NCBI GenBank assembly: GCA_950075865.1
Contig: CATMVA010000005.1
Span: forward strand, 1-64,000
Origin: an uncultured Oscillospiraceae bacterium
Lineage (GTDB): Bacteria > Bacillota > Clostridia > Oscillospirales > Oscillospiraceae
DNA: 64,000 nt
Direction of reading: 5' to 3'
Part shown: positions 1 to 64,000 of the stretch, piece after piece
How the letters are laid out: every line of letters begins with the position of its first letter
Position numbering within the stretch: position 1 is the first letter of the stretch
The notes under the pieces: generated by a model
The model's input: only the letters and a program-made list of their open reading frames with translations
Database searches by the model: none
Told to the model about the DNA's origin: nothing
Made by a program: the position numbers and the translations under genes

Positions 1-55
1 CCATTGCGGTTCCGGGAATTTTCTCTTTGGCGCAGAAGGAGGGATTCGAACCCTC
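1..55. repeat. attL core repeat (tRNA-Ser 3' end plus terminator half)
   Basis: Bases 1-55 are identical to 30886-30940. Bases 28-55 are the last 28 nt of tRNA-Ser(GCT), read on the minus strand and including CCA. Bases 1-17 are one arm of the GC-rich terminator hairpin that follows that tRNA. Homology stops after base 55 (cttgaa here, gcacgg in the right copy). The repeat probably continues left of the window, because the right copy is preceded by the matching terminator arm. Confidence 0.93.
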
Positions 56-73
56 CTTGAAATTCTTATAGCT

Positions 74-1168
74 CTACGGAGACAATGGCACATTTTCAAT
101 GTGAGCGTTTTCGTGAGCGTTTTTTCCGCTGAAAAAGCCGGCAAAGGCATCCTCGTACCGTTTGACATCGCTCTGGGCGATGTGGGTGTAGATCCGCCGC
201 ATGGTGCCGTAATCAGACCACCCGCCGATCTCCATAGTGACTTGCTCAGGCACCTGAAGGTGATAGGCCAGGGAGGCAAAGGAGTGGCGTAACCCATGCA
301 TTGTTACCGGTGGGAGCTTCTCTTTGGCGCACAGACGGGCCAAGGAGTCCCGCAAGGTTAGCTCCCGCCGCGTACCAACCACTGGCTTGCCGGCTTCCTG
401 TGCGGCCTCCAGGGCTGCCTGGAGCTGCTCCATAAGGATGGGCACATAGCGGGTGGAGCTACGGTTTTTGGTTTCTGGTTTCCGGACCAGCTTATGATCC
501 CGGCCTGGTACAGCGGCACCGGATACCCGGATCCGCTTGTGCTTCAGATCCACATCCTCCCATCGGAGGGCCATGATCTCAGACATTCGCAGGCTGGAGA
601 GGGCCAGGAGAAATGGGATCTCATAAGGGTGCCCCTTGACAGCGGTCAAAAAGGACTGGATCTCGGCAGCGTCCAGAAAAGTCCGCTCTTTTGGCACCAC
701 TTGGGGCAAGGAAACCTCTGGAAGCTCCCGCCCTGTGGCCTGTTTGATGGCGGGGCACACCAGCCCCCAGGCGTTTTTGAGCGTCTTGGCAGAGCACAAG
801 GCGGCTTCTGCATTGACGGCAGCGATGAGATCCCCGTCGCTGATTTGGTCAAGGGGCCTATCCATGAGGGCCTTGAAGCGGTTACGCTTTACAATGTCAT
901 ATCCCCGAAGGGTGGCAGGGGAGAGGGTATTGCTACGGCTATCGATGTATGAATCGATGGCCTCCCGGAGGGTGGGGAGCTGCTGAGGCTCCGATTCTGG
1001 ATCGGGAGACGCCTGCCGCTTGCCGGCCAAGTACTCGGCTTTGGTGATCTGGGCAAGGCGGACGCACTCCTTCTCCGTCCGGGCGTTGATGTTGATACTC
1101 TCGCCGCCCAGCCGGAGCTGGATGCGCCAAGTGCCGGAGGGCAGTTTGCGGGCCTTTGGTATTTTCAT
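74..1168 (-). CDS. int: Phage tyrosine integrase
   Basis: Site-specific recombinase that would insert and excise the prophage at tRNA-Ser. The 364-residue protein has an N-terminal arm-binding region (about 1-60), a SAM-like core-binding region (about 65-150) and a catalytic domain with R194, the HGLR box (H291, R294), W317 in the usual His/Trp position and nucleophile Y327. The gene reads toward attL and its end lies 19 bp from the repeat. Its ATG overlaps the stop of the upstream membrane-protein gene (ATGA), so the two are probably co-translated. The C-terminal tail after about residue 345 is unusual in that its codons coincide with the putative arm sites. Confidence 0.97.
   Translation of the reverse strand: MKIPKARKLPSGTWRIQLRLGGESININARTEKECVRLAQITKAEYLAGKRQASPDPESEPQQLPTLREAIDSYIDSRSNTLSPATLRGYDIVKRNRFKALMDRPLDQISDGDLIAAVNAEAALCSAKTLKNAWGLVCPAIKQATGRELPEVSLPQVVPKERTFLDAAEIQSFLTAVKGHPYEIPFLLALSSLRMSEIMALRWEDVDLKHKRIRVSGAAVPGRDHKLVRKPETKNRSSTRYVPILMEQLQAALEAAQEAGKPVVGTRRELTLRDSLARLCAKEKLPPVTMHGLRHSFASLAYHLQVPEQVTMEIGGWSDYGTMRRIYTHIAQSDVKRYEDAFAGFFSGKNAHENAHIENVPLSP
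101..122. other. Left arm-type integrase sites (two direct repeats)
   Basis: GTGAGCGTTT occurs at 101-110 and again at 113-122, with a 12-bp period. The same pair, with the same spacing and orientation, lies at 30756-30777 at the other prophage end. Paired short repeats flanking the core on both sides are what arm-binding domains of lambda/Tn916-type integrases use. The left pair lies inside the int gene and encodes Asn-Ala-His-Glu-Asn-Ala-His near its C-terminus. Assignment as arm sites is inference. Confidence 0.7.
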
Positions 1169-2103
1169 GGCTTCCCCAAGTCCAGCACCATGGTATCGTT
1201 GACCGAGATCCAGTACGGGGTGTAGGATTCCCCGTCGTCGGTCATCATGAGGGCGATGCGGCCGTAAATGCGAGGCGCCCAGACGGTGGTGGTGCCGTCC
1301 TGATTGTGGATCACGGTCCAGCCGTCAGTGCTGAGGGGCCCATAGTCCACATCGGGGGCATACAGATCCAACGCCACGGTAGCGGCGGAGATGGCCCGAC
1401 GATCCCAGTCGGCGGCCGCCTTTGCCGCCTTTTCCCGTTGGCTGGTGATCACAAAGACGGCGCCCCAGCTGAGGACTATGACAATGAGGCAGATTATTAC
1501 AAGGGGCTTGAAGATTCTCTGGCCCAGTGGCTTCTGAACGGTTTTGGGGTCATAAACATAGACCGGCCGGGGCTTGGCTCCTTGGAATGGCCCCACATCG
1601 CCCAGTTCTTCCAACTGGTCCATGACTGCCTCGGCCATGCTATAGGGGATATTGATACCACGCTGGATCTCCACGGTATTGACGGTGGGGCGGGATACTA
1701 CCCACTGCCGGGCTCGGTTCAATACGTCTTGCGGTACATCAACCTTACGGCGCTGGTAGGTAGATGCCGGGGCGTCAAGGATCTCAAGGAGGATGTTGCA
1801 GCCGTGAGTCAGGCCGTCGCCGCCAGTAAGCTCAGTGATGGAGGCCTCTACCCGGTCCTCGTCCACAGCCTCGGCCAGCTCGGCGGCGAGCTCGGCGCTG
1901 AGATAGCCAATGTGATCGCCGTCGTGGTATACCATAACGGCATTGGAGTCGTATGGATTTTCGGGGTCATGTGTGAGGGTCAACAGGTCGCCTTCACAGT
2001 CTTCCTCGGCCATGGATTTGAGGATTCGCTGGATGGAGGTGCCGTCCTCGTTTTTCTTGGAGACGCCCACAATCTTGGTGTTGATCGATTGCAGTACCGC
2101 CAT
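1165..2103 (-). CDS. HIRAN-like / FtsK-gamma-like membrane protein
   Basis: A 312-residue protein of unknown function with an uncommon domain order. Residues about 4-95 resemble a HIRAN domain (the DPENPYDSNAVMV stretch followed by GYLS is typical), a fold that binds DNA ends in HLTF-type helicases. Residues about 125-173 closely resemble the winged-helix gamma domain of FtsK/SpoIIIE (QRGINIPYSMAEAVMDQLEE, then VGPFQGAKPR), which reads chromosome-orientation sequences. Residues about 198-220 form one membrane helix, leaving an 85-residue C-terminal part probably outside the cell. No motor or nuclease motif is visible. It lies between repressor and integrase in the lysogeny operon, so it is probably expressed in the lysogen. 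Confidence 0.8.
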   Translation of the reverse strand: MAVLQSINTKIVGVSKKNEDGTSIQRILKSMAEEDCEGDLLTLTHDPENPYDSNAVMVYHDGDHIGYLSAELAAELAEAVDEDRVEASITELTGGDGLTHGCNILLEILDAPASTYQRRKVDVPQDVLNRARQWVVSRPTVNTVEIQRGINIPYSMAEAVMDQLEELGDVGPFQGAKPRPVYVYDPKTVQKPLGQRIFKPLVIICLIVIVLSWGAVFVITSQREKAAKAAADWDRRAISAATVALDLYAPDVDYGPLSTDGWTVIHNQDGTTTVWAPRIYGRIALMMTDDGESYTPYWISVNDTMVLDLGKP

Positions 2104-2120
2104 AGTCCTCTCTCCCTCAT

Positions 2121-2139
2121 GGTGTCCATTTTGGACACC
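2121..2139. promoter_or_regulatory. Perfect 7+7 palindrome upstream of the HIRAN-like gene
   Basis: GGTGTCC and GGACACC are separated by 5 bp, 17 bp upstream of the start of the leftward gene. On the plus strand the palindrome is followed after 4 nt by seven T residues, so it could be a terminator for rightward transcripts. On the minus strand it would be a 5'-UTR hairpin or an operator. A second small hairpin (CCTGCC/GGCAGG, 2153-2168) sits just beside it. Confidence 0.45.
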
Positions 2140-2172
2140 GCTATTTTTTTATCCTGCCGAAAGGCAGGTAGA

Positions 2173-2526
2173 TCACATGGCTTTGGAGCCTTTTTCCCCC
2201 GTATGGAGCCAGGGGTCCAAGGCCAGGGCCACCATATCCTTGGCCCGGCCGTCGGCGGCCCGGTATGCGGTCAGGAAGTCCAGCTCGGGGCCGGACAGCT
2301 CAATCCCGCCGGCTGAGGGCAAGGCCTCCCCCAGCAACTCGCTGGTGGTGACGCCAAGGTAGGTGGCCAGTTGTTGGACGCGCTCCACCGAGGGAATTTG
2401 TCCTCGCACTTCGATATTGTTGATGAAGCTACTTCCTACCCCTGATTCACGGCAGGCTACTGTGGGCTTGACTCCCTTTTTGGCGCAGTACTTTTTGATG
2501 TTTTCCACAAAAGTTGACCGATCCAT
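2173..2526 (-). CDS. Phage repressor, XRE/Cro-CI type
   Basis: DNA-binding protein, probably the lysogeny repressor. An N-terminal helix-turn-helix (about residues 5-65; ACRESGVGSSFINNIE is the recognition part, then SVERVQQLATYLGVTTSELL) is followed by a short C-terminal segment of about 45 residues. There is no LexA-type autoprotease domain, so induction would not be by RecA self-cleavage of this protein. I chose the ATG at 2526 because AGGTGAGG sits at good distance; a GTG at 2535 is in frame. It faces the rightward early promoter across a 225-bp operator region. Confidence 0.85.
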   Translation of the reverse strand: MDRSTFVENIKKYCAKKGVKPTVACRESGVGSSFINNIEVRGQIPSVERVQQLATYLGVTTSELLGEALPSAGGIELSGPELDFLTAYRAADGRAKDMVALALDPWLHTGEKGSKAM

Positions 2527-2570
2527 GAGCCTCACCTACTTCTTAATTAAGAATTGTGCATCCTGCCAAA

Positions 2571-2623
2571 AGTACACTTTTAAGGAAAAATCTGTTGACA
2601 GTCCACTTTTAAGGATTTATGAT
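2571..2623 (+). promoter_or_regulatory. Early rightward promoter with two operator repeats
   Basis: TTGACA (2595-2600), a 17-bp spacer and TATGAT (2618-2623) make a near-perfect sigma-A promoter facing the early genes. Two 16-bp near-identical repeats (agtNcacttttaagga) lie at 2571-2586 and 2600-2615; the second fills the -35/-10 spacer. Their 29-bp centre spacing is close to three helical turns. A palindrome CTTAATTAAG at 2542-2551 may be a third site on the repressor side. Assignment to the neighbouring repressor or Cro-like proteins is inference. Confidence 0.82.
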
Positions 2624-2640
2624 TAAAACACGGATTGACC

Positions 2641-2721
2641 GAGGGGACAAAAAAAGAGACCCTCTTTTTTCATCGCCGCCCGGTCAACCTGTACTTTACC
2701 ACATCATACCACGCAAAGTAC
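2641..2721 (+). promoter_or_regulatory. Early leader with terminator-like hairpin and inverted repeat
   Basis: Directly after the expected early transcription start, AAAAAAGAG (2650-2658) pairs with CTCTTTTTT (2662-2670), and GAGGG (2641-2645) can pair with CCCTC (2660-2664). Both structures end in a T run, so the transcript could stop about 40 nt after initiation. A 7-bp inverted repeat GTACTTT (2691-2697) and AAAGTAC (2715-2721) follows before the next ribosome-binding site. The region may act as an attenuator. Confidence 0.4.
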
Positions 2722-2751
2722 AAAAAGGCAAGAAAAAGAGGAGGTGAACGG

Positions 2752-2949
2752 ATGGTCGCGATCAAAAAGTACCGGGAGGCAGCCGGCATGGACACGGTGG
2801 AGCTGGCCCAGCGGCTGAAAGTATCTAAGCAGGCTGTCTGGGCGTGGGAGGCCGGGAAGGCCCGACCGGATCTGGACAATCTTTTTTCTATGGCCCGGAT
2901 CTTTGACTGCCGGGTGGAGGATCTCTACACACCGGAGCTCTCGGCATGA
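2752..2949 (+). CDS. Small Cro-like XRE regulator
   Basis: A 65-residue protein that is almost entirely one helix-turn-helix domain (VELAQRLKVSKQAVWAWEAG as recognition region, then a helix ending DLYTPEL). As the first rightward gene after the early promoter it is the best candidate for a Cro-type switch protein. The ATG at 2752 follows AGGAGGTG at ideal spacing. The frame is open upstream to 2635, but that part is leader sequence and is not counted. Confidence 0.85.
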   Translation: MVAIKKYREAAGMDTVELAQRLKVSKQAVWAWEAGKARPDLDNLFSMARIFDCRVEDLYTPELSA

Positions 2950-2981
2950 CCTGACTATACCACAAGCGAGGAGTGAACACC

Positions 2982-3434
2982 ATGGACAAGATGCCGGAGA
3001 ACGCCCTGAAGAGGGCCAGAAGAAACAAGGGGATCACCCAAGAGAAGGCCGCGGAAATGTCGGGCTACTCGGTAGACGCCATTCAGGCATGGGAGGCCGG
3101 GACCCGCCGGGCCTCGGTGGAGGTGCTGGACACCTTGGCAGTCTGCTATGACGCGCCATGGCTGGCCGGGATGTACCTGCGGGAGCTGTCCCGTGGCAGC
3201 GTGGCGGCGTCCTTCCCGGTGGTAGAGCCGGGGAAGCCCATGCCGGAGGCCGTTCTGGCGCTGCTTGAAAAGGTGATGTCCTTTACGGAGAACAAGGCCG
3301 CCCGGCGGCTGGTGACCTTGGCGGCCGACGGTCAGATCGACGCCGGGGAGCGGGAGGAGTACGACCGGATCATGGGGGAGCTGGAGGAGATCTGCCGGGC
3401 CGCCATGGAACTGAAATTTGCGAAGGAGGGATAG
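2982..3434 (+). CDS. XRE-family regulator with C-terminal extension
   Basis: A 150-residue protein. Residues about 5-55 are a second helix-turn-helix (NKGITQEKAAEMSGYSVDAI), and the remaining 90 residues are mostly helical and unassigned. It may modulate the same operators as its 65-residue neighbour, or activate early transcription. GAGGAG precedes the ATG at 2982; a GTG three codons upstream is less well placed. It is read in the same direction, 33 bp after the Cro-like gene. Confidence 0.8.
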   Translation: MDKMPENALKRARRNKGITQEKAAEMSGYSVDAIQAWEAGTRRASVEVLDTLAVCYDAPWLAGMYLRELSRGSVAASFPVVEPGKPMPEAVLALLEKVMSFTENKAARRLVTLAADGQIDAGEREEYDRIMGELEEICRAAMELKFAKEG

Positions 3435-3437
3435 CTT

Positions 3438-3578
3438 ATGTTTGAGCAGCTGGACAGATGTACCAACCTGGAGAGCAAGGGGGTCCAGGATATCAAGCAG
3501 TGGCATAACATCCCGGTCTATGAGATGACCAGGGAGCCCAAGTGTGACAAGCGGAAGCCTGAGAAGGAGGGAGCCTGA
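3438..3578 (+). CDS. Small phage protein, 46 residues
   Basis: A short gene with a very good ribosome-binding site (AAGGAGGG, 7 nt before the ATG), starting four bases after the preceding stop. The product is polar with no recognised motif. Its stop codon lies one base before the next ATG, so it is packed like a real operon member. Function unknown. Confidence 0.6.
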   Translation: MFEQLDRCTNLESKGVQDIKQWHNIPVYEMTREPKCDKRKPEKEGA

Positions 3579-3579
3579 G

Positions 3580-3861
3580 ATGCCCAAGCTGAGAATGACC
3601 GAACAGGAGCAGAGGGAGAAGGCCCTCAAACTGGCCATCGCCCGAGCCAAGGTGGAACTGGATCTGGAGAGCGACTCTGAGCTGATGGAGTTCCTTGGCC
3701 TGCCCCGCACCACGTTCTACGCCAAGCGGCAGGATCCCTACAAGGGCTTCGGCTTCGCTGAGGCGGCCCAGCTGGCCCGGCAGCTCCGCTTTACCGACCG
3801 GGACCTCTGCGCCATCTTCGGGGTGCCCTACCGGGCGGGGAGGGACGAGTCATGCGCTTGA
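3580..3861 (+). CDS. Small phage DNA-binding protein
   Basis: A 93-residue basic protein. The segment SDSELMEFLGLPRTTFYAKR followed by FGFAEAAQLARQLRFTDRDL looks like a helix-turn-helix of the kind found in small phage regulators of Firmicutes. The start at 3580 is set by GAAGGAGGG upstream. It is the fourth consecutive small regulator-sized gene in the early operon. The target is unknown; it could be a transcription regulator or an excisionase-like factor. Confidence 0.65.
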   Translation: MPKLRMTEQEQREKALKLAIARAKVELDLESDSELMEFLGLPRTTFYAKRQDPYKGFGFAEAAQLARQLRFTDRDLCAIFGVPYRAGRDESCA

Positions 3862-3873
3862 GACAAAAAAGAA

Positions 3874-3906
3874 GCCCTCTGGGCTGCGGGAACAGCACCA
3901 GAGGGC
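3874..3906 (+). terminator. 9-bp stem-loop after the early regulators
   Basis: GCCCTCTGG (3874-3882) pairs perfectly with CCAGAGGGC (3898-3906) around a 15-nt loop. It lies in the 136-bp gap between the early regulators and the next gene and has no T run. It is more likely an attenuator, processing site or antitermination target than a simple terminator. Confidence 0.4.
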
Positions 3907-3997
3907 GCGCAGGTCAGACCTGCTATGCGGACAAGCAGATTATAGCACGGATCAGCCAAGATTACAAGGGCCAAAGGCCCGTTGAGGGGGAAATAGC

Positions 3998-4294
3998 ATG
4001 ACGGACAATATCTTCGATGGATTCCAGAAGCAGGATGCTTATATCAAAATCACGTTTTTCCAACAGGACAAAAAGAATGGACCTTCTCCGCAGGTGGAGA
4101 TGAAAGGGACAATGCAGCACGCGATGAGAGGCGCCGCAGGAATTTTGTATTCTATTCATCTCCAATCGAAGATTCCCATGGATAGGCTTCTTTCATTTTT
4201 TGGAGCTGAGCTGTGTCTCATGACAGTACCGGGAAATGCTACCACGGTGGACATGAGCGCCCTGGCAAAATTGGGAGGCGGGCAGGATGGCTGA
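3998..4294 (+). CDS. Hypothetical phage protein, 98 residues
   Basis: Not recognised. The product has an N-terminal polar part and a helical middle (MQHAMRGAAGILYSIHLQSK). Its shape resembles the next gene's product (a strand-rich first half, then a helix with small residues), so the two may be distant paralogues. It is the first gene after the hairpin and precedes the replication genes. The reading frame overlaps the next gene by 8 bp. Confidence 0.65.
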   Translation: MTDNIFDGFQKQDAYIKITFFQQDKKNGPSPQVEMKGTMQHAMRGAAGILYSIHLQSKIPMDRLLSFFGAELCLMTVPGNATTVDMSALAKLGGGQDG

Positions 4295-4547
4295 AAAGAG
4301 AGGATGGACCGCCAGACCGGCGAAAATCGAGATCGAGTATTACGTTACAGAAGAGGACAAGGCTGCCTATCGCGTGAAAATAGAAGGCGATGCCACCATG
4401 TCCGTCAGCTGTTTGGGATGTGGGCTCAGCCTGCTGGCTGAGCAGTTGAATAGGCCGTTGGAGAGCCTGACCCATGTTGCCTATAATATGGCGAAGGGCG
4501 CGATCCAGGCGGCAAGAATTACCGGGGAGATTGATTTAACGAATTGA
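4287..4547 (+). CDS. Hypothetical phage protein, 86 residues
   Basis: Not recognised. The ATG overlaps the end of the preceding gene, which suggests coupled translation. The product has a beta-rich N-terminal half (IEIEYYVTEEDKAAYRVKIE) with Cys at the CLGCG motif, and a helical C-terminal half ending in AKGAIQAARI. A single CxxC is not enough to call a zinc site. It lies immediately before the initiator-like gene. Confidence 0.65.
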   Translation: MAEKRGWTARPAKIEIEYYVTEEDKAAYRVKIEGDATMSVSCLGCGLSLLAEQLNRPLESLTHVAYNMAKGAIQAARITGEIDLTN

Positions 4548-4565
4548 GGATTTGGAGAGGATCTC

Positions 4566-5345
4566 ATGGCGAGCGCGCAATTTCTGATCCATCGCCGGCG
4601 GCGGAAAGAGACCACCGTGGACAACAGCATCATTTGGGACCGGAGCCTGAGCAACATGGCCCGGTTTGCCCTCATTGCCATTCTGAGCCTCCCGGACGGA
4701 TGGGATTATTCCGTCCGGGGCATGGCGTCCATGCTTCAAGTGTCCAAGGACACCATGGGGAAGTACCTCCGGGAGCTGGAGGCGGCCGGCTATCTGCGGC
4801 GGCAGCAGGGGGATGACCGGGGCAAGTTTTCCAAGTCGGTCTACACCATTACGGACACCCCCGGCGAGTTCGGCGATGAAGACCCACCGTGTCCTAAAAA
4901 TTATGACAGTGACTGTCCTAATTTTTCGGACCCGAAAAAGTCGCCACAAAAGAACTTAAAGGTCTTAGATAATAATAATATCCCCCCTACCCCCCAAAGG
5001 GGGAATGGTGGGCGCAGGCGGAAACGGGAGCCCAGAGAGGCGCCGGACTGGAAGCCGGAGCGTTTTGCCGGGCTGTGGGCCTACTACCCCAAGAAGGGGC
5101 GGAAGAACAAGCAGGACGCTATGAGGGCATGGGATGATCTGGGCGCTACGGACGACCTCATCGACAAAATCGGCCGGGCGCTCAAAAAGCTGAAGGCCTC
5201 GGAAGAATGGCAGCGGGGTGTTGGGATCCCCTATGTGGCCACCTTCCTCCGGGGGCGCCGGTGGGAGGACGCCGAGGCCTTGGATGAACCGGATCCTGTC
5301 GCAGCGGAAGGGGGCGAGGCCTATGAAGACCGAAGGCTCCTTTGA
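4566..5345 (+). CDS. Helix-turn-helix replication-initiation-like protein
   Basis: A 259-residue protein in the position of phage O-type or DnaD-type initiators. Residues about 20-85 form a winged helix (FALIAILSLPDGWDYSVRGM, then KDTMGKYLRELEAAGYLRR), the pattern of phage replication proteins that bind an origin. A low-complexity linker follows, and about residues 160-245 form a helical domain (PKRFAGLW-type start, here PERFAGLWAYYPKKGRKNKQ) also seen at the C-terminus of phage initiator proteins. An origin may lie inside this gene, as in lambda, but I saw no convincing iterons. It overlaps the helicase gene by 23 bp. Confidence 0.75.
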   Translation: MASAQFLIHRRRRKETTVDNSIIWDRSLSNMARFALIAILSLPDGWDYSVRGMASMLQVSKDTMGKYLRELEAAGYLRRQQGDDRGKFSKSVYTITDTPGEFGDEDPPCPKNYDSDCPNFSDPKKSPQKNLKVLDNNNIPPTPQRGNGGRRRKREPREAPDWKPERFAGLWAYYPKKGRKNKQDAMRAWDDLGATDDLIDKIGRALKKLKASEEWQRGVGIPYVATFLRGRRWEDAEALDEPDPVAAEGGEAYEDRRLL

Positions 5346-6702
5346 GATCCCCGGCCTGATCGAGGCCATGAACGTGCTGGCCGTGGAGCCCCGGTTCCTT
5401 GACCCGACCCTTCCCAGCGGTTTGTGGTTCTGCGACGGGGCGGAGGCCGTTCAGGCCGTTGAGGTCAACGCTGTGTGCCTGTCTTCCGCCGCCACGTGGG
5501 AGGACCTGTCCCGGTGCCAGAAGTTCTTTGAGGCGTTTCCATACATCGTCATTGTGGCCACGGATGCGGAGAAGCGGAAGACCATGACCCACGAGCTCCG
5601 GCGGCGGATCGCTGGGATGGTCTTCTACGTGGCCACCGACAAGGCCTTCCGGGGATGTAGCTCGGTGGCGGAGCTCAGGGCAAGTCATGGGCTTTCGGGT
5701 ATTCAGCAGATCCTCCTGGACTGCGTGGAGCTTCCCATCTACGGGCTCCTCAACGTGGCCGACATCACCCAGCCCGAGCTGATCTCGGTCCACCGCTCCG
5801 GGTTTCCCATCATCGACAAGCGGATCGGGGCCTTCTACAAGGGCGAGCTGAGCGTCTGGACGGGCCGGCGGGGTGAGGGCAAGAGCACCCTGCTGGAGGA
5901 GATCATGCTGGACGCCATCGACCAGGACTGTCGGGTGTGTGCCTATTCCGGGGAGCTTCCCGACTGGAAGTTCAAGTACTGGTTGAGCCTACAGGCGGCC
6001 GGTCCTGCCAATATCCAGATGACCACCGATAAGCAAAGCGGCAAGGTGATCCCCACCGTGCCCAGGAATATCCAGAAGCAAATCGACGCATGGCTGGACA
6101 GGCGGCTCTACCTCTACGACATCGGGACCGCCGCGATCCACGACGCAGACTCCATCATGCGGCTGTTCAATTTTGCCCACCAGACCTATGGATGCAACGT
6201 GTTTTTGGCGGATAATCTGATGACCGCCAGGGTCAAGACCAACCGGGACAACGACTACTACCGGGCCCAGTCCAACTTTGTGGCCGACCTGGTCAGCTTT
6301 GCCCGCCGTGCCGGTGTCCACGTCCATCTGGTGGCCCACCCCCGGAAGACCCAGACCGGGAAGCACCTGGGCAACGACGATGTGGGGGGTATCGGGGACA
6401 TCACCAACCTGGCCGACAACGTCTTTTCCCTGGAGCGGTCCCAGCGGCGGGAGGCCACCGGCGACGCGGCACGGGAGACGGTGACCGCGTTGGCCATTCT
6501 TAAAAACCGGATGTGGGGCGCCACCACCCGGAGCGGGGAGGCCATCCAGTTGGACTTTGACGAGAAGTCCAAGCGGTTCTACCGGCCCGGCCGGCCGGTG
6601 GACAAGCGATACGGCTGGGATAGTGCCCAGCAGACTACATTCGAGGAGCTGACCGGGGATGACCCGGAGATGCCATTTGAGGAGGATCGACATGGGCACT
6701 GA
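5323..6702 (+). CDS. Phage helicase/primase-like ATPase (RecA fold)
   Basis: A 459-residue protein. The C-terminal two thirds is a DnaB/RepA-type RecA-fold ATPase: Walker A GRRGEGKST (about residue 184), Walker B CNVFLADN (about 299), and a glutamine/histidine-rich HLVAHPRK stretch. The first 150 residues look like a reduced toprim-like domain that may bind primase or nucleotide. It would unwind phage DNA at the origin. I placed the start at 5323 (AAGGGGGCGAGG upstream); the frame is open further left, but that part overlaps the initiator gene deeply. Confidence 0.82.
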   Translation: MKTEGSFEIPGLIEAMNVLAVEPRFLDPTLPSGLWFCDGAEAVQAVEVNAVCLSSAATWEDLSRCQKFFEAFPYIVIVATDAEKRKTMTHELRRRIAGMVFYVATDKAFRGCSSVAELRASHGLSGIQQILLDCVELPIYGLLNVADITQPELISVHRSGFPIIDKRIGAFYKGELSVWTGRRGEGKSTLLEEIMLDAIDQDCRVCAYSGELPDWKFKYWLSLQAAGPANIQMTTDKQSGKVIPTVPRNIQKQIDAWLDRRLYLYDIGTAAIHDADSIMRLFNFAHQTYGCNVFLADNLMTARVKTNRDNDYYRAQSNFVADLVSFARRAGVHVHLVAHPRKTQTGKHLGNDDVGGIGDITNLADNVFSLERSQRREATGDAARETVTALAILKNRMWGATTRSGEAIQLDFDEKSKRFYRPGRPVDKRYGWDSAQQTTFEELTGDDPEMPFEEDRHGH

Positions 6703-7105
6703 TTGGATGCGCATGGAGGCGCTGGTGGGCAAGGAGATCGCCATAGACTATCTGAAACGGACGAAGGGAGAGGCGCAGGCCTTTCTCCCGGTTACCATCC
6801 GAAGCTGTGAGGGGGACCTGATCCTTGCCGTCAACGCCTTGGTGGATTATGGAGATCTGCTGGATCAGTACCTGAAGGCCCACAAGGATGAGCTGGGTGC
6901 GTTTGTGGTGGCGCACTACGCCGAACATGGGGCGCGGTGCCGCCGGGTAGCCGGCAAGCTGGCCGCCGCTCTTGGATATGACCGGGAGGCCACTCTGCAA
7001 CGGTGCCAGAAGTTGACGGAAAAGGCAAGCCAGGGTGATGACATCGGAGAGGACGCCTTGGTCTTGACAGCGATGGGGCGTGGGCCCAGAAAAAAGGAGG
7101 ATTGA
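6692..7105 (+). CDS. Hypothetical phage protein, 137 residues
   Basis: Not recognised. It starts inside the helicase gene end, behind GAGGAGG, so it is coupled to it. The product is helical and charged, with no cysteine cluster and no membrane segment. The position directly after the helicase suggests a helicase loader or other replication accessory protein, but this is only context. Confidence 0.6.
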   Translation: MGTDWMRMEALVGKEIAIDYLKRTKGEAQAFLPVTIRSCEGDLILAVNALVDYGDLLDQYLKAHKDELGAFVVAHYAEHGARCRRVAGKLAAALGYDREATLQRCQKLTEKASQGDDIGEDALVLTAMGRGPRKKED

Positions 7106-7135
7106 GACATAGCAAATATAAACCGCAAGGAGGTA

Positions 7136-7327
7136 GTGTCCATCCTGGAGCAGGAAGACAGATGGATTACCTTTGAGGAATTATGTGATCAATTGACCAC
7201 AGAGCCCGATTATCTTACGCTCTATAACGCTTTGAGGCAGATGGCAGACCAGGGAAAGATCCAGTATATCCCAGCTCCAGAATGTGGCGGGGACCGGGCC
7301 TACTGGGTCCGAATCGGCCTTGAATAG
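7136..7327 (+). CDS. Small protein with winged-helix look; start uncertain
   Basis: About 63 residues from the GTG at 7136, resembling a small winged-helix domain (WITFEELCDQL, then TLYNALRQMADQGKIQYIP). The GTG is only 2 nt from AAGGAGG, which is too close. The frame is open back to an ATA at 7109, which stands 8 nt after another AAAAGGAGG and would give an N-terminus reading x-A-N-I-N-R-K-E-V-V. I suspect that this ATA is the real or ancestral start codon. Confidence 0.6.
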   Translation: MSILEQEDRWITFEELCDQLTTEPDYLTLYNALRQMADQGKIQYIPAPECGGDRAYWVRIGLE

Positions 7328-7342
7328 GAGGATTGACATGAG

Positions 7343-7633
7343 ATGTGGATCATAAATAGCCGAAGCGGACTGTGCGTCAATACCCGCTATGTGATACGGA
7401 TCTTTTTGCAGGATACTCCGGACAGCACCTTAGTGTCAGCCGTTTTGGCGGGCGATGACCGGCTCTGTGTGCTTGAACGATATAGCGATCACAAAGAGGC
7501 CATGTCCGCCACGCAACATGTACATTGGGCGATGGAAGCAAATCTGGATGTAATTGATATGCCTGACAGCACTTATTACTACGAAGAACGGCAGGTAAAG
7601 GATGCCCGCACAAAACGAAGGGGAGGAAGCTGA
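7343..7633 (+). CDS. Hypothetical phage protein, 96 residues
   Basis: Not recognised. The start at 7343 lies 11 nt from AGGAGG. The N-terminal half looks like a small beta sheet (MWIINSRSGLCVNTRYVIRI) followed by two helices. The codons are less GC-rich than those of the helicase, as in the neighbouring small genes. It may be a small accessory protein of the replication module. Confidence 0.6.
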   Translation: MWIINSRSGLCVNTRYVIRIFLQDTPDSTLVSAVLAGDDRLCVLERYSDHKEAMSATQHVHWAMEANLDVIDMPDSTYYYEERQVKDARTKRRGGS

Positions 7634-7635
7634 CC

Positions 7636-7833
7636 ATGCCTGAGCTGGGAGAAAAGATCCGGTTCCGGCCGGCGGCCTTTGTGGCCGAGGCGACCCGGGA
7701 GGATCAGCGAAGCGTCTTTGATATGCCCCGGGTGGTCACCGGGACTATCGTCTACATCAACGCCGCCCACCGCTGGTATGACGTTGCCTATGAGTGCAAC
7801 GGCGTCCGGCTGCGGGAGGGATTTAAGTTTTGA
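7636..7833 (+). CDS. Hypothetical phage protein, 65 residues
   Basis: A short protein with a beta-strand-rich, SH3-like pattern (PRVVTGTIVYINAAHRWYDV, then AYECNGVRLREGFKF). Proteins of this shape are common small members of Clostridium phage early operons. GGGGAGGAAG lies just before the start. It ends 12 bp before parA. Function unknown. Confidence 0.6.
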   Translation: MPELGEKIRFRPAAFVAEATREDQRSVFDMPRVVTGTIVYINAAHRWYDVAYECNGVRLREGFKF

Positions 7834-7845
7834 GGAGGTGCAGCT

Positions 7846-8658
7846 ATGCGGACCATAGCAGTATGCAATCTCAAGGGCGGGGTGGCCAAGACGGCCACCG
7901 TGATCAACGTGGCCGCCGTCCTTGCCAAAGACTACAAGCAGCACGTGCTGGTGATCGACGCCGACAGCCAGTGCAACACCACCGAGTTTTTCGGCGGGGA
8001 TCCCAGCGTGGGGAACCTTGCCGACCATCTGAGGGCCAAGTGCCCCTCGGGCTTTGACCCGGCCCAGCAGCTTCTGGAGGTGATCCGGCCCTCTAACTTT
8101 TCCGGGGTGGATCTCCTGTGCGGGGACGACAGCCTGATGGACCTTGACCTGTCCAAGGTGGAGGGTCAGGAGGTCAATGTGGGGATCCTCCGGGATCTCC
8201 GGGAGCTGATCGAGGAGCTGGACGCCGGGCTCCCGCCAGAGGAAGAGCCGATGGACTGGTGCCTGATCGACTGCCCGCCGGCCTTCAACGCGGCCTCGGC
8301 GGCCGCCCTGCTGATGGCGGACGAGGTGCTGATCCCCATCAAGCTGGACGCCTTCGCCCTCCGGGGCATGGCCAACCTGCTCCGGCAGATCGAGAATATG
8401 CGAAAGATCAACCCCAACCTGCGGCTGCTGGGGTGCCTGCCCACCATGTGGTACAAGTCCCAGCGCACCGAGGAGTCGGAGAAGATCCTCCGGGAGAGCG
8501 GCCTGCCTGTCTTTGACCACATCCGCCGCACCGACAAGGTGGACGAGATGACCTTTGCCCAAGAGCCGCTGCTGGTGAGCTCGCCCCGCAGCGCCGCCGG
8601 GGTGGACTACCGCCGGCTGGTGCGCGAGCTGGTGAAAGGAGGGAAGGACAATGGCTGA
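7846..8658 (+). CDS. parA: ParA-type partition ATPase
   Basis: A 270-residue ParA/Soj-family ATPase that would position DNA copies together with ParB. The deviant Walker A box is KGGVAKTAT near residue 10, keeping the signature lysine of KGG and the P-loop Lys-Thr; Gly is replaced by Ala before that lysine. VIDADSQCN is the Walker A' motif and WCLIDCPPAF the Walker B. The ATG follows GAGGAGG. The gene overlaps parB by 8 bp. In a chromosomally integrated prophage it suggests a plasmid-like phase or a role in segregating replicating phage DNA. Confidence 0.92.
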   Translation: MRTIAVCNLKGGVAKTATVINVAAVLAKDYKQHVLVIDADSQCNTTEFFGGDPSVGNLADHLRAKCPSGFDPAQQLLEVIRPSNFSGVDLLCGDDSLMDLDLSKVEGQEVNVGILRDLRELIEELDAGLPPEEEPMDWCLIDCPPAFNAASAAALLMADEVLIPIKLDAFALRGMANLLRQIENMRKINPNLRLLGCLPTMWYKSQRTEESEKILRESGLPVFDHIRRTDKVDEMTFAQEPLLVSSPRSAAGVDYRRLVRELVKGGKDNG

Positions 8659-10312
8659 GGAGAAGAAAAAGGGCTTTGACCTGGCGGCTGCGCTGGGGGC
8701 GGTGTCGGAATTGGACACCGGGGCCGATGGACGGGAGCAGCTCAAGTACATAGACCTCGAGAAGATCCATCCCGATCCGGACAATTTCTACTCCCTGGAC
8801 GGGGTGGAGGAGCTGGCCGGCAACATCGAGCTCATCGGGCTCCAGCAGCCCCTCCGGGTCCGGCCCGATCCGGAGCATGAGAGCGAGTACATCATCGTTT
8901 CCGGCCACCGGCGCCGGGCGGCTATCGAGCTGCTGGTCAAGGAGGGCAAGTTTGGGCTGGTCCCGTGCCTCATTGAGGGCCACCAGGAGAGCGACGCTAT
9001 GCGGCAGCTCCGGCTGATCATGGCCAACAGCTCCACCCGGACGCTGACCTCAGCGGACTTGGCCACCCAGGCCCAAAAGGTGGAGGAACTGCTTTACAAG
9101 CTCAAGGAGGAGGGCACCGAGTTCCCCGGCAGGATGCGGGACCACGTGGCCGCGGTCTGCCAGGTACAGGCATCCAAGCTGGCCAGGCTGAAGGTGATCC
9201 GGGAGAACTTGACGGGCAAGATGCTGGAGGCATGGGAGGCCGGGACGCTCAACGAGGATTGTGCCTATAAGCTGGCCCGCATGGATGAGAATTTCCGCAA
9301 TCAGATTTGGGCTATACGGGGCGGCGATAACTGGGACTTCCATGGGGCAGCCGCTGTGGAAGAGTACAGGCGCCGTCTGGAGATTATCTATTCGGGGGAG
9401 ACAACCGATGCCGTTCCCTGCGGCTTGAAGACCTGCGACAATAGGACACTCCGCGCCGGCAAGGCTCTTCAAAACAGCATCTACGCAATTCCTCCTTGTT
9501 TGTATTGCTGCGGGGAGTGCCCAAACTTGGCTGCCTGCCCCAACGCCTGCCCGCACCTTGCGGATAAGATCGAGGTCCTCAAATCACAAATGCTCGCCGC
9601 CAAAGCTGCCGATAAGAAAGTAAAGGAGCAGGACGACGCCAAGAGAAAAGCCCAGCGTGAAGAAGCCCTTCGGTTTGCGGTCGCCGGGTGGCGGCGGCTG
9701 GGTGAGGCTTTGGATCGAGCCGGAAAGAGCGTCCTCTGGTTGACTGAGCTCTTGGACTGGGATCCTGACGAGGATGGGGTGGAGATGTTTGAGAGCCTGC
9801 TCCATGGGGGCGAGGTCACCAAGGATAACCTCTGGATCGCCGAGGATCACCCCCTTCAGGACATCTACACTCCGGATCTGATCAAGCTGGCCGACGAGCT
9901 GGGAGTGTCCATGGACTATCTCTTCGGCCGCACTGATGAGCTGGGTGGGAGCAAGGGGGCGCCGACGGAAATATCCGCCGATGCAAAGCCACGGTGGCAG
10001 ACCGGGCAACCATTCAGATCCGGTCGGTATTACTGCCTGATAGAGTGTGAGGGCCACCGGTTGTCGATGACGCTCCACTGGTTGAATAGTTTCCTTGAGT
10101 GGCACATGGCCGGGGGCGGCGGGCTCACTCAGGGCTGCGAGGTGGTGGGCTGGTGGCCCCTGCCGGAGGATGCCCCAGAGGACGCTGAGGACGACGATGA
10201 AGGGGACGATGAGGACAACATGGATGCCCTCTGGTATGGCCACGAGGACGATGACGATTATCTTGCAGCGAGCAGCGAGGTGTTGGGGGCGGAGGAAGGA
10301 GATCAAGAATGA
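8651..10312 (+). CDS. parB: Enlarged ParB-family protein with extra C-terminal domains
   Basis: Residues about 30-125 are a ParB/Srx nuclease-like CTP-binding domain with the GHRRRAA box (85-91). A helix-turn-helix region (about 150-210) follows. Normal ParB proteins end near 290 residues, but this one has 553. A cluster of eight cysteines lies between about 236 and 290 (PPCLYCCGECPNLAACPNAC), probably a metal site. Then come a coiled helical part, an XRE-like fragment (PDLIKLADELGVSMDYLFGR, about 403-422), a DUF551-like ending (about 445-508, WWPLPE) and a very acidic tail. It should bind a parS site that I could not identify. Confidence 0.88.
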   Translation: MAEEKKKGFDLAAALGAVSELDTGADGREQLKYIDLEKIHPDPDNFYSLDGVEELAGNIELIGLQQPLRVRPDPEHESEYIIVSGHRRRAAIELLVKEGKFGLVPCLIEGHQESDAMRQLRLIMANSSTRTLTSADLATQAQKVEELLYKLKEEGTEFPGRMRDHVAAVCQVQASKLARLKVIRENLTGKMLEAWEAGTLNEDCAYKLARMDENFRNQIWAIRGGDNWDFHGAAAVEEYRRRLEIIYSGETTDAVPCGLKTCDNRTLRAGKALQNSIYAIPPCLYCCGECPNLAACPNACPHLADKIEVLKSQMLAAKAADKKVKEQDDAKRKAQREEALRFAVAGWRRLGEALDRAGKSVLWLTELLDWDPDEDGVEMFESLLHGGEVTKDNLWIAEDHPLQDIYTPDLIKLADELGVSMDYLFGRTDELGGSKGAPTEISADAKPRWQTGQPFRSGRYYCLIECEGHRLSMTLHWLNSFLEWHMAGGGGLTQGCEVVGWWPLPEDAPEDAEDDDEGDDEDNMDALWYGHEDDDDYLAASSEVLGAEEGDQE

Positions 10313-10896
10313 AAACCTGTGTTTGTGACGTGTGCGGTCAATCCCTGCCGATGCATAATCAGTTGGATGCTACCATCCTTGGCGTCGCCCTGGATCTTTG
10401 TCCGGATTGTCAGGCCTGGGCAAATGATATCTCCAGAGAGGATATGGTCATGATCATGCTGGAGGGCTTCCGGGTTCGCCGAAAAAGCAACGGTGTGAGG
10501 GGCATGGATGGTGGGGCCATCCTCTTATGCGGTGGGCCATCGCCGGAGCAGCTCCCCAGAGAGGGCGAAGGTGGAAACGGCCGGCCCCCGGATGCCGGCA
10601 CAGGAGGTGATCCCTCCTATGCCGGCCCCCGGATGCCGGCACAGGAGGTGATCCCTCCTATGAGTGACCCTGAAAATAAGCCCATCACAGGGCCGGGCGC
10701 GGCACTGAAGCGTGATACGCTGAAGGCCCTGGAGGAGTATCGGCGAGCACATGGCGCCGGCTGCTGGGTCGCTCTGGCCGAGTCGGCCGGCGTGACCCCA
10801 GACCAGATCGCCCAGGTGCGGCTGCGGCAGAAGGTGCCCATGGAGGTATGGCGGAGCCTGGCCGAGGCGCTGGGCGTTGAGCATAAGGAGGTTTAG
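10309..10896 (+). CDS. Likely fusion of two small genes by a 41-bp duplication
   Basis: The 195-residue frame starts as a small zinc-finger-like protein (CDVCGQ near residue 5, then CPDC near 32) and ends as a helix-turn-helix-like protein (GVTPDQIAQVRLRQKVPMEV). The two halves are joined by a perfect 41-bp tandem duplication at 10581-10662. Because 41 is not a multiple of three, removing one copy would make the first protein stop at TATGAGTGA and the second start at that same ATG (10660). So it was probably two overlapping genes. The second still has a strong own ribosome-binding site and may be translated separately. Confidence 0.75.
   Translation: MKTCVCDVCGQSLPMHNQLDATILGVALDLCPDCQAWANDISREDMVMIMLEGFRVRRKSNGVRGMDGGAILLCGGPSPEQLPREGEGGNGRPPDAGTGGDPSYAGPRMPAQEVIPPMSDPENKPITGPGAALKRDTLKALEEYRRAHGAGCWVALAESAGVTPDQIAQVRLRQKVPMEVWRSLAEALGVEHKEV
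10581..10662 (+). repeat. Perfect 41-bp tandem duplication with strong Shine-Dalgarno
   Basis: Copies at 10581-10621 and 10622-10662 are identical. Each contains AGGAGGTGATCC, a 12-nt match to the full anti-Shine-Dalgarno end of 16S rRNA, followed by CCTCCT, which can fold back on AGGAGG. No base differs between the copies, so the event is recent or kept uniform. Confidence 0.93.
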
Positions 10897-10901
10897 CAAT
10901 C

Positions 10902-11342
10902 ATGGCAAATTTGACGTGGAGTAAAAACGGGGAGTGGGGCATGGACGGGGTGGACTTGGCAGCCCTTCCGCCCAAGCTCTACGGGGCGCTTTACAAGCTC
11001 CACGAGCTGGAGCACGACCGAGAATCCTTGCTGGAGCAGCTGGCCAAGATGATGAGTGTGGACCAGTGGGAGCTCCAGGACAAGCTGGAGCGATCCGCCG
11101 GGCCCTGGCACCCGGTGGAGGAGCTGCCCGAGATGTGCGTGGTGGAGGGGATGCCCTATGTGGGCAGCCGCCGGCTGCTGCTCTATACCGACCGGGAGGA
11201 CGTGCTGCTGGGATACTGCGAGATGGTGGCCGACCACCCCGTCTGGTACACATACCCGCCGAGGGTTGACCGGATCACCCACTGGATGGAGATCCCGAAG
11301 CCGCTGGTACCAAAAATGGACACCGGGGAGGAGGAAGGGTAA
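10902..11342 (+). CDS. DUF551-like phage protein
   Basis: A 146-residue protein with a helical N-terminal part and a C-terminal DUF551-like domain (WHPVEELPEM, about 69-78, to ITHWMEIPKP, about 125-134). DUF551 proteins are small beta-rich proteins of unknown function common in phages. A related ending occurs in the ParB protein upstream, so two copies of this module are encoded in this operon. The stop is followed directly by the next ATG. Confidence 0.75.
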   Translation: MANLTWSKNGEWGMDGVDLAALPPKLYGALYKLHELEHDRESLLEQLAKMMSVDQWELQDKLERSAGPWHPVEELPEMCVVEGMPYVGSRRLLLYTDREDVLLGYCEMVADHPVWYTYPPRVDRITHWMEIPKPLVPKMDTGEEEG

Positions 11343-11504
11343 ATGAAAAAGACCGCGTACAAGACAGGGAAGGGCAGCGGATTCAGAAGCTACTTCCACG
11401 GCAACCGGCTGACCAACGGCTGTTCCGTTCGGCGGGTGAAGCGAGCCAAGCCCGTAGCGGTGTCCAAACTGAGCACCGGGAAGGAGGGAGAACCTCATGA
11501 TTAA
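11343..11504 (+). CDS. Small basic protein, 53 residues
   Basis: Starts on the base after the preceding stop and ends 8 bp inside the next gene. The product is rich in Lys, Arg, Gly and Ser (KKTAYKTGKGSGFRSYFHGN) and probably binds nucleic acid. Its own ribosome-binding site is the GGAGGAAGGG at the end of the preceding gene. Function unknown. Confidence 0.6.
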   Translation: MKKTAYKTGKGSGFRSYFHGNRLTNGCSVRRVKRAKPVAVSKLSTGKEGEPHD

Positions 11505-11988
11505 ACTTGGAGAGTTGTGGCTTAACGTCGAGAAGGTTAATATGGCCGTCGTAGATAAACACGGGACTTTGACCGTTTATTTTAGCAAAGATGCTTCGGT
11601 AAAAATAGATGGGAATGTTCGCCCGGACGATGTAAAGCGGATTGTGGCTTGTCTGGATGCGGCGGCCGGATGTACTCCGGCCGCAAAAACTGAGGCCGAA
11701 GTAGGGGAAACTCTCTATGGCGTGGCGCCTGATGGACGGAAAATCCGAGAAAAGCTCTACCACATGCCCGATCTGAATGAACCCCACCCTCTCAGAAGGG
11801 TAGACAGGCTGCGGTACTTGTCCCCAAAGGGGATCATCAAAGCCCTTCATTTGACAAGGATATGTCCTCCGAATAAGGCGTGTGAATTTATCCCACACGG
11901 TGATGAGCCGTCCCCAGACTGTGAACAGTGTTGGATAAGCTGGCTGTGGGAAAGGGATGACCTTCCGGACGGTGATCCCGATGCCTGA
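11497..11988 (+). CDS. Hypothetical phage protein with C-terminal cysteines
   Basis: A 163-residue protein with an N-terminal small beta domain (about 1-55) and a C-terminal part with Cys at about 58, 127, 133, 146 and 149 (ICPPNKAC, then CEQC), a possible zinc site. AAGGAGGGAG precedes the ATG. The codons are less GC-rich than those of the Rep-like gene that follows. Function unknown; the position is between small early genes and the Rep-like gene. Confidence 0.6.
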   Translation: MIKLGELWLNVEKVNMAVVDKHGTLTVYFSKDASVKIDGNVRPDDVKRIVACLDAAAGCTPAAKTEAEVGETLYGVAPDGRKIREKLYHMPDLNEPHPLRRVDRLRYLSPKGIIKALHLTRICPPNKACEFIPHGDEPSPDCEQCWISWLWERDDLPDGDPDA

Positions 11989-12763
11989 CCCGCTGGTGTG
12001 GCACTGCTGCCGGCAGAGGGCCGGGCCTCTGGTCAAGGAGTGTCGGGCCATCCGGCCCCGGTTCCGACCCGATGAGTCGGCCCTGGACCACCGGGCCAAG
12101 GCCGAACTGAAGAAATACCAAAAGAGCGCGGTGAATCGCCGCCAGGTGGACCGTCTGGAGATCCGCCTGGCGGTGCTGGGGCCTCAGGGGACCCACTACA
12201 CCCTGACCTATGACAGCCTCCACCTGCCGGATAATTTTTACGGCGTACGGCTTGACCTCCGGGCATACTTCGGCCGGGTCAAGCGTTACCTGGGCGACGC
12301 GGGGCCGCCGCTGGATTACATCTACGCCATTGAGGGGCTCCACGGGGATCACCGCTACCACGTCCACTTCTGCTGTCCCTACGAGCGCCTGAGCCCCACT
12401 GAGGTGCAGCACCTGTGGCGGTACGGCGGGATTGAGGATGAGCCGGTGCTCCGGACCCACAGCTACCAGGACCCCACGACGGGGGCGTGGGTGAAGGTCT
12501 CGGACGGGGGCTTCCGCCGGCTGGCCGAGTACCTGAACAAGGAGCGGACCGACGGGATCGTCATCCCCATCGGCCGGCACCCGTGGAGCTGCTCCAGGAG
12601 CCTCAACGCCAAGGTGCCGGCGCCCGAGGTCTGGATGGACAGCAGCGGGGTCATTGAGATCCCGGACGATGCGATCTGGGCCCGGCGGGGGAGCATGGAG
12701 AACGACTTCGGGGCCTATTACTTCGGGAGTTGGATCGAGGGGGGAGGTGATTGGCGTGGATGA
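11957..12763 (+). CDS. HUH-type Rep-like endonuclease
   Basis: A 268-residue protein with the three motifs of rolling-circle initiators: motif 1 YTLTYDS (about 81-87), the His-hydrophobic-His motif HVHFC with H135 and H137, and the tyrosine motif LAEYLNKE with Y202 and K205. Such enzymes nick one strand and stay bound through the tyrosine. It resembles the G2P/Rep-like proteins often encoded by Firmicutes phages without being their sole initiator. The start could also be the ATG at 11981, which overlaps the preceding stop; neither has a strong ribosome-binding site. The stop overlaps the methyltransferase start. Confidence 0.8.
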   Translation: MTFRTVIPMPDPLVWHCCRQRAGPLVKECRAIRPRFRPDESALDHRAKAELKKYQKSAVNRRQVDRLEIRLAVLGPQGTHYTLTYDSLHLPDNFYGVRLDLRAYFGRVKRYLGDAGPPLDYIYAIEGLHGDHRYHVHFCCPYERLSPTEVQHLWRYGGIEDEPVLRTHSYQDPTTGAWVKVSDGGFRRLAEYLNKERTDGIVIPIGRHPWSCSRSLNAKVPAPEVWMDSSGVIEIPDDAIWARRGSMENDFGAYYFGSWIEGGGDWRG

Positions 12764-13708
12764 TAGGTTCGACCTGTACCAAGGAGACTGCATGGAAATC
12801 CTGCGGGGTATCCCAGACAAGAGCGTGGACCTGGTTATGACGGATCCGCCCTACAATGTGGGCGTTAACGACATGGAGCAGATCGCCGAGCTCCTGGTGG
12901 AGATCCGCAAGAGGACCGGCCTGGTTTTTGTCTCGTTCTGCATCTGGGACAAGGGAGACAGCTTCCGAGCGCAGTCATGGGCGGACCGGGATCCGGATGG
13001 AGATGCCTCCTTGCGGAGCTGGTTCAACGTGTGCGAGTACTGCCTCCACTTTTTCAACGCCCCAAAGGAGGCGGATGCTGCCTGGGGCAAGACAGGGCTG
13101 GAGCGGATCAATTCCAATCCGGAGTGCTACAAGCCACTGAAGGAGTGGTATGCCGCGGAGAAGGAGCGGCTTGGCCTAACCAGTAAGGACATTGAGACAA
13201 AGTATGTGGAGGCAACCGGGCGCGGGCCTGGGATGCTGCGACACTACTTTCAAAATTCCCAGTTTGAGATCCCGACCAGGAAGGTCTGGGACCTTGTGTA
13301 TGAGCCGCTGGGTTTCCGAATCGAATATGAAGGCCGCGGGGGATATGAAGCCCTTCGGACGGAATATGAAGCCCTTCGGACGGAATATGAAGCCCTTCGG
13401 AATTACCATAGATGCGACAAGTCTCACTGCAACGTGTGGCACGTGCCTCCTATTCCATCCACCGGCCGGCTGCATACCTGCCAGAAACCAGAGTCCATTC
13501 TGGAGAGGCTGTGCTGTGTGAGCTGCCCACGGGGGGGGGGGTAGTGCTGGATCTATTCATGGGAAGCGGATCCACCGGCGCCGCCTGTATCCACACCGGG
13601 CGGAGGTTCATCGGTATCGAGAAGGACCCACGGTATTTCCAGATTGCCAAGGACCGCATCGAAGGGGAGGCCGCTCAGATCACTCTGTTTGATGGGCTTG
13701 CCTACTAA
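12756..13708 (+). CDS. DNA methyltransferase, out of frame at an 11-G tract
   Basis: A beta-class N6-adenine or N4-cytosine methyltransferase. Motif [10 protein letters not shown], lies near the N-terminus, a target-recognition region is in the middle, and motif [12 protein letters not shown], is near the end, followed by [19 protein letters not shown]. The GTG start at 12756 follows GGGGAGGTG. The first frame stops at 13544 right after a run of 11 G (13531-13541); the motif I part continues in another frame to 13708. With 12 or 9 G the protein would be whole (about 317 residues). This is the pattern of a phase-variable gene, though assembly or sequencing error in the tract is possible. Confidence 0.88.
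13344..13400 (+). repeat. 21-bp tandem repeats in the methyltransferase
   Basis: Almost three copies of a 21-bp unit (starts at 13344, 13365 and 13386) encode Tyr-Glu-Ala-Leu-Arg-Thr-Glu repeats. The first and second copies are exact. The unit length keeps the frame, so copy number could change without breaking the gene. The repeats lie between the target-recognition region and the C-terminal motifs. Confidence 0.9.
13531..13541 (+). repeat. Poly-G tract of 11
   Basis: Eleven consecutive G residues sit exactly where the methyltransferase frame breaks. Homopolymers of this length slip during replication at high rate in bacteria. Confidence 0.95.
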
Positions 13709-13710
13709 AA

Positions 13711-13731
13711 TACGCGCACGTGCGCGCGCGT
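13711..13731. other. 21-nt alternating pyrimidine-purine tract
   Basis: Every base from 13711 to 13731 alternates pyrimidine and purine, mostly CG steps, with the palindrome CGCGCACGTGCGCG inside. Such tracts favour Z-DNA or a small cruciform. It starts three bases after the methyltransferase stop and could also act as an RNA hairpin. Confidence 0.7.
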
Positions 13732-13792
13732 TACTATCTTGAAATCTAGTGGTTATTTAGACACGTTTTTCGAAAGGGGGTTGCCAAAGCGG

Positions 13793-13981
13793 ATGCCATG
13801 TGATAAAATCAACGTGAGGGATGGGTGGATCACCTGTCCCGAGTGCAGGCGAAACCATCGGCTCCTCCGGATCACGGATGAGACCGAGGCCAAGAACCTG
13901 GAGGTCTTTTGCCGCGACTGCAAGAAGACCATCGTCCTGAACATCGAGAGAGGCCAGAGCGTGGAACGCCGGAGCCCATGA
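13793..13981 (+). CDS. Small cysteine-rich protein, KTR-like
   Basis: A 62-residue protein with two CxxC pairs (CPEC and CRDC) about 30 residues apart around a strand-rich core (RLLRITDETEAKNLEVF), like the cysteine-rich KTR proteins of Firmicutes mobile elements. It probably binds zinc. GAAAGGGGG lies 12 nt upstream of the ATG at 13793; a TTG at 13781 is out of frame. Its last codons run into a 30-nt repeat and the left arm of a terminator, so the final residues (about ERGQSVERRSP) may be set by the RNA element rather than by protein need. Confidence 0.65.
   Translation: MPCDKINVRDGWITCPECRRNHRLLRITDETEAKNLEVFCRDCKKTIVLNIERGQSVERRSP
13948..13977 (+). repeat. 30-nt leader repeat, copy 1
   Basis: Matches 14083-14112 at 28 of 30 positions. 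Its last 11 bases (CGCCGGAGCCC) are the left arm of the first terminator. It lies in the end of the KTR-like gene. Confidence 0.85.
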
Positions 13982-14022
13982 AACCCCAAGCGGGTGGAAG
14001 TGGGATCCGGCGTTTTTGTTTT
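13967..14022 (+). terminator. Leader terminator 1
   Basis: CGCCGGAGCCC (13967-13977) pairs with GGGATCCGGCG (14002-14012) with one G-A mismatch. A small inner hairpin (CCCC aagc GGGT) fills the loop and the T-rich tail is TTTTTGTTTT. It separates early genes from the packaging genes. Confidence 0.75.
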
Positions 14023-14043
14023 CCCGGCGGGAGGTGATAGCCC

Positions 14044-14100
14044 ACGACCGGGAAGGTCGCGCCGGCCCAGCAAGTCAATACCGAGAGGCCAGAGCGTTGA
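14044..14100 (+). CDS. Possible 18-codon leader peptide with ACG start
   Basis: GGGAGGTGAT ends 5 nt before an ACG, and the frame runs for 18 codons to a TGA that falls inside repeat copy 2, just before the second terminator stem. The encoded end is Asn-Thr-Glu-Arg-Pro-Glu-Arg. The strong ribosome-binding site with no ATG at the right distance is the reason to list it. A ribosome stopping here would cover part of the repeat and could affect terminator folding. Confidence 0.35.
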   Translation, partial: TTGKVAPAQQVNTERPER

Positions 14101-14112
14101 GCGCCGGAGCCC
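14083..14112 (+). repeat. 30-nt leader repeat, copy 2
   Basis: Same element as 13948-13977, differing at two positions. It again forms the left arm of a terminator (14101-14156). The copies are 135 bp apart. Confidence 0.85.
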
Positions 14113-14156
14113 GGACCGTCCATGTGGCGGTTTGGTCTCCGGCGCTTTTTTGTTTT
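14101..14156 (+). terminator. Leader terminator 2
   Basis: GCGCCGGAG (14101-14109) pairs perfectly with CTCCGGCGC (14137-14145), followed at once by TTTTTTGTTTT. It lies 16 bp upstream of the HNH gene start, so late transcription must read through it or start inside this interval. Confidence 0.82.
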
Positions 14157-14172
14157 ATCCGGGGGTGAGGGT

Positions 14173-14526
14173 ATGGATTACAAGTCAAAGCGCTGGATGT
14201 CTTTGCGGGCCAGAATACTGCGGCGGGATGGGTACCAGTGCCGTGAGTGCCGGCGATATGGCAAGGCGGTCCAAGCTGACACGGTCCATCATGTCTACCC
14301 AGCGGCGTTATATCCCGAGCTGTCCTGGGCGCCGTGGAACCTGGTGAGCTTATGCTCTGACTGTCACAACGCCATGCATGACCGGGTCGGCGAGCAGCTG
14401 ACGGATGCAGGGCTGGCCTGGTGCCGGAGGGTAGCCCCCCCCTCCCTCGGCCTCCGTTCGGTCCATCAGGGGACCGGAGAGGGGAAGAACTCTTTCCGAC
14501 GGAGGGAAAAACGGGTCGGGGGGTAA
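14173..14526 (+). CDS. HNH endonuclease of the packaging module
   Basis: A 117-residue HNH nuclease. CREC (about 25-28), HHVYP (about 40-44), NLVSLCSDCHNAMHD (about 57-71) supply the catalytic His pair, Asn and zinc cysteines. Such genes directly upstream of terminase in HK97-type phages work with the terminase in genome cutting. The ATG at 14173 follows GGGGGTGAGG. The C-terminal 40 residues are basic and low in complexity. Confidence 0.88.
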   Translation: MDYKSKRWMSLRARILRRDGYQCRECRRYGKAVQADTVHHVYPAALYPELSWAPWNLVSLCSDCHNAMHDRVGEQLTDAGLAWCRRVAPPSLGLRSVHQGTGEGKNSFRRREKRVGG

Positions 14527-14631
14527 ATTGGGGCGCCGGAAAGGAACCACACGCGCAGGACGCGGGTGAATCATGCGTGCGGGGAGATCGCTGGATCTGA
14601 CTGCCCCCGCCGAGCCAATGGAGGGGAGCAG

Positions 14632-16770
14632 ATGGGCCGCGAGGCAATGATCAAGGCGGATATGGAGGCTGCCGGCGTATACGCTCCCATATTTGACAAG
14701 GCCATCCATGACCTGGCCAAGGCCGAGCGGGCGCTCTCCCGTGCCGAGAAGGAGTGGAAGAAGTCCGGTGGGAAGATGGTGGCCGAGCTGGTCAACAAGA
14801 CCGGCGGCACCTACACCGCCAAGGACCCCAACTGGAGCATCGTGGAGCAGATGCGCCGTGACGTCACTTCCCTCCGGAACCAGCTTGGGCTTACCCCCAC
14901 AGGTTTGGCCAGGGCAAAGACCAAAGCGCGCAGTCAGGCGGACGACAGCCAGGGTGCCATTGAGACACTCCTGGAGAACGCTGCGGCATACGCCCAGGAT
15001 CACGGGGCGGACTTCCAGGCGGAGGTTGACGGCTATGTGAACGGGGTGATATCTGGTGAGCGGGTGGCCTGCCTGGAGATCCGGCAAGCATGCGAGAGGT
15101 ATCTCCGGGATCTGCAAAATCCAAAGTGGGATTTTCGGCCTGAACGGGCCGATGAAGTCATTGCCATCATCGAGACCTCCATCTGCCACCAGCAGGGCGA
15201 GTTCCTGGACGCCACGCCGCTTCGGGGCATGCCTTTTATCCTTCTCCCCTACCATAAGTTTATTGTTTACAACGTCATGGGGTTCTATGTGGCCGGCACC
15301 AATGAGCGGCGCTTCAAGGAGGCCATGGACTTTGTCCCCCGGAAGAACATCAAGACCACCTTCGCCGCCGCCCTGGCCTGGGCGCTCGCCCTGGTGGAAC
15401 GGCGCAGCGGCTCCAAAGTGTACGAGGTGGGCGGAGCGCTGAAACAAGCGCTGGAGGGCTTTGACTTCCTCCGATATAACCTCCGCAGACAGCACCTGAC
15501 GGTGGATGATGATCCGGTCCGTGGGATTCGGATTGTTGACAACAACATTGAGCACTCCATTTCCGGTGACATCGGCGAGGACGGATTTATCAGCATCAAC
15601 GCCCTGGCAAGTTCCACAGATAAGCAGGATTCTTTCAATGCCAACATCATCATTGCGGATGAGATGCACACCTACAAGAACGCCAAGCAGTACCAGATCC
15701 TGAAGGACGCCACAAAGGCCTATACCAACAAGCTGATCATCGGGATCTCCTCGGCCGGCGACTTTCCCCAGGGCTTTTGTGCCCGCCGGGTGGAATATTG
15801 CAAAAAAATCCTCAACGGTACCATCACCGGCGAGGAGGCGGACAGCATCTTTGTGTTCCTTGCCATGGCACCTCTCGATGAAAAAGGCGAGGTTGACTAT
15901 ACCAACCCGGTGATCCTGGAGAGCTGCAACCCTGGCTGGGGTCAGTCTATCCGGCCTCAGGAGATGATCAACGATGCCGCCCAGGCAAAGGAGGACCCCC
16001 AGCTCCGACCGGAGTTTTACCATAAATCCCTCAACGTCTTTACCGCCGCCCTGCGGGCCTGGTTCGATATTGAGGAATGGCGCCGGTCGGACAAGAAATA
16101 CAGCTGGACGCTGGCCCAGCTGGCCAAGCTCCCCATCAAGTGGTACGGCGGCACCGACCTTTCCAAGCTCTACGATCTGACGGCTGCCTGCCTGTTCGGC
16201 CACTATAACGGGGTGGATATCCTGATTCCTCACTGCTGGTTCCCTCGGGCGGCCGCAGTTGTGAAAGCAAATGAGGACGGTATTCCGCTCTTCGGCTGGA
16301 TGGATGATGGGTGGCTGGATATGTGCAACGACAACGTGCTCAATCACGCCGATGTGGTCCGCTGGTACAAAGCTAAGCGTAAGGCCGGCTTCAATTTCCG
16401 CCGCATTGGCCACGACCGCAAATTCTGCCGGGAGTATTTCGTCGGCATGAAAAAAGCCCATTTCCCCATACGGGACCAGCCGCAGCTCTTCACGGTGAAA
16501 AGCGAGGGCTTCCGGTACCTGGAGGCCTCCGCGAAGCGAGGGACCCTCTACTATCTCCACGCCGAGCCCATGGAGTACTGCGTGCAGAACGTCAAGGCCA
16601 TTGAGAAGGCAGACGATATGGTCCTGTATGAGAAGATCGCGCCAAACCAGCGCATTGATGTCTTTGACGCCGCGGTGTTTGCTGCCTGCTCTTACCTCAA
16701 GGATATGGAGCAAGTCCAAAAGACCAGCTGGTTTGATGATTCTTCCAAAGGCCAGAACGAGGACAAATGA
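14632..16770 (+). CDS. Fused terminase, small (P27-like) plus large subunit
   Basis: A 712-residue protein that packs phage DNA into proheads. Residues about 1-115 match the small subunit of the P27 family in size and in the ending NQLGLTPTGLARAK. The large subunit begins near residue 120 with its usual EVDGYVNGVISGERVACLEI. The ATPase has Walker A VPRKNIKTT (about 235-243) and Walker B IIIADEMH (about 339-346), and a nuclease domain starts at GGTDLSKLYDL. The two subunits are normally separate genes, and no stop or start codon cluster separates them here. GAGGGGAG precedes the ATG at 14632. Confidence 0.92.
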   Translation: MGREAMIKADMEAAGVYAPIFDKAIHDLAKAERALSRAEKEWKKSGGKMVAELVNKTGGTYTAKDPNWSIVEQMRRDVTSLRNQLGLTPTGLARAKTKARSQADDSQGAIETLLENAAAYAQDHGADFQAEVDGYVNGVISGERVACLEIRQACERYLRDLQNPKWDFRPERADEVIAIIETSICHQQGEFLDATPLRGMPFILLPYHKFIVYNVMGFYVAGTNERRFKEAMDFVPRKNIKTTFAAALAWALALVERRSGSKVYEVGGALKQALEGFDFLRYNLRRQHLTVDDDPVRGIRIVDNNIEHSISGDIGEDGFISINALASSTDKQDSFNANIIIADEMHTYKNAKQYQILKDATKAYTNKLIIGISSAGDFPQGFCARRVEYCKKILNGTITGEEADSIFVFLAMAPLDEKGEVDYTNPVILESCNPGWGQSIRPQEMINDAAQAKEDPQLRPEFYHKSLNVFTAALRAWFDIEEWRRSDKKYSWTLAQLAKLPIKWYGGTDLSKLYDLTAACLFGHYNGVDILIPHCWFPRAAAVVKANEDGIPLFGWMDDGWLDMCNDNVLNHADVVRWYKAKRKAGFNFRRIGHDRKFCREYFVGMKKAHFPIRDQPQLFTVKSEGFRYLEASAKRGTLYYLHAEPMEYCVQNVKAIEKADDMVLYEKIAPNQRIDVFDAAVFAACSYLKDMEQVQKTSWFDDSSKGQNEDK

Positions 16771-16823
16771 CTTAATAACGGATGGTGTTCAAAATGAACA
16801 CCGCACTGAGGAGGTGCTGGCCT

Positions 16824-17984
16824 ATGAAATTTCCCTTTTCCAAGCGGCGCAGTAAGAGCCAGGTGGGTCTTCTGCTGTCAGATGATCCGATCTGCCTCCC
16901 TGGGTATACCCCGCTGGATAAAGTCCCGGAGATCGTGACTGCCTGCCGCCGGGTGGCGTCCCTGATTGGATCGACAACAATCCACCTGATGTCCAACACG
17001 GACCACGGCGATGAGCGGATCGTCAACGAACTCTCCAAGCTCATCGATATTTCGCCCTGTCCCACCATGACGCGGCCGACCTGGATGGAGTATATCGTCA
17101 TGGATATGCTGCTCTATGGCGGCGGGAACGCGGTAGTGCTGCCCCATACCCGGAATGGATACCTGGAATCCCTGGAGCCTATCGCACCGGGGCGGGTGTC
17201 CTTCCAGGCCATTGGGCGGTCGGATTACAAAATTCTGATTGATGGGATCCCGCATGCCCCGGATGATGTCCTCCATTTTGTCTATAACCCCGATAGGGCG
17301 TATCCCTGGAAGGGTCAGGGGCTGACCACATCCCTGGAGGATCTGGCCAAGAATCTCAAGCAGGCATCCGCCACCAAAAATGCATTTTTCTCCTCCCGGT
17401 GGAAGCCCAGTGTGGTGATCAAAGTGGATTCGGACAACGAGAATCTCTCCACCCCGCAGGGCAGAGATAAGATCCTGAAGGACTACATCGACAACAACGA
17501 GGCAGGCAAGCCCTGGCTGATCCCGGCGGAGCAGATGGACATTGTGCAGGTCAAACCCCTCTCCCTGGCGGACCTTGCCATCAATGACTCTGTCCAGATC
17601 GACAAAAAGGCGGTGGCTGCCATCGTAGGCGTTCCGGCGTACATGGTGGGAGTCGGGGAGTACAGGAAGGATGAATACAACGCCTTTGTTGAGACGACCA
17701 TCATGACCATTTGCAAGTATATCGCGACTGAGCTGACCAAGAAGCTGATCCTTTCCCCCAAGTGGTATTTGAGGTTTAATGTCTGGTCCCTGAAGGACTA
17801 TGACCTCAAGAGTGTGTCTGATGTTCTTCTGGCCGGTGCTGACCGTGGTTTTGTGAATGGCGATGAGTGGCGGGATCGGGTGAACCTGGCCCCCGCTGGC
17901 CTGAAAGAGTTCAAGGTGCTGGAGAATTACATCCCGTATGACCTATCCGGCAAGCAGAAGAAGCTGACACCGGCTGACCAGTAA
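16824..17984 (+). CDS. Phage portal protein, HK97 family
   Basis: A 386-residue portal, the dodecameric ring at the capsid vertex through which DNA enters and leaves. The conserved stretch DDVLHFVYNPD and the C-terminal half (KKAVAAIVGVPAYMVGVGEY) are typical of HK97-type portals. The start at 16824 follows GAGGAGGTG; the frame is open about 14 codons further upstream, but without a ribosome-binding site. It lies in the standard terminase-portal-protease order. Confidence 0.93.
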   Translation: MKFPFSKRRSKSQVGLLLSDDPICLPGYTPLDKVPEIVTACRRVASLIGSTTIHLMSNTDHGDERIVNELSKLIDISPCPTMTRPTWMEYIVMDMLLYGGGNAVVLPHTRNGYLESLEPIAPGRVSFQAIGRSDYKILIDGIPHAPDDVLHFVYNPDRAYPWKGQGLTTSLEDLAKNLKQASATKNAFFSSRWKPSVVIKVDSDNENLSTPQGRDKILKDYIDNNEAGKPWLIPAEQMDIVQVKPLSLADLAINDSVQIDKKAVAAIVGVPAYMVGVGEYRKDEYNAFVETTIMTICKYIATELTKKLILSPKWYLRFNVWSLKDYDLKSVSDVLLAGADRGFVNGDEWRDRVNLAPAGLKEFKVLENYIPYDLSGKQKKLTPADQ

Positions 17985-17998
17985 AGGAGGAAATGAGA

Positions 17999-18580
17999 AT
18001 GGAACGCAAGCAGAGACAGCTGAGGATGGTATCCACCACGTTCACTGTGCGGGAGGAAGGGGAGCAATCCGCTCCCATCATTGAGGGGTACTTCGCCGTA
18101 TTCGGCGACGTCTATGAAATCGCTCCTGGTATGAGCGAGAGTATTGCCCCTGGGGCTTTTTCGAGATCTATGTCCGGTGACATCCGGGCTCTTATTAACC
18201 ACGACACCACTCTCGTCCTGGGGCGGACCAAGGCGCACACGCTGGAGCTCCGGGAAGATAGCCACGGACTGTGGGGGCGCATCACCATCAATCCGAACGA
18301 TGTGGATGCAATGTCCCTGTACGAACGGGTGAAACGTGGGGACGTGGATGGGTGCTCCTTTGGGTTTGACATTGTCAGAGAAGACGCCGAGTTCCTCGAA
18401 GACGGGTCTATCCACTGGACGATCCAGGATGTGGATCTGTATGAGGTCAGCTGCTGTACCTTCCCGGCCTACGAGGCTACCAATGTCGAGGCCCGAACTG
18501 CTGACCGGGAAAAGGTCCTCCAGAAGAGGGCCGAGGAATGGAAGAACAAACAACAGGAGGTTTTGAAGAAATGGCACTGA
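17999..18580 (+). CDS. HK97-type prohead protease
   Basis: A 193-residue serine protease of the U35 family that trims the capsid protein during maturation. Catalytic residues are visible in INHD (His near 63) and GCSFGF (Ser near 118). The start at 17999 is 8 nt from AGGAGG; an ATG two codons upstream is too close. The C-terminal part is charged and ends inside the capsid gene start (ATGGCACTGA overlap). Confidence 0.93.
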   Translation: MERKQRQLRMVSTTFTVREEGEQSAPIIEGYFAVFGDVYEIAPGMSESIAPGAFSRSMSGDIRALINHDTTLVLGRTKAHTLELREDSHGLWGRITINPNDVDAMSLYERVKRGDVDGCSFGFDIVREDAEFLEDGSIHWTIQDVDLYEVSCCTFPAYEATNVEARTADREKVLQKRAEEWKNKQQEVLKKWH

Positions 18581-20025
18581 AAGCACTGATGCTGCGGAAG
18601 AAGATCGACGGCGCCAGAAAGCGTCTGGAGGAGCTGCGGGCTAAGTCCGAGGACTTTGACCGCCGCGCCAAGGAACTTGAGGCCGCCATCGCCGAAGCCG
18701 CTACCCCTGAGGAGCAGCGGACGGTGGAGGAGGCGGTCCAGAAGTACGACCAGGAGCGGTCTGCCTACGACAGCGAGGTGGCCACCATGGAGGGTGAGAT
18801 CTCGGCTGCGGAAGCCGAGCTTGCGGAGGCGGAGCGGGAGGCCACGCCTCCCCCCGCGCCTGAGCATGACGACCCCACCCCTACCCCCGCACCTGCTCCC
18901 GCCCCTGCCGCCGACACCAGAAGTGATATGAGAAAGGAAGGAAAAAACATGAATCATCGCAGCAAGATCCGGGCCGCTATGGCCCGCCGCCCCGGCATGA
19001 TGGAGCGGGAGGACGTTAAAGGCTTTGTCGCCACCATCCGGGAGGCTATCACCAACACCCGTGCTCTCACCAACGCCGGTCTCCTGATCCCCGACGTGGT
19101 GATGGGCGTCCTGCGGGAGAACGTGATCGATTACTCCAAGCTCTACCGGCACGTCAACGCCCAGTATGTTCCCGGCACCGCCCGAATCCCTGTGATGGCC
19201 AACGTCCCCGAGGCCGTTTGGACCGAGATGTGCGCCATCCTCAACGAGCTCGACCTGGGCTTCGGCTTGGTGGATACCGACGGCTATAAGGTGGCCGGGT
19301 ACTTTACCCTGTGTAACGCCATGGCCGAGGACGCCGGCGATGAGCTGATCGTGTCCGTTGTTGACGCCCTTGGGCAGTCCATCGGCTTGGCCCTGGACAA
19401 GGCCATTCTTTACGGCACCGGCACCAAGATGCCTTTGGGTATCGTGACCCGGCTGGTCCAGACCGCCAAGCCTTCCGACTATCCCGATACGGCTCTCGCT
19501 TGGGAGGATCTCCATACCTCCAACGTGCTGTCCATCACGGCGGCCAACAGCACCGGGCTCAAGCTGTATCAGTCCCTGGTCAAGGACATGGGGGCCGCCA
19601 AGGGCAAGTACAGCCGGGGCGAGAAGTTCTGGGCCATGAACGAGACCACCTATACCGCCCTGATCGCTGAGGGCATGTCCGTCAATGCGGCCGGCGTCAT
19701 TGCTTCCGGCATCGACGGCACTATGCCCGTGGTGGGCGGAATCGTGGAGACCCTGTCGTTCATCCCCGACAACGTCATTGTTGGCGGGTATGGGGACCTC
19801 TACTTCCTGGCCGAGCGACAGGGCACCCGGATCACCTCCAGCGAGCATGCTCGCTTTATCCAGGACCAGACCGTCTACAAGGGTGTGGCCCGGTATGACG
19901 GTGAGCCCGTGATTCCCGCAGGCTTTGTCGTCATCGGTATCAATGGGACTACCCCCAACGCCACCATGACCTTCGCGCCTGACACGGCCAACACTCCGCC
20001 TGATCCCGAGAAGCTCGGCGAATGA
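18571..20025 (+). CDS. Major capsid protein with N-terminal scaffold domain
   Basis: A 484-residue HK97-fold capsid protein. Residues about 1-100 form a long charged coiled coil (the delta or scaffolding domain), followed by a Pro/Ala-rich linker (about 101-115) that the neighbouring protease likely removes, near MNHRSKIRAAMARR. The mature shell domain then follows, with the spine and P-domain pattern and the ending VIPAGFVVIGING. So scaffold and shell are one gene. CAGGAGG precedes the ATG at 18571. Confidence 0.93.
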   Translation: MALKALMLRKKIDGARKRLEELRAKSEDFDRRAKELEAAIAEAATPEEQRTVEEAVQKYDQERSAYDSEVATMEGEISAAEAELAEAEREATPPPAPEHDDPTPTPAPAPAPAADTRSDMRKEGKNMNHRSKIRAAMARRPGMMEREDVKGFVATIREAITNTRALTNAGLLIPDVVMGVLRENVIDYSKLYRHVNAQYVPGTARIPVMANVPEAVWTEMCAILNELDLGFGLVDTDGYKVAGYFTLCNAMAEDAGDELIVSVVDALGQSIGLALDKAILYGTGTKMPLGIVTRLVQTAKPSDYPDTALAWEDLHTSNVLSITAANSTGLKLYQSLVKDMGAAKGKYSRGEKFWAMNETTYTALIAEGMSVNAAGVIASGIDGTMPVVGGIVETLSFIPDNVIVGGYGDLYFLAERQGTRITSSEHARFIQDQTVYKGVARYDGEPVIPAGFVVIGINGTTPNATMTFAPDTANTPPDPEKLGE

Positions 20026-20037
20026 TCCATCATCAGC

Positions 20038-20071
20038 GCTGCCAGGAGCCTGTAAATAGGCCCCTGGCAGC
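20038..20071 (+). terminator. Strong stem-loop after the capsid gene
   Basis: GCTGCCAGG and GCCT pair with AGGC and CCTGGCAGC, with one bulged base per side and a 6-nt loop. No T run follows. It may slow or stop transcription, or protect the 3' end of the abundant capsid mRNA. Confidence 0.6.
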
Positions 20072-20098
20072 CAGATAAACAGGAAGGAGGGAGTAGCC

Positions 20099-20386
20099 AT
20101 GGGGATTATGCTCGATATGCTCAAGGTTGACCTGGGAATCACGGGCAACGCCTACGACGCTCGTTTGACCCAGCATCTCGATTACTCCCGCCAGGAGATC
20201 CAAAGGAAGCGCGTCACCCTTGACGTCTCCTGCGTGGTTGACCAGCAGCTCATCGTGATGTACGCAGCCTGGCTGTGGCGGCGGCGGTCCACCGGTGAGG
20301 GAATGCCGAGGATGCTCCGCTATACGCTCAACAATCGCCTGATTGGGAACACTGGAAGCGGGGGAGACAATGGACAGTGTGATTGA
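20099..20386 (+). CDS. Head-tail connector (gp6-like)
   Basis: A 95-residue, mainly helical protein in the slot directly after the capsid gene, where HK97-type phages encode the adaptor that binds under the portal. The opening (MLDMLKVDLGITGNAYDARL) fits gp6-like connectors. AAGGAGGGAG precedes the ATG. The gene end overlaps the next start. Confidence 0.82.
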   Translation: MGIMLDMLKVDLGITGNAYDARLTQHLDYSRQEIQRKRVTLDVSCVVDQQLIVMYAAWLWRRRSTGEGMPRMLRYTLNNRLIGNTGSGGDNGQCD

Positions 20387-20696
20387 GCTCATCCAGACGA
20401 CTTACACCCAGGATCAGGATGGTGTACATCAGCCGTCGTCCAATATGTCCCGGCAGGTGTATTGCCAAGTGGGGCCTATCACCAGGGCAGAGTTTTCCGC
20501 AGCCGGCCGGAATGGGCTCAATCCGTCCTATGTCTTTACCGTCTTCGCCACCGACTACCAAGGTGAGCAGACCGTTAATTTTAATGGTTTGACATATAGC
20601 GTGTATCGTACCTACCGGAGACCGGAGGACGATTACATCGAGATTTACGTTGAGCGAAAGGGTGGTACCAATGCCCCGCAAAACGCCAGTCGATAA
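20370..20696 (+). CDS. Head closure protein
   Basis: A 108-residue, beta-rich protein with the segment VNFNGLTYSVYRTYRRPEDD, in the position of SPP1 gp16-like stoppers that close the head after packaging. The start at 20370 overlaps the connector. The assignment rests on size, order and pattern. Confidence 0.78.
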   Translation: MDSVIELIQTTYTQDQDGVHQPSSNMSRQVYCQVGPITRAEFSAAGRNGLNPSYVFTVFATDYQGEQTVNFNGLTYSVYRTYRRPEDDYIEIYVERKGGTNAPQNASR

Positions 20697-21051
20697 GCTC
20701 TCGGCGGAGATCGCCGCCATCCTTGATGATTACGGCGATGAGGTCATGGAGTCGGTGGATGAGGCCGTCAAGGAGGTCACAAAGGCCGGCGCCAAGGCCC
20801 TCCGGGCCGAGGCCAAGCGGACCTTCGGCGGCACCGGCGCCTACGCCAAGGGCTGGACCTCCACCGTGGAGACCGGAAAGCGCTCGGCCCAGGGGACCAT
20901 CTACAACAAGGATCTGCCGGGCCTGCCCCACCTGCTGGAGTATGGCCACCTGAACCGGGACGGCAGCAGGACACCCGGCCGGGTCCATATCGCCACCGTG
21001 GAGAAGGAGATCGTGGAGAAGTTTGAGGAGGAGGTGTACCGGGGCCTATGA
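20671..21051 (+). CDS. Neck protein, HK97 gp10 family
   Basis: A 126-residue protein with an N-terminal helix pair (SAEIAAILDDYGDEVMESVD) and a C-terminal strand part with GLPHLLEYGHLNRDG, a recognisable signature of HK97 gp10-type neck proteins. It bridges head and tail. It overlaps both neighbours by a few bases, as in compact structural operons. Confidence 0.87.
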   Translation: MPRKTPVDKLSAEIAAILDDYGDEVMESVDEAVKEVTKAGAKALRAEAKRTFGGTGAYAKGWTSTVETGKRSAQGTIYNKDLPGLPHLLEYGHLNRDGSRTPGRVHIATVEKEIVEKFEEEVYRGL

Positions 21052-21401
21052 CATACCAAGAGATCAAGGAACTGGTGGCGAGCTTTGGGCTCCCATACAG
21101 CTACTACCAGTTCCCGCAGGACACTGGCCGGGCGCCTCCCTTCCTCTGCTTTTTCTTCGGCAGCAGCGACGATATGTACGCTGACGACAAGAACTTCCAG
21201 CGCATCCGGGGGCTCCATCTGGAGCTCTACACCGACCGCAAGGCCTTTAACTTGGAGGAGGAGATCGAGAGCCGCTTGGAGGCGCTGGATCTCCCTTACT
21301 ACAAGGAGGAGACCTTTTTGGACAAGGAACGTATGCACATGACCACCTACGAGATGGACGTGGTCATCACCTCAGACAAGGAGGAAGATCAAAATGGCTG
21401 A
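21048..21401 (+). CDS. Tail completion/terminator protein
   Basis: A 117-residue protein in the slot between gp10 and the major tail protein, where the tail terminator is encoded. The stretch GLHLELYTDRKAFNLEEEIE is typical of minor tail proteins of this group. It overlaps the previous stop by 4 bp and the major tail gene by 8 bp. Confidence 0.78.
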   Translation: MTYQEIKELVASFGLPYSYYQFPQDTGRAPPFLCFFFGSSDDMYADDKNFQRIRGLHLELYTDRKAFNLEEEIESRLEALDLPYYKEETFLDKERMHMTTYEMDVVITSDKEEDQNG

Positions 21402-21981
21402 AAACAAGGTCAAATTTGGCCTGAAGAACGTACATTACGCCCCCATCACTGTGGGCGCGGACGGAAACGAAACCATAGGCACCCCCGTGCCCATTCCGGG
21501 TGCTGTCAGCCTCTCTCTGGCCGCGCAGGGTGAGTCGGCGGAGTTCTATGCCGACAACATCCTCTACTACGCCACCGCCGCCAACACCGGCTATCAGGGT
21601 GATCTGGAGGTGGCTCTGATCCCTGAGTCCTTCCGGATCGACATCCTGAAGGAGGTCAAGGATCCCACAACCGGCGTCCTTTATGAGAACGCCGCAGCTG
21701 AGCCGGCACCCTTTGCCCTGCTCTTTGAGTTTGACGGCGACCAGAATGCGGTGCGGCACTGCATGTACCACAATACCGTGACCCGTCCCAACGTGGCCTC
21801 CAGCACCACCACCACCGTCAAGGAGCCGTCCACCGACGCCATGACCCTCACCTCGGTGCCTCGCGCCGATGGTATCGTCAAGGCCTCCACTACGTCCTCG
21901 ACACCCACGGAGACCTACAACAACTGGTACAAGTCGGTGGTGATTCCTCCCGCCGACCTGCTCACCCCGGCCAACGAGTGA
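21394..21981 (+). CDS. Major tail tube protein
   Basis: A 195-residue protein, phi13/TP901-type major tail protein, which polymerises into the tail tube. It begins MAENKVKFGLKNVHYAPI, and the beta-rich body contains YADNILYYATAANTGYQGDL. It ends in a Thr-rich segment. GAGGAAGATC lies before the ATG. High expression is expected. Confidence 0.88.
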   Translation: MAENKVKFGLKNVHYAPITVGADGNETIGTPVPIPGAVSLSLAAQGESAEFYADNILYYATAANTGYQGDLEVALIPESFRIDILKEVKDPTTGVLYENAAAEPAPFALLFEFDGDQNAVRHCMYHNTVTRPNVASSTTTTVKEPSTDAMTLTSVPRADGIVKASTTSSTPTETYNNWYKSVVIPPADLLTPANE

Positions 21982-21991
21982 GGCGGCCGCC

Positions 21992-22363
21992 GTGGAACGC
22001 ACCGTAACCATTGACGGGAGAGAGGTCCGCTTCCGGGCCTCTGCTTCCGTCCCCCGGCTCTACCGCATCAAGTACCGCCGGGATCTGATCACCGACATGG
22101 CCGCCATCCACAAGCAGCTCCAGGCCCAGAAGGCCGAGACCGGCGCCGAGCCTCAGCTCTCCACCCTCCCGGTGGAGACGCTGGAGCTCTTCGAGGACGT
22201 GGCCCACATCATGGCCAAGCACGCCGATCCGGAGGGCGTCCCCAGCTCGGTGGACGAGTGGCTGGAGGGCTTCGACACCTTCTCCATCTACGCCATCTTC
22301 CCCGTGATCATGGAGATGTGGGCCGCCAACATGGAGACCCTCAACATCCCGCAAAAAAAATGA
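21992..22363 (+). CDS. Tail assembly chaperone (gpG analogue)
   Basis: A 123-residue protein starting with GTG, in the fixed position before the tape measure gene. It ends in Lys-Lys-stop over a run of eight A, which is the site of a probable -1 ribosomal frameshift giving a longer fused product (see 22352-22360). Chaperones of this pair coat the tape measure protein during tail assembly. Confidence 0.88.
   Translation: MERTVTIDGREVRFRASASVPRLYRIKYRRDLITDMAAIHKQLQAQKAETGAEPQLSTLPVETLELFEDVAHIMAKHADPEGVPSSVDEWLEGFDTFSIYAIFPVIMEMWAANMETLNIPQKK
22352..22360 (+). other. Programmed -1 frameshift site in tail chaperone genes
   Basis: CAAAAAAAA followed by TGA. The zero frame reads CAA AAA AAA TGA. 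Slipping back one base on the A run gives ATG AGG CCC and so on, the frame of the downstream open region. Tail chaperone pairs in most long-tailed phages use such a site. Confidence 0.87.
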
Positions 22364-22557
22364 GGCCCACTGAGCGCGAGATGACCACTGCACTGCTCCA
22401 CCTGCGGGCAGTGCAGCTGGGCATCTCCATCCGGGATCTGGACCTGCTGACCATCGGCATGATCAACGACATGTTCGCCGAACTCAGCAACGACCGGGAC
22501 GGGTCCTACGCTCAGCTGGCCACGCAGGACGACTTCGACGCATTCGCCAGGGGGTGA
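22360..22557 (+). CDS. Frameshift extension of tail chaperone (gpT part)
   Basis: An open region of 65 codons in the -1 frame relative to the gpG analogue. Its residues (MTTALLHLRAVQLGISIRDL, then GMINDMFAELSNDRD) are typical of the T part of G-T chaperones. It is expected as a C-terminal extension, about 189 residues in total, in a small share of translations. An ATG at 22360 would also allow separate initiation. It ends 4 bp before the tape measure ATG. Confidence 0.85.
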   Translation: MRPTEREMTTALLHLRAVQLGISIRDLDLLTIGMINDMFAELSNDRDGSYAQLATQDDFDAFARG

Positions 22558-22561
22558 GGCT

Positions 22562-24484
22562 ATGGCAGCCAAACGCAATATCAAAGGCATCACCATCGAG
22601 ATCAACGGCGATGTGACCAAGCTGGACAAGGCCTTGGGCTCGGTGGATAAGTCCCTGAAGACCACCCAGACCAACCTGAAGGACGTGGAAAAGCTCCTCA
22701 AGCTGGATCCAAAGAACGTGGAGCTGCTGGACCAGAAGCAGCGGCTCCTCTCCCAGGGCGTGGAGCAGACCGCCGAGCGGTACGAGACCCTCAAGAAGGC
22801 CATGGACGAGTCCACGGCCTCCAACCCCCGCTATGAGAAGTGGGAGCAGGCCCAGTCCTCCCTTCAGGGGCAGATCACCAAGACCGAGAAGGCCCTGGCC
22901 GCTCTGACCAAGGAGCAGAAAAAGCTGGAGACCCTCGGCTTTGACGCCGACACCAGCCAGATGCAGGACCTCCAGAAGCAGATCGACGCTACCAAAAAGA
23001 AGGCCGCCGCCCTTCAGCAGCAGATGGCCGACACCTACGAGGAGTTGGGCCGCCCCATCAGCATCGACCAGTACGACGCCCTCCAGCGGGAGCTGGTGGA
23101 GGCCAAGAAGGACATGGAGGACGCCGCCAAGGCCGCCGAGGATTTCTCCCCCGAGCTGGCCACCGCCGCCGCCAACGCCCAGGAGCTGGCTGGCAAGATG
23201 GACGGCGTCTCCTCCAAGGCCAAGTCGGTGAGCTCGGCCATGGCCCCGGTCACGGCCGGCATCACGGCCATCGGCGCGGCCGCTCTGGCCACCGTCCCGT
23301 CCACCGAGGACTTCCGGGCCAAAATGTCCATGTTGGAGGCCAACGCCCAGCGGACCGGCGTCAGCATGGACGTGGTGGAGCAGGCCTTCCGCAAGTTCAA
23401 CGCGGTATCCGGTGACACCGACGCCTCCATCGAGGCCATCTCCAACCTGCTCAACGCGGGCTTGGACAACAACAGTCTGCTCAAGGCCGTTGAGGATATC
23501 TCGGGCGCCGTCATCAGCTTCCCTGACACCCTGAAGATCGAGAGCCTGTCCGACAGCCTTCAGGAGACCTTGGCCACCGGCGAGGCCACCGGCCAGTATG
23601 CCGAGCTCTTGGAGCGTCTGGGCGTCAATCTGGACACCGTCAACACCAACATGCAGCAGGCCACCACCCTCGAGGGCAAGCAGACCATCGCCCTTCAGGA
23701 GCTGGCTAAGAACGGTCTCGGGGATCTCTACCGGGGCTGGGAGCAGAACAATCAGGGCCTCATCGACAACCGCAATGCCACCTTGGAGTTCCAGCAGGCC
23801 ATGGCCAACATGGCCCAAGTGGGCCTCCCGGTGATCACCACCCTCACCGAGATGGTGGCCGGCCTGGTCAACGGGTTCGCCGGGCTCCCCGAGGGCGTCC
23901 AGAAGACCATCGTGGTCATCGCCGCCCTGGTGGCCCTCATCAGCCCCATTGCCGGCATCGTCTCGGCCATCGCCGGCGCCCTGGGTGCCTTTGCGGCAGC
24001 CTCCGGCGGAGCAGCGGCCGCCAGCGGGGCCCTCAGCCTGTCCCTGGGCCACTGGCTCATCATCATCGGCCTGGTCACGGCCGCCGTGGCCGGTCTGATC
24101 GCCCTCCTCAACGTCCTGTTTGGTAAAAAGGACGATGTGGAGAACATGGACGTGGACTCCCTCACTTCGGGCCGTGGAGGCTCCTCTGGCGGCTCCGGCC
24201 GCTCCGGCACCGGCAGCATCCGGGGCTACGCCTCGGGCGGCGTCTTCGAGCCCAACAGCCCCATCCTCGGCGTCCTGGGAGACAACACCCGCGAGCGCGA
24301 GGTGGCCGCCCCCGAGTCCATGCTCAGCGAGCTGCTGGACGAAGCCCTGCTCCGGGCCGGCGGTCAGCAGCAGACCGGCAACCAGCCGGCCGCCATGATC
24401 CTTGACGGCCGCACCTTCGCCCGGCTGATCTTCCCGTACCTTCAGGGGGAGGCCCGCCGGACGGGCACCACCATTTCTACCTGA
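22562..24484 (+). CDS. Tape measure protein
   Basis: A 640-residue protein that sets tail length and may help DNA pass the cell envelope. Residues about 1-220 are coiled coil with heptad-like patterns. A middle region resembles the TP901 core (DFRAKMSMLEANAQRTGVSM at about 249), and about 450-520 is very hydrophobic (VVIAALVALISPIAGIVSAI and the following segment). The C-terminal tail is Gly/Ser-rich. At the usual ratio of about 1.5 angstrom per residue the tail would be about 95 nm. No lysozyme or peptidase domain is visible. Confidence 0.93.
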   Translation: MAAKRNIKGITIEINGDVTKLDKALGSVDKSLKTTQTNLKDVEKLLKLDPKNVELLDQKQRLLSQGVEQTAERYETLKKAMDESTASNPRYEKWEQAQSSLQGQITKTEKALAALTKEQKKLETLGFDADTSQMQDLQKQIDATKKKAAALQQQMADTYEELGRPISIDQYDALQRELVEAKKDMEDAAKAAEDFSPELATAAANAQELAGKMDGVSSKAKSVSSAMAPVTAGITAIGAAALATVPSTEDFRAKMSMLEANAQRTGVSMDVVEQAFRKFNAVSGDTDASIEAISNLLNAGLDNNSLLKAVEDISGAVISFPDTLKIESLSDSLQETLATGEATGQYAELLERLGVNLDTVNTNMQQATTLEGKQTIALQELAKNGLGDLYRGWEQNNQGLIDNRNATLEFQQAMANMAQVGLPVITTLTEMVAGLVNGFAGLPEGVQKTIVVIAALVALISPIAGIVSAIAGALGAFAAASGGAAAASGALSLSLGHWLIIIGLVTAAVAGLIALLNVLFGKKDDVENMDVDSLTSGRGGSSGGSGRSGTGSIRGYASGGVFEPNSPILGVLGDNTREREVAAPESMLSELLDEALLRAGGQQQTGNQPAAMILDGRTFARLIFPYLQGEARRTGTTIST

Positions 24485-24496
24485 GGAGGGAAGTTT

Positions 24497-24913
24497 ATGG
24501 GCCGCACGCCTATCGTCATGGACGGCGTCACCTACCACGTGGGCATCCTGTATGACCCGCCTCTGGAGGAATCCTTCCGCATCGAGGACGGCCCCAACGT
24601 GGGGGTCTCCCTGGCCGGCACCGACATCCGGGACATCCGGGGCACCTACTATGACCACACCCTCTATGTGGAGCCCGACCCCGCCTATCCGGCCGACTAT
24701 ACCGCCTTCTACCGGGCCATCTCGGCCCCCGTGGCCAGTCATACCGTCGTCATGCCCCACGATGACGGCGATATCACCTATGCCGCCAAGGTCCTCTCGG
24801 GCACCCGCGAGTACCACGGCCGGCTGCGGGGCCGCCGGCTCTGGAAGGGCCTGAAGGTCCAGCTCAAGGCCACGGCGCCCCAGCGCGTCCCCGGAGGTGA
24901 CGACAATGGCTAA
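24497..24913 (+). CDS. Distal tail-like protein
   Basis: A 138-residue beta-rich protein between the tape measure and tail hub genes, the place of the distal tail (Dit) protein, but shorter than usual. Recognisable parts are VTYHVGILYDPPLEESFRIE and RDIRGTYYDHTLYVE. GAGGAGG precedes the ATG. Its end overlaps the hub gene start. The Dit assignment is positional. Confidence 0.65.
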   Translation: MGRTPIVMDGVTYHVGILYDPPLEESFRIEDGPNVGVSLAGTDIRDIRGTYYDHTLYVEPDPAYPADYTAFYRAISAPVASHTVVMPHDDGDITYAAKVLSGTREYHGRLRGRRLWKGLKVQLKATAPQRVPGGDDNG

Positions 24914-27128
24914 CACCGTCACCTACCGGGGCGTCACTTATCCCCAGGCCGACATGACCGTGGGTAGCCAGTACGACGTCCAGTCTTTGGATAACCGCAA
25001 GCTGGAGGTGGGCAATTTCTCCTTTGAGATCCAGTCGGACGACCCCACCATCGTCAACTTTACCCGCAACGAGCCCCTGATCTACAACCATGACGGGGTC
25101 ACTGTGGGTATTTACTATGTCCAGAATATCAAGCGGACGGGGACCCGCTCTTACCGTATGGATGCCACCACCCGCCTCGATATCCTCCTTGGCGTGGATC
25201 ACTTTGGCGGGATCTACGACGCCGCCTCGGCCGCAGAGGTCATCACCGATATATGCAGCCCCATCCCGGTCCAGATCGACAAGGCCTTCGCCGCCGCCAA
25301 GCTCACCGGCTATCTCCCCATCGCTCCTAAGCGGGATAACCTGGCCAAGGTCCTCTTCCGCCTGGGCGCCGCCCTCAAGACCAAGGTGGACGGCTCCCTC
25401 CATGTCACCGCCCTCAAGCGCTCGGTCCGGGCCACCATCCCCGCCACCATGATCTACGGCGACGACGCCAACGTGGACTACCCGGACAAGGTGACCCGCG
25501 TGGTCCTCACCGAGCACCAGTATATCCAGGGCGCCGACACCGTCAACCTCTTTGAGGGCTCTGTTGCCGAGCAGACCACCCTCAAATTTACCGAGCCGGT
25601 CTATGACCTTGTGGCCACCGGCTTTACAATTGTGGAGAGCGGGGCCAACTACGCCGTCATCAGCGCCGGCACCGGCACCCTTACCGGCAAGAAGTATATA
25701 CATCAGACCCGCGAGGTGTCCCGCGAGGTCCAGACCGCCCCCACCGAAAAGGTGGAGACCGTGGACGACCAGACCCTTGTCACCATCCTGGAATCCTCCG
25801 CCATTCTGGACCGGCTGGAGCAGTATTATCTCCACCAAGACAGGATCCAAGCCTCTGTGGCCCGGCAGAACGAGGCCGCAGGCGACGTGGTGGCCGTCTA
25901 CCACCCCTACACCGGAGAGACCGTGGAGGGGACCATCGAGAGTCTGGACGCCGAGCTCTCCTATACCATCAAGGCCAGGGAGTCCATCCTCATCGGCTTC
26001 CGTCCCTTCGACCCCAACGCCGGCGTTTATAACCGGGTGGAGCTCATCGACACCGAGAAGGACTTCGTGGTGCCGCCTAACGTTTACAAGATCCGGGCCG
26101 TCCTCATCCAGGGCGGAAAGGGTGGCGGTAAGGGCAACACTGGTGGTTTGGAGGGTGCCTTGATTCACCAAAGCATATCAGAGAGCACCCGTAAGGGCGA
26201 GATCTACTGGGCTGCTGCCGGCGGTGAAGGTGGAGAGCCTGGGGATCCAGGAACTCCTGGAAAGGTCCGTATTGTGGAGATGGACGTAACCCCCGGACAG
26301 GTCATCCATGGCATCCCCGGTGTAGGTGGAGCCGGCGAAACGTCATCCGCTCCGGCCACAGAAGGCACGCACTCGGTCTTTGGCGATTTGAGCTCTGAGG
26401 AAGGCGCTATCTTGCCTGGTGGATGGGTAGAGGCTCTGTCAGGGACGCTCTACGCCACAACAGGGCGTCGCGGCATCAAGGGCGGCAACGGCTCCGGCAG
26501 AACCAATGATAGCCAGCACGCAATCAGCGCTGGTGAGCCAGTCACCATAGACGGGCAGACCTGGTCCCCTGGTGAGAGCTATGCCGATACCATTCAGCGG
26601 ATGGAGCACGGAACCTATAACAAAGACCACGGAAGCTATCAGGGCGCTTTGACCGGCTCCTCGGGCGGTGGCGCTGCCTATGGAGCGAATGGCGCTCCCG
26701 GCAAGATTCCTCCTGTAAAGGAGTACGCGTCTGACACCCAACTGATGTGGGGTGTTGCAGGACAAAGCGGAGGTAAATATCCTGTCATGCGGAAGTGGGT
26801 CGAGCCTGTGGACTACATTGTAGCCGAGCTCTATACCCCTGGAGGAAACGGAGCGAATGCCCTGCCATTCCCAGCTGAGACCACAATAGGCAAGGGCGGT
26901 CCAGGCGGAAATGGCGGCGGTGGTGTTGGTGCGCGATGCACCGCTCAGGTTACCAACAGTTATGCATCGGGAATCACGCCTGGAAAGGCGCTGGTATGGC
27001 TGAATGACGGCTATGCCGGATATGATCCTGTACCTGGAAAGGGTTCCGACGGCTCCGACGGCGGCCCCGGCGGGATCTTTGTATATTGGCATGTGGATGA
27101 GGAAGAGGAAGGAGTGTCGTTACCATGA
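24906..27128 (+). CDS. Tail hub/adhesin with glycine-rich C-terminus
   Basis: A 740-residue protein. The first 400 residues look like the tail-tip hub (Tal/gp44-like; strand-rich, with [20 protein letters not shown]). From about residue 410 the sequence becomes glycine-rich ([24 protein letters not shown] and others), similar in kind to phage adhesins with polyglycine helices that display receptor loops. No peptidase motif is visible. The glycine-rich half is lower in GC than the first half and is a good candidate for host-range change. Confidence 0.8.
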
Positions 27129-28276
27129 GGACCCAAATAGTCAGCTGCACCCAGGCGTCCATCACCCTCGGCCGCGCCGGCGAGAACCGGGCCCAGGAGG
27201 TCATCTTTGACGTGGCCGCCTGGCGGTCCTCCTTCGGCCCCGGCGGGGTCTCTCTGCTGGTCCGCCGGCCCGGCGAGGCCCAGCCCTACCCCGTGGCCCT
27301 TGAGGACCGCGGGGACACTGTCGCCTGGGTGGTGTCGGATTTAGACACCGCCTTCCCCGGCTTTGGCCAGGCCGAGCTGATCTACTCGGTGGCAGAGACC
27401 GTGGTCAAGTCCCGCATCTGGCAGACCTATGTGGAGGAGGCTCTGGACGGCTCCAATCCCTCTGACCCCACCGCGGATCCCTGGGCCCAGTATGTGGCCA
27501 CCGTCATCCAGGCGGCCTCAGAGGCTCAGCAGGCGGCCCAGAGGGCCCAGGAGGCCCTGGACCATGCCCCCCAGATCCGGGACGGTTCCTGGTGGCTTTG
27601 GGACCCCAAGACGGGGGAATATGTGGACACCGACACCTCCGCCTCCGGCCTCCCCGGCCTCCAGGGGGAAACCGGCCCCGCCGGTCCTGCCGGCCCCCAA
27701 GGTCCTGCTGGTCCGCAAGGAGATGCAGGACCCGTTGGACCCGAAGGCCCCCAGGGCCCCAAGGGGGAAACCGGGGATCCCGGTCCCGAAGGCCCCCGAG
27801 GACCAAAGGGAGAGCCCGGAAAGGATGCCGTTCTGCCGGAGGAGGCCACGTTCAAAAAGGTCTCTGTGGTAGATCCAGAATCCACAACAAGTATCGTAAT
27901 GGATAAAGACGGCGTTCTTGCGAGCAATAACGGCTCGTTTGCTGCTGTGTTGATGAAACCCCATAATGGTTTTTGGCCAGGATCTGAAGGGACTGGATCT
28001 TTTGCGATTGAGTTCCAGTCAGATATTAACGACCCCAATATTACGACACCGGCGTTCCTTGAATCCTGGCTCTCTTATGATGATACTTACGCCCAGTTTA
28101 TTTTGCACTTGAGAGAGAGTAATTATAGCGGACTCTGTGTCAGAATCGATGCGGATACTACAGAGATTGCCAACGACGGTGACCTCACCACCAAAAAATA
28201 TGTGGACGCAACCATCGCCCACGAGATCGGAGAAATCAACAAGATCCTGGACAACATCAACGGGGAGGTGGTCTGA
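27125..28276 (+). CDS. Baseplate protein, BppU-like N-terminus with collagen repeats
   Basis: A 383-residue protein. Residues about 1-110 resemble the BppU N-terminal domain that docks to the tail tip. Then comes a helical linker, a collagen-like region of about 19 Gly-X-Y triplets (about 179-236, with [13 protein letters not shown]), and a C-terminal domain that trimerises or binds receptor. Collagen-like stalks are frequent in phage fibres. It starts inside the end of the hub gene and its stop overlaps the next ATG. The C-terminal domain is less GC-rich than the stalk. Confidence 0.85.
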
Positions 28277-29667
28277 TGGGCACCACGGCCGAAAAGCTCC
28301 AAAATATCCTTACCGCCAAGGCTGACATCGGCGCCGCTATTGTGGAGAAGGGCGGTTCTGTGCCCGTAAAGTTCATTGATTACGGCAAGGCCATTCGGGC
28401 CTTGCCGGCGGGGGGCGGGCCCTCCGCCGCCGATGAGCTCTGGGGCACCCCGGCTGATCCCGAGAAGGTCTACGCCGCAACCCGGCCGGCCCACTGGATG
28501 CCCATGCCCGAGCCGGCCCCGCTGGAGATCTACTTTCTGTTTGAGATCCCCGCCGGCGGAAGCGCCGCAATTGCCTTGAAGAGCAACACGGCAGATGAGG
28601 CCTATGAGGTTTCTGTTGGTCATGTAACAGATGGAGCTTATGTCCCCAAAAACACCTTCACGTTGGCCACCGGTGTAACGTGGGAAGCTGAGCTGGCCGC
28701 TGCGGACTACCCGGAATTTTCCGTTGGCGATTCCACCGTGCAGGTGATGATCCGGATGAAGTTTACTTCCTCAGCAAAAATGTGCCAGGTTGTAAAGCAT
28801 CCTAACAACCCAGATCGTGACTGCAATATCCTTGAAGTCAATGGGGATATGGGGTCCAAAGGTTATCTAGCGCAAATGGGAAGTACAACCTCTGCCGGGA
28901 AACTGACAAAGCTGCGATATTTTAAGATGAAAAATCAAAACAGCGCAACAACTGGTAATCCGATATTGACTGTCGGTTCCTACTTTGCATATTGCACGGG
29001 ATTGATTTGCGTGATGGATTTGGGCCAGCCCACTAATTCACCGCTCATGGGGACTTTTCGCGGGTGCTCATCCCTCATAGCGTATCCGATAGAGACTTTT
29101 TATGTCTCTGATGATGCCACAACTGTGAACAAAAACAATTCTGGGAGTAGACTGTTTGAGGGATGTAAGTCAATGACTGGAGTTTCTCCGCGCACCTTCA
29201 AAAATATGGTAAACAAATCTCAGATGTTGATGGGGTGCGAAGCATTGACCAGGCTTATAGGTATAGACATATCAAACAGTTCAAATATTTCAAAAATAAC
29301 CGCCGGATGCCTCGGTCTGATCTCCGTGGAAAATATTGTTGTGGGGAATAGCAGAGTTACATCACACGGTGAACCGATATTTAAGGGTCTTCCGTCATTG
29401 CGAAGGCTGACGTTTGCTCCAATGGCAACTGCATGGACGAGAGCGTTCGATCTAAATATTTCTTCTTGCGCCTTTAATAGGGCAGGCCTGGTGGAGTGTT
29501 TCTCCTCGTTGCCCACACTGGCTGCCGGGAACACCGCTTCCATCATCGTCTACGGCAACCCCGGCACGGCCGACCTGACCGCCGCCGACATCGCCATCGC
29601 CACCGCCAAGGGCTGGACCGTGGTGACCGAGGCGCTGGCCGAAACTACCGCAGAGGAGGGATCCTGA
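28276..29667 (+). CDS. Tail fibre with leucine-rich repeats (BspA-like)
   Basis: A 463-residue protein, probably receptor-binding. The first 45 residues (TTAEKLQNILTAKADIGAAI) match the anchor of phage tail proteins. From about residue 200 there are irregular leucine-rich repeats of the BspA type (FRGCSSLIAYPIETF, LFEGCKSMTGVSPRTF, MGCEALTRLIGIDISNSSNI). The coding region from about 28,800 to 29,480 is clearly AT-richer than both ends, so the repeat domain was probably swapped in. Confidence 0.82.
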   Translation: MGTTAEKLQNILTAKADIGAAIVEKGGSVPVKFIDYGKAIRALPAGGGPSAADELWGTPADPEKVYAATRPAHWMPMPEPAPLEIYFLFEIPAGGSAAIALKSNTADEAYEVSVGHVTDGAYVPKNTFTLATGVTWEAELAAADYPEFSVGDSTVQVMIRMKFTSSAKMCQVVKHPNNPDRDCNILEVNGDMGSKGYLAQMGSTTSAGKLTKLRYFKMKNQNSATTGNPILTVGSYFAYCTGLICVMDLGQPTNSPLMGTFRGCSSLIAYPIETFYVSDDATTVNKNNSGSRLFEGCKSMTGVSPRTFKNMVNKSQMLMGCEALTRLIGIDISNSSNISKITAGCLGLISVENIVVGNSRVTSHGEPIFKGLPSLRRLTFAPMATAWTRAFDLNISSCAFNRAGLVECFSSLPTLAAGNTASIIVYGNPGTADLTAADIAIATAKGWTVVTEALAETTAEEGS

Positions 29668-30248
29668 TGGTCCGTACATACAGCGTCAAGCGGGACGGCG
29701 CGGGGAAGAAGCTGGCGGCCAACTTTACTCTGGGGGAGCTGGCCTCCCACGACGGGGCCGATGTGGTCCTGCTGGACGATGAGCTGGTGATCCTGCTCCA
29801 GCAGATCCGGGACCATTTCAAGGCCCCGGTGATCATCCACAGCGGCTACCGCTCCCCGGCCCACAACGCCGCCGTTGGCGGCGTCAAAAACTCCCAGCAC
29901 ACCTTTGGCACCGCCGCCGACATTGTGGTCCAGGGGTACACCCCGCTGGAGGTGGCCCAGTACGCCGAACACCTGATGCCCAAGAGCGGCGGCATCGGGG
30001 TGTATCTGGACTTCACCCACGAGGACGTGAGGCTCACCCGCGGCCGCTGGGACAACCGGAGCGGCAGGGAGGTCACGGTGGCCGGGTGGCCGGGGTATAA
30101 GGCCCCCTGGTATCAGGACCACGGTGACTGGGCCCTGGCCCGCGGCATCACAATCAAGGCGGACAAGCCCAACGAGCCTGTCACACGGGCCGAGGTCTGG
30201 GCTATGCTTCACCAGCTGGCCCTCGCAATCAAAAAGGAGGAGATTTGA
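29667..30248 (+). CDS. M15-type endolysin with SLH-like tail
   Basis: A 193-residue zinc peptidase, likely the lysis enzyme that cuts peptide links in peptidoglycan. The M15 zinc motif is SQHTFGTAADIV, with His and Asp spaced seven apart (about residues 74 and 81), and a second site lies at TRGRW, after the HEDVR motif. The last 45 residues (DWALARGITI, then EPVTRAEVWAMLHQL) look like one S-layer homology repeat that could target the wall. GAGGAGGG precedes the ATG. It is followed 1 bp later by the holin. Confidence 0.88.
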   Translation: MVRTYSVKRDGAGKKLAANFTLGELASHDGADVVLLDDELVILLQQIRDHFKAPVIIHSGYRSPAHNAAVGGVKNSQHTFGTAADIVVQGYTPLEVAQYAEHLMPKSGGIGVYLDFTHEDVRLTRGRWDNRSGREVTVAGWPGYKAPWYQDHGDWALARGITIKADKPNEPVTRAEVWAMLHQLALAIKKEEI

Positions 30249-30249
30249 C

Positions 30250-30708
30250 ATGGACAAGATCAAGCTCGCGATCACGGGCGTTCTGGGCGCCCTCACGGCC
30301 TTCTGGGGCTGGTTTGGCTGGCTCCTGGTGGCCTGGGTGGTCCTAATGACCGCCGACATCTTCACTGGCATGGCGGCCGCCGCCAAGAACGGGGAGTGGG
30401 CCTCCAAGGCGGCCAGGGACGGCCTCTGGCACAAGGCGGCCTGCATCGCCGCCGTGGCCGTCTCGGGGATCCTGGACCTTGTGGTGGGCCAGATCCTGGC
30501 CACCGTCCCCGACCTGCTGCCCTTTACCTACACCACGCTGCTCTGCCCCTTGGTCCTTGTGTGGTATGTGCTCACCGAGGCCGGCAGCATCCTGGAGAAC
30601 GCCCAAAAGATGGGCGGCCGCATCCCGCCCTGGCTCCAGTGGGCGGTCAACGCCATGCGGAACCAGGTAGACGCCGCCGCTCCCGAAAAGGATCCTTCTG
30701 ATAAATGA
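30250..30708 (+). CDS. Phage holin (holin_4/TcdE type)
   Basis: A 152-residue membrane protein with about three to four hydrophobic segments (ITGVLGALTAFWGWFGWLLV, then CIAAVAVSGILDLVVGQIL and LLCPLVLVWYVL) and a charged C-terminus (EKDPSDK). It would open the membrane to release the endolysin. GGAGGAG precedes the ATG at 30250. It is the last gene of the late operon, followed by a strong terminator. Confidence 0.92.
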   Translation: MDKIKLAITGVLGALTAFWGWFGWLLVAWVVLMTADIFTGMAAAAKNGEWASKAARDGLWHKAACIAAVAVSGILDLVVGQILATVPDLLPFTYTTLLCPLVLVWYVLTEAGSILENAQKMGGRIPPWLQWAVNAMRNQVDAAAPEKDPSDK

Positions 30709-30710
30709 CG

Positions 30711-30745
30711 ACCGCCCCCGAGGTCATCCCTCGGGGGTGGTTTTT
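30711..30745 (+). terminator. Late operon terminator
   Basis: CCCCCGAGG and CCTCGGGGG pair around a 5-nt loop, flanked by ACC/GGT, and TTTTT ends the structure. It starts two bases after the holin stop. Confidence 0.93.
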
Positions 30746-30755
30746 GCTATCTGCC

Positions 30756-30777
30756 GTGAGCGTTTCTGTGAGCGTTT
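30756..30777. other. Right arm-type integrase sites
   Basis: GTGAGCGTTT at 30756-30765 and 30768-30777, same orientation and period as the pair at 101-122. In the circular phage these would flank the core at about 108 and 46 bp. No gene occupies 30,746 to 30,885 apart from this pair. Confidence 0.7.
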
Positions 30778-30885
30778 TTCTTCCGGAAAGTGGCATTTAC
30801 CGCCAAGAAATAAAACGGATGTTCCATAGTGCGAACAGACAAGGAGAAGGCAGAAACTACTGCAAGAGTAAGAAAATCCCCGGAA

Positions 30886-30940
30886 CCATTGCGGTTCCGG
30901 GAATTTTCTCTTTGGCGCAGAAGGAGGGATTCGAACCCTC
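30886..30940. repeat. attR core repeat
   Basis: Identical to bases 1-55. It covers the 3' end of tRNA-Ser(GCT) (30913-30940) and part of the terminator behind it (stem around 30880-30902, minus-strand direction). Confidence 0.95.
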
Positions 30941-31003
30941 GCACGGTTTTACCCGCCTACTCCCTTAGCAGGGGAGCCCCTTCGGCCACTTGGGTACTTC
31001 TGC
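30913..31003 (-). tRNA. tRNA-Ser(GCT)
   Basis: A 91-nt class II tRNA with a long variable arm. The acceptor GCAGAAG pairs with CTTCTGC, the discriminator is G and CCA is encoded. The anticodon loop CTGCTAA gives anticodon GCU for AGC/AGU codons. It is intact although the prophage is inserted in its 3' end. Confidence 0.97.
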
Positions 31004-31030
31004 ATGGCCGCAACATTGCGAAACGATATA

Positions 31031-31119
31031 TGGCGGAGAGAGTGGGATTCGAACCCACGGCTCCTTGCGGAGTCACCAGTTTTCAAGACTGGCTCCTTAA
31101 ACCACTCGGACATCTCTCC
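31031..31119 (-). tRNA. tRNA-Ser(TGA)
   Basis: An 89-nt class II tRNA. The acceptor GGAGAGA pairs with TCTCTCC, the discriminator is G and CCA is encoded. The anticodon loop CTTGAAA gives UGA for UCN codons. It lies upstream of tRNA-Ser(GCT) in the same direction, so the two are probably co-transcribed. Confidence 0.97.
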
Positions 31120-31246
31120 ACATATGGCCTTGTGGCCGCTAAACGCAACTGCTATTTTAGCATAACCATCCCCCGGTGTCAATAGCGCTTGTATCCTTTT
31201 TCCACGGATTTTTTTCGACCTGTGGCAGAAAAAGGAGGAAAAGCCC

Positions 31247-31275
31247 TTGCAAAATACCTGCATATAGGGTAAAAT
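31247..31275 (+). promoter_or_regulatory. efp promoter
   Basis: TTGCAA (31247-31252), 17 bp, TAAAAT (31270-31275), about 45 bp before the ribosome-binding site of efp. Confidence 0.7.
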
Positions 31276-31328
31276 ATCTTCGCATAAGTTTGAACTTTTG
31301 TTGAATACTTTTGAGGAGGATGATTCCA

Positions 31329-31898
31329 ATGCCTACTATTACCGCAGGTGAGTTCCGCAATGGCGTGACCTTTGAGATGGATGGTAAGGTCATGCAGGTC
31401 GTCGAGTTCCAGCACGTCAAGCCTGGCAAGGGGGCCGCTTTCGTACGAACCAAGATGAAGGATGTTCTGGGCGGCGGCGTGACCGAGACTTCGTTTAACC
31501 CTACTGCCAAGTTCGAGACGGCCTACATCGAGCGTAAGGACGCTGAGTATAGCTACAACGACGGCGATCTCTATTACTTCATGGATCAGGAGACCTTCGA
31601 TATGGTCCCTGTGGGCAAGGCTGACCTTCCTGACGGTTTTGCCTTCGTGAAGGAGAACACTGTGTGTAAGCTGATGATTTATAAGGAGAAGGTGGTGGGC
31701 GTTGAGGCCCCCAACTTTGTGGAACTGGAGATCACTGAGACTGACCCCGGCTTCCGCGGCGACACGGCCACCAACGTGACCAAGCCCGCCACTGTGGAGA
31801 CCGGCGCCGAGATTAAGGTGCCCCTCTTCATCAACCCTGGCGACAAGATCAAGATTGACACCCGCACCGGCGAGTACCTGGAGCGGTGCAAAAACTAA
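31329..31898 (+). CDS. efp: Elongation factor P
   Basis: A 189-residue translation factor that relieves ribosomes stalled at consecutive prolines. It has the KOW-like N-terminal domain with the loop [10 protein letters not shown], where K34 is the tip residue (modified in many bacteria), then two OB domains. The start at 31329 lies 8 nt after GAGGAGG. The size is normal for the family. It is followed 11 bp later by the CD1247-type gene, probably in one operon. Confidence 0.98.
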
Positions 31899-31909
31899 AG
31901 GAGCATCTT

Positions 31910-32377
31910 ATGACGATTTCTGAAAAGGTCTCTTACCTGAAGGGTCTGGCTGAAGGCCTGAACCTGGATACCGAGAACTCCAAGGAAGGCAAGCTCATCT
32001 CCGTGATGATCGGCATTCTGGAGGAGCTGGCCCTTTCTGTGGACGAGCTGGAGGACGATGTGGATGCCCTGGGTGAGGAGCTGGACGCCGTTTCCGACGA
32101 CTTGAGCGATGTGGAAGAGCTGGTCTATGATGAGGATGAGGACGACGAGGAAGACGAGGATTTCTTCGAGGTCGAGTGTCCCTCCTGCGGTGCCGACATT
32201 GTGATCGATCAGGATGTGCTGGACGCTGGCACTGTGGAGTGCCCCGGTTGCGGCGAGACCTTTGCTCTTGACCTCTCCGACGAGGAGGAGAAGGGCTGCT
32301 GCGGACGCGGCCAGGGTGGCCATGGCTGCTGCCACAGGCACGACGGCGAAGAGGACGCCCCCGAGGGCGAGGAGTAA
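31910..32377 (+). CDS. CD1247-type zinc-ribbon protein
   Basis: A 155-residue acidic protein. The first 65 residues form helices (ISEKVSYLKGLAEGLNLD is the hallmark of the CD1247 N-terminal domain known from Clostridia). Then a long Asp/Glu stretch, a zinc ribbon (CPSCGADIVIDQDVLDAGTV with CPGCG) and a Cys/His-rich end (GCCGRGQGGHGCCHRHDG). Function unknown; it follows efp in many Clostridia as far as I recall. A strong terminator closes the unit. Confidence 0.82.
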   Translation: MTISEKVSYLKGLAEGLNLDTENSKEGKLISVMIGILEELALSVDELEDDVDALGEELDAVSDDLSDVEELVYDEDEDDEEDEDFFEVECPSCGADIVIDQDVLDAGTVECPGCGETFALDLSDEEEKGCCGRGQGGHGCCHRHDGEEDAPEGEE

Positions 32378-32388
32378 GACGGTTCAGA

Positions 32389-32421
32389 CAGCGGGAGGCG
32401 AACGGCCTCCCGCTGTTTTTT
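32389..32421 (+). terminator. Terminator of the efp unit
   Basis: CAGCGGGAGGC and GCCTCCCGCTG pair perfectly over 11 bp around a 5-nt loop, followed by TTTTTT. Confidence 0.95.
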
Positions 32422-32434
32422 GGAGGGTGAAATT

Positions 32435-32905
32435 ATGAAATTACTGTTCAAGCAGCGTTTTTTCTCCTGGTTCGACAGCTATGACATTTACGATGAGGCG
32501 GGCAACACCGTCTTCACGGTGGAGGGCCAGCTGAGCTGGGGACATTGCCTTCATATCCTGGATCCGGAGGGGAACCACATCGGAACGGTTCAGGAGAAGG
32601 TCCTGACCTTCCTGCCCAAATTTGAATTCTATGCCGGAGAGGAGTACTGGGGCTGCCTCCAGAAGGAGTTCAGCCCTTTCCAGCCCCGGTTTTCCATGGA
32701 TATTGCTGACTGGGAGGTGGAGGGCAGTTTCTGGGAATGGGATTACACCATTCAGAGTCCCAGCCAGGGGCTGATCGCCGTCATCAGTAAGGAGCTGTTC
32801 AACTGGACCGATACTTATGTCATCGACGTTTCCGACCCGTCCAACGCTCTGGCCTCCCTCATGGTGGTGCTGGCCATCGACGCGGAAAAATGCGGAAGGG
32901 GGTGA
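32435..32905 (+). CDS. LURP-one-related protein
   Basis: A 156-residue protein of the LURP-one/Tubby C-terminal-like family. Typical parts are FSWFDSYDIYDEAGNTVFTV near the start, and WEVEGSFWEWDYTIQSPSQG. Family members may bind phospholipids, but the role in bacteria is unclear. The start at 32435 follows GGAGGG. The end is 5 bp before the sirtuin, so they share an operon. Confidence 0.82.
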   Translation: MKLLFKQRFFSWFDSYDIYDEAGNTVFTVEGQLSWGHCLHILDPEGNHIGTVQEKVLTFLPKFEFYAGEEYWGCLQKEFSPFQPRFSMDIADWEVEGSFWEWDYTIQSPSQGLIAVISKELFNWTDTYVIDVSDPSNALASLMVVLAIDAEKCGRG

Positions 32906-32909
32906 GACC

Positions 32910-33638
32910 ATGACGGTGGAACTGGAGACCCTGGCCCAATGGCTCCGGGAGAGCCACAGCGCCGTCTTTTTCGGCGGGGCCGGAGTGTCCACCGAAAGCG
33001 GTATCCCCGACTTCCGAAGCGTGGACGGCCTTTACAACCAAACCTACGACGATCCTCCCGAGACCATCATCAGCCACAGTTTTTTTGAGGCGAAACCAGA
33101 AGCCTTTTTCCGCTTTTACAAGGACAAAATGCTATGCCTGGAGGCGAAACCCAACACCGCCCACCAACGGCTGGCCCAGTGGGAGTCCCAGGGGCATCTG
33201 GCCGCCGTGGTGACCCAGAACATCGATGGGCTTCATCAGGAGGCAGGGAGCAAAACGGTCTATGAGCTACACGGCAGCGTCCACCGGAACTACTGCACCC
33301 ACTGCGGCAAGTTCTTCGACGCCCAATATGTGAAGGAGAGCGTGGGAGTTCCCCGGTGCGATGCCTGCGGCGGGCTCATCAAGCCGGATGTGGTGCTTTA
33401 CGAGGAGGGGCTGGCCGAGGAGATCCTCCGAGGAGCGGTCAGTGCCATCGGCCGGGCCGACCTGCTTATCATCGGCGGCACCTCTCTGGTAGTCTACCCT
33501 GCCGCTGGGCTGGTGAATTACTACCGGGGAAACCGGCTGGTCATCGTCAACAAGGCCCCCACCCCCGCCGATCGGTCAGCCGACCTGGTGCTCCAGGGCA
33601 AGATTGGGGAAATCTTCGAACAGATACAAATTGCATAA
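32910..33638 (+). CDS. cobB: NAD-dependent protein deacetylase (sirtuin)
   Basis: A 242-residue Sir2 family enzyme that removes acetyl groups from lysines using NAD+. Visible motifs are GAGVSTESGIPDFRS (23-37), QNIDGLH (103-109), catalytic H121 in ELHGSV, and zinc cysteines at 129, 132, 150 and 153. The Tyr/Arg pair of desuccinylases is not evident. GGGGGTGAG precedes the ATG at 32910. The size is typical for the bacterial family. Confidence 0.96.
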   Translation: MTVELETLAQWLRESHSAVFFGGAGVSTESGIPDFRSVDGLYNQTYDDPPETIISHSFFEAKPEAFFRFYKDKMLCLEAKPNTAHQRLAQWESQGHLAAVVTQNIDGLHQEAGSKTVYELHGSVHRNYCTHCGKFFDAQYVKESVGVPRCDACGGLIKPDVVLYEEGLAEEILRGAVSAIGRADLLIIGGTSLVVYPAAGLVNYYRGNRLVIVNKAPTPADRSADLVLQGKIGEIFEQIQIA

Positions 33639-33668
33639 ACTCTGAAAGAGAGATCGGATGGATATACG

Positions 33669-33712
33669 GGGACGGTTCGTTTGTGCAGAGCGCAGCACAA
33701 GCAAACCGTCCC
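33669..33712 (+). repeat. 18-bp inverted repeat after the sirtuin gene
   Basis: GGGACGGTTCGTTTGTGC and GCACAAGCAAACCGTCCC can pair at 16 of 18 positions. A short T stretch follows, so it may serve as terminator. Hairpins beginning GGGGACGGTT are common dispersed elements in Clostridia as far as I know. A partial similar sequence (aaaagaaccgt) is at about 62,240. Confidence 0.65.
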
Positions 33713-33750
33713 TTTATGTCAAATTTAATTTGATATTTATAAAATTATAA

Positions 33751-33779
33751 TTGACATTTTAATATTATAGTAATACAAT
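33751..33779 (+). promoter_or_regulatory. Promoter of the ArsR/aminopeptidase operon
   Basis: TTGACA (33751-33756), 17 bp, TACAAT (33774-33779). The repeated TCGAG (33786-33790 and 33794-33798) just downstream of the -10 box is a possible operator for the ArsR-type regulator of this operon. Confidence 0.85.
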
Positions 33780-33819
33780 CGATGTCGAGATATCGAGACC
33801 AAAAGGAGAGTTGGGGCCT

Positions 33820-34806
33820 ATGAACAGAAACGTGATATCCAAAATCGTGAAGGCCAGTGGTGTATCTGCCGGTGAAATGGTCCTTGTTCATTTCTGGGGA
33901 GAGGACGCCGACAAGGAGATCGCAAACAACTTCATGACAGCTGTGGCGGAAATGGGAGCATCCCCCGTATTGCTGCAGCAATCTCGCACGATGAATCGGG
34001 ATATGTTCCTGGCCGCAAACGAGAGCTGCTTTCATGAGGCATATTTTGATTTGTTTACCAGATTTGATGCGGTGCTTGATGTGTTTGCTTACCGTCCTGT
34101 TATCCTTGGATATGAGATCGGTGAAGAGAAATTTGAACTTTACCGCAGGTATATGGCGCAGCTTTTTTCAAGGCTGATGAGCTGCAAACGCTTTACCCAA
34201 ATCAGAATTCCCACCGAGGCAAATGCAGAAGAATCCGGGCTCGCCCCGCAGGATTATATCCGGTGTATGGAAAGGGCCTATGACATTGATTACACCGCAC
34301 TTTATGAAGCTTGCAAGGAGGCAAAAGACCGGTTTGCGGGCGTTCATAAGGTGCTGCTCCGTACGGGGGAAAACTGTGCGCTTTCCGTTTCGTTAAACGG
34401 CAGAGCATGGCATATTGACGCGGGGGACGGGGATCTGCCCTGCGGTGAGATATACATTGCCCCTGTGGAGGACAAAACCCAAGGTACGGTTTACTTTGAA
34501 ACATTCTATCTGGGGGGTATAAAATACGAGGGTGTTTTGCTGTTTATCAAGGATGGACTGGTTATCAAAAGTAACCAACCTGAAATTACCGCCTTTTTTG
34601 AAAAACAGCCTCAGGAAAACAGAGTGGTTTGCGAGCTGGGCTTTGGTATGAATCCAAATGTGACAGACCTGTGTGGTTATACGGTTTTGGACGAAAAGAT
34701 GTGGGGTACGTTTCACATTGCGGTGGGGGCGAATCAGATGTTCGGCGGGACAAACGAGGCTTCGGATCACATAGATTTTGTCGGCCATGGCACAGTAGTT
34801 TTGTAA
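33820..34806 (+). CDS. M29-like (aminopeptidase T type) metallopeptidase
   Basis: A 328-residue protein. The C-terminal half matches M29 aminopeptidases: GEIYIAPVE (first Glu), ELGFGMNP (second Glu), FHIAVGAN (His) and SDHIDFVG (His and Asp) provide the metal ligands. The tyrosine normally seven residues after the FHIAVG His is Gln here, so activity or substrate may differ. AAAAGGAGAG precedes the ATG at 33820. The gene and its operon are AT-richer than the flanks and were probably acquired. Confidence 0.78.
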   Translation: MNRNVISKIVKASGVSAGEMVLVHFWGEDADKEIANNFMTAVAEMGASPVLLQQSRTMNRDMFLAANESCFHEAYFDLFTRFDAVLDVFAYRPVILGYEIGEEKFELYRRYMAQLFSRLMSCKRFTQIRIPTEANAEESGLAPQDYIRCMERAYDIDYTALYEACKEAKDRFAGVHKVLLRTGENCALSVSLNGRAWHIDAGDGDLPCGEIYIAPVEDKTQGTVYFETFYLGGIKYEGVLLFIKDGLVIKSNQPEITAFFEKQPQENRVVCELGFGMNPNVTDLCGYTVLDEKMWGTFHIAVGANQMFGGTNEASDHIDFVGHGTVVL

Positions 34807-35190
34807 ATGGAGCGTGACGGTATGGATGAGCAGAAACAAAAATTCGAGTCCTATCTGGTGGAGCAGATTGCGGCCTGCCGTCAGCGCAGTAAGCTGCTGG
34901 CTGAGGATGGCCGTATGGATGAAGGGAATTTTGAAAAGATACGGGCAAATATCTATGAAATTTTCAAAACCATTTTCTCTGCCGCGGAAAGGGTCTGCGG
35001 GAAAGACGATGTGGCCGTGAGACGCTTTTTTATGGAAAAGGTGGAGCAGATCCCCACAAGCTGGACGGCAGCTTACGAAGCGGCTCAGCAAAACGGGGAT
35101 GTGGAGAGAATGCACATGGAAAGGATAAAGCTGGATGCGATTCGGGAAATCAGGTATATGTACCGGCAAATTTGGGGGGAAGCGATATGA
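34807..35190 (+). CDS. Helical protein of unknown function, 127 residues
   Basis: Starts on the base after the aminopeptidase stop (TAA then ATG) and overlaps the ArsR-type gene by 4 bp (ATGA). The product is charged and almost all helical (EQIAACRQRSKLLAEDGRMD, FFMEKVEQIPTSWTAAYEAA). It resembles small DUF6809-like proteins of Clostridia, but I am not sure. It is likely a partner of one of its operon neighbours. Confidence 0.65.
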   Translation: MERDGMDEQKQKFESYLVEQIAACRQRSKLLAEDGRMDEGNFEKIRANIYEIFKTIFSAAERVCGKDDVAVRRFFMEKVEQIPTSWTAAYEAAQQNGDVERMHMERIKLDAIREIRYMYRQIWGEAI

Positions 35191-35750
35191 CCGAAGCGGA
35201 AGCGATCCGCCTGTTTAAGTGTTTGGCCGATAAGTCACGGCTGCAAGTGTTGAAATCTCTTGCTGTTGAGGATATGTATGTGGAGCGGCTGGCAGAGCGG
35301 TTGGGCCTTACTGCGTCTACCATTTCCTTTCATTTGAAAAAGCTGTCGGATGCCGGTATTGTGAGGGCGTACAAAACGCAGTATTATATGATGTACTCCT
35401 TGAACAAAGAGATCTTTCAGACCAGCATATTGGAGATCGTGCAGCAGGAGTCTGACGAGGCGAAAAAGCAGGCGCAGCGGGATGCAGAGTATCGACAAAG
35501 GGTGATCGACGCTTTTTTTCAACACGGGAAATTGAAATCAATTCCCACCCAGCTCAAAAAAGAGCGCATTGTTTTGGAAGTCATCGCCGAGGCCTTTGAC
35601 TTTGACCGGATGTACTCTGAGCGGGAAGTAAATATTATCATCGCCGAATTCCATGACGATTTTTGCACCATTCGCCGTGACATGGTCTGTGAGCGGCTTT
35701 TGGGCAGAAGCAAAACCGGCACAGAGTATTGGCGAATGAAAAACATCTGA
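35187..35750 (+). CDS. ArsR-type regulator with DUF2087
   Basis: A 187-residue protein. Residues about 1-85 form the winged helix of ArsR regulators (IRLFKCLADKSRLQVLKSLA, then ERLGLTASTISFHLKKLSDA). About 95-187 match DUF2087 (SIPTQLKKERIVLEVIAEAF, then YSEREVNIIIAEFHDDFCTI, RDMVCERLL). DUF2087 is a small domain often fused to such regulators; the ligand is unknown. No ArsR metal-binding cysteine pair is visible. It probably controls its own operon through the site near 33,786. Confidence 0.9.
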   Translation: MTEAEAIRLFKCLADKSRLQVLKSLAVEDMYVERLAERLGLTASTISFHLKKLSDAGIVRAYKTQYYMMYSLNKEIFQTSILEIVQQESDEAKKQAQRDAEYRQRVIDAFFQHGKLKSIPTQLKKERIVLEVIAEAFDFDRMYSEREVNIIIAEFHDDFCTIRRDMVCERLLGRSKTGTEYWRMKNI

Positions 35751-35765
35751 CAGGAGCAGATCACA

Positions 35766-36203
35766 ATGGTAATTGGAATTTTTGGCGAGAACTGTACGGG
35801 GAAATCCACGCTTGTGGGGCGGTTGAAGGAAACCATGACCGCTCAAGTCTATACCGGCAAGGATTATCTTCGCCTGGAAAAGAACGAAGACGCCGCGAGG
35901 CTGGCCTTCCGGGCCAAGCTGCGGGAAGCTGTCCACGGTGAAAACATCATCTATGTGATCTCGGAACCGGAGCATTTACCTCTGTTGCCTGAAGGCAGTA
36001 TCCGTATTCTGGTAACGGCGGATCTGGAGGTCATTCAAGCGCGGTTTGCGCAGCGGATGCATGGCAATCTGCCAGCTCCGGTGGCGATGATGCTGGAGAA
36101 GAAGCATGGCTGCTTTGACAGGGAACCCCACGACATTCATGTCATCTCTGGGGACACGGATTTCGACGATGTGTGCCAAAAAATCGAGGGTATGGGCGAC
36201 TGA
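35766..36203 (+). CDS. P-loop kinase-like ATPase
   Basis: A 145-residue protein with a P-loop at the start (GENCTGKST, about 7-15), size and pattern of a small nucleoside/nucleotide kinase (IRILVTADLEVIQARFAQRM in the region of the lid). The substrate is unknown. It is last in the AT-rich operon, 15 bp after the regulator. The aminopeptidase-regulator-kinase combination suggests modification or salvage of a small molecule, but this is inference. Confidence 0.75.
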   Translation: MVIGIFGENCTGKSTLVGRLKETMTAQVYTGKDYLRLEKNEDAARLAFRAKLREAVHGENIIYVISEPEHLPLLPEGSIRILVTADLEVIQARFAQRMHGNLPAPVAMMLEKKHGCFDREPHDIHVISGDTDFDDVCQKIEGMGD

Positions 36204-36222
36204 CAGGGAAAACACAAAGAAA

Positions 36223-36266
36223 AAAGGCAAGATGAACCAGGCGGTTTATCTTGCCTTTCGCTTTTT
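36223..36266. terminator. Bidirectional terminator
   Basis: AAAGGCAAGAT and ATCTTGCCTTT pair over 11 bp, with T-rich sequence on both sides of the stem when read in either direction. It separates the AT-rich operon from the convergent amidotransferase gene. Confidence 0.85.
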
Positions 36267-36298
36267 AAGAACGCTTTTCCCGGATGTTGTCCATACGC

Positions 36299-36961
36299 TT
36301 ATTTTCCACACATCCGGAGGAAACGCACAAAAATGGGTGCACCGTCCACGGTATCGGCCCGGCGGTGCTCGAAGCTCATCCGCTCGGGGTGGAACTGGAC
36401 GCACAGAATGGGCAGGGACTTGTGGATCATGCCCTCCACCACGCCGCCCTCGGACCAGAGCAGGGGAATCAGGCCCTGGCCTAGCCGCTCCACTGCCTGG
36501 TGGTGATGGCTGTTGACCGGGAACACCTTGCCCCAGGCCTCCTCAAACCAGCTTCCCGGTGCGGCGTGGACAGGGTGGACCCGTTCGGTTTCCCTTTCGC
36601 TGTCATAAGTGTGGAAGAATTTGACTGGCTCCGGGAGATCCTGGATGAGGGAGCCGCCCAGTGCGATGTTCAGGATCTGGAGGCCCCGACATATGCCCAA
36701 AATGGGCTTTCCGGCGGCCAGATAGGCCCCAATCAGGGCGAATTCCGCTTGGTCCCTGTCTTGGTCGATCTCCACAGCACCCCGGTTCTCCTGACCGAAG
36801 CGGGACGGGTCCACATCGGCTCCCCCGGCGAGGAGAAGCCCGTCATAGCTTGCATCCGCTGCCGGGCAGTAGCCGGCGGCACATTGCCCTCCCAGTGCCC
36901 GGATGGCAGCCTCATAGTTGGCCGCGCCGCTTTTGGAGGCGGAAATCAAAATATTCGGCAT
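36299..36961 (-). CDS. Class I glutamine amidotransferase-like hydrolase (C26)
   Basis: A 220-residue protein of the gamma-glutamyl-gamma-aminobutyrate hydrolase/PuuD group. The nucleophile is in GICRGLQ (C91) and the His-Glu pair in QFHPE (H191, E193). It likely cleaves gamma-glutamyl compounds. I placed the start at the ATG 36961 with GGAG 8 nt upstream; an in-frame TTG at 36982 is the alternative. It stands alone on the minus strand next to tRNA-Ser(CGA). Confidence 0.9.
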   Translation of the reverse strand: MPNILISASKSGAANYEAAIRALGGQCAAGYCPAADASYDGLLLAGGADVDPSRFGQENRGAVEIDQDRDQAEFALIGAYLAAGKPILGICRGLQILNIALGGSLIQDLPEPVKFFHTYDSERETERVHPVHAAPGSWFEEAWGKVFPVNSHHHQAVERLGQGLIPLLWSEGGVVEGMIHKSLPILCVQFHPERMSFEHRRADTVDGAPIFVRFLRMCGK

Positions 36962-37017
36962 GGCAGTCGCTCCGTTTCTCAAGTTGGTGACTCCTATTAT
37001 AATCTATTTTTCCGATA

Positions 37018-37046
37018 TTGACAACCGGGCAAAAATGGGGTATCCT
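37018..37046 (+). promoter_or_regulatory. tRNA-Ser(CGA) promoter
   Basis: TTGACA (37018-37023), 17 bp, TATCCT (37041-37046), 15 bp upstream of the tRNA. Confidence 0.82.
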
Positions 37047-37061
37047 AACTGATAGACTTAT

Positions 37062-37150
37062 GGAGCGGTATCGAAGTGGTCATAACGGCCCTGACTCGAA
37101 ATCAGGTAGGCGGCAACGTCTCGTGGGTTCGAATCCCACCCGCTCCGCCA
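37062..37150 (+). tRNA. tRNA-Ser(CGA)
   Basis: An 89-nt class II tRNA with acceptor GGAGCGG/CCGCTCC, discriminator G and encoded CCA. The anticodon loop CTCGAAA gives CGA for UCG codons. It is the third serine tRNA in the window. Confidence 0.97.
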
Positions 37151-37153
37151 AAC

Positions 37154-37191
37154 AAAAAGTCTCCCAGCGCTTGAGCGCTGGGAGACTTTTT
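37154..37191. terminator. Bidirectional terminator, tRNA-Ser and MATE gene
   Basis: AAAAAGTCTCCCAGCGC and GCGCTGGGAGACTTTTT pair perfectly (17 bp) around TTGA. T runs exist in both directions, so it ends both the tRNA transcript and the convergent MATE transcript. Confidence 0.95.
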
Positions 37192-37192
37192 G

Positions 37193-38704
37193 TTACAGCT
37201 TAATCTTTTTCCACTTTCCCCAGCCATAGATAAAGGTCACCACAAGCGTGCGGCCGATCTGGTCGGCTGAGATGGCCAGCCAGGCTCCCACCACACCAAA
37301 GGCGGCGATGGTGAAATGAGCCACGATGGGCCGCAGGAGCAGGACCCCGATGAAGGTGATGATGGCGGTGGAGCGGGTATCGCCGGCGCCCCGGAGAGAG
37401 CCTGAGAGGATGAATTGAGGGGTCTGGATGGGCTGATTGATGCCCAGAATGATCATAATGGGGACTGAGGCCGCGATGACCGCCTCGGTATTGCTGTACA
37501 GGGCCACCACATACTTGCCGAAGAGGGCGAAGAGCAGCCCCATGACTCCTCCGATCAGAATACCCAGCTTGGAGCACCGCCGGGAGTAGTGCTCGGCCAT
37601 ATCGGGCCGGAATTTTCCCAGGGACTGGCCCACCAGAGTGGTGGAGCTCACCGCCATGGCCTGACCCAGCATGAAGGTCATGGACTGGATATTCATGCAG
37701 ATCTGGTGGGTGGTGTAGGCTGTGTCTCCCAGACCGGCCACCTGACGGGTAAAGAAAATGATGCCTACCCGAAGGATGAGCTGCTCCCCCAGAGAGGGGA
37801 TGCCCACCTTAATGATCCGTCTCATGATTTCCAGGTCGGGCTTAAAGTGCCGGACAAAGTCGGTGATGTGAACGGTGAAATAATACTTGCCGGTGCCGCA
37901 GCGCTGGATGGCGATGAGCGTGGCGATCCCCTGGCCCAGGACGGTGGCCAGGGAGGCACCGGCGACCCCCCAGGCCGGGAAGCCCAGGTGACCGTTGATG
38001 AGGGCATAGTTCCCCAGTACATTGAACAGATTGGCGATGATATTATAGACCATGGGCAGCTTGGAATTGCCCGTGCCCCGGAGGGCGGCGGTATAGGTAG
38101 AGCTGATGCCCAGAGTGAGGAAGCCCACCATCTGGATCCGCAGGTAGTCCGCTCCCATGGCCATGGTGGCCTCGCTCAGACCGCCGTTAGCCATGAAAGC
38201 CACCAGAGGCTCGGCAAACACAAAGCCTACCACCGAGCCGAAGATAGAGACACCAAAAGAGAAGAGCAGGCCTTGCCGCAGGGTCTCGTTGGCCTTCTCA
38301 TGGTCCCCCGCGCCCCGGGCCCGTGCTACCGCCGCGGTAATGCCGGTGTTGAGGGCGATGATCAAGGAGACAAAAATGAACTTGGGCTGGGCGGCCAGAT
38401 TCACCGCCGCCACGGCGTTGTCACTGATGCAGTTGAAATAGCTCTCGTTGATCTGGCCCACCATGATCATATCCACCATGGAGGCCAGGCTGGCCAAGAA
38501 CAGCTCCACCAAAGAAGGCCAGGCGATCCGCATGATGTCCCTGTAGAGAACGGAGTCCCGGCACCCCTCGGGCAGCTTCTTTCGCTCCTTCCGGGTCTTT
38601 TCCTCCTCCTTGGACAGAAAGACATCATCCCCGCAGGGGATCTCGTCCAAATAGGTTTTTACCATCTTTCGCTGCTGTTCGTTGACTGGGGTATTCTGCG
38701 CCAT
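37193..38704 (-). CDS. MATE-family efflux transporter
   Basis: A 503-residue membrane protein with twelve hydrophobic segments of the DinF/NorM type. It exports drugs or toxic metabolites with Na+ or H+. The start ATG at 38704 follows GAGGG in a very AT-rich upstream stretch. The first 45 residues are a hydrophilic extension. Repeated features such as VNLAAQPKFIFVSLIIALN (first half) and SMTFMLGQAMAVSSTTLVGQ (second half) mark the two-fold symmetry. Confidence 0.93.
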   Translation of the reverse strand: MAQNTPVNEQQRKMVKTYLDEIPCGDDVFLSKEEEKTRKERKKLPEGCRDSVLYRDIMRIAWPSLVELFLASLASMVDMIMVGQINESYFNCISDNAVAAVNLAAQPKFIFVSLIIALNTGITAAVARARGAGDHEKANETLRQGLLFSFGVSIFGSVVGFVFAEPLVAFMANGGLSEATMAMGADYLRIQMVGFLTLGISSTYTAALRGTGNSKLPMVYNIIANLFNVLGNYALINGHLGFPAWGVAGASLATVLGQGIATLIAIQRCGTGKYYFTVHITDFVRHFKPDLEIMRRIIKVGIPSLGEQLILRVGIIFFTRQVAGLGDTAYTTHQICMNIQSMTFMLGQAMAVSSTTLVGQSLGKFRPDMAEHYSRRCSKLGILIGGVMGLLFALFGKYVVALYSNTEAVIAASVPIMIILGINQPIQTPQFILSGSLRGAGDTRSTAIITFIGVLLLRPIVAHFTIAAFGVVGAWLAISADQIGRTLVVTFIYGWGKWKKIKL

Positions 38705-38819
38705 GATTTATCCCTCTTCTATGTTTATGTTATATAATAAAAATATTTTATCATAAAACCCATAGAAGCACAAGGGAGGCAGTCGTAAAAGATACCTTTT
38801 TGTCCGAAACGTGACAAAA

Positions 38820-39800
38820 TCAGATGTAGCCCAACAGCCCCCGGACGGAAACCTCCCCGGAGGAGATCATCTCCTCGCGTCCGTCGGGCAGCCGGACCCG
38901 GAGAGAGAAGTCGTCTTCAATATCCAACGCGGTGGCCGTTCGCTCCCGGTCAGGCTCCATCAGGCGGACGGGCTTGTTCAGGGTGACACAGCGTCGGCGG
39001 TACTCTGCCAGGTAGCCTTCCCGGTCTTGAGGAAAGGCGGCGTTCATATTGTCCAGCTCCCGCAGAAGGGCCTGTGCCAGATCTCTGCGCTGAACATGGG
39101 CACCTAGGATGGACAGAGAAGTGGCGATATTTTCAAGTTCTGGACCGAAATCTTGCCGGGTCTGGGAGACGTTCGTTCCCATTCCCACCACCACATAGCT
39201 GAGGGCGCCGGTCTCGGCCTCCAGACCCAGCTCAGTGAGAATGCCGCAGAGCTTTTTGCCGTCTACCAGCACATCGTTGGGCCATTTGATGTCAGGGTGA
39301 ATATCGCTGACCTGTTCAATGGCGCGGCACACGGCCACCGCCGTCCAGGCGGTGAGTTGGCTGACAGTTTCCAAGGGGACCTGGGGCCGCAGCAGGACCG
39401 AGAGGTAAAGCCCTTTCCCGGCAAGGGACTGGAAGGACCGGCCCCGGCGGCCCTTGCCCCCGATCTGGGCATCGGCGGTCACAGCCAGGCCCACAGGGGC
39501 CTCGGACATGGCCAGCCGCTTGCACTCATCATTGGTGGAATCAATGCTGTCCAGGCAAAGCACTTCACATCCGACGACCCGGCCGGGCTGCCGAAGCTCC
39601 TCCGCATTCAGCAGATCGGGGCAGCTGATGAGCTGGTAGCCTCGGGAACTTTGCCCCCGAATGTCGTATCCATCTTTGCGCAGAGTATTCACCGCCTTCC
39701 ATATGGCGGCCCGGCTGACCCCCAGCCGGCGGCTCAGTTCCTCCCCGGACATCTCTCCCTGAGTGGTCCGCAGAGCGGCAAGAACAGCATCCCGTACCAT
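38820..39800 (-). CDS. birA: Biotin-protein ligase and repressor
   Basis: A 326-residue bifunctional BirA. The N-terminal winged helix (SGEELSRRLGVSRAAIWKAV) binds operator DNA; the ligase core has GGKGRRGRSFQS for biotinyl-AMP and the KWPNDVLV motif (IKWPNDVLVDGKKLCG), and the C-terminal domain is SH3-like. It attaches biotin to carrier proteins, here most likely the oxaloacetate decarboxylase carrier encoded at 43,532-43,918, and represses bioY when biotin is plentiful. GGAGGG with 6-nt spacing favours the ATG at 39800 over 39806. Confidence 0.96.
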   Translation of the reverse strand: MVRDAVLAALRTTQGEMSGEELSRRLGVSRAAIWKAVNTLRKDGYDIRGQSSRGYQLISCPDLLNAEELRQPGRVVGCEVLCLDSIDSTNDECKRLAMSEAPVGLAVTADAQIGGKGRRGRSFQSLAGKGLYLSVLLRPQVPLETVSQLTAWTAVAVCRAIEQVSDIHPDIKWPNDVLVDGKKLCGILTELGLEAETGALSYVVVGMGTNVSQTRQDFGPELENIATSLSILGAHVQRRDLAQALLRELDNMNAAFPQDREGYLAEYRRRCVTLNKPVRLMEPDRERTATALDIEDDFSLRVRLPDGREEMISSGEVSVRGLLGYI

Positions 39801-39869
39801 GGTCATCCCTCCATTCTGATGGTAGTTTACCTGTTAACTGCTGGCTTGTCAACCAGATAAAGAAAAGAG

Positions 39870-39932
39870 TTTACAAAAAGCGGGGATTGTGCTATCCTAT
39901 TGTAAACCAAAAACAAGAAAGGGGTTTACAAT
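39870..39932 (+). promoter_or_regulatory. bioY promoter and BirA operator
   Basis: TTTACA (39870-39875), 17 bp, TATCCT (39893-39898) form the promoter. ATTGTAAACC (39899-39908), 14 bp, GGTTTACAAT (39923-39932) is a perfect inverted repeat with the half-site and spacing of BirA boxes in Firmicutes. The right half ends at the base before the bioY ATG and includes its ribosome-binding site, so binding would block both transcription and initiation. Confidence 0.93.
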
Positions 39933-40481
39933 ATGAGGAATCAAATTCGACCTCTGATCTTGGCGGGGGCTTTTGCCGGGCTGACTGCCGTGTGCGGCTT
40001 TTTCAAGATCCCGCTGGGGTTCATGTCCATCACGCTGCAGACCATGATGGCGGCACTGGCAGGGATCCTGCTGGGATCGAAATGGGGGGCGGTGTCCCAG
40101 GGGGCGTATTTGGCCCTGGGGCTTTTGGGGCTACCGATCTTTACCCAGGGCGGGGGAGTGGGGTATGTGTTCCAGCCCAGCTTCGGCTTTCTGCTTGGTT
40201 TTCCGCTGACTGCCGCGGTGACAGGACTTCTGGCGGGGGAGTCCTGCTCTGTGCTCCGGCTCGGACTTTCAGCAGGAGTGGGGATCCTGGCGGGGTATTT
40301 GATTGGAACGCCTTATATGGGGCTGATATTGAATGTCTATATGGGAAAAGAACTGGATGTATGGACGGTGGTCAAGACGGGCTGTCTGATCTATCTCCCC
40401 GGTGAGGCAGTCAAGATTGCAGTGACCGCGGTGATTGCCCCGCCCTTGAAAAGAGCTTTAGGCCGTGCCGAGCTGATCTGA
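39933..40481 (+). CDS. bioY: Biotin transporter substrate-binding component
   Basis: A 182-residue membrane protein with about six hydrophobic helices, the S component of the energy-coupling-factor biotin transporter. Conserved parts are GKWGAVSQGAYLALGLLGLP-like (here SKWGAVSQGAYLALGLLGLP) and GGGVGYVFQPSFGFLLGF. It imports biotin; the ECF energising genes are elsewhere. No biotin synthesis genes are in the window, so the cell may depend on uptake. It diverges from birA. Confidence 0.95.
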   Translation: MRNQIRPLILAGAFAGLTAVCGFFKIPLGFMSITLQTMMAALAGILLGSKWGAVSQGAYLALGLLGLPIFTQGGGVGYVFQPSFGFLLGFPLTAAVTGLLAGESCSVLRLGLSAGVGILAGYLIGTPYMGLILNVYMGKELDVWTVVKTGCLIYLPGEAVKIAVTAVIAPPLKRALGRAELI

Positions 40482-40493
40482 AGGAAAAAGAAA

Positions 40494-40520
40494 AGTCCGG
40501 CGGGAAAATCCCGCCGGACT
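40494..40520. terminator. Bidirectional terminator bioY/pckA
   Basis: AGTCCGGCGGG and CCCGCCGGACT pair perfectly. A-rich sequence on the left gives a U tract for the leftward pckA transcript; the rightward tail is TTTC. Confidence 0.88.
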
Positions 40521-40534
40521 TTCGGTATAGATTC

Positions 40535-42139
40535 TTACAGCTGAGGGCCGGCCTCCACAAGGGCCTTACCGGCATCATTGGTGGTGTACTTGGCGAAGTT
40601 TTTGATGAACCGGCCAGAGAGATCCTTGGCCTTCTCCTCCCACTGGGTGGGGTCGGCGTAGGTGTCACGGGGATCCAGAATGGCGGGATCCACGCCTGGT
40701 AGGGCGGTGGGCACCTCAAAGTTGAAGTAAGGGATGGTCTTGGTGGGTGCCTTGTTGATGGAGCCATCCAGGATGGCGTCGATGATACCCCGGGTGTCTT
40801 TGATGGAGATCCGCTTGCCGGTGCCGTTCCAGCCGGTGTTTACCAGGTAGGCCTTGGCGCCCGACTTCTCCATCTTCTTCACCAGCTCCTCAGCGTACTT
40901 GGTGGGGTGGAGTTCCAGAAAGGCTTGGCCGAAGCAGGCGGAGAAGGTGGGGGTGGGCTCGGTGATGCCCCGCTCAGTGCCCGCCAGTTTGGCGGTGAAG
41001 CCGGAGAGGAAGTAGTACTTGGTCTGCTCGGGGGTGAGGATGCTCACCGGGGGCAGCACGCCGAAAGCATCAGCCGAGAGGAAGATCACGTTCTTGGCGG
41101 CGGGGCCGGCGGACACAGGGCGGACGATCTTCTCGATGTGGTCGATGGGGTAGCTGACACGGGTGTTCTCGGTAACACTCTTGTCGGCAAAGTCGATTTT
41201 GCCGTCGGCGTCCAGAGTCACATTCTCCAGCAGGGCGTTCCGGCGGATGGCATTATAGATATCGGGCTCGGATTCCTTATCCAGGTTGATGACCTTGGCA
41301 TAGCAGCCGCCCTCGAAGTTGAACACGCCTTCGTCGTCCCAGCCGTGTTCGTCATCGCCGATGAGTAGACGCTTGGGGTCAGTAGACAGGGTGGTCTTGC
41401 CGGTGCCGGACAGACCAAAGAAGATGGCGGTGTTCTCGCCGTTCATGTCGGTGTTGGCCGAACAGTGCATGGATGCGATGCCCTTCAGGGGCAGGTAATA
41501 GTTCATCATGGAGAACATGCCCTTTTTCATCTCACCGCCGTACCAGGTGTTGAGGATGACCTGCTCACGGGAGGTGATGTTGAAGACTACCGCAGTCTCG
41601 GAGTTGAGACCCAGCTCCTTATAGTTTTCTACTTTGGCCTTGGAGGCGTTGTAGACCACGAAGTCGGGCTCAAAGTTGGCCAGCTCGGACTCGGTAGGCT
41701 GGATGAACATGTTCTTGATGAAGTGAGCCTGCCAAGCCACCTCCACGATGAAGCGGACAGCCATGCGGGTGTCGTGGTTGGCACCGCAGAAGGCATCCAC
41801 CACATAGAGCTTCTTGCCGGACAGTTCCTTCTGGGCCAGGGCCTTCACCGCCTCCCAGGTCTCCTTGGAGGCGGGGTGGTTGTCGTTGGGATAGGCCTCG
41901 GAAGTCCACCACACGGTGTCCTTGGAGTTCTCATCCATGACAATGAACTTGTCCTTGGGGGAGCGGCCGGTGTAGATGCCGGTCATGACATTGACGGCGC
42001 CCAACTCACTGACCTGGCCCTTGTCATAGCCGGTAAGGGAAGGAGCGGTCTCGTCCCGGAACAGATCCTCGTAGGAGGGATTGTAAATGATTTCGGTGGT
42101 GCCAGAGATACCATACTTGGTTAGATCGATGTTTGACAT
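40535..42139 (-). CDS. pckA: Phosphoenolpyruvate carboxykinase (ATP)
   Basis: A 534-residue enzyme interconverting oxaloacetate plus ATP and PEP plus CO2. The P-loop [12 protein letters not shown] and the CO2/metal site [20 protein letters not shown] are intact. In fermenting gut Clostridia it often runs in the carboxylating direction. It is the last gene downstream of the decarboxylase pump on the same strand, so PEP, oxaloacetate and pyruvate are linked with ATP gain and Na+ export. A GGAAAGGTAGG ribosome-binding site precedes the ATG. Confidence 0.97.
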
Positions 42140-42189
42140 GGTGTTTGTCCTACCTTTCCAAATATTTTAATTGACAGAGAGAAGCGCTG

Positions 42190-43518
42190 TCAGCCGAACA
42201 ACTGGATCAGGAAGCCGGCCGCAATGGCCGAGCCGATAACGCCGGCCACGTTGGGGCCCATGGCGTGCATCAGCAGGAAGTTGTTGGGATCGGTCTCCCG
42301 GCCCACATCCTGACTGACCCGGGCGGCCATGGGAACGGCGGACACGCCGGCCGAGCCGATGAGGGGGTTGATCTTGCCACCCGACAGCTTATACATGAGT
42401 TTGCCCACCAGTAATCCGCCGATGGTGGAGAAGCAGAAGGCCACAACGCCCAGGATCACGATCTTGATGGTCTCCCAGGAGAGGAAGCGGGAAGCCACGG
42501 TGGTGGCGCCCACGCTGATGCCCAGGAACAGGGTGACGATGTTCATCAGGGCGTTTTGGGCGGTATCACTGAGCCGATCGGTGACGCCGGTTTCCCGCAG
42601 CAGGTTGCCGAACATAAGGCAGCCGATCAGGGGGGCGGTGGAGGGGATTAGCAGGATAACGAAGGTGGCCACCAAAATGGGGAAGATGATCTTCTCAGCT
42701 TTGGACACGGGCCGGGCCTGCTTCATTTTTACCTTCCGCTCCTCCTCGGAGGTCAGAGCCCGCATGAGGGGCTTCTGGATCATGGGAATGAGGGCCATGT
42801 AGGAGTAGGCCGCAATGGCGATGGGCCCAAGGAGGTGAGGAGCCAGCATCATGGCAGTCAGAATGGCCGTGGGTCCATCGGCACCGCCGATAATACCGAT
42901 GGCGCCCGACTCGGGACCGGTGAAGCCCAGCAGGATGGCACCGAACATGGCCAGGAACACGCCCAGCTGGGCGGCAGCACCCAGCAGCAGGGAAGAGGGG
43001 CTGGCGATCAGCGGACCGAAGTCGGTCATGGCGCCGATGCCGATAAAGATCAGACAGGGGTACAGACCGGCTTTGACACCGATGTAGAGAATGTCCAGCA
43101 GGCCGCCGTGGTGGATGATGTCAGTGAAAGACAGGTGCTCAATGATCTTTTCCTCTACCTCCGCTTTTTCCTCGGCGGTGCAGGTCAGGCGGGCCAGATA
43201 CTCCTCAATAGGGATCTGGCGGATGCCGTCATCCACCGTCTCATAGAGGGCCACGTCATTGACGGGGTCGTAGGCAGACTCGTTAACATAGGCGTCCCAC
43301 ATGGGCATGTGGTACAGCCCGCCCCCGGGGATATTGGTCAGCAGTACACCAAAGGCAATGCCTACCAGCAACAGGGGCTCGAACTTTTTCACAATGCCAA
43401 AGTACAGCAGTACAAAGGCAAGGGCGATCATGATCAGGTTTTTCCAGCCTCCGTCGGCAAAGAAGCCGGCGAAGCCGGAGTCCATCACCAGACCGGAGAG
43501 GGTTCCTAAAATATCCAT
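42190..43518 (-). CDS. oadB: Oxaloacetate decarboxylase Na+ pump, beta subunit
   Basis: A 442-residue membrane protein of the decarboxylase pump family, nine or more hydrophobic helices. It decarboxylates carboxybiotin and moves Na+ out. Conserved stretches are GGADGPTAI (the Asp region, in IGIIGGADGPTAILTAMMLA) and GSAGVSAVPMAARVSQDVGR near the end. It is longer at the N-terminus (about 60 residues) than classic OadB. It lies between the carrier gene and pckA. Confidence 0.95.
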   Translation of the reverse strand: MDILGTLSGLVMDSGFAGFFADGGWKNLIMIALAFVLLYFGIVKKFEPLLLVGIAFGVLLTNIPGGGLYHMPMWDAYVNESAYDPVNDVALYETVDDGIRQIPIEEYLARLTCTAEEKAEVEEKIIEHLSFTDIIHHGGLLDILYIGVKAGLYPCLIFIGIGAMTDFGPLIASPSSLLLGAAAQLGVFLAMFGAILLGFTGPESGAIGIIGGADGPTAILTAMMLAPHLLGPIAIAAYSYMALIPMIQKPLMRALTSEEERKVKMKQARPVSKAEKIIFPILVATFVILLIPSTAPLIGCLMFGNLLRETGVTDRLSDTAQNALMNIVTLFLGISVGATTVASRFLSWETIKIVILGVVAFCFSTIGGLLVGKLMYKLSGGKINPLIGSAGVSAVPMAARVSQDVGRETDPNNFLLMHAMGPNVAGVIGSAIAAGFLIQLFG

Positions 43519-43531
43519 GGATGGGCCCCCC

Positions 43532-43918
43532 TTATGCCAGAACGATCAGGGGCGAGCCAGTCTCCACAGTGCTTCCCTTCTGGACCACGATCTGAGCCAC
43601 GGTGCCATCTCGGGGGGCGAGGATCTCGTTCTCCATCTTCATGGCCTCAAGCACCACCAGCAGGTCGCCGGACTTGACGGACTGGCCCTGGGTCACCTCC
43701 ACCCGGAGGATAGCGCCGGGCATGGGGGCGGCTACCGTTTCGCCGGCGGCGGTAACGGCCGGGGCAGCGGGAGCGGGGGCTGCAGCAGCAACGGGGGCAG
43801 CTGCAGGGGTGGCAGGGGCAGCGGGAGCATAAGCCTCGTACTCATCCAGAAGGATAGCCTTGCCGGCCTCCACCTCGACCTCGTAAGTCTTTCCATTCAA
43901 AGTCACTTTATATTTCAT
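43532..43918 (-). CDS. Biotin carboxyl carrier subunit
   Basis: A 128-residue carrier. A Pro/Ala-rich flexible linker (about 35-65) leads to a biotinyl domain with EAMKMEN, where the lysine is biotinylated. It shuttles CO2 from the alpha subunit to the beta subunit. Start at 43918 (MKYKVTLNGKTYEVEVEAG). In classic pumps this domain is part of alpha; here it is separate, as in methylmalonyl-CoA and glutaconyl-CoA decarboxylases. Confidence 0.95.
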   Translation of the reverse strand: MKYKVTLNGKTYEVEVEAGKAILLDEYEAYAPAAPATPAAAPVAAAAPAPAAPAVTAAGETVAAPMPGAILRVEVTQGQSVKSGDLLVVLEAMKMENEILAPRDGTVAQIVVQKGSTVETGSPLIVLA

Positions 43919-43919
43919 C

Positions 43920-44243
43920 TTATTTGACCTCCTTGATGGACTTGAAGCGCAGCTCGTTGAGGGGCTTGCCCAGTTTGTCGGCCACAATGGCCATGAGCAT
44001 GGCGGCCTCCCGGTCGCCGACGTCGTAGAGCTTGATATCACCGGCTGAGCCGGGGGCCGCGGGACCCTCCTTGGCGGGAGCTGGAACGGCAGGGGCGGCG
44101 GGAGCTGGAGCTGTTTCACCCTTCTTGGCTGTCATAACTTTTCCCATGAGGGTGATGACCGCCATCAGCAGAACAAGTCCCACAAAAACCACACCATAGC
44201 CCAGCAGGGCAGCGATGGCAGCGTCGGAAATGGGCATCTTCAT
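43920..44243 (-). CDS. oadG: Oxaloacetate decarboxylase gamma-type subunit
   Basis: A 107-residue protein with one N-terminal membrane helix (ALLGYGVVFVGLVLLMAVIT) and a Pro/Ala linker, then a short C-terminal helical part. It joins alpha to the membrane part. It ends one base before the carrier ATG. The size and shape are right for OadG/MmdD-like subunits. Confidence 0.88.
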   Translation of the reverse strand: MKMPISDAAIAALLGYGVVFVGLVLLMAVITLMGKVMTAKKGETAPAPAAPAVPAPAKEGPAAPGSAGDIKLYDVGDREAAMLMAIVADKLGKPLNELRFKSIKEVK

Positions 44244-44259
44244 TTTTTGTTCCGCCCCC

Positions 44260-45660
44260 TTACGCTTCCTCGATGGTGTAGGTACATACGTTCTCTTCCT
44301 TGGCCTTTCGGTCCTCCAGGAACTTCTTGGCCTGATCGGGGAAGCAGATGTAGCTCATCAGGTCCTCCTCGCTGCGGGCCAGATCACCCAAGGCTTCCTT
44401 TGCCCTGGTAAACTCCTCGCCGGTCCGCTTGGAATCCTCGATCCGGCAGTCGGTGGGCTGGCCGCCCTGACCCAGGATCTTCTCCTCCAGTTCCTTGCTC
44501 ACCGGGCCGGGAGCGATGCCGTACTCGCCCTTAAAGTAGTTTTTGACCTCGTTGGAGATTTGCTTGTAGCGCTCGCCCATCAGGACATTGACCACCGCCT
44601 GGTTGCCCACCATCTGGGAGAGGGGGGTCACCAGGGGAGGATAGCCCAGGTCCTTTCGGACCGAGGGGATCTCAGCCAGGGCCTCGTCGAATTTGTCCAT
44701 GGCGCCCATATCCTTCAGGTTGGCAATCATGTTGGAGAGCATACCGCCGGGGACCTTGTACACCAGAGCCTGGGAGTCGGTGCCCATGCTCTTGGGGTTC
44801 AGGAGGCCAGAGTCGATGTATTTCTGCTTCATGGGCTTGAAGAAATCGTTGACCTTGTTGATGACCTTCTCATCCAGTCCGCAGTTGATACCATACTGCT
44901 GCATGGCGTAGAACATGGTCTCGGTGGCGGGCTGGGAGGTACCGTTGGACATGGCCGAAGTGGCGCAGTCGATGACGTCCACGCCGGATTCAATAGCCTT
45001 GGTCAGGGTCATGTAGGCCATACCGGTGGTGCAGTGGGTATGGAGGACAAGAGGCATATCGCCCACAGCGTCCTTGATGCCCTTGATGAGGCTCTCGGCC
45101 TCATAGGGGCTCATGGTGCCCGCCATGTCCTTCAGGCAGATGGTGTCAAAGCCCATCTCCTTAAGCTCCTTGCACATCTGGACGTACTTTTCCACAGTGT
45201 GGACGGGGCTCTGGGTGTAGGAGATGCAGCCGGAGGCTACAGTGTTCTTGGTGGCATACTTCTTGGTGGCCTCCAGGGCGGTTTTGATGTTCCGGAAGTC
45301 GTTGAGGGCATCAAAAATGCGGATGACGTCGATACCGTTCTTGATGGACAGTTCCACGAACTTCTCCACCACGTCGTCATGATAGTGCTTGTAGCCCAGC
45401 AGATTCTGGCCCCGCAGCAGCATCTGGAGCCGGGTGTTGGGCATGGCAGTGCGGATATTCCGCAGCCGCTCCCAGGGATCCTCGCCCAGATAGCGCAGGC
45501 AGGAGTCGAAGGTGGCGCCGCCCCAGCACTCTACGGAGTAATACCCCGCCTTGTCCATCTCACTCAGAATGCCCTCAAAGTCAGAAAAGGGCATACGGGT
45601 CGCGATCAGGGACTGCTGTGCGTCTCGCAGTACAGTTTCGGTGATCAAGGTCTGTTTCAC
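44260..45660 (-). CDS. oadA: Oxaloacetate decarboxylase alpha subunit
   Basis: A 466-residue carboxyltransferase. It opens TLITETVLRDAQQSLIATRM, has the metal and substrate residues (ECWGGATFDSCLRYL, then HTHCTTGMAY) and ends without a biotinyl domain, which is encoded separately two genes on. It transfers CO2 from oxaloacetate to the carrier. First gene of the operon oadA-oadG-carrier-oadB-pckA; AGGAGGATG lies directly upstream of the ATG. It could alternatively be a pyruvate carboxylase B chain, but the beta subunit makes the pump likely. Confidence 0.95.
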   Translation of the reverse strand: MKQTLITETVLRDAQQSLIATRMPFSDFEGILSEMDKAGYYSVECWGGATFDSCLRYLGEDPWERLRNIRTAMPNTRLQMLLRGQNLLGYKHYHDDVVEKFVELSIKNGIDVIRIFDALNDFRNIKTALEATKKYATKNTVASGCISYTQSPVHTVEKYVQMCKELKEMGFDTICLKDMAGTMSPYEAESLIKGIKDAVGDMPLVLHTHCTTGMAYMTLTKAIESGVDVIDCATSAMSNGTSQPATETMFYAMQQYGINCGLDEKVINKVNDFFKPMKQKYIDSGLLNPKSMGTDSQALVYKVPGGMLSNMIANLKDMGAMDKFDEALAEIPSVRKDLGYPPLVTPLSQMVGNQAVVNVLMGERYKQISNEVKNYFKGEYGIAPGPVSKELEEKILGQGGQPTDCRIEDSKRTGEEFTRAKEALGDLARSEEDLMSYICFPDQAKKFLEDRKAKEENVCTYTIEEA

Positions 45661-45840
45661 TGCAATACATCCTCCTTTATACTATGGTCGGGGGCGCAGT
45701 TTCCGCACTCCCAATGGGCTTATGAAAAGTTAGTGTATTTCTTAACGATACATAGCCCAATTCTAAACAATTATATCATATCATATTTCAAAAAAGATGC
45801 AAGGGAAATGTAGAAAAATTTGCAAATCGGGGAAAACGCC

Positions 45841-45869
45841 TTGCACTCCGGATTTTGGTATGCTATGAT
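45841..45869 (+). promoter_or_regulatory. malQ promoter
   Basis: TTGCAC (45841-45846), 17 bp, TATGAT (45864-45869), 35 bp before malQ. The rest of the 244-bp gap between oadA and malQ is AT-rich and holds nothing else I can name with confidence. Confidence 0.78.
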
Positions 45870-45904
45870 AAAAGCGCTTGATTCAATGAAAAGGCGGTGA
45901 CAAC

Positions 45905-47392
45905 ATGAGAAAAGCAGGTATTTTGATGCCAATTTTCTCTCTGCCCTCTCCCTATGGGATCGGTACCCTGGGTTCGGAGGCCAGAGCCTTTGTGGACTTT
46001 TTGGCGGCGGCGGGGCAGAGTTGTTGGCAGATTCTTCCCGTGGGCCCCACCAGCTACGGGGATTCCCCCTATCAGTCTTTTTCTTCCTTTGCGGGCAATC
46101 CCTATTTTGTTGATCTGGATACCCTGGTGGCCGAGGGGGTGTTGGAACCGGAGGAGTTCCGGGATCTTGACTGGGGCAGCGACCCAGAGTGTGTGGATTA
46201 CGGACTGCTGTACAAGACCCGCTATCCGGTGCTCCGGAAAGGATGTACCCGGTTGCTGGCGCAGGACAGGCCGGAATTTTCAGAATTCTGCCGGGAGCAG
46301 GCATTCTGGCTGGAGGACTATGCCCTGTTCATGGCGCTGAAGGATAAGTACGGTGGAGTGTCCTGGTTCAACTGGCCGGAGGGGGTCCGGATGCGGAAAT
46401 CCAGAGCCCTGGACAAGGCCCGGAAGGAGCTGGCCCGGGAGGTGGACTTCTGGAAGGGAGTTCAGTACTTCTTTTTCCACCAGTGGACGGCGCTCAAGGG
46501 GTACGCCAATGAAAGAGGGATATCCATCATCGGTGATTTGCCCATCTATGTATCCGGGGACAGCGCTGACGTGTGGGCCGATCCCGAACAATTCCAGTTG
46601 GATGAGTTCGGCCGCCCCAGCGAGGTGGCCGGTTGTCCGCCCGACGGCTTTTCTGCAGATGGCCAGCTTTGGGGCAATCCCCTTTTTGATTGGGAGAAGA
46701 TGAAGGGAGACGGCTATGCCTGGTGGCTGCGCCGGATCGCCTTCCAGTTCCGGTTCTATGATACGTTGCGTATCGATCATTTCCGGGGCTTTGAATCATA
46801 CTACGCCATTCCCTACGGGGAGGAGACCGCCCGTAATGGCCGGTGGCGCCCTGGTCCGGGGATCGCCTTCTTCGAGGCGGTGAACAGGACCCTGGGGCAG
46901 AAGGACATCATTGCCGAGGATCTGGGCTTTCTTACGCCTGAGGTGCACCAGCTGCTCCGGGAATCCGGTTATCCCGGCATGAAGGTGCTGGAGTTTGCCT
47001 TTGACAGTCGGGACGGAGGAAACGATTATCTGCCCCACCGGTATACCCCCCATTGTGTGGTATATGCCGGGACCCATGACAATGACACCATCCAGGGCTG
47101 GATGGCCTCGGCCGATCCAGAGGATGTCCGCTTTGCACGGGACTATTTGCGTCTTTCTGTTCAGGAGGGCTACCACTGGGGGATGATGCGGGCGGCCTGG
47201 GCCTCTCCGGCCGATCTGGCGGTGATGCAGTTTCAGGATATTCTGGGGCTGGGCAGCGAAGCCCGGATCAATATTCCCTCCACACTGGGGATCAACTGGA
47301 AATGGCGGGCCATGCCCGGCGCCTGGAATAGTGAGCTGGCTCAGCGCCTTTACCGGGATATGGAGGTCTATCAACGTCTTCCGGAACGTTGA
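45905..47392 (+). CDS. malQ: 4-alpha-glucanotransferase (GH77)
   Basis: A 495-residue amylomaltase that transfers glucan segments between maltodextrins. The GH77 signatures are visible: IIGDLPIYVSGDSADVWADP, the nucleophile Asp in RIDHFRGFE, the acid Glu in IIAEDLGFLT, and GTHDNDTIQGW. The length is normal. It starts after AAAGGCGGTG. Followed 46 bp later by fructokinase, which suggests a sugar-use unit. Confidence 0.97.
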   Translation: MRKAGILMPIFSLPSPYGIGTLGSEARAFVDFLAAAGQSCWQILPVGPTSYGDSPYQSFSSFAGNPYFVDLDTLVAEGVLEPEEFRDLDWGSDPECVDYGLLYKTRYPVLRKGCTRLLAQDRPEFSEFCREQAFWLEDYALFMALKDKYGGVSWFNWPEGVRMRKSRALDKARKELAREVDFWKGVQYFFFHQWTALKGYANERGISIIGDLPIYVSGDSADVWADPEQFQLDEFGRPSEVAGCPPDGFSADGQLWGNPLFDWEKMKGDGYAWWLRRIAFQFRFYDTLRIDHFRGFESYYAIPYGEETARNGRWRPGPGIAFFEAVNRTLGQKDIIAEDLGFLTPEVHQLLRESGYPGMKVLEFAFDSRDGGNDYLPHRYTPHCVVYAGTHDNDTIQGWMASADPEDVRFARDYLRLSVQEGYHWGMMRAAWASPADLAVMQFQDILGLGSEARINIPSTLGINWKWRAMPGAWNSELAQRLYRDMEVYQRLPER

Positions 47393-47437
47393 AGAGGAGC
47401 CTGGGGCTAAAACCTTGAAATAGGACAGGTGCTGTGA

Positions 47438-48397
47438 ATGGATATCGTTGCGTTGGGAGAGTTGCTGATCGATTTCACTCAGGATGGCGTTTCGGCCCAG
47501 GGGATGAATGAGTACGAGCGGAACCCGGGCGGTGCACCGGCCAATCTGCTGGTGGCTGCGGCCCATCTGGGTTGTGAGACGGCGATGATCGCCAAGGTGG
47601 GGGATGACATGCACGGACGGTATCTGAAGACCGTTCTGGAGGAGCATCATGTGGATATCTCCCATGTAATCCTGGACCCGGAGGTATTCACTACCCTTGC
47701 CTTTGTCAATATTGCGCCGGATGGGGAGCGTAGCTTTTCCTTTGCCCGGAAGCCTGGAGCGGATACCTGTCTCCGCGCGGATGAGGTGGACATGGGACTG
47801 GTCAGGGCTGGAAAAGTGTTCCATTTTGGGACCCTTTCCCTGACGGACGAACCGGTGAAGGGGACCACCATCGCGGCGGTACGGTCCGCGGCCGAAAGCG
47901 GCGTGACAGTATCCTTTGATCCCAATTACAGAGACAGCCTGTGGAGAAGCAGAACGGCTGCGGAGGCAGCGGTCCGTGAGGTCCTGCCCTACGTGGATAT
48001 TGTCAAGTGCAGCGAGGAGGAGACCGGGCTTTTGACCGGAGAGGAGGATTCTCTGTCTGCGGCTGAAAAGTTGGTGGCGGACGGGAAAAAAATCGTCATC
48101 GTTACCCTGGGGAAGCGGGGAGCTCTGGTGCGGAATAGGGAGGGCTACAGGCTGGTCCCGGCCTTCTCCGGGAATGTGGTGGACACCACGGGCGCGGGAG
48201 ATTCCTTCATGGGCGGTTTCCTGGCCGGGCTGGTGCGTTCCGGAAAAAAGCCGGAGGAGCTGTCTCTGGAGGAGTTGGCGACCTTTGCACGGTTAGGCAA
48301 TGCGGTGGCGATGCTCTGCGTACAGGGCCGGGGTGGCATCAACTCCATACCGGACAGAAAAGCTGTGGAAGCGCTGTTAAAGCGAGCTCAGCCGTAA
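47438..48397 (+). CDS. scrK: Fructokinase-like sugar kinase (PfkB family)
   Basis: A 319-residue carbohydrate kinase. It opens MDIVALGELLIDFTQDG, has the GGAPANLLVAAAHLG substrate motif and the anion-hole motif DTTGAGDSFMGGFLAGL with the catalytic Asp. It most likely phosphorylates fructose from sucrose. No sucrose hydrolase or transporter lies beside it. The ribosome-binding site is weak (GGACAGG). Confidence 0.93.
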   Translation: MDIVALGELLIDFTQDGVSAQGMNEYERNPGGAPANLLVAAAHLGCETAMIAKVGDDMHGRYLKTVLEEHHVDISHVILDPEVFTTLAFVNIAPDGERSFSFARKPGADTCLRADEVDMGLVRAGKVFHFGTLSLTDEPVKGTTIAAVRSAAESGVTVSFDPNYRDSLWRSRTAAEAAVREVLPYVDIVKCSEEETGLLTGEEDSLSAAEKLVADGKKIVIVTLGKRGALVRNREGYRLVPAFSGNVVDTTGAGDSFMGGFLAGLVRSGKKPEELSLEELATFARLGNAVAMLCVQGRGGINSIPDRKAVEALLKRAQP

Positions 48398-48482
48398 GAA
48401 GCGATGTGCGGCGGCATAACAGAGCAAAAAGTGACCCGGGCAATGAGGATGCCCGGGTCTTTGCATAAAAGGTGGGGATATT

Positions 48483-49292
48483 ATGGATCCCAAAACCGTA
48501 TGAAACGGATATTTTGGCCATACGGGATTCCGACCAGGGCAGGAGACCCTGATCGATGGGATCCGCTTCGGCCGGGATGTGATGGGGATCATGCCCACCG
48601 GAGGAGGAAAATCTGTATGTTACCAGATCCCGGCTTTATTGCTGCCCGGAACGACCCTGGCTATTTCTCCGCCGATATCCCTCATGAAGGACCAGGTCAC
48701 CGCCCTGCGGGAGAGCAATATCAGTGCGGTCTTTCTGAGCAGCTCTTATGTGGGCGCTGCGCTGATCGTGCGGGTCCTGCGGGGGAGCCGGGACCTGCGT
48801 ATCAGAGAACTGGGGTTGGAAGAACTGTCCACATTCGGACTGCTGAAGGAAACGTCCAGGGGACTGGTCGATCAGTACATAGATCGACTTGTGGAACAGG
48901 AATTGTTGATCGAAGCTGCCCACTCGACCCTGCGGACGACGCACAAGGCGGCAGCGGTACTGTTTCTCGGTGAACAGGTGACCATGCTGACCCGTACAGA
49001 GCCGCGGGAGGAAAAGAAACAGAAACATCAAGGAGAGAAGCGGTCGTCTTTGAGTAAGCCCGCCCAAGCGGATAGCGGCTTACTGGCAGCCCTCAAAGCG
49101 ACTCGAACGCGCCTGGCGCAGGAAGAAAGGGTGCCCGCGTATATTGTTTTCTCCAACGCCTTGCTGATCGATATGGCAGAAAAAGCGCCCAAAACAATGG
49201 AACAGTTTCTGGAGGTCTCCGGCGTGGGAGAAGTCAAAGCCTTCCGATATGGAACGATCTTTTTGCAAGTCATTTCAGAGTACGAGCAGTAA
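48483..49292 (+). pseudogene. recQ: recQ remnant: early stop plus large internal deletion
   Basis: The reading frame begins MDPKTV and then meets TGA (48501-48503), continues in the same frame with HTGFRPGQETLIDGIRFGRD and the Walker A region GIMPTGGGKSVCYQ, up to AVFLSSS. It then jumps to the RQC domain (YVGAALIVRVLRGSRDLRIR) and the HRDC domain. Helicase motifs Ia to VI, including DEAH, are missing (about 300 residues). The join is in frame, so an ATG at 48579 could still give a 237-residue protein with part of the ATPase site plus RQC and HRDC. An active helicase is excluded. Confidence 0.92.
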
Positions 49293-49299
49293 AGCACAA

Positions 49300-49323
49300 G
49301 CTCCGAACCTAAAGGTTCGGAGC
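49300..49323. terminator. Hairpin between recQ remnant and tRNA-Ala
   Basis: GCTCCGAACC and GGTTCGGAGC pair perfectly around TAAA. T residues after the stem are few on either strand, so it is a weak terminator, serving mainly the minus-strand tRNA. Confidence 0.65.
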
Positions 49324-49332
49324 CTGCTGTTC

Positions 49333-49408
49333 TGGTGGACGGTATGGGGATCGAACCCACGACCTCAGCGTTGCGAACGCTGCGCTCTCCCAGCTGAGCT
49401 AACCGCCC
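49333..49408 (-). tRNA. tRNA-Ala(CGC)
   Basis: A 76-nt tRNA with acceptor GGGCGGT/ACCGTCC including the G3-U70 pair that identifies alanine tRNAs, discriminator A and encoded CCA. The anticodon loop TTCGCAA gives CGC for GCG codons. Confidence 0.97.
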
Positions 49409-49565
49409 GAATATAAACACATTTGCGCCCGGTCAAGCAACGCTTTAGTATTATAGCAACAATTATCCAGGGTGTAAAGCCTTTTTTTAAAAATCTTTCC
49501 GGCAGGTTGATAATCTCTGCACCGTGCGTTATAATCACCATACACGAAAGAAGGAGGTGGAACAA

Positions 49566-50594
49566 ATGGAGTCAGGAAATGGAAAAATGATTGGCTATCC
49601 GCTTTTGAGCCGGTACCGCGGAGAACTGATGGGACTTGCCATACTGTGGGTCATGCTGTTCCATGCCTACAATGCTTCCTTTAGCCTGGCTGTTTTGAAC
49701 GGCGTCAAGGCGTTTGGATATCTTGGTGTGGATATTTTCATTTTCCTCTCAGGAATGGGGCTTCAGGTTTCCCTCTCCAAGGGACGAAAGTTGGGGGAAT
49801 ACCTTCTCAGGAGGGCTTTTCGGATCCTGCCGGCCTATTGGTTGGTGGTAGGGCTTTACGGCCTGTGGCTCCGTCTGTGTGGTCAGACAAGGATGGTGAC
49901 CGTGCTCTGGAGCATGTCCACGCTCCATTACTGGTTCCACATTCCCGACACCTTCAACTGGTATATCTCAGCCCTGATGGCGTTTTATCTTATCGCGCCG
50001 TTTTACGCCAGACTTCTTCGCCTTCGCTGCAAATGGCTTCTGACACTGGCGCTATCGGTTCTCTCCTACGGACTCTACCGTATGTCTATCGTACTTGGCG
50101 TAAACTATATGAGCGATTTCTTTTTCCGGATCCCCGCCTTTGCGCTGGGGGCTCTCTGGGGAAACCGGTTGGCGGAAGGAAGCCCCATGAGCAAGCGGGA
50201 TGCAGTGGGGTGGAGTTCCTTGGCGGTGGCAGGCGTCATCCTTATAGAGTTGACCCGGCGTAAAGTGATCTACCTTTCTTCCTGCTATCTCTTTGCCGCT
50301 GGGCTCGTGCCATGCTGCCTTCTGGCAGCCATTCTTCTGCACAGTTTGCCCTGGAAAGCGCCCGGGCAGATCCTGCGTCTGTTGGGGGAGTGCAGTTTAG
50401 AGATCTATCTTTTGAATGTGGTTTTTACCCGTGAATATCCGCTTCTGCGTGGGGCTTTCGGGTTTATTCAGAACCAATGGTTTTATTACGGAGTGGTTTG
50501 TGCCCTCAATCTTCTGTTGGGGATAGGGCTTCACAAGCTAATGGTCCCGCTGACGGCCCGTTTGGAAGGGTTGGGGGAGAAGACGGGCGCCTGA
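49566..50594 (+). CDS. Acyltransferase 3 family membrane protein
   Basis: A 342-residue protein with about ten membrane helices, of the OafA-like O-acyltransferase family. The N-terminal RYRGELMGLAILWVMLFHAY carries the catalytic-type His near residue 35, and FLGVDIFIFLSGMGL-like (here YLGVDIFIFLSGMGLQVSLS) follows. It acylates surface sugars or other envelope molecules; the target is unknown. AGGAGGTGG precedes the ATG at 49566. A weak hairpin (CAGATTT/AAATCTG) follows the gene. Confidence 0.9.
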   Translation: MESGNGKMIGYPLLSRYRGELMGLAILWVMLFHAYNASFSLAVLNGVKAFGYLGVDIFIFLSGMGLQVSLSKGRKLGEYLLRRAFRILPAYWLVVGLYGLWLRLCGQTRMVTVLWSMSTLHYWFHIPDTFNWYISALMAFYLIAPFYARLLRLRCKWLLTLALSVLSYGLYRMSIVLGVNYMSDFFFRIPAFALGALWGNRLAEGSPMSKRDAVGWSSLAVAGVILIELTRRKVIYLSSCYLFAAGLVPCCLLAAILLHSLPWKAPGQILRLLGECSLEIYLLNVVFTREYPLLRGAFGFIQNQWFYYGVVCALNLLLGIGLHKLMVPLTARLEGLGEKTGA

Positions 50595-50628
50595 TCAGAT
50601 TTCGCAACGGAAAAATCTGTTTCGACGG

Positions 50629-50657
50629 TTGATAAATTTCAGAAAATATTGTATAAT
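50629..50657 (+). promoter_or_regulatory. SRP RNA promoter
   Basis: TTGATA (50629-50634), 17 bp, TATAAT (50652-50657). The expected start is near 50,664, about 35 bp before the RNA core. Confidence 0.88.
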
Positions 50658-50696
50658 TCAATTTGTATTTGCCTGTCCTGGATAGGAGAAAACCTC

Positions 50697-50945
50697 CGGC
50701 CTGGGGCAAGGCCGCGCTAACCGGGGAGATAGCGGTGCCCTGTACCTGCAATCCGCTACAGCAGGGGTGAATCCCGACCCTCGGAAGCGCGCTGTGTCGT
50801 CTGACCCTGGTAAGCAGTGATGATGGACCGGTCCTGCGCAACGCTCTCCCGTGAACCGTGTCAGGCGGGGAACCGAGCAGCACTAAGCGGATCTGGGTGT
50901 GTGCCGTGGGGATGCCGTTTTTGAGCCGGCTGCCAGGGTAACGGA
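50697..50945 (+). ncRNA. ffs: Signal recognition particle RNA, large (Alu-containing) type
   Basis: The 5' part has the conserved Alu-domain sequence (GGGGAGATAGCGGTGCCCTG, then TACCTGCAATCCGC, 50723-50757). The S domain follows with GGTCCTGCGCAAC (50830-50842), GTGAACC, GTCAGG and GAGCAGCA (50874-50881). Ends are estimated from pairing of CCTGG.GCA near 50,700 with TGCCAGG near 50,931. The location directly before dnaX is the usual one in Firmicutes. The RNA binds Ffh and targets membrane and secreted proteins. No protein gene lies in the 447 bp between 50,595 and 51,041. Confidence 0.94.
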
Positions 50946-50997
50946 CATAGCGTGTCTTTCAAAGGTCGGTGCGCGGTCTTGCCGCAGGCCGGAACCG

Positions 50998-51023
50998 GGA
51001 AGAGGGGGATACCCCCTTCCTTT
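50998..51023 (+). terminator. Hairpin between SRP RNA and dnaX
   Basis: GGAA and GGGGG pair with CCCCC and TTCC (two-base bulge on the left), followed by TTTGTCTT. It may end the SRP RNA transcript, although some read-through into dnaX is plausible. Confidence 0.6.
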
Positions 51024-51041
51024 GTCTTGTGAGGTGAGATC

Positions 51042-52772
51042 ATGTATCAGGCCCTTTACCGCAAATGGCGGCCCCGCACCTTCGACGATGTGGTGGGGCA
51101 GAGCCATATTACAGAGACCCTTAAACGTCAGGTGCAAGAGGGCCGGCTTTCCCATGCCTATCTTTTCACCGGTACCCGCGGTACCGGAAAAACCTCCTGT
51201 GCCAAGATACTCTCCCGGGCAGTTAACTGTGAGCATCCGGTGAACGGCAACCCTTGCAACGAGTGCGCCGCCTGTAAGGGCGTCGAGAGCGGCGCCATCC
51301 TGGATGTGCTGGAGCTGGACGCCGCCTCCAACAACGGCGTGGACCAGGTCCGTGCCCTCCGGGATGAGGCAGTCTACTCCCCAGCCGCGGTGCGGAAGCG
51401 GGTCTACATCGTGGACGAGGTCCACATGCTGTCCACCCAGGCCTTCAACGCCCTGCTGAAGATCCTGGAGGAGCCACCGGAGCACCTGATGTTCATTCTG
51501 GCCACCACTGAACTTCACAAGGTCCTGCCCACCATCCGTTCCCGGTGCCAGCAGTTTGCCTTTAAGCGCCTTTCTCCGCTGGACATCACCCAGCGTCTCA
51601 AATATGTGGCGGGGGAGGAGGGGATCCCTCTCACACAGGAGGGTGCCGCCTTGATCGCCCGGCTGGCCGACGGTGGTATGCGGGATGCCCTCAGCCTGCT
51701 GGACCAGTGTGCTGTAGGGGAGAGCGCTTCTCTGGGTGAACAGGAGATCCTGGCCTCCCTGGGGCTGGCCGGTAACGTGGAGACCGCCGCGCTGATGGGG
51801 GAGATCGCCCGCCGGGATACCGGTGCCGCCTTGGAGCGGATGGACAGGCTCTATACCGCCGGCAAGGACGTGGGGAGTCTTTTGAATGAGCTTTCCTCCT
51901 TGACAAGGGATCTGTTGATCCGAAAGACCGCGCCTCGGGGAGGGGCTGGATTGCTGAACGGCGGCTATGACGCCGCCACCCTCCGCAGCCTGGACGAGGC
52001 TTTCACAGCTCCCAGGCTTTCTCAGATCCTGGGCAAGCTCCAGAGTGTGGGTGCCGACCTGGGCCGGAGCGCCAACCGCCGGGTGGACGCCGAGCTGTGC
52101 CTGATCCGTCTCTGTGACGAAACACTGGATGATTCGTCTGTGGGCCTGAACGCCCGGCTCTCCAGAATGGAAGAACAGCTGGCCGCGGGAGTGCCAGCGC
52201 CCCGGACTCCGGTGGAAAGGGATGTCTCCGCCCCGACGGAGGCCCCGGAGGATGCGGATATGCCTCCCTGGGATATGGAGCCGCCCCCTCTGCCGGAGGA
52301 CACGGTGAAGCTGGGGGAGGGCTGGCAGATTTTCCCGGAGGTGTATCAGGCCGAGACCAAAGCACCTGAGTTTGCTGAGGAGGAACAGCCGACAAGGAGA
52401 GAAACTTCACAGGTTGGGATCACCTCTGTCAGCAGTTTCTGGCCCAAGCTGGTAACTGCTCTGAAGGGGAAGGTCCCCATGGGGGAGTATAGTTTCCTCT
52501 CCAACCCGGCCATGGTGAAGGGAAGCATGGAGGGCGGGACTTTGACCGTCTGGGTCCAGAATGACTTTATCAAGGGCATGATCGACAAACCCGGTGTTAT
52601 GACCCTGGTGGAGCGGGGGGCGGCCGACCTTTCCGGCACGGCCTGCCGGGTTATGGTCAAGGTGGGCACTCCTCCGGTGTCCGCACCGGATACCGGGGCA
52701 GGAGGGCATGACAAACTGGACGACCTGTTGGCCCTTGGGCAGCAGTTCGGCGATATTATAACCGAGGAGTGA
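51042..52772 (+). CDS. dnaX: DNA polymerase III subunit gamma/tau
   Basis: A 576-residue clamp-loader ATPase. Walker A is [12 protein letters not shown] (about 45), four zinc cysteines follow (about 64-82, with [11 protein letters not shown]), and Walker B is IVDEVHMLS (about 125). The C-terminal 200 residues are a proline-rich linker and a tau-type domain. No A-rich slippery site for a gamma form is visible. The start follows GAGGTGAG. It begins the dnaX-ybaB unit. Confidence 0.97.
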
Positions 52773-52779
52773 ACCGGAT

Positions 52780-53124
52780 ATGGCAAAGGGCTTTAACAGC
52801 CGTGGTATGGGCGGCATGGGCATGGGCGGAATGAATATGAACATGATGAAGCAGGTCCAGAAAATGCAGCAGGATATGGCCAAGATGCAGGAGGAACTGG
52901 CCGCCAAGACCTACATGGCCGCCGCCGGCGGCGGTGTGGTCACCGCCGAGGTCAACGGCCAGCATCAGGTCGTTTCGGTGACCATCGACCCGGAGGCAGT
53001 GGACCCCGATGATGTAGAGATGCTCCAGGACATGGTGGTGGCCGCCGTCAACGAGGCCATGCGCGCCGCAGAGACCGATGCCGCCAACTCCATGAAAAGC
53101 CTTACCGGCGGTCTGGGCTTCTAA
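52780..53124 (+). CDS. YbaB/EbfC nucleoid-associated protein
   Basis: A 114-residue DNA-binding protein. A Met/Gly-rich N-terminus ([20 protein letters not shown]) precedes the conserved core [16 protein letters not shown], and the end is [20 protein letters not shown]. It follows dnaX by 7 bp as in most bacteria. The usual next gene, recR, is not here; a ferredoxin-like gene takes its place. Confidence 0.95.
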
Positions 53125-53147
53125 AATTGGAAAGAGAGGGCATACTT

Positions 53148-54272
53148 ATGGTAGCTTCCAAGGTCTATTTTACCGATTTCCATGTGCCCGTGGGCACCAG
53201 CCAGCTGGATAAGCTCCGCCGCTTGGTGGAACGGACGGTGGGGGACCAGATCGATTTCGAGGGGAAGTTTGTTTGTATCAAAATGCACTTTGGAGAGCCG
53301 GGGAACCTGAGCTTCCTGCGCCCCAACTATGCCAAGGCCGTGGCCGACTATGTGAAGTCCAAGGGCGGTATCCCTTTCCTCAGCGACTGTAATACCCTCT
53401 ATGTGGGCCGGCGGAAGAACGCCCTGGAGCACATGGACGCTGCCTATGAAAATGGCTTTTCTCCCTTCTCCACCGGGTGCCAGATCATCATCGGCGATGG
53501 GCTGAAGGGCACCGATGATGTGGAGGTCCCTGTAGTTGGAGGCGAGTACGTAAAGGCGGCCAAGATTGGTCGTGCCATCATGGATGCCGACATTTTCATC
53601 TCTCTGACCCACTTTAAGGGCCATGAGTCAACCAGCTTCGGCGGCGCCATCAAGAATATCGGCATGGGCTGCGGCAGCCGGGCGGGTAAGATGGAGCAGC
53701 ACAACTCCGGCAAGCCTGTGGTGAGCCTGGATGCCTGCCGGGGCTGCCATATCTGCGCGAAGCACTGCGGCCAGGGGGCCATCTCCTACGGCGGGGACGG
53801 CAAGGCCTTGGTCGACCACGACAAATGCGTGGGCTGCGGTCGCTGTATTGGTGCCTGCAACTTTGATGCCATCGCAAATCCTGACTGGTCCAGCAACCGG
53901 ATGCTCAACCTGAAAATGGCCGAGTATGCCAAGGCGGTGGTGGATGGGAGGCCCTGCTTACATATCAGCCTCGTGCGGGACATTTCTCCCAACTGTGACT
54001 GCCATGGGGAGAACGATGTGCCCATCCTGCCCGATGTAGGTATGTTTGCCTCCTTTGACCCGGTGGCCTTGGATCAGGCCTGTGTGGATGCCTGCCTGGA
54101 GCAGAAGCCTATGCCCGGCGGCCAGCTGGCCCACATCATGGCGAAGCCCGGGTTCTTCGACAAGGGGGACCATTTCCTCAACAACGGCGAAGGCACCGAG
54201 TGGGAAAGCTGCCTGGAGCATGGCGAGGAGATCGGACTGGGTACGCGGAAATATGAGATCGTAAAGCTGTGA
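53148..54272 (+). CDS. DUF362 protein with two 4Fe-4S clusters
   Basis: A 374-residue protein. The DUF362 domain (about 1-180) has HFKGHESTSFGGAIKNIGMG, and a ferredoxin domain follows with CRGCHICAKHC and CVGCGRCIGAC (about 197-240), i.e. two 4Fe-4S clusters. The C-terminal part returns to DUF362. The reaction is unknown; redox function in the cytoplasm is likely since there is no signal peptide. The start at 53148 follows GAGAGGG. It is 23 bp after ybaB. Confidence 0.9.
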   Translation: MVASKVYFTDFHVPVGTSQLDKLRRLVERTVGDQIDFEGKFVCIKMHFGEPGNLSFLRPNYAKAVADYVKSKGGIPFLSDCNTLYVGRRKNALEHMDAAYENGFSPFSTGCQIIIGDGLKGTDDVEVPVVGGEYVKAAKIGRAIMDADIFISLTHFKGHESTSFGGAIKNIGMGCGSRAGKMEQHNSGKPVVSLDACRGCHICAKHCGQGAISYGGDGKALVDHDKCVGCGRCIGACNFDAIANPDWSSNRMLNLKMAEYAKAVVDGRPCLHISLVRDISPNCDCHGENDVPILPDVGMFASFDPVALDQACVDACLEQKPMPGGQLAHIMAKPGFFDKGDHFLNNGEGTEWESCLEHGEEIGLGTRKYEIVKL

Positions 54273-54310
54273 TCGCAAAACTGTGATCGAAAGAAAGAAG
54301 GACTTTTACA

Positions 54311-54976
54311 ATGGAATTAAGCGAGATCCTGACACACTGCGACCACACTCTTTTGAAGCAGGAGTGTACCTGGGAGCAGATCCGGGAGGTCTGTGACGAT
54401 GGCCTCAAGTACCACTGCGCCAACGTGTGTATTCCCCCTTGCTATGTGAAGTTGGCCAACGAGTATTTGGAGGACCGTCTGAAGGTCTGTACCGTTATCG
54501 GTTTCCCCAACGGCTACTCCACCACTGCAGTCAAGGTGTTCGAGACCGAGAACGCCGTTCGCCATGGAGCCGATGAGATCGACATGGTCATCAACATCGG
54601 CTGGGTGAAGGAAGGCCGCTGGGACCGGGTCCTGGAGGAGATCCGTGCGGTCAAGCAGAGCTGCGGCGGCCGGATCCTGAAGGTCATCATCGAGACCTGC
54701 CTCCTCACCGAGGAGGAGAAGATCCGGATGTGCGAGGTCGTCACCGAGTCGGGGGCTGATTATATCAAGACCTCCACCGGCTTCTCCACCGCCGGGGCTA
54801 CCCGGGAGGACGTAAAGCTCTTCAAGGAGCACGTCGGCCCCAGCGTCCGTATCAAGGCGGCGGGTGGTATCAGTTCCATCCAGGACGCCGAGGATTTCCT
54901 GAATCTGGGCGCTGACCGCCTGGGCACCTCCCGGCTGGTGAAACTTGCAAAAGGCCAGCAGGGGCAGGGTTACTGA
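54311..54976 (+). CDS. deoC: Deoxyribose-phosphate aldolase
   Basis: A 221-residue class I aldolase that splits 2-deoxyribose 5-phosphate into acetaldehyde and glyceraldehyde 3-phosphate. The Schiff-base lysine is K153 in GADYIKTSTGF, D91 is in DEIDMVINIG, and the second lysine is in RIKAAGG. AAGAAAGAAGGAC is a modest ribosome-binding site. It stands 38 bp after the DUF362 gene and ends with a strong terminator. Confidence 0.96.
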   Translation: MELSEILTHCDHTLLKQECTWEQIREVCDDGLKYHCANVCIPPCYVKLANEYLEDRLKVCTVIGFPNGYSTTAVKVFETENAVRHGADEIDMVINIGWVKEGRWDRVLEEIRAVKQSCGGRILKVIIETCLLTEEEKIRMCEVVTESGADYIKTSTGFSTAGATREDVKLFKEHVGPSVRIKAAGGISSIQDAEDFLNLGADRLGTSRLVKLAKGQQGQGY

Positions 54977-54990
54977 ATCAGGAAAATGGT

Positions 54991-55025
54991 AAAAAAGAGG
55001 ACGGCAAGAGCCGTCCTCTTTTTCT
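54991..55025 (+). terminator. deoC terminator
   Basis: AAGAGGACGGC (54995-55005) and GCCGTCCTCTT pair around AAGA, with a T run after and an A run before. Confidence 0.93.
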
Positions 55026-55088
55026 TTTCTTATCGACAGTTTTGTGGTACAATGGCAGAGACATTTCCCAAGCAAGGAGAGAACATTC

Positions 55089-56396
55089 ATGTGGGCTGAA
55101 AACAGCGTATTTTATCAGATCTACCCCCTGGGCTTCTGCGGCGCTCCCCAGGAGAACGACGGGGCCATTGTGAACCGCATTTCCAAGATCGGGGACTGGG
55201 CCGACCATATCGAGAAGCTGGGGGCCGATGCCCTCTACCTGTGTCCCATCTTCGAGAGTGACCGCCACGGCTACGACACCCGGGATTATCGAAAGCTCGA
55301 CTGCCGCCTGGGTACCAACGCCGATTTCAAAGCGGTCTGCGACACCCTCCACGCCCACGGTATCAAGGTGGTGCTGGACGGGGTGTTCAACCACGTGGGC
55401 CGGGGATTCTGGGCCTTCCGGGATGTGCAGGAAAAGAAGTGGGACTCCCCCTACAAGGACTGGTTCCACATCTCCTTTGACGGAAATTCCAATTATAACG
55501 ACGGCTTCTGGTACGAGGGCTGGGAGGGCCACTACGAGCTGGTGAAGCTCAACCTCCGCAATCCCCAGGTGGTGGACTACCTGCTGGATTGCGTGAAATT
55601 CTGGGTGGAGGAGTTTGGCATCGACGGTCTGCGGCTGGACGTGGCCTACTCTTTGGACAAGGATTTCCTCTACCGCCTGCGATCTTTCTGCGATAGCCTC
55701 AAGCCGGAATTTTTCCTGGTGGGGGAGACCCTCCACGGAGATTACAACCAGTGGACGGGCGAGGGCCTGCTCCACTCCTGCACCAACTACGAGTGCTACA
55801 AGGGCCTCTACTCCGCCCTCAACTCTATGAACCTCTTTGAGATCGTCCACTCCCTCAAGCGGCAGTTCGGCCCCGAACAGTGGACCCTCTACAAGGGCAA
55901 GCACCTGCTGTGCTTTGCCGACAACCACGACGTGACGAGGGTGGCCTCCATTTTGCAGAATCCGGCTCACATGCCTCTCATTTATGGGCTGCTCTTGGGG
56001 ATGCCCGGCATCCCCTGCCTCTATTATGGCAGCGAGTGGGGGGCTTTGGGCGATAAATCCCAGGGGGACGATGCCCTGCGGCCCTCCTTTGATGCCCCGG
56101 AGTGGAACGGCCTCACCGACACCATCGCCGCCATGGCGAAGGCCCACAGGGAGAGCGAGGCCCTCTGTTGGGGAGATTTTCAAGACCTGGTCCTCACCAA
56201 CAGGCAGACCGTGTTCCAGCGGTGCTCCGAGCACGAGCGTGTGCTGGTGGCGGTGAACGCCGATTCTGAGCCTTACTGGGCCCACTTTGACGCCGGCTGC
56301 GGCCGGGCGGTGGACCTTATCACCGGGCAGGAGCACGACTTCGGCGGCGGCTCCGAACTTCCCCCTTACAGCGTGTTTTTCTGGAAGTGTGAATAA
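55089..56396 (+). CDS. Alpha-amylase family glycosidase (GH13)
   Basis: A 435-residue intracellular GH13 enzyme (no signal peptide). The (beta/alpha)8 barrel motifs are visible: VVLDGVFNHVG (region I), GLRLDVAYS (nucleophile Asp), FFLVGETLHGD (acid Glu) and FADNHDVTR (transition-state Asp). A small C-terminal beta domain ends the protein. It lacks the N-terminal domain of cyclomaltodextrinases. The likely substrate is maltodextrin. AAGGAGAG precedes the ATG at 55089. It works on the same sugars as malQ, 8 kb away. Confidence 0.93.
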   Translation: MWAENSVFYQIYPLGFCGAPQENDGAIVNRISKIGDWADHIEKLGADALYLCPIFESDRHGYDTRDYRKLDCRLGTNADFKAVCDTLHAHGIKVVLDGVFNHVGRGFWAFRDVQEKKWDSPYKDWFHISFDGNSNYNDGFWYEGWEGHYELVKLNLRNPQVVDYLLDCVKFWVEEFGIDGLRLDVAYSLDKDFLYRLRSFCDSLKPEFFLVGETLHGDYNQWTGEGLLHSCTNYECYKGLYSALNSMNLFEIVHSLKRQFGPEQWTLYKGKHLLCFADNHDVTRVASILQNPAHMPLIYGLLLGMPGIPCLYYGSEWGALGDKSQGDDALRPSFDAPEWNGLTDTIAAMAKAHRESEALCWGDFQDLVLTNRQTVFQRCSEHERVLVAVNADSEPYWAHFDAGCGRAVDLITGQEHDFGGGSELPPYSVFFWKCE

Positions 56397-56411
56397 GGGA
56401 GAATATGTTTT

Positions 56412-56900
56412 ATGAACATTACGGTCAAAAAGATAGAGACTCCCGCTGAGTTTGAGGGCAAGGGCTATGTCCACTGGAAGGCAATTCGGGAGGCCTATAC
56501 GGGTTTGGCAAGTCAGGATTATTTGGAACGCCAGACCTTGGAAAAGTGCGTGGAGATGGCCTATCAATGGCCGGATAATGTGCTGGTGGCCAAGGACGGG
56601 GACAAGGTCGCCGGCTTTGTGGGGTATGGCCCCTGCCGGGACGAGGATCTGTCCGAGACGGGTGAGGTGATCGCCCTTTACGTTTTGAGTGAGTATTACG
56701 GGAAACAGGTGGGCTATACCCTGATGCAGGCGGCTTTGGAGCAGCTGTCTGGGCATAGGAAAATTGCCCTGTGGGTGCTGAAGGAAAACGGCCGGGCCAT
56801 CCGGTTTTACGAAAAGTGTGGCTTCCGGGTTGACGGCACCGAAAAGCCCATCAAGCTGGGCCGGGAGCTTGTGGAGTGCAGGATGATATTGACCCGGTAA
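56412..56900 (+). CDS. GNAT acetyltransferase
   Basis: A 162-residue GNAT enzyme. The acetyl-CoA region is ALYVLSEYYGKQVGYTLMQA (about 91-110), and the ending IRFYEKCGFRVDGTEK is typical. The substrate is unknown; the size fits protein or small-molecule N-acetyltransferases. It starts 16 bp after the glycosidase stop and precedes a second GNAT gene. Confidence 0.9.
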   Translation: MNITVKKIETPAEFEGKGYVHWKAIREAYTGLASQDYLERQTLEKCVEMAYQWPDNVLVAKDGDKVAGFVGYGPCRDEDLSETGEVIALYVLSEYYGKQVGYTLMQAALEQLSGHRKIALWVLKENGRAIRFYEKCGFRVDGTEKPIKLGRELVECRMILTR

Positions 56901-56934
56901 AGAACGGGACCGGGGGAGAAAGAAGGGAAATGGC

Positions 56935-57717
56935 ATGACCGGGTGGACGGATCAAAAAATATTGGAGATCGCCATGGCCCAGTCTGCCGTGGATGCGGGC
57001 TGCACGCCGGAGGATTTTCTTGGCGCCGGCCCCGTGGTGGTGACCTCAAAGGTCGACCCTCGGGCCAGAAAATATCTGGAGCTGCCCTTCTCCTGTGATC
57101 TGGTTTCCTATGGGAACAATGTGGTGGCCTCGGTGTCCGAGCCCTTTCGGGCCTTGACAGAGGCATATCTGGAGCGATTTTCTCCCGCGCATTGTTTTGA
57201 GACCCCCAACCTTCATGTACTCAACGATGCTCTGGAGGAGCTGGGCCAGCGGATCTGTTTTATGGCGGAGTATTTTCTGCCCAAATTGGATGCCCTGAAG
57301 TCGCTGGACTGTCCCTATGAATACCGGCTTCTGGGGCCCTCCGAGTTCGCTGGCCTGTACACCGAGACCTGGAGTAATGCCCTCTGCGAGAAGCGGAGGG
57401 AGCTGGATGTGCTGGGGGTAGGGGCCTACGACGGAGAAACGCTGGTGGGCCTTGCCGGATGCTCGGCGGACTGCGGGGCGATGTGGCAGATCGGCATCGA
57501 TGTGCTGCCCCGGTACCGGCGGCAGGGGGTGGCATCGGCCCTTACCAGCCGCTTGGCTTTGGAGATCCTGGAGCGGGGCAAGGTGCCTTTTTACTGTGCC
57601 GCCTGGTGCAATCTGAGATCGGTCCGCAACGCCATCCGCAGCGGCTTCCGCCCCGCCTGGGCCGAGATGACCGCAAAGCCCCTGGCCTTTGTGGAGGACA
57701 TGAACCGGGGAAAATAG
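56935..57717 (+). CDS. GNAT acetyltransferase, second
   Basis: A 260-residue protein. The first 130 residues are an extra domain of unknown role (MAQSAVDAGCTPEDFLGAG is characteristic), and the GNAT core is at about 165-250 (IGIDVLPRYRRQGVASALTS and then CNLRSVRNAIRSGFRPAWAE). Proteins of this layout are frequent in Clostridia. The substrate is unknown. It is 31 bp upstream of addB. Confidence 0.88.
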   Translation: MTGWTDQKILEIAMAQSAVDAGCTPEDFLGAGPVVVTSKVDPRARKYLELPFSCDLVSYGNNVVASVSEPFRALTEAYLERFSPAHCFETPNLHVLNDALEELGQRICFMAEYFLPKLDALKSLDCPYEYRLLGPSEFAGLYTETWSNALCEKRRELDVLGVGAYDGETLVGLAGCSADCGAMWQIGIDVLPRYRRQGVASALTSRLALEILERGKVPFYCAAWCNLRSVRNAIRSGFRPAWAEMTAKPLAFVEDMNRGK

Positions 57718-57747
57718 AACGACAGAAAAAGAGAGGGGGGACCGCCC

Positions 57748-60700
57748 ATGTTGAAGCTGCTTTTGGGCCGGGCGGGTACCGGCAAGACCACCGCCATTCT
57801 GAAAACCATAGCCGCCGAGGCCGCCCACCGGCCCCAGGTGCTCATTGTACCCGAGCAGCACTCCCACGACGCCGAGCGGCACCTGTGCGCCGTGGCGGGC
57901 AACCAGGTAAGCCTCCACGCCGAGGTCCTCTCCTTTACCCGGCTGGCCAGCCGGGTCTTCTCGGTGACCGGCGGTCTTGCCGACTCCGTGCTGGATGCCG
58001 GCGGTCGGCTCCTTCTCATGGACGTGGCCCTCAAATCGGTGGGGGAGCAGCTAAAGGTCTATGTCAAGCCCTCCCGCAAGCCCCAGTTCCTCTCCCAGCT
58101 CGCCGCCACCGTGGACGAGTGCAAATCGGCGGCCATTACCCCGGAAAAGCTGCTGGAGGTCTCCAAAGCCGCCGGGGGAGAGGTGGGGGACAAGCTCTAC
58201 GACCTCTCCCTCATCTGCGGCGCCTACGACGCCCTCTGCGAGCAACGGGGGGCCGACCCCAGGGACAAGCTGACCCGTCTGGCCCATGCCCTGGACGACT
58301 GTCCTTGGGCGGAGGATAAGGACATTTATATCGACAGCTTTACCGACTTCACCGCCCAGGAGCGGCAGGTGCTGGAGCGGCTTTTGAAGCAGGCCCACAG
58401 TGTCACGGTGGCCCTCACCTGCGACAGCTTAAACGGCGGGGAGGAGGACGTGTTTGCCCCCGCCCGCCGGACCGCCCATAAGCTGCTCTCTCTGGCCCGG
58501 AGCGTTGGGGTGGCCTGTGAGGCGGAGACCCGTCTCACCATGCCCGACGGGGGGGCCCAGGGCATCGTCCAGACCGAGGCCCACCTCTTTGACCATCCTA
58601 TCCAGCCCCTTCTGGGCGTGCCGGAAGGGATCAGCTTGTGCCGCTGTGCCTCCCCCTATGAGGAGGTGGAGCGGTGCGCCGCCCTATTCTGCCGCCTGCT
58701 CCGGGAAGGCTGCCGCTGCCGGGACCTGGCTGTCACCGCACGAAGCATGGAGACTTACGGCCCTCTCATCGACCTGATCTTTCCCCGGTACGGCCTGCCC
58801 GTGTTCCTCTCCCGGATGGACGATGTGCTCCAGAAGCCCATTCTGGCCCTGGTCACCGGAGCCCTGGACGCGGTGGCGGGGGAGTACCGGTATGAGGACA
58901 TGTTCCGCTACCTGAAAACCGGCCTGACCTCTCTGATCCCGGACCAAGTGGACCAGCTGGAAAACTATGTGCTCAAATGGGACCTGCGGGGGAGCGCTTG
59001 GACCCAGAAGAAGGACTGGGACAAGCACCCCGAGGGCTACGGCTTGGATTGGAAGCCCTTCCAGCGGGAGCAGGTTGCCCGGCTGGATGCCCTCCGTCGT
59101 CAGGTGGCAGAACCCCTGGAGCGTCTGCGGAAGGTGGAGGAAAAGACCGGCTCGGGCCTTTCCCTGGCCCTTTACGGCTTTCTGGAGGAGATTGGCCTTC
59201 CCGGGCGGCTTTCCCTGCGCTCCCGGGAGCTTCAGGAGAAGGACCCGGTGCTGTGCGCCGAGTACAGCCAACTCTGGGAGATCCTCTGCGCTGCCTTGGA
59301 GCAGTGTGACAGCCTCCTAGGGAATACTCCTATGGAGTGGGAGGAGTTTGCTCGGCTTTTCAAGCTGGTCCTCTCCCAGTACCAGGTGGGATCCATTCCG
59401 GTCTCCTTGGACCGGATCACAGCGGGGGAGATGCCCCGATTGGCTCACAAACACTGTAAAGTGCTATACATTTTGGGGGCGGACGATGGAAACATTCCTG
59501 CGGTGGCGCCCTCGCCCGGCCTTTTGGCCGATGAGGACAGGGAGGTCCTGGCCATCTATGGCCTGGAAAGCGCCCCCCGGCTTACCGACAAGCTTTGGCG
59601 GGAGATGACCATTGTCTACGAGACCTGCGCCCTCCCCTCGGACAGGCTGGTGGTGAGCTGGCCCACCGCCGGGAGCGACGGCGGAGAGCGGCGGCCTGCT
59701 TTTCTGGTGAAGTATCTGCGTTCCCTGTTCCCCGATCTTCCGATAGCCACGGGGGAGGAGGATCCCCGTCTCTGGGCCCCTCGCCCCGCCTTGGAGCTGG
59801 CCGGGGCGAACAACGAAGCGCGTAGTGCCTTGAAGGCCCTGCCCGGCTGCCGGGAGGCGGTGGAGCGGATGGAGCGCGCGGCGACTATGGAGCGGGGGAG
59901 CCTGACCCGCCCGGCGGTGGAGGCCCTCTATGGACAGCGGGTCCCCATGTCGGCCTCCCGGATGGACAAATACCGCTCCTGCCATTTCTCCTATTTTATG
60001 CAGTACGGTCTGGCGGCCAAACCCCGGAAAAGGGCGACCTTTGCCGCCACCGATTACGGCACATTCGTCCACTATATCCTCGAGCATATCCTTCCCGAGC
60101 GGAAGGAGGGCGAGATCCCTACCAAAGCCCAGGTGTCCGCCCTTATCAAGCGATATGTGGAGGAGGAGCTTGGGGGGCTGGAGGGAGAGACCGCCCGGTT
60201 CCGCTACCTCTTCGCCCGGCTGGAAAAGACCGTGTACGCCGTGGTGAAAAATGTCTGCGAGGAGTTGGAGCGTTCCGACTTCAAGCCCATCGCCTTCGAG
60301 CTGGGCTTCGGGAACAGTGAGGACGCATCCCTGCCCCCGGTGGAGCTGACCGTGGACGGCCTTACCGTGTCCCTCACCGGGTATGTGGACCGGCTGGACG
60401 CCTGGGAGAAGGACGGCCGGCTTTACCTCCGGGTGGTGGACTATAAAACAGGCCGTAAGTCCTTTGACTTTACAGATGTGAAAAACGGCTTGGGCCTCCA
60501 GATGCTTATTTACCTCTTCACATTGGAGGAGAAAGGAAAAGAACTCTTCGGCGGCAAGGAGATCCTGCCTGCTGGCGTCCTCTATCTCCCCGCCCGGGAT
60601 GAGGCGGTGCCCGGCTACCGGGGTATGAGCGAGGCCGAGCGGCAGAAGGCGGTGGACAAGCAGTTGGAGCGGAAAGGTTTGGTGCTCTCTGACCCGGCGG

Positions 60701-61029
60701 TGCTTTCTGCCATGGAGCACGGGGAGGAGGGTTTTCGCTTCCTTCCCCTGAAGGTCAAAAGCTCCGGGGAGATCACCGGAAAAGCCTTGGTGTCGGCCGA
60801 ACAGCTTGGAAAATTGCAGCGGCATACCCAGCAGGCGCTGGAGGATGTGGCCCGGGAGCTCTCGGCTGGAAAGATCGCCGCCGACCCCATCTGGAGCAAC
60901 GATCGGAAAAACGCCTGCCTCTGGTGCGACTACGCCGCCGCCTGTCAGTTCCGGGAGAACCACGGCGGGGATAGAAAACGCCGGATGGCGGCCATTACGG
61001 CCGAAGAATTTTGGGATGAACTCTCCTGA
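57748..61029 (+). CDS. addB: ATP-dependent helicase/nuclease subunit B
   Basis: A 1093-residue AddB. Walker A is GRAGTGKTTAIL at the start, a degenerate helicase core follows, and the RecB-type nuclease has VVDYKTGRK (about 908). Cysteines of the iron-sulfur cluster are visible (C near 762 in YRSCHFSYF and the C-terminal CLWCDYAAAC). With AddA it resects broken DNA ends up to Chi. GAGAGGGGGG precedes the ATG. Normally addA follows at once; here two genes intervene. Confidence 0.96.
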   Translation: MLKLLLGRAGTGKTTAILKTIAAEAAHRPQVLIVPEQHSHDAERHLCAVAGNQVSLHAEVLSFTRLASRVFSVTGGLADSVLDAGGRLLLMDVALKSVGEQLKVYVKPSRKPQFLSQLAATVDECKSAAITPEKLLEVSKAAGGEVGDKLYDLSLICGAYDALCEQRGADPRDKLTRLAHALDDCPWAEDKDIYIDSFTDFTAQERQVLERLLKQAHSVTVALTCDSLNGGEEDVFAPARRTAHKLLSLARSVGVACEAETRLTMPDGGAQGIVQTEAHLFDHPIQPLLGVPEGISLCRCASPYEEVERCAALFCRLLREGCRCRDLAVTARSMETYGPLIDLIFPRYGLPVFLSRMDDVLQKPILALVTGALDAVAGEYRYEDMFRYLKTGLTSLIPDQVDQLENYVLKWDLRGSAWTQKKDWDKHPEGYGLDWKPFQREQVARLDALRRQVAEPLERLRKVEEKTGSGLSLALYGFLEEIGLPGRLSLRSRELQEKDPVLCAEYSQLWEILCAALEQCDSLLGNTPMEWEEFARLFKLVLSQYQVGSIPVSLDRITAGEMPRLAHKHCKVLYILGADDGNIPAVAPSPGLLADEDREVLAIYGLESAPRLTDKLWREMTIVYETCALPSDRLVVSWPTAGSDGGERRPAFLVKYLRSLFPDLPIATGEEDPRLWAPRPALELAGANNEARSALKALPGCREAVERMERAATMERGSLTRPAVEALYGQRVPMSASRMDKYRSCHFSYFMQYGLAAKPRKRATFAATDYGTFVHYILEHILPERKEGEIPTKAQVSALIKRYVEEELGGLEGETARFRYLFARLEKTVYAVVKNVCEELERSDFKPIAFELGFGNSEDASLPPVELTVDGLTVSLTGYVDRLDAWEKDGRLYLRVVDYKTGRKSFDFTDVKNGLGLQMLIYLFTLEEKGKELFGGKEILPAGVLYLPARDEAVPGYRGMSEAERQKAVDKQLERKGLVLSDPAVLSAMEHGEEGFRFLPLKVKSSGEITGKALVSAEQLGKLQRHTQQALEDVARELSAGKIAADPIWSNDRKNACLWCDYAAACQFRENHGGDRKRRMAAITAEEFWDELS

Positions 61030-61099
61030 ATGGGAAGAATAGGATGGTGGGGCGCTGTATGGCCCCCTTCCTATGAAACCAAAGACGGAGGGATCTTCC

Positions 61100-62188
61100 A
61101 TGGAATTTGCCGGATGTACGGCGGTCAAGCTGACCGCCAAAAGCGGGAACCCCTATTGGTTCCGCACCTGTGACATTGGGGGCGACATCTGGGCCAACGG
61201 GGCCCACGCGGTCTCCTTTCCGGTGGGGGCAAAGGTGTCCATGACCGGGCGGGAGACACCCATGATCGTCTCCCACGCCACCTTGGGCCTGAGCTATAAC
61301 GCGCTGGATACTTGGCTGCTGGATGGGGTCAACGACGCCGGACTGGTAGGGGGCCTGCTGGCCCTCTACGAGGCCACCAGTGCCAAAGAGGCCGCCGACG
61401 GTGAGGACGGGGTGGTGGGGATGGAGCTGATCACCCGGCTTCTCTGTACCTGCGCCACGGTAGACGAGGTGATCTGTGCCGCCAAACGGATCCGCCTTCT
61501 GGATGTTCGCATCGGGGAGGAGCAGTCCTCGGCCAGTATGCACTGTATGTTTGTGGAGCCCAGCGGCCGGTGCGTCATCCTGGAGGCCGCCGACTGCGCG
61601 GTGCCGGGCTGTATGGAGGCCTATGAGGACAATCTGGGCCTCATGACCAACTCGCCACCCTATCCCCAGCAGCTCCAGAACCTGAGCTGGTATCTGGCCC
61701 ATTCCCCCGAGTGGAACTGGGGGAAGGAGACCACCCCCTGCCTGAAGATGAACGGCATGACGGTGAAAGGGGATGCCGAGGCGCCCCATTTTTGTATGAG
61801 CGGCACCTTTCCCGCCTCCTATGCTTCCTGTGACCGCTTTGTCCGCATGGCCATGCTGAAATATCTAAACCAGGAGGGCCGGTATTTTTCCGATCAGGAA
61901 ATGCTGGCCCTGGGGGGCGATTTGATGTGCTCGGTGATCGAACCCCACAACCAGGGGATCTACCACTATACCAGCTTTGATGAGAAGGAGGGCCCCCAGG
62001 GTGGTCACGCCAGCTATACCCAGTACGTGGTGATGTATGCCCCCAAGGCAAAGGAGCTTTATCTGAAGCCTTACGGCACCACCGCCTGGACCCGCCTTCG
62101 CCTTTCATCCTGTTCCGGGGAAAAGGTGGAGCACCACAAGATCTGCCGCCACCCCCTGGCCGGTGTGGTGGAGGAGACAGATTGCTGA
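61100..62188 (+). CDS. Linear amide hydrolase of the bile-salt/penicillin acylase family
   Basis: A 362-residue Ntn hydrolase of the choloylglycine hydrolase family. The probable nucleophile is C6 in MEFAGCTAVKLTAKSG; normal bile-salt hydrolases begin Met-Cys, so five residues must be removed. Other matching parts are GVNDAGLVGG, MTNSPPYPQQLQNL and YTSFDEKEG. It might cleave bile salts, penicillin V or acyl-homoserine lactones; the sequence alone does not decide. GGAGGG precedes the ATG at 61100. It sits between addB and addA. Confidence 0.88.
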   Translation: MEFAGCTAVKLTAKSGNPYWFRTCDIGGDIWANGAHAVSFPVGAKVSMTGRETPMIVSHATLGLSYNALDTWLLDGVNDAGLVGGLLALYEATSAKEAADGEDGVVGMELITRLLCTCATVDEVICAAKRIRLLDVRIGEEQSSASMHCMFVEPSGRCVILEAADCAVPGCMEAYEDNLGLMTNSPPYPQQLQNLSWYLAHSPEWNWGKETTPCLKMNGMTVKGDAEAPHFCMSGTFPASYASCDRFVRMAMLKYLNQEGRYFSDQEMLALGGDLMCSVIEPHNQGIYHYTSFDEKEGPQGGHASYTQYVVMYAPKAKELYLKPYGTTAWTRLRLSSCSGEKVEHHKICRHPLAGVVEETDC

Positions 62189-62281
62189 TGGACATCTACC
62201 TTTGCGCACTCTGCCTTCACGGGTCAGTCAATCAAAACAAAAGAACCGTACCTTTGTCTTCCTATTAAAGGAGGATATAAC

Positions 62282-62479
62282 TTGGATTATTGTTGCAAGG
62301 AAATGGAACAATTTAGTATAGATGGCGATATTAAAAAAATTTTTGAGGCTGATGATATAATTGTTTTTTCGGAAAAGCATCATTTATGCGGTATTATAAT
62401 TCATGATGGAGGATCTTCATTTATCCAAATCGCTCATTGCCCCTGGAGTGGGAAAATGTTAAGACACAGTGGCGGTTAG
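62282..62479 (+). CDS. Small AT-rich gene, DUF6980-like
   Basis: A 65-residue protein with TTG start, 6 nt after AAAGGAGG. It begins MDYCCKEMEQ and ends GIIIHDGGSSFIQIAHCPW, the pattern of DUF6980-type zinc-binding proteins; the normal CPWCG is CPWSG here, so one metal ligand is lost. The codons are much AT-richer than the flanks, indicating transfer. The family assignment is from memory of the motif. The stretch 62,189 to 62,281 holds only a partial dispersed-repeat-like sequence. Confidence 0.65.
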   Translation: MDYCCKEMEQFSIDGDIKKIFEADDIIVFSEKHHLCGIIIHDGGSSFIQIAHCPWSGKMLRHSGG

Positions 62480-62598
62480 AGAAGAGGACGGAGGAAGACG
62501 GGGAGACGGTTTGCATGAACCCCGAAGACAGAGAGGGTTCTTCTGTCTTAACTGGCTGCCCCACCAAGGCGAATAGAAAAAGCGAAGGGGGAGAGACC

Positions 62599-64000
62599 AT
62601 GGGATTTCAACTGACAGGAGAGCAGAAGGCCGCTGTGGAGAACCGGGGCGGTCAACTGCTGGTGTCTGCTGCCGCCGGCTCGGGCAAGACCCGGGTCCTA
62701 GTGGAGCGTTTGCTGGGCCGGGTGGAGGAGGGCTGCGACATCGACGCCTTCCTGATCATCACCTACACCAAGGCGGCAGCCGCCGAGCTCAAAAGCCGCA
62801 TTGCCGCCGAGATCTCCGACCGGCTTGCCCTCCATCCCGAGGACGCCCGCCTGCGTCGTCAGGCTACCTTGGTTTACAAGGCGGATATTTCCACCATCGA
62901 CTCCTTCTGCACCCGTTTCCTCCGGGAGGAGGGTCACCGTCTGGATCTGGACTATGATTTCCGGGTGTGCGACGAGAACGAGGCCCAGGTCCTGCTGGAG
63001 GAAGCCCTCTCCGAGGTCCTGGAGGAACGCTACCGCGCCGTGGAGGGGGAGAGTGACTTTACCCGCCTGGTGGACACCATGTCGGACGGCCGGGATGACA
63101 GCCGCCTGGTCCAGATGGTCATGGACATCCGCCGGGGGATCCAGAGCCACCCCGACCCTGACGGTTGGCTGAGAAAACAGGAGCAAGTATTTTCCCTTGG
63201 CGGAATATCCGATGTGGGGGAGACCGAATGGGGCCGGGTTTTGCTGGAGGACGTGGGCCGCCAGGCCGAATACTGGACCGGCCGGATGCTGGAAGCCTTG
63301 GAGATCTGTCAGGGCGACCCGGTGTTGGCCAAGGCCTATGCACCCAGTGTTCAGGCCACCTTTAACAGCCTACTGGCCCTTTCCCAGACAGTGGCAAAGG
63401 GATGGGATGCCACGGGAGAGAAGGTGGCTCAGGTGGATTTTCCCCGTGCGGGAAGCTCCAAAGGCTGTGAGGATCAAAACGCCCTAAAACGGGTCCAAAA
63501 CCTGCGAAAACAGTGTCAAAACAGGGCCAAAAAAATGGGGGAACTTTTTGGTGCCGGAAACGATTCAGGCGGATTGATAGAGGATATGAAAGTTGTTTAT
63601 CCGGCTGTTCGTGGCCTGTTTTCCCTGGTTCGTGACCTGGAAAGTGCTTTTTCGGAAAAGAAACGCCGCCGCGGCGTTCTGGACTTTTCCGACCTGGAGC
63701 ACTTAACCGCCCGCCTTCTGGTGGAGGAAAACGGCGTCCCCACCGAGCTGGCAAACCGTTGGAGTGCAAGGTATACCGAGGTGATGGTAGACGAATTCCA
63801 GGATGTGAACGCTGTCCAGAACGCCATCTTCGCCGCCCTCAGCTATTGCGGTTCTAAGCTTTTTGCCGTTGGTGATGTAAAACAATCTATTTATCGATTT
63901 CGTTTGGCTGATCCGGCAATTTTCCTTGAAAAGTACCGGAATTTCCGGAGTTATGACCATTCGGAAGATGGAGAGCCGCGAAAAGTGCTTCTCTCCCAAA
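62599..64000 (+). CDS. addA: ATP-dependent helicase/nuclease subunit A, partial
   Basis: The first 467 codons of AddA, continuing past the window end. UvrD-type motifs are in frame: QLTGEQKAAVE (Q motif), SAAAGSGKTRVLVERLL (Walker A), TYTKAAAAELKSRI (Ia), VMVDEFQDVNAVQ (Walker B) and FAVGDVKQSIYRFR (III). It is the motor and nuclease partner of AddB. The ATG at 62599 follows GGGGGAGAG. No frame break was found up to the end of the window. Confidence 0.97.
   Translation, partial: MGFQLTGEQKAAVENRGGQLLVSAAAGSGKTRVLVERLLGRVEEGCDIDAFLIITYTKAAAAELKSRIAAEISDRLALHPEDARLRRQATLVYKADISTIDSFCTRFLREEGHRLDLDYDFRVCDENEAQVLLEEALSEVLEERYRAVEGESDFTRLVDTMSDGRDDSRLVQMVMDIRRGIQSHPDPDGWLRKQEQVFSLGGISDVGETEWGRVLLEDVGRQAEYWTGRMLEALEICQGDPVLAKAYAPSVQATFNSLLALSQTVAKGWDATGEKVAQVDFPRAGSSKGCEDQNALKRVQNLRKQCQNRAKKMGELFGAGNDSGGLIEDMKVVYPAVRGLFSLVRDLESAFSEKKRRRGVLDFSDLEHLTARLLVEENGVPTELANRWSARYTEVMVDEFQDVNAVQNAIFAALSYCGSKLFAVGDVKQSIYRFRLADPAIFLEKYRNFRSYDHSEDGEPRKVLLSQ

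Follow-up and report, generated by a model that had tools for sequence, protein, structure and literature searches.

HIRAN domains bind 3' DNA ends, and the gamma domain of FtsK binds chromosome-polarity sites and activates XerCD. The ToxR/CadC layout provides the comparison topology for transmembrane one-component regulators. The HIRAN fold of human HLTF is a six-stranded barrel with two helices; Y72 and Y93 flank its pocket, and joint replacement of N90 and N91 abolishes function (PMC4666394). In bacteria, HIRAN occurs with HipA-type kinases, and the HIRAN of HipL/HipN was proposed to recognise phage DNA ends (PMC8262856); it also occurs beside diDNase genes (PMC11706625). Joint replacement of N1296, R1300 and E1303 in the gamma domain of E. 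coli FtsK, or of N926, R930 and E933 in that of V. cholerae, removed KOPS recognition (PMC2533119), and the E. coli domain contacts XerD through Q1288, R1289, R1292 and N1296 (PMC5052618). FtsK_gamma has been found fused to a phage small terminase, single gamma-like phage genes with no assigned role having also been noted (PMC8190038), and polyvalent proteins on rare occasions include the FtsK winged helix (PMC5512222). In Streptococcus phage TP-J34, finally, the protein Ltp is encoded by a lysogeny-module gene, is expressed from the prophage and acts on the outer side of the membrane to block the injection of DNA (PMC3952083).

The window analysed here, a stretch of 64,000 nucleotides, holds a prophage of about 30.9 kb integrated in a tRNA-Ser. 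These limits follow from two att sites one mismatch apart: attL (29..56, minus strand), the 3' end of a tRNA-Ser, and attR (30914..30941, minus strand), inside tRNA-Ser(gct) at 30913-31003. Inspection by eye of the list of open reading frames picked out genes for terminase, portal, capsid and tail. An XRE repressor (2173..2526; Pfam, with no match to the S24 peptidase), the gene under study (1165..2103; ATG start, 312 aa) and a tyrosine integrase, int (74..1168; Pfam, PHROG), all lie on the minus strand in that order, and the stop of the middle gene overlaps the start of int as ATGA (gap −4). The same order of repressor, gene and integrase was found in L057, a viral contig detected through its integrase and adjoining what looked by eye like a tRNA end. 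Its homologue is full-length, 64% identical and, with 312 residues in an open frame, of the same length as the window protein. The original prediction had suggested a search for the same domain order; both domains recur in L057, in the same slot.

Between repressor and gene lies a palindrome, TGGTGTCCATTTTGGACACCG (2120..2140), which by score is also a plus-strand hairpin resembling a terminator. Counterparts were present in L057 at 3031-3049, with exact half-sites, and in L003 at 1183-1201, with two mismatches. The palindrome was considered as an operator of the 312-residue gene alone and rejected as such, being dispersed over many phage loci. A second hairpin, CCTGCC-GAAA-GGCAGG (2153..2168), was seen by eye just past the repressor stop; L057 keeps it with a changed loop.

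The protein carries the motifs DPENPYDSNAVMV, GYLS and VGPFQGAKPR, and its domain order is HIRAN, FtsK-gamma winged helix, one membrane helix and C-terminal domain. Pfam at E 1 returned HIRAN, FtsK_gamma, a weak TrmB and nothing else; the FtsK_SpoIIIE motor domain was without a match at that threshold anywhere in the 312 residues. The original prediction, made from the letters alone, had placed a HIRAN domain near the N-terminus, a gamma-type winged helix and a single membrane helix in a protein lacking an ATPase motor, coupled by ATGA to int within a lysogeny operon. These points held: both domains score above their Pfam cutoffs, and the gene sits between the repressor and integrase of a prophage. 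The domain beyond the membrane helix, common to a third prophage, had gone unmentioned.

The HIRAN region comprises residues 1-111 (1771..2103, minus strand). Pfam PF08797 matched residues 38-105 with E 3.8e-11 and 43.1 bits against a curated cutoff of 24.7, and the L057 protein with E 2.8e-12 and 46.7 bits. Among PDB sequences the HIRAN of human HLTF was matched by the single window protein (E 5e-5) as well as by a two-sequence profile (E 4.7e-5). Further matches were to the PADLOC candidate-defence family PDC-M03B (E 3.9e-7) and to phrog_37629, whose function is not assigned (E 9.1e-12; L057 5.8e-10). A separate family, phrog_6576, matched L057 over residues 51-170 (E 6.4e-7), a stretch running from HIRAN into gamma, and could be another fusion of this kind. 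The core, NPYD in the window, reads NEYD in L057; the equivalents of N91 and Y93 are kept, and in place of N90 the window has E and L057 has D. Residues 11-23, a segment unaligned with HLTF in which a counterpart of Y72 might lie, hold no aromatic residue in either protein. The HIRAN of the prophage protein may sense DNA ends. Its membrane linkage is not unique, because small HIRAN proteins of related genomes (L242, L247) also carry one transmembrane segment.

An AlphaFold model of the whole protein, computed from two sequences, reached a mean pLDDT of 63.7 in the best of five models and 40.5 in the worst. Residues 1-110 were predicted, with moderate confidence, to form six strands and two helices (block pLDDT 62-81). 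Three helices were placed at 125-166 in the gamma region (pLDDT 71-80). The original prediction had proposed structure prediction as a check, and the result was divided: the six strands and two helices of the HIRAN region and the three gamma helices appeared, and the wing of the winged helix (172-192) stayed below pLDDT 50 and was not placed. The single hydrophobic helix at residues ~201-219 (1447..1503, minus strand), detected by hydropathy, lay within a long helix, 195-248, in the model.

The gamma-like winged helix, residues 126-183 (1555..1728, minus strand), was recognised by Pfam PF09397 with E 1e-9 and 38.4 bits against a curated cutoff of 30.6, and in L057 with E 1.9e-13 and 50.3 bits. 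As a single sequence it found nothing convincing among PDB sequences (best yhgG, E 1; FtsK 2j5p, E 1.5); the two-sequence profile found the FtsK gamma structures 2j5o/2ve8 at about 7e-4. It also matched phrog_13700, an FtsK/SpoIIIE-like family labelled 'moron' (E 2.5e-6; L057 2.1e-10). We compared it with 36 gamma domains taken from among the search matches, 35 from genome loci including the genome's own FtsK plus L056. These 36 hardly vary in the segment Q-R-x-x-K-x-G-Y-[SA]-R-A-A-R, and E. coli positions 1297/1300 are R/R in every one of them, compared with M/A in the window and T/A in L057. The recognition segment carries a net charge of −1 in the window and +1 in L057, versus +3 to +4 in the comparison domains. 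At positions 1296/1300/1303 the window has S/A/D and L057 T/A/D; since the 36 carry S or A at 1296 and D at 1303, R1300 is the telling residue of the KOPS trio. Of the two arginines, R1300 is the one implicated in KOPS recognition; R1297 is conserved throughout the 36. Positions 1288/1289/1292 are Q/R/K in 36/36, Q/R/N in the window and Q/K/G in L057, a difference at 1292 that is not decisive because the motor-linked gamma of L096 has N there. In three viral contigs the motor-linked gammas have retained the two arginines (RAAR for L096 and L097, RCVR for L098), and the motorless, well-scoring gamma of L249 has H at 1300 (RAAH) with R1297 and a basic helix retained. The profile match is retained; the DNA-reading face of FtsK is not. 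With R1297 and R1300 absent from both prophage proteins, sequence-specific tethering by gamma is unlikely.

The C-terminal domain, residues 226-312 (1168..1428, minus strand), is common to L057 and to the related prophage of a same-genus genome, G015/L101 (L101 being the same position as the G015 locus). Modelled alone from three sequences it folded into one helix and five strands with a pLDDT of 86 and a pTM of 0.79; of its five models three scored well (86, 85, 78) and two badly (43), and the model of the whole protein rendered this part poorly (pLDDT 45-61). The block DGTTTVWAPR-YG-I-LM-TDDGESYTPY is invariant in the three sequences, the only carriers known at good E-values. Assignment to a known family was rejected: the best Pfam match, DUF5111, had E 0.061 in one of the three sequences, below cutoff. 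Among PDB sequences none scored below E 0.25.

Between window and L057, dN/dS was 0.25 for HIRAN, 0.18 for gamma, 0.15 for the membrane helix and 0.24 for the C-terminal part, values obtained with a partly saturated dS of 0.6-2.3 and leaving a 13-residue linker not estimable. Purifying selection acts on every estimable part of the protein. The C-terminal part is 79% identical in L057 (69% in L101), compared with 54% and 53% elsewhere in the protein. This does not mean stronger constraint, because its dS is lower too (0.62 versus 1.49 and 2.34) and its dN/dS is about that of HIRAN. We dropped for this reason the idea that the C-terminal part is the most conserved and hence the most important; judged from these rates, it may merely be younger, or have been exchanged.

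The G015 slot holds a 209-residue membrane protein with about three transmembrane segments, which matches the window protein from residue 192 on only (58% identity) and whose gene ends 129 nt ahead of int. This match on an otherwise different membrane protein indicates that the C-terminal part and the HIRAN/gamma half are modules that can occur apart. The two prophages also have parA- and parB-like genes in common. If the N-terminus lies inside, the C-terminus would come to lie outside whether the protein has one helix or three; the last ~85 residues would then face outward and the N-terminal part the cytoplasm.

Searches for further relatives gave mostly single domains. In 99 related genomes the whole protein found matches in 87 at E 0.001, nearly all of them host FtsK gamma, and its C-terminal part was matched only by the own genome and G015. 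In 400 genomes, the C-terminal part as a query found five at E 0.01, namely its own and four weak ones (7e-4 to 0.009) that did not include G015; the N-terminal half found seven at E 1e-8, with HIRAN covered in its own genome only; and HIRAN alone found 11 at E 1e-3, its own included. A profile of both domains matched in 242 of 285. Among the matches listed, only the own protein spanned both domains, G445 and G661 covered HIRAN, and the rest covered gamma with or without the linker; no further HIRAN-gamma protein was found among them. Viral contigs were searched with the whole protein, the C-terminal part and two alignments, and the alignments returned only the contig already known (as L067). 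In genome contigs the first alignment found nothing and the second only L101. Among phage records the whole protein matched one at E 1e-5, which carries a full-length FtsK-like reading frame; the N-terminal half matched 32 at E 1, none with 80% coverage, and the C-terminal part none at E 0.01. Plasmids gave five records with partial matches.

To place the gene in context, we surveyed the slot between repressor and integrase in 39 loci: 10 viral ones, 28 places in 25 of 400 family genomes (integrase E 1e-40) and L003, with the window, L057 and G015 among them. The slot gene was taken as the longest reading frame of at least 60 aa ending between 160 bases before and 20 after the int start. One was present in 32 loci and absent in seven; a hydrophobic segment or signal was seen in 20 of the 32 and no hydrophobic segment in 12, a tally made by a mechanical rule that probably admits some spurious frames, counts the window itself as well as the identical slot proteins of L059 and L060, and has no background rate. 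Contents vary, from helix-turn-helix (HTH) or zinc-ribbon-like proteins with a transmembrane segment to, by eye, an ImmA-like peptidase, an exonuclease and a coiled coil. In L122, L125 and L181, what comes after a related repressor is a protein whose N-terminus is lipoprotein-like or of the membrane type (judged partly by eye). The interval between repressor and integrase is an accessory-gene slot, for which Ltp of phage TP-J34 is the precedent.

We favour, tentatively, the reading that the 312-residue protein is a lysogenic-conversion membrane protein of the moron type, probably serving superinfection exclusion or guarding the envelope in another way. The lysogen would make it as an accessory protein from the repressor-integrase operon, with the HIRAN/gamma half in the cytoplasm and the last ~85 residues outside. 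The outward domain would do the work common to these proteins by encountering an incoming phage or the receptor of that phage; we assign it this role because it alone is common to another same-slot membrane protein of a related prophage. The HIRAN/gamma half would be an exchangeable cytoplasmic sensor or partner-binding module, in which HIRAN may detect a free end on injected DNA and gamma would act as a protein-binding or structural winged helix, not as a KOPS/SRS reader. Counted in favour were the slot and gene order that window and L057 have in common, the identity, the invariant block and the confident model of one helix and five strands for the C-terminal domain, the PDC-M03B match, the slot survey, the proteins next to the related repressors, the loss of R1297/R1300 and the published proposal on HIRAN and DNA ends. 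Counted against were the uncoupled slot gene of G015, the non-membrane genes that the slot also holds, the lack of a Pfam or PDB-sequence relative of the C-terminal domain, the small number of its known carriers and the two poor models among its five. Our confidence was lowered slightly because the dS of the C-terminal part is lower as well, so that its identity is no sign of constraint. Exclusion of incoming phage had been one option of the original prediction; by position it is the best supported, the role itself being one that we infer.

A related proposal, which we consider unlikely, is a DNA-end trap at the membrane: HIRAN, held at the entry site by the membrane helix and the outward domain, would catch the free 3' end of DNA on its way into the cell, and gamma, no longer fit to read sequence, would relay the signal to a partner, be it the repressor, the integrase or the host Xer/FtsK system, as an alarm for superinfection. 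The protein would then belong to a wider set of motorless, membrane-held gammas that includes L249. A stronger contender, though still improbable, is a transmembrane one-component regulator of lysogeny with the layout of ToxR/CadC, whose outward domain would sense the envelope and whose cytoplasmic HIRAN/winged-helix half would target DNA or the repressor. The succession of a winged helix, one membrane helix and a domain beyond it fits such a regulator, as do the HTH proteins with a transmembrane segment in the same slot of L059 (HTH_3 above cutoff), of L060, where the protein is identical, and of L061 and L063, where the HTH matches lie below Pfam cutoffs. Furthermore, the window and L057 repressors lack S24, whereas that of G015, whose slot protein has neither HIRAN nor gamma, carries it (E 2.6e-27), a contrast, however, drawn from three phages. 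The palindrome lies directly ahead of the slot gene in the window, in L057 and, more weakly, in G015, but its dispersal deprives it of specificity for this gene. The gamma recognition helix, without its arginines and basic charge, also speaks against a regulator. Trans_reg_C, presumably the winged-helix family of ToxR-like transmembrane regulators, had no Pfam match at E 1, the winged helix being FtsK_gamma and weakly TrmB.

Quite improbable is a role in activating or positioning the phage integrase from the membrane, with gamma touching the recombinase as FtsK-gamma touches XerD. The ATGA coupling would suit it, as would the retention of Q1288 and of R1289 (R in the window, K in L057) while R1297/R1300 were lost, when set against the XerD contacts given in PMC5052618. 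However, the contact positions 1292 and 1296 are N/G and S/T (K and S/A in the comparison domains), the integrase profile found four PDB sequences at E 1e-5 but not XerD, and the G015 integrase, 58% identical to that of the window, sits in an operon without HIRAN and gamma. This last point also weakened the earlier suggestion that the protein might place the integrase. The chance that the protein is a decaying composite of captured domains, of which only the C-terminal one matters, is slimmer again. Gamma scores of 38-50 bits, versus 84.8-96.5 in L096, L097 and L249, would agree with decay, but both proteins have kept open frames, and we reduced an already low estimate because the dN/dS of HIRAN and gamma is no weaker than that of the C-terminal part. 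Least probable of all is a membrane tether for chromosome-polarity sites. FtsK_gamma is above the Pfam cutoff in both proteins, and position 1300 is not absolutely fixed elsewhere, as the H of L249 illustrates. Against it stand R1297 and the KOPS-implicated R1300 (PMC2533119), present in 36/36 comparison domains and in the motor-linked gammas of L096, L097 and L098 and missing from both prophage proteins. KOPS/SRS reading by gamma was therefore set aside as unlikely, and the reading of chromosome-polarity sites by gamma, as implied in the original prediction, is not supported, given the loss of these arginines and of the basic charge.

Should the outward domain of the putative envelope guard indeed block entry and its HIRAN sense ends, one small protein would combine an envelope guard with a cytoplasmic DNA-end sensor. 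It would also be a test case for the published, unproven idea that bacterial HIRAN detects phage DNA ends (PMC8262856). The data further suggest that selection can continue to act on a gamma-type winged helix from which arginines conserved in FtsK have disappeared. Annotations of 'FtsK gamma' on small phage proteins thus call for caution before KOPS binding is assumed.

Compared with described systems, the protein combines familiar parts. The Ltp sequence family, which we take Pfam to hold, had no match at E 1 in the 312 residues. With FtsK/SpoIIIE gamma the protein shares the winged-helix profile and the VGPFxGAKPR wing motif, but it is motorless, its residues at 1297 and 1300 are not arginine and that at 1292 is not basic. 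With the HIRAN of HLTF and HipN/HipL it shares the Pfam match, the N91/Y93 equivalents and, by a prediction of moderate confidence, six strands and two helices; unlike these, it is membrane-linked, fused to gamma and has E/D for N90. The membrane-linked HIRAN proteins L242 and L247 differ in that the transmembrane segment precedes HIRAN and gamma is without a match. The L249 protein (G060; neighbours chromosomal by eye) also has a motorless gamma on a membrane protein, with R1297 and a basic helix kept and an Mrr nuclease (Mrr_cat) instead of HIRAN and the C-terminal domain. In the matches seen, phrog_13700 and phrog_37629 each correspond to one half of the protein, gamma and HIRAN, respectively. 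In literature titles and abstract openings, among the best matches, no description of a HIRAN and FtsK-gamma membrane architecture was found, in agreement with the original prediction, which knew of none. With Ltp the protein would share a lysogeny-module gene, a membrane anchor and a domain outside, the latter proposed here and reported for Ltp (PMC3952083); it differs in its transmembrane instead of lipid anchor and in its large N-terminal half. The domain arrangement thus appears to be new and the gene slot of a known kind.

A palindrome with the consensus GTGTCCAAATTGGACAC was dispersed over the prophage-bearing window (2121-2139, 8701-8719 and 27331-27349), the viral contig L057 that carries the full-length homologue (3031-3049), contig 39 of the related genome G015 and the 120 loci chosen for it (L102-L221). 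At least 120 IMG/VR stretches contained its exact 17-mer, which was not found in the literature searched. Allowing up to two mismatches, GGTGTC-N7-GACACC matched 15 times in the window versus 3.3 expected, a count reached by none of 100 shuffles, and 12 of the 15 matches lay in the prophage. Exact GTGTC-N7-GACAC, counted over the whole genome of the window, had three of its four sites in the prophage; in G015 all five were on the prophage contig. With one mismatch allowed, this shorter motif showed no clear excess over the control in either genome (56 versus 47 in the window's own, 55 versus 57 in G015).

Across 96 of the 120 loci, 43 of 244 site-strand cases put the palindrome 8-45 nt upstream of a gene start, versus 177 of 3840 random places. 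The genes so preceded include parB-like ones (L111, ParB_N). Within the integrated prophage of the window itself sits a pair formed by a ParA gene (7846-8658; AAA_31, E 5.6e-33) and a gene for a ParB-like protein (8651-10312; ParB_N, E 4.7e-5, below the cutoff). Relatives of the ParA-like gene were present in 20 and of the ParB-like gene in 19 of the 80 partial loci L102-L181, a set picked for the palindrome, with no control set and with some loci sharing one contig. We regard the dispersed palindrome as a candidate parS of a phage ParABS system.

The repressor-early intergenic region of the window held direct repeats, AGTACACTTTTAAGGA / AGTCCACTTTTAAGGA (2571-2586 and 2600-2615), which flank a promoter-like site (11/12) and may possibly be repressor operators. 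Next to a repressor related to that of the window, locus L181 encodes a lipoprotein-like protein (2007-2705) whose C-terminal part is BLIP-like (Pfam E 4.8e-6). Immediately before the integrase, loci of three other phages carried an HTH protein with a membrane helix: L059 (3376-3816), the only one with an HTH above the Pfam cutoff, and L061 (883-1755) and L063 (3410-3985), both below it.

The GenBank record 'Bacteriophage sp.' MT837656.1 (L056) contained a 921-aa FtsK-like ORF and, judged by eye, housekeeping-like genes, and is probably host DNA. On viral contig L097, an FtsK motor, gamma and Mrr_cat occurred together. A membrane protein of locus L249 in genome G060 (1419-2645) combined two TM segments with FtsK_gamma (E 7.4e-28) and an Mrr_cat nuclease (E 3.4e-27); no FtsK motor was matched in it, and it looks like a restriction protein employing gamma.
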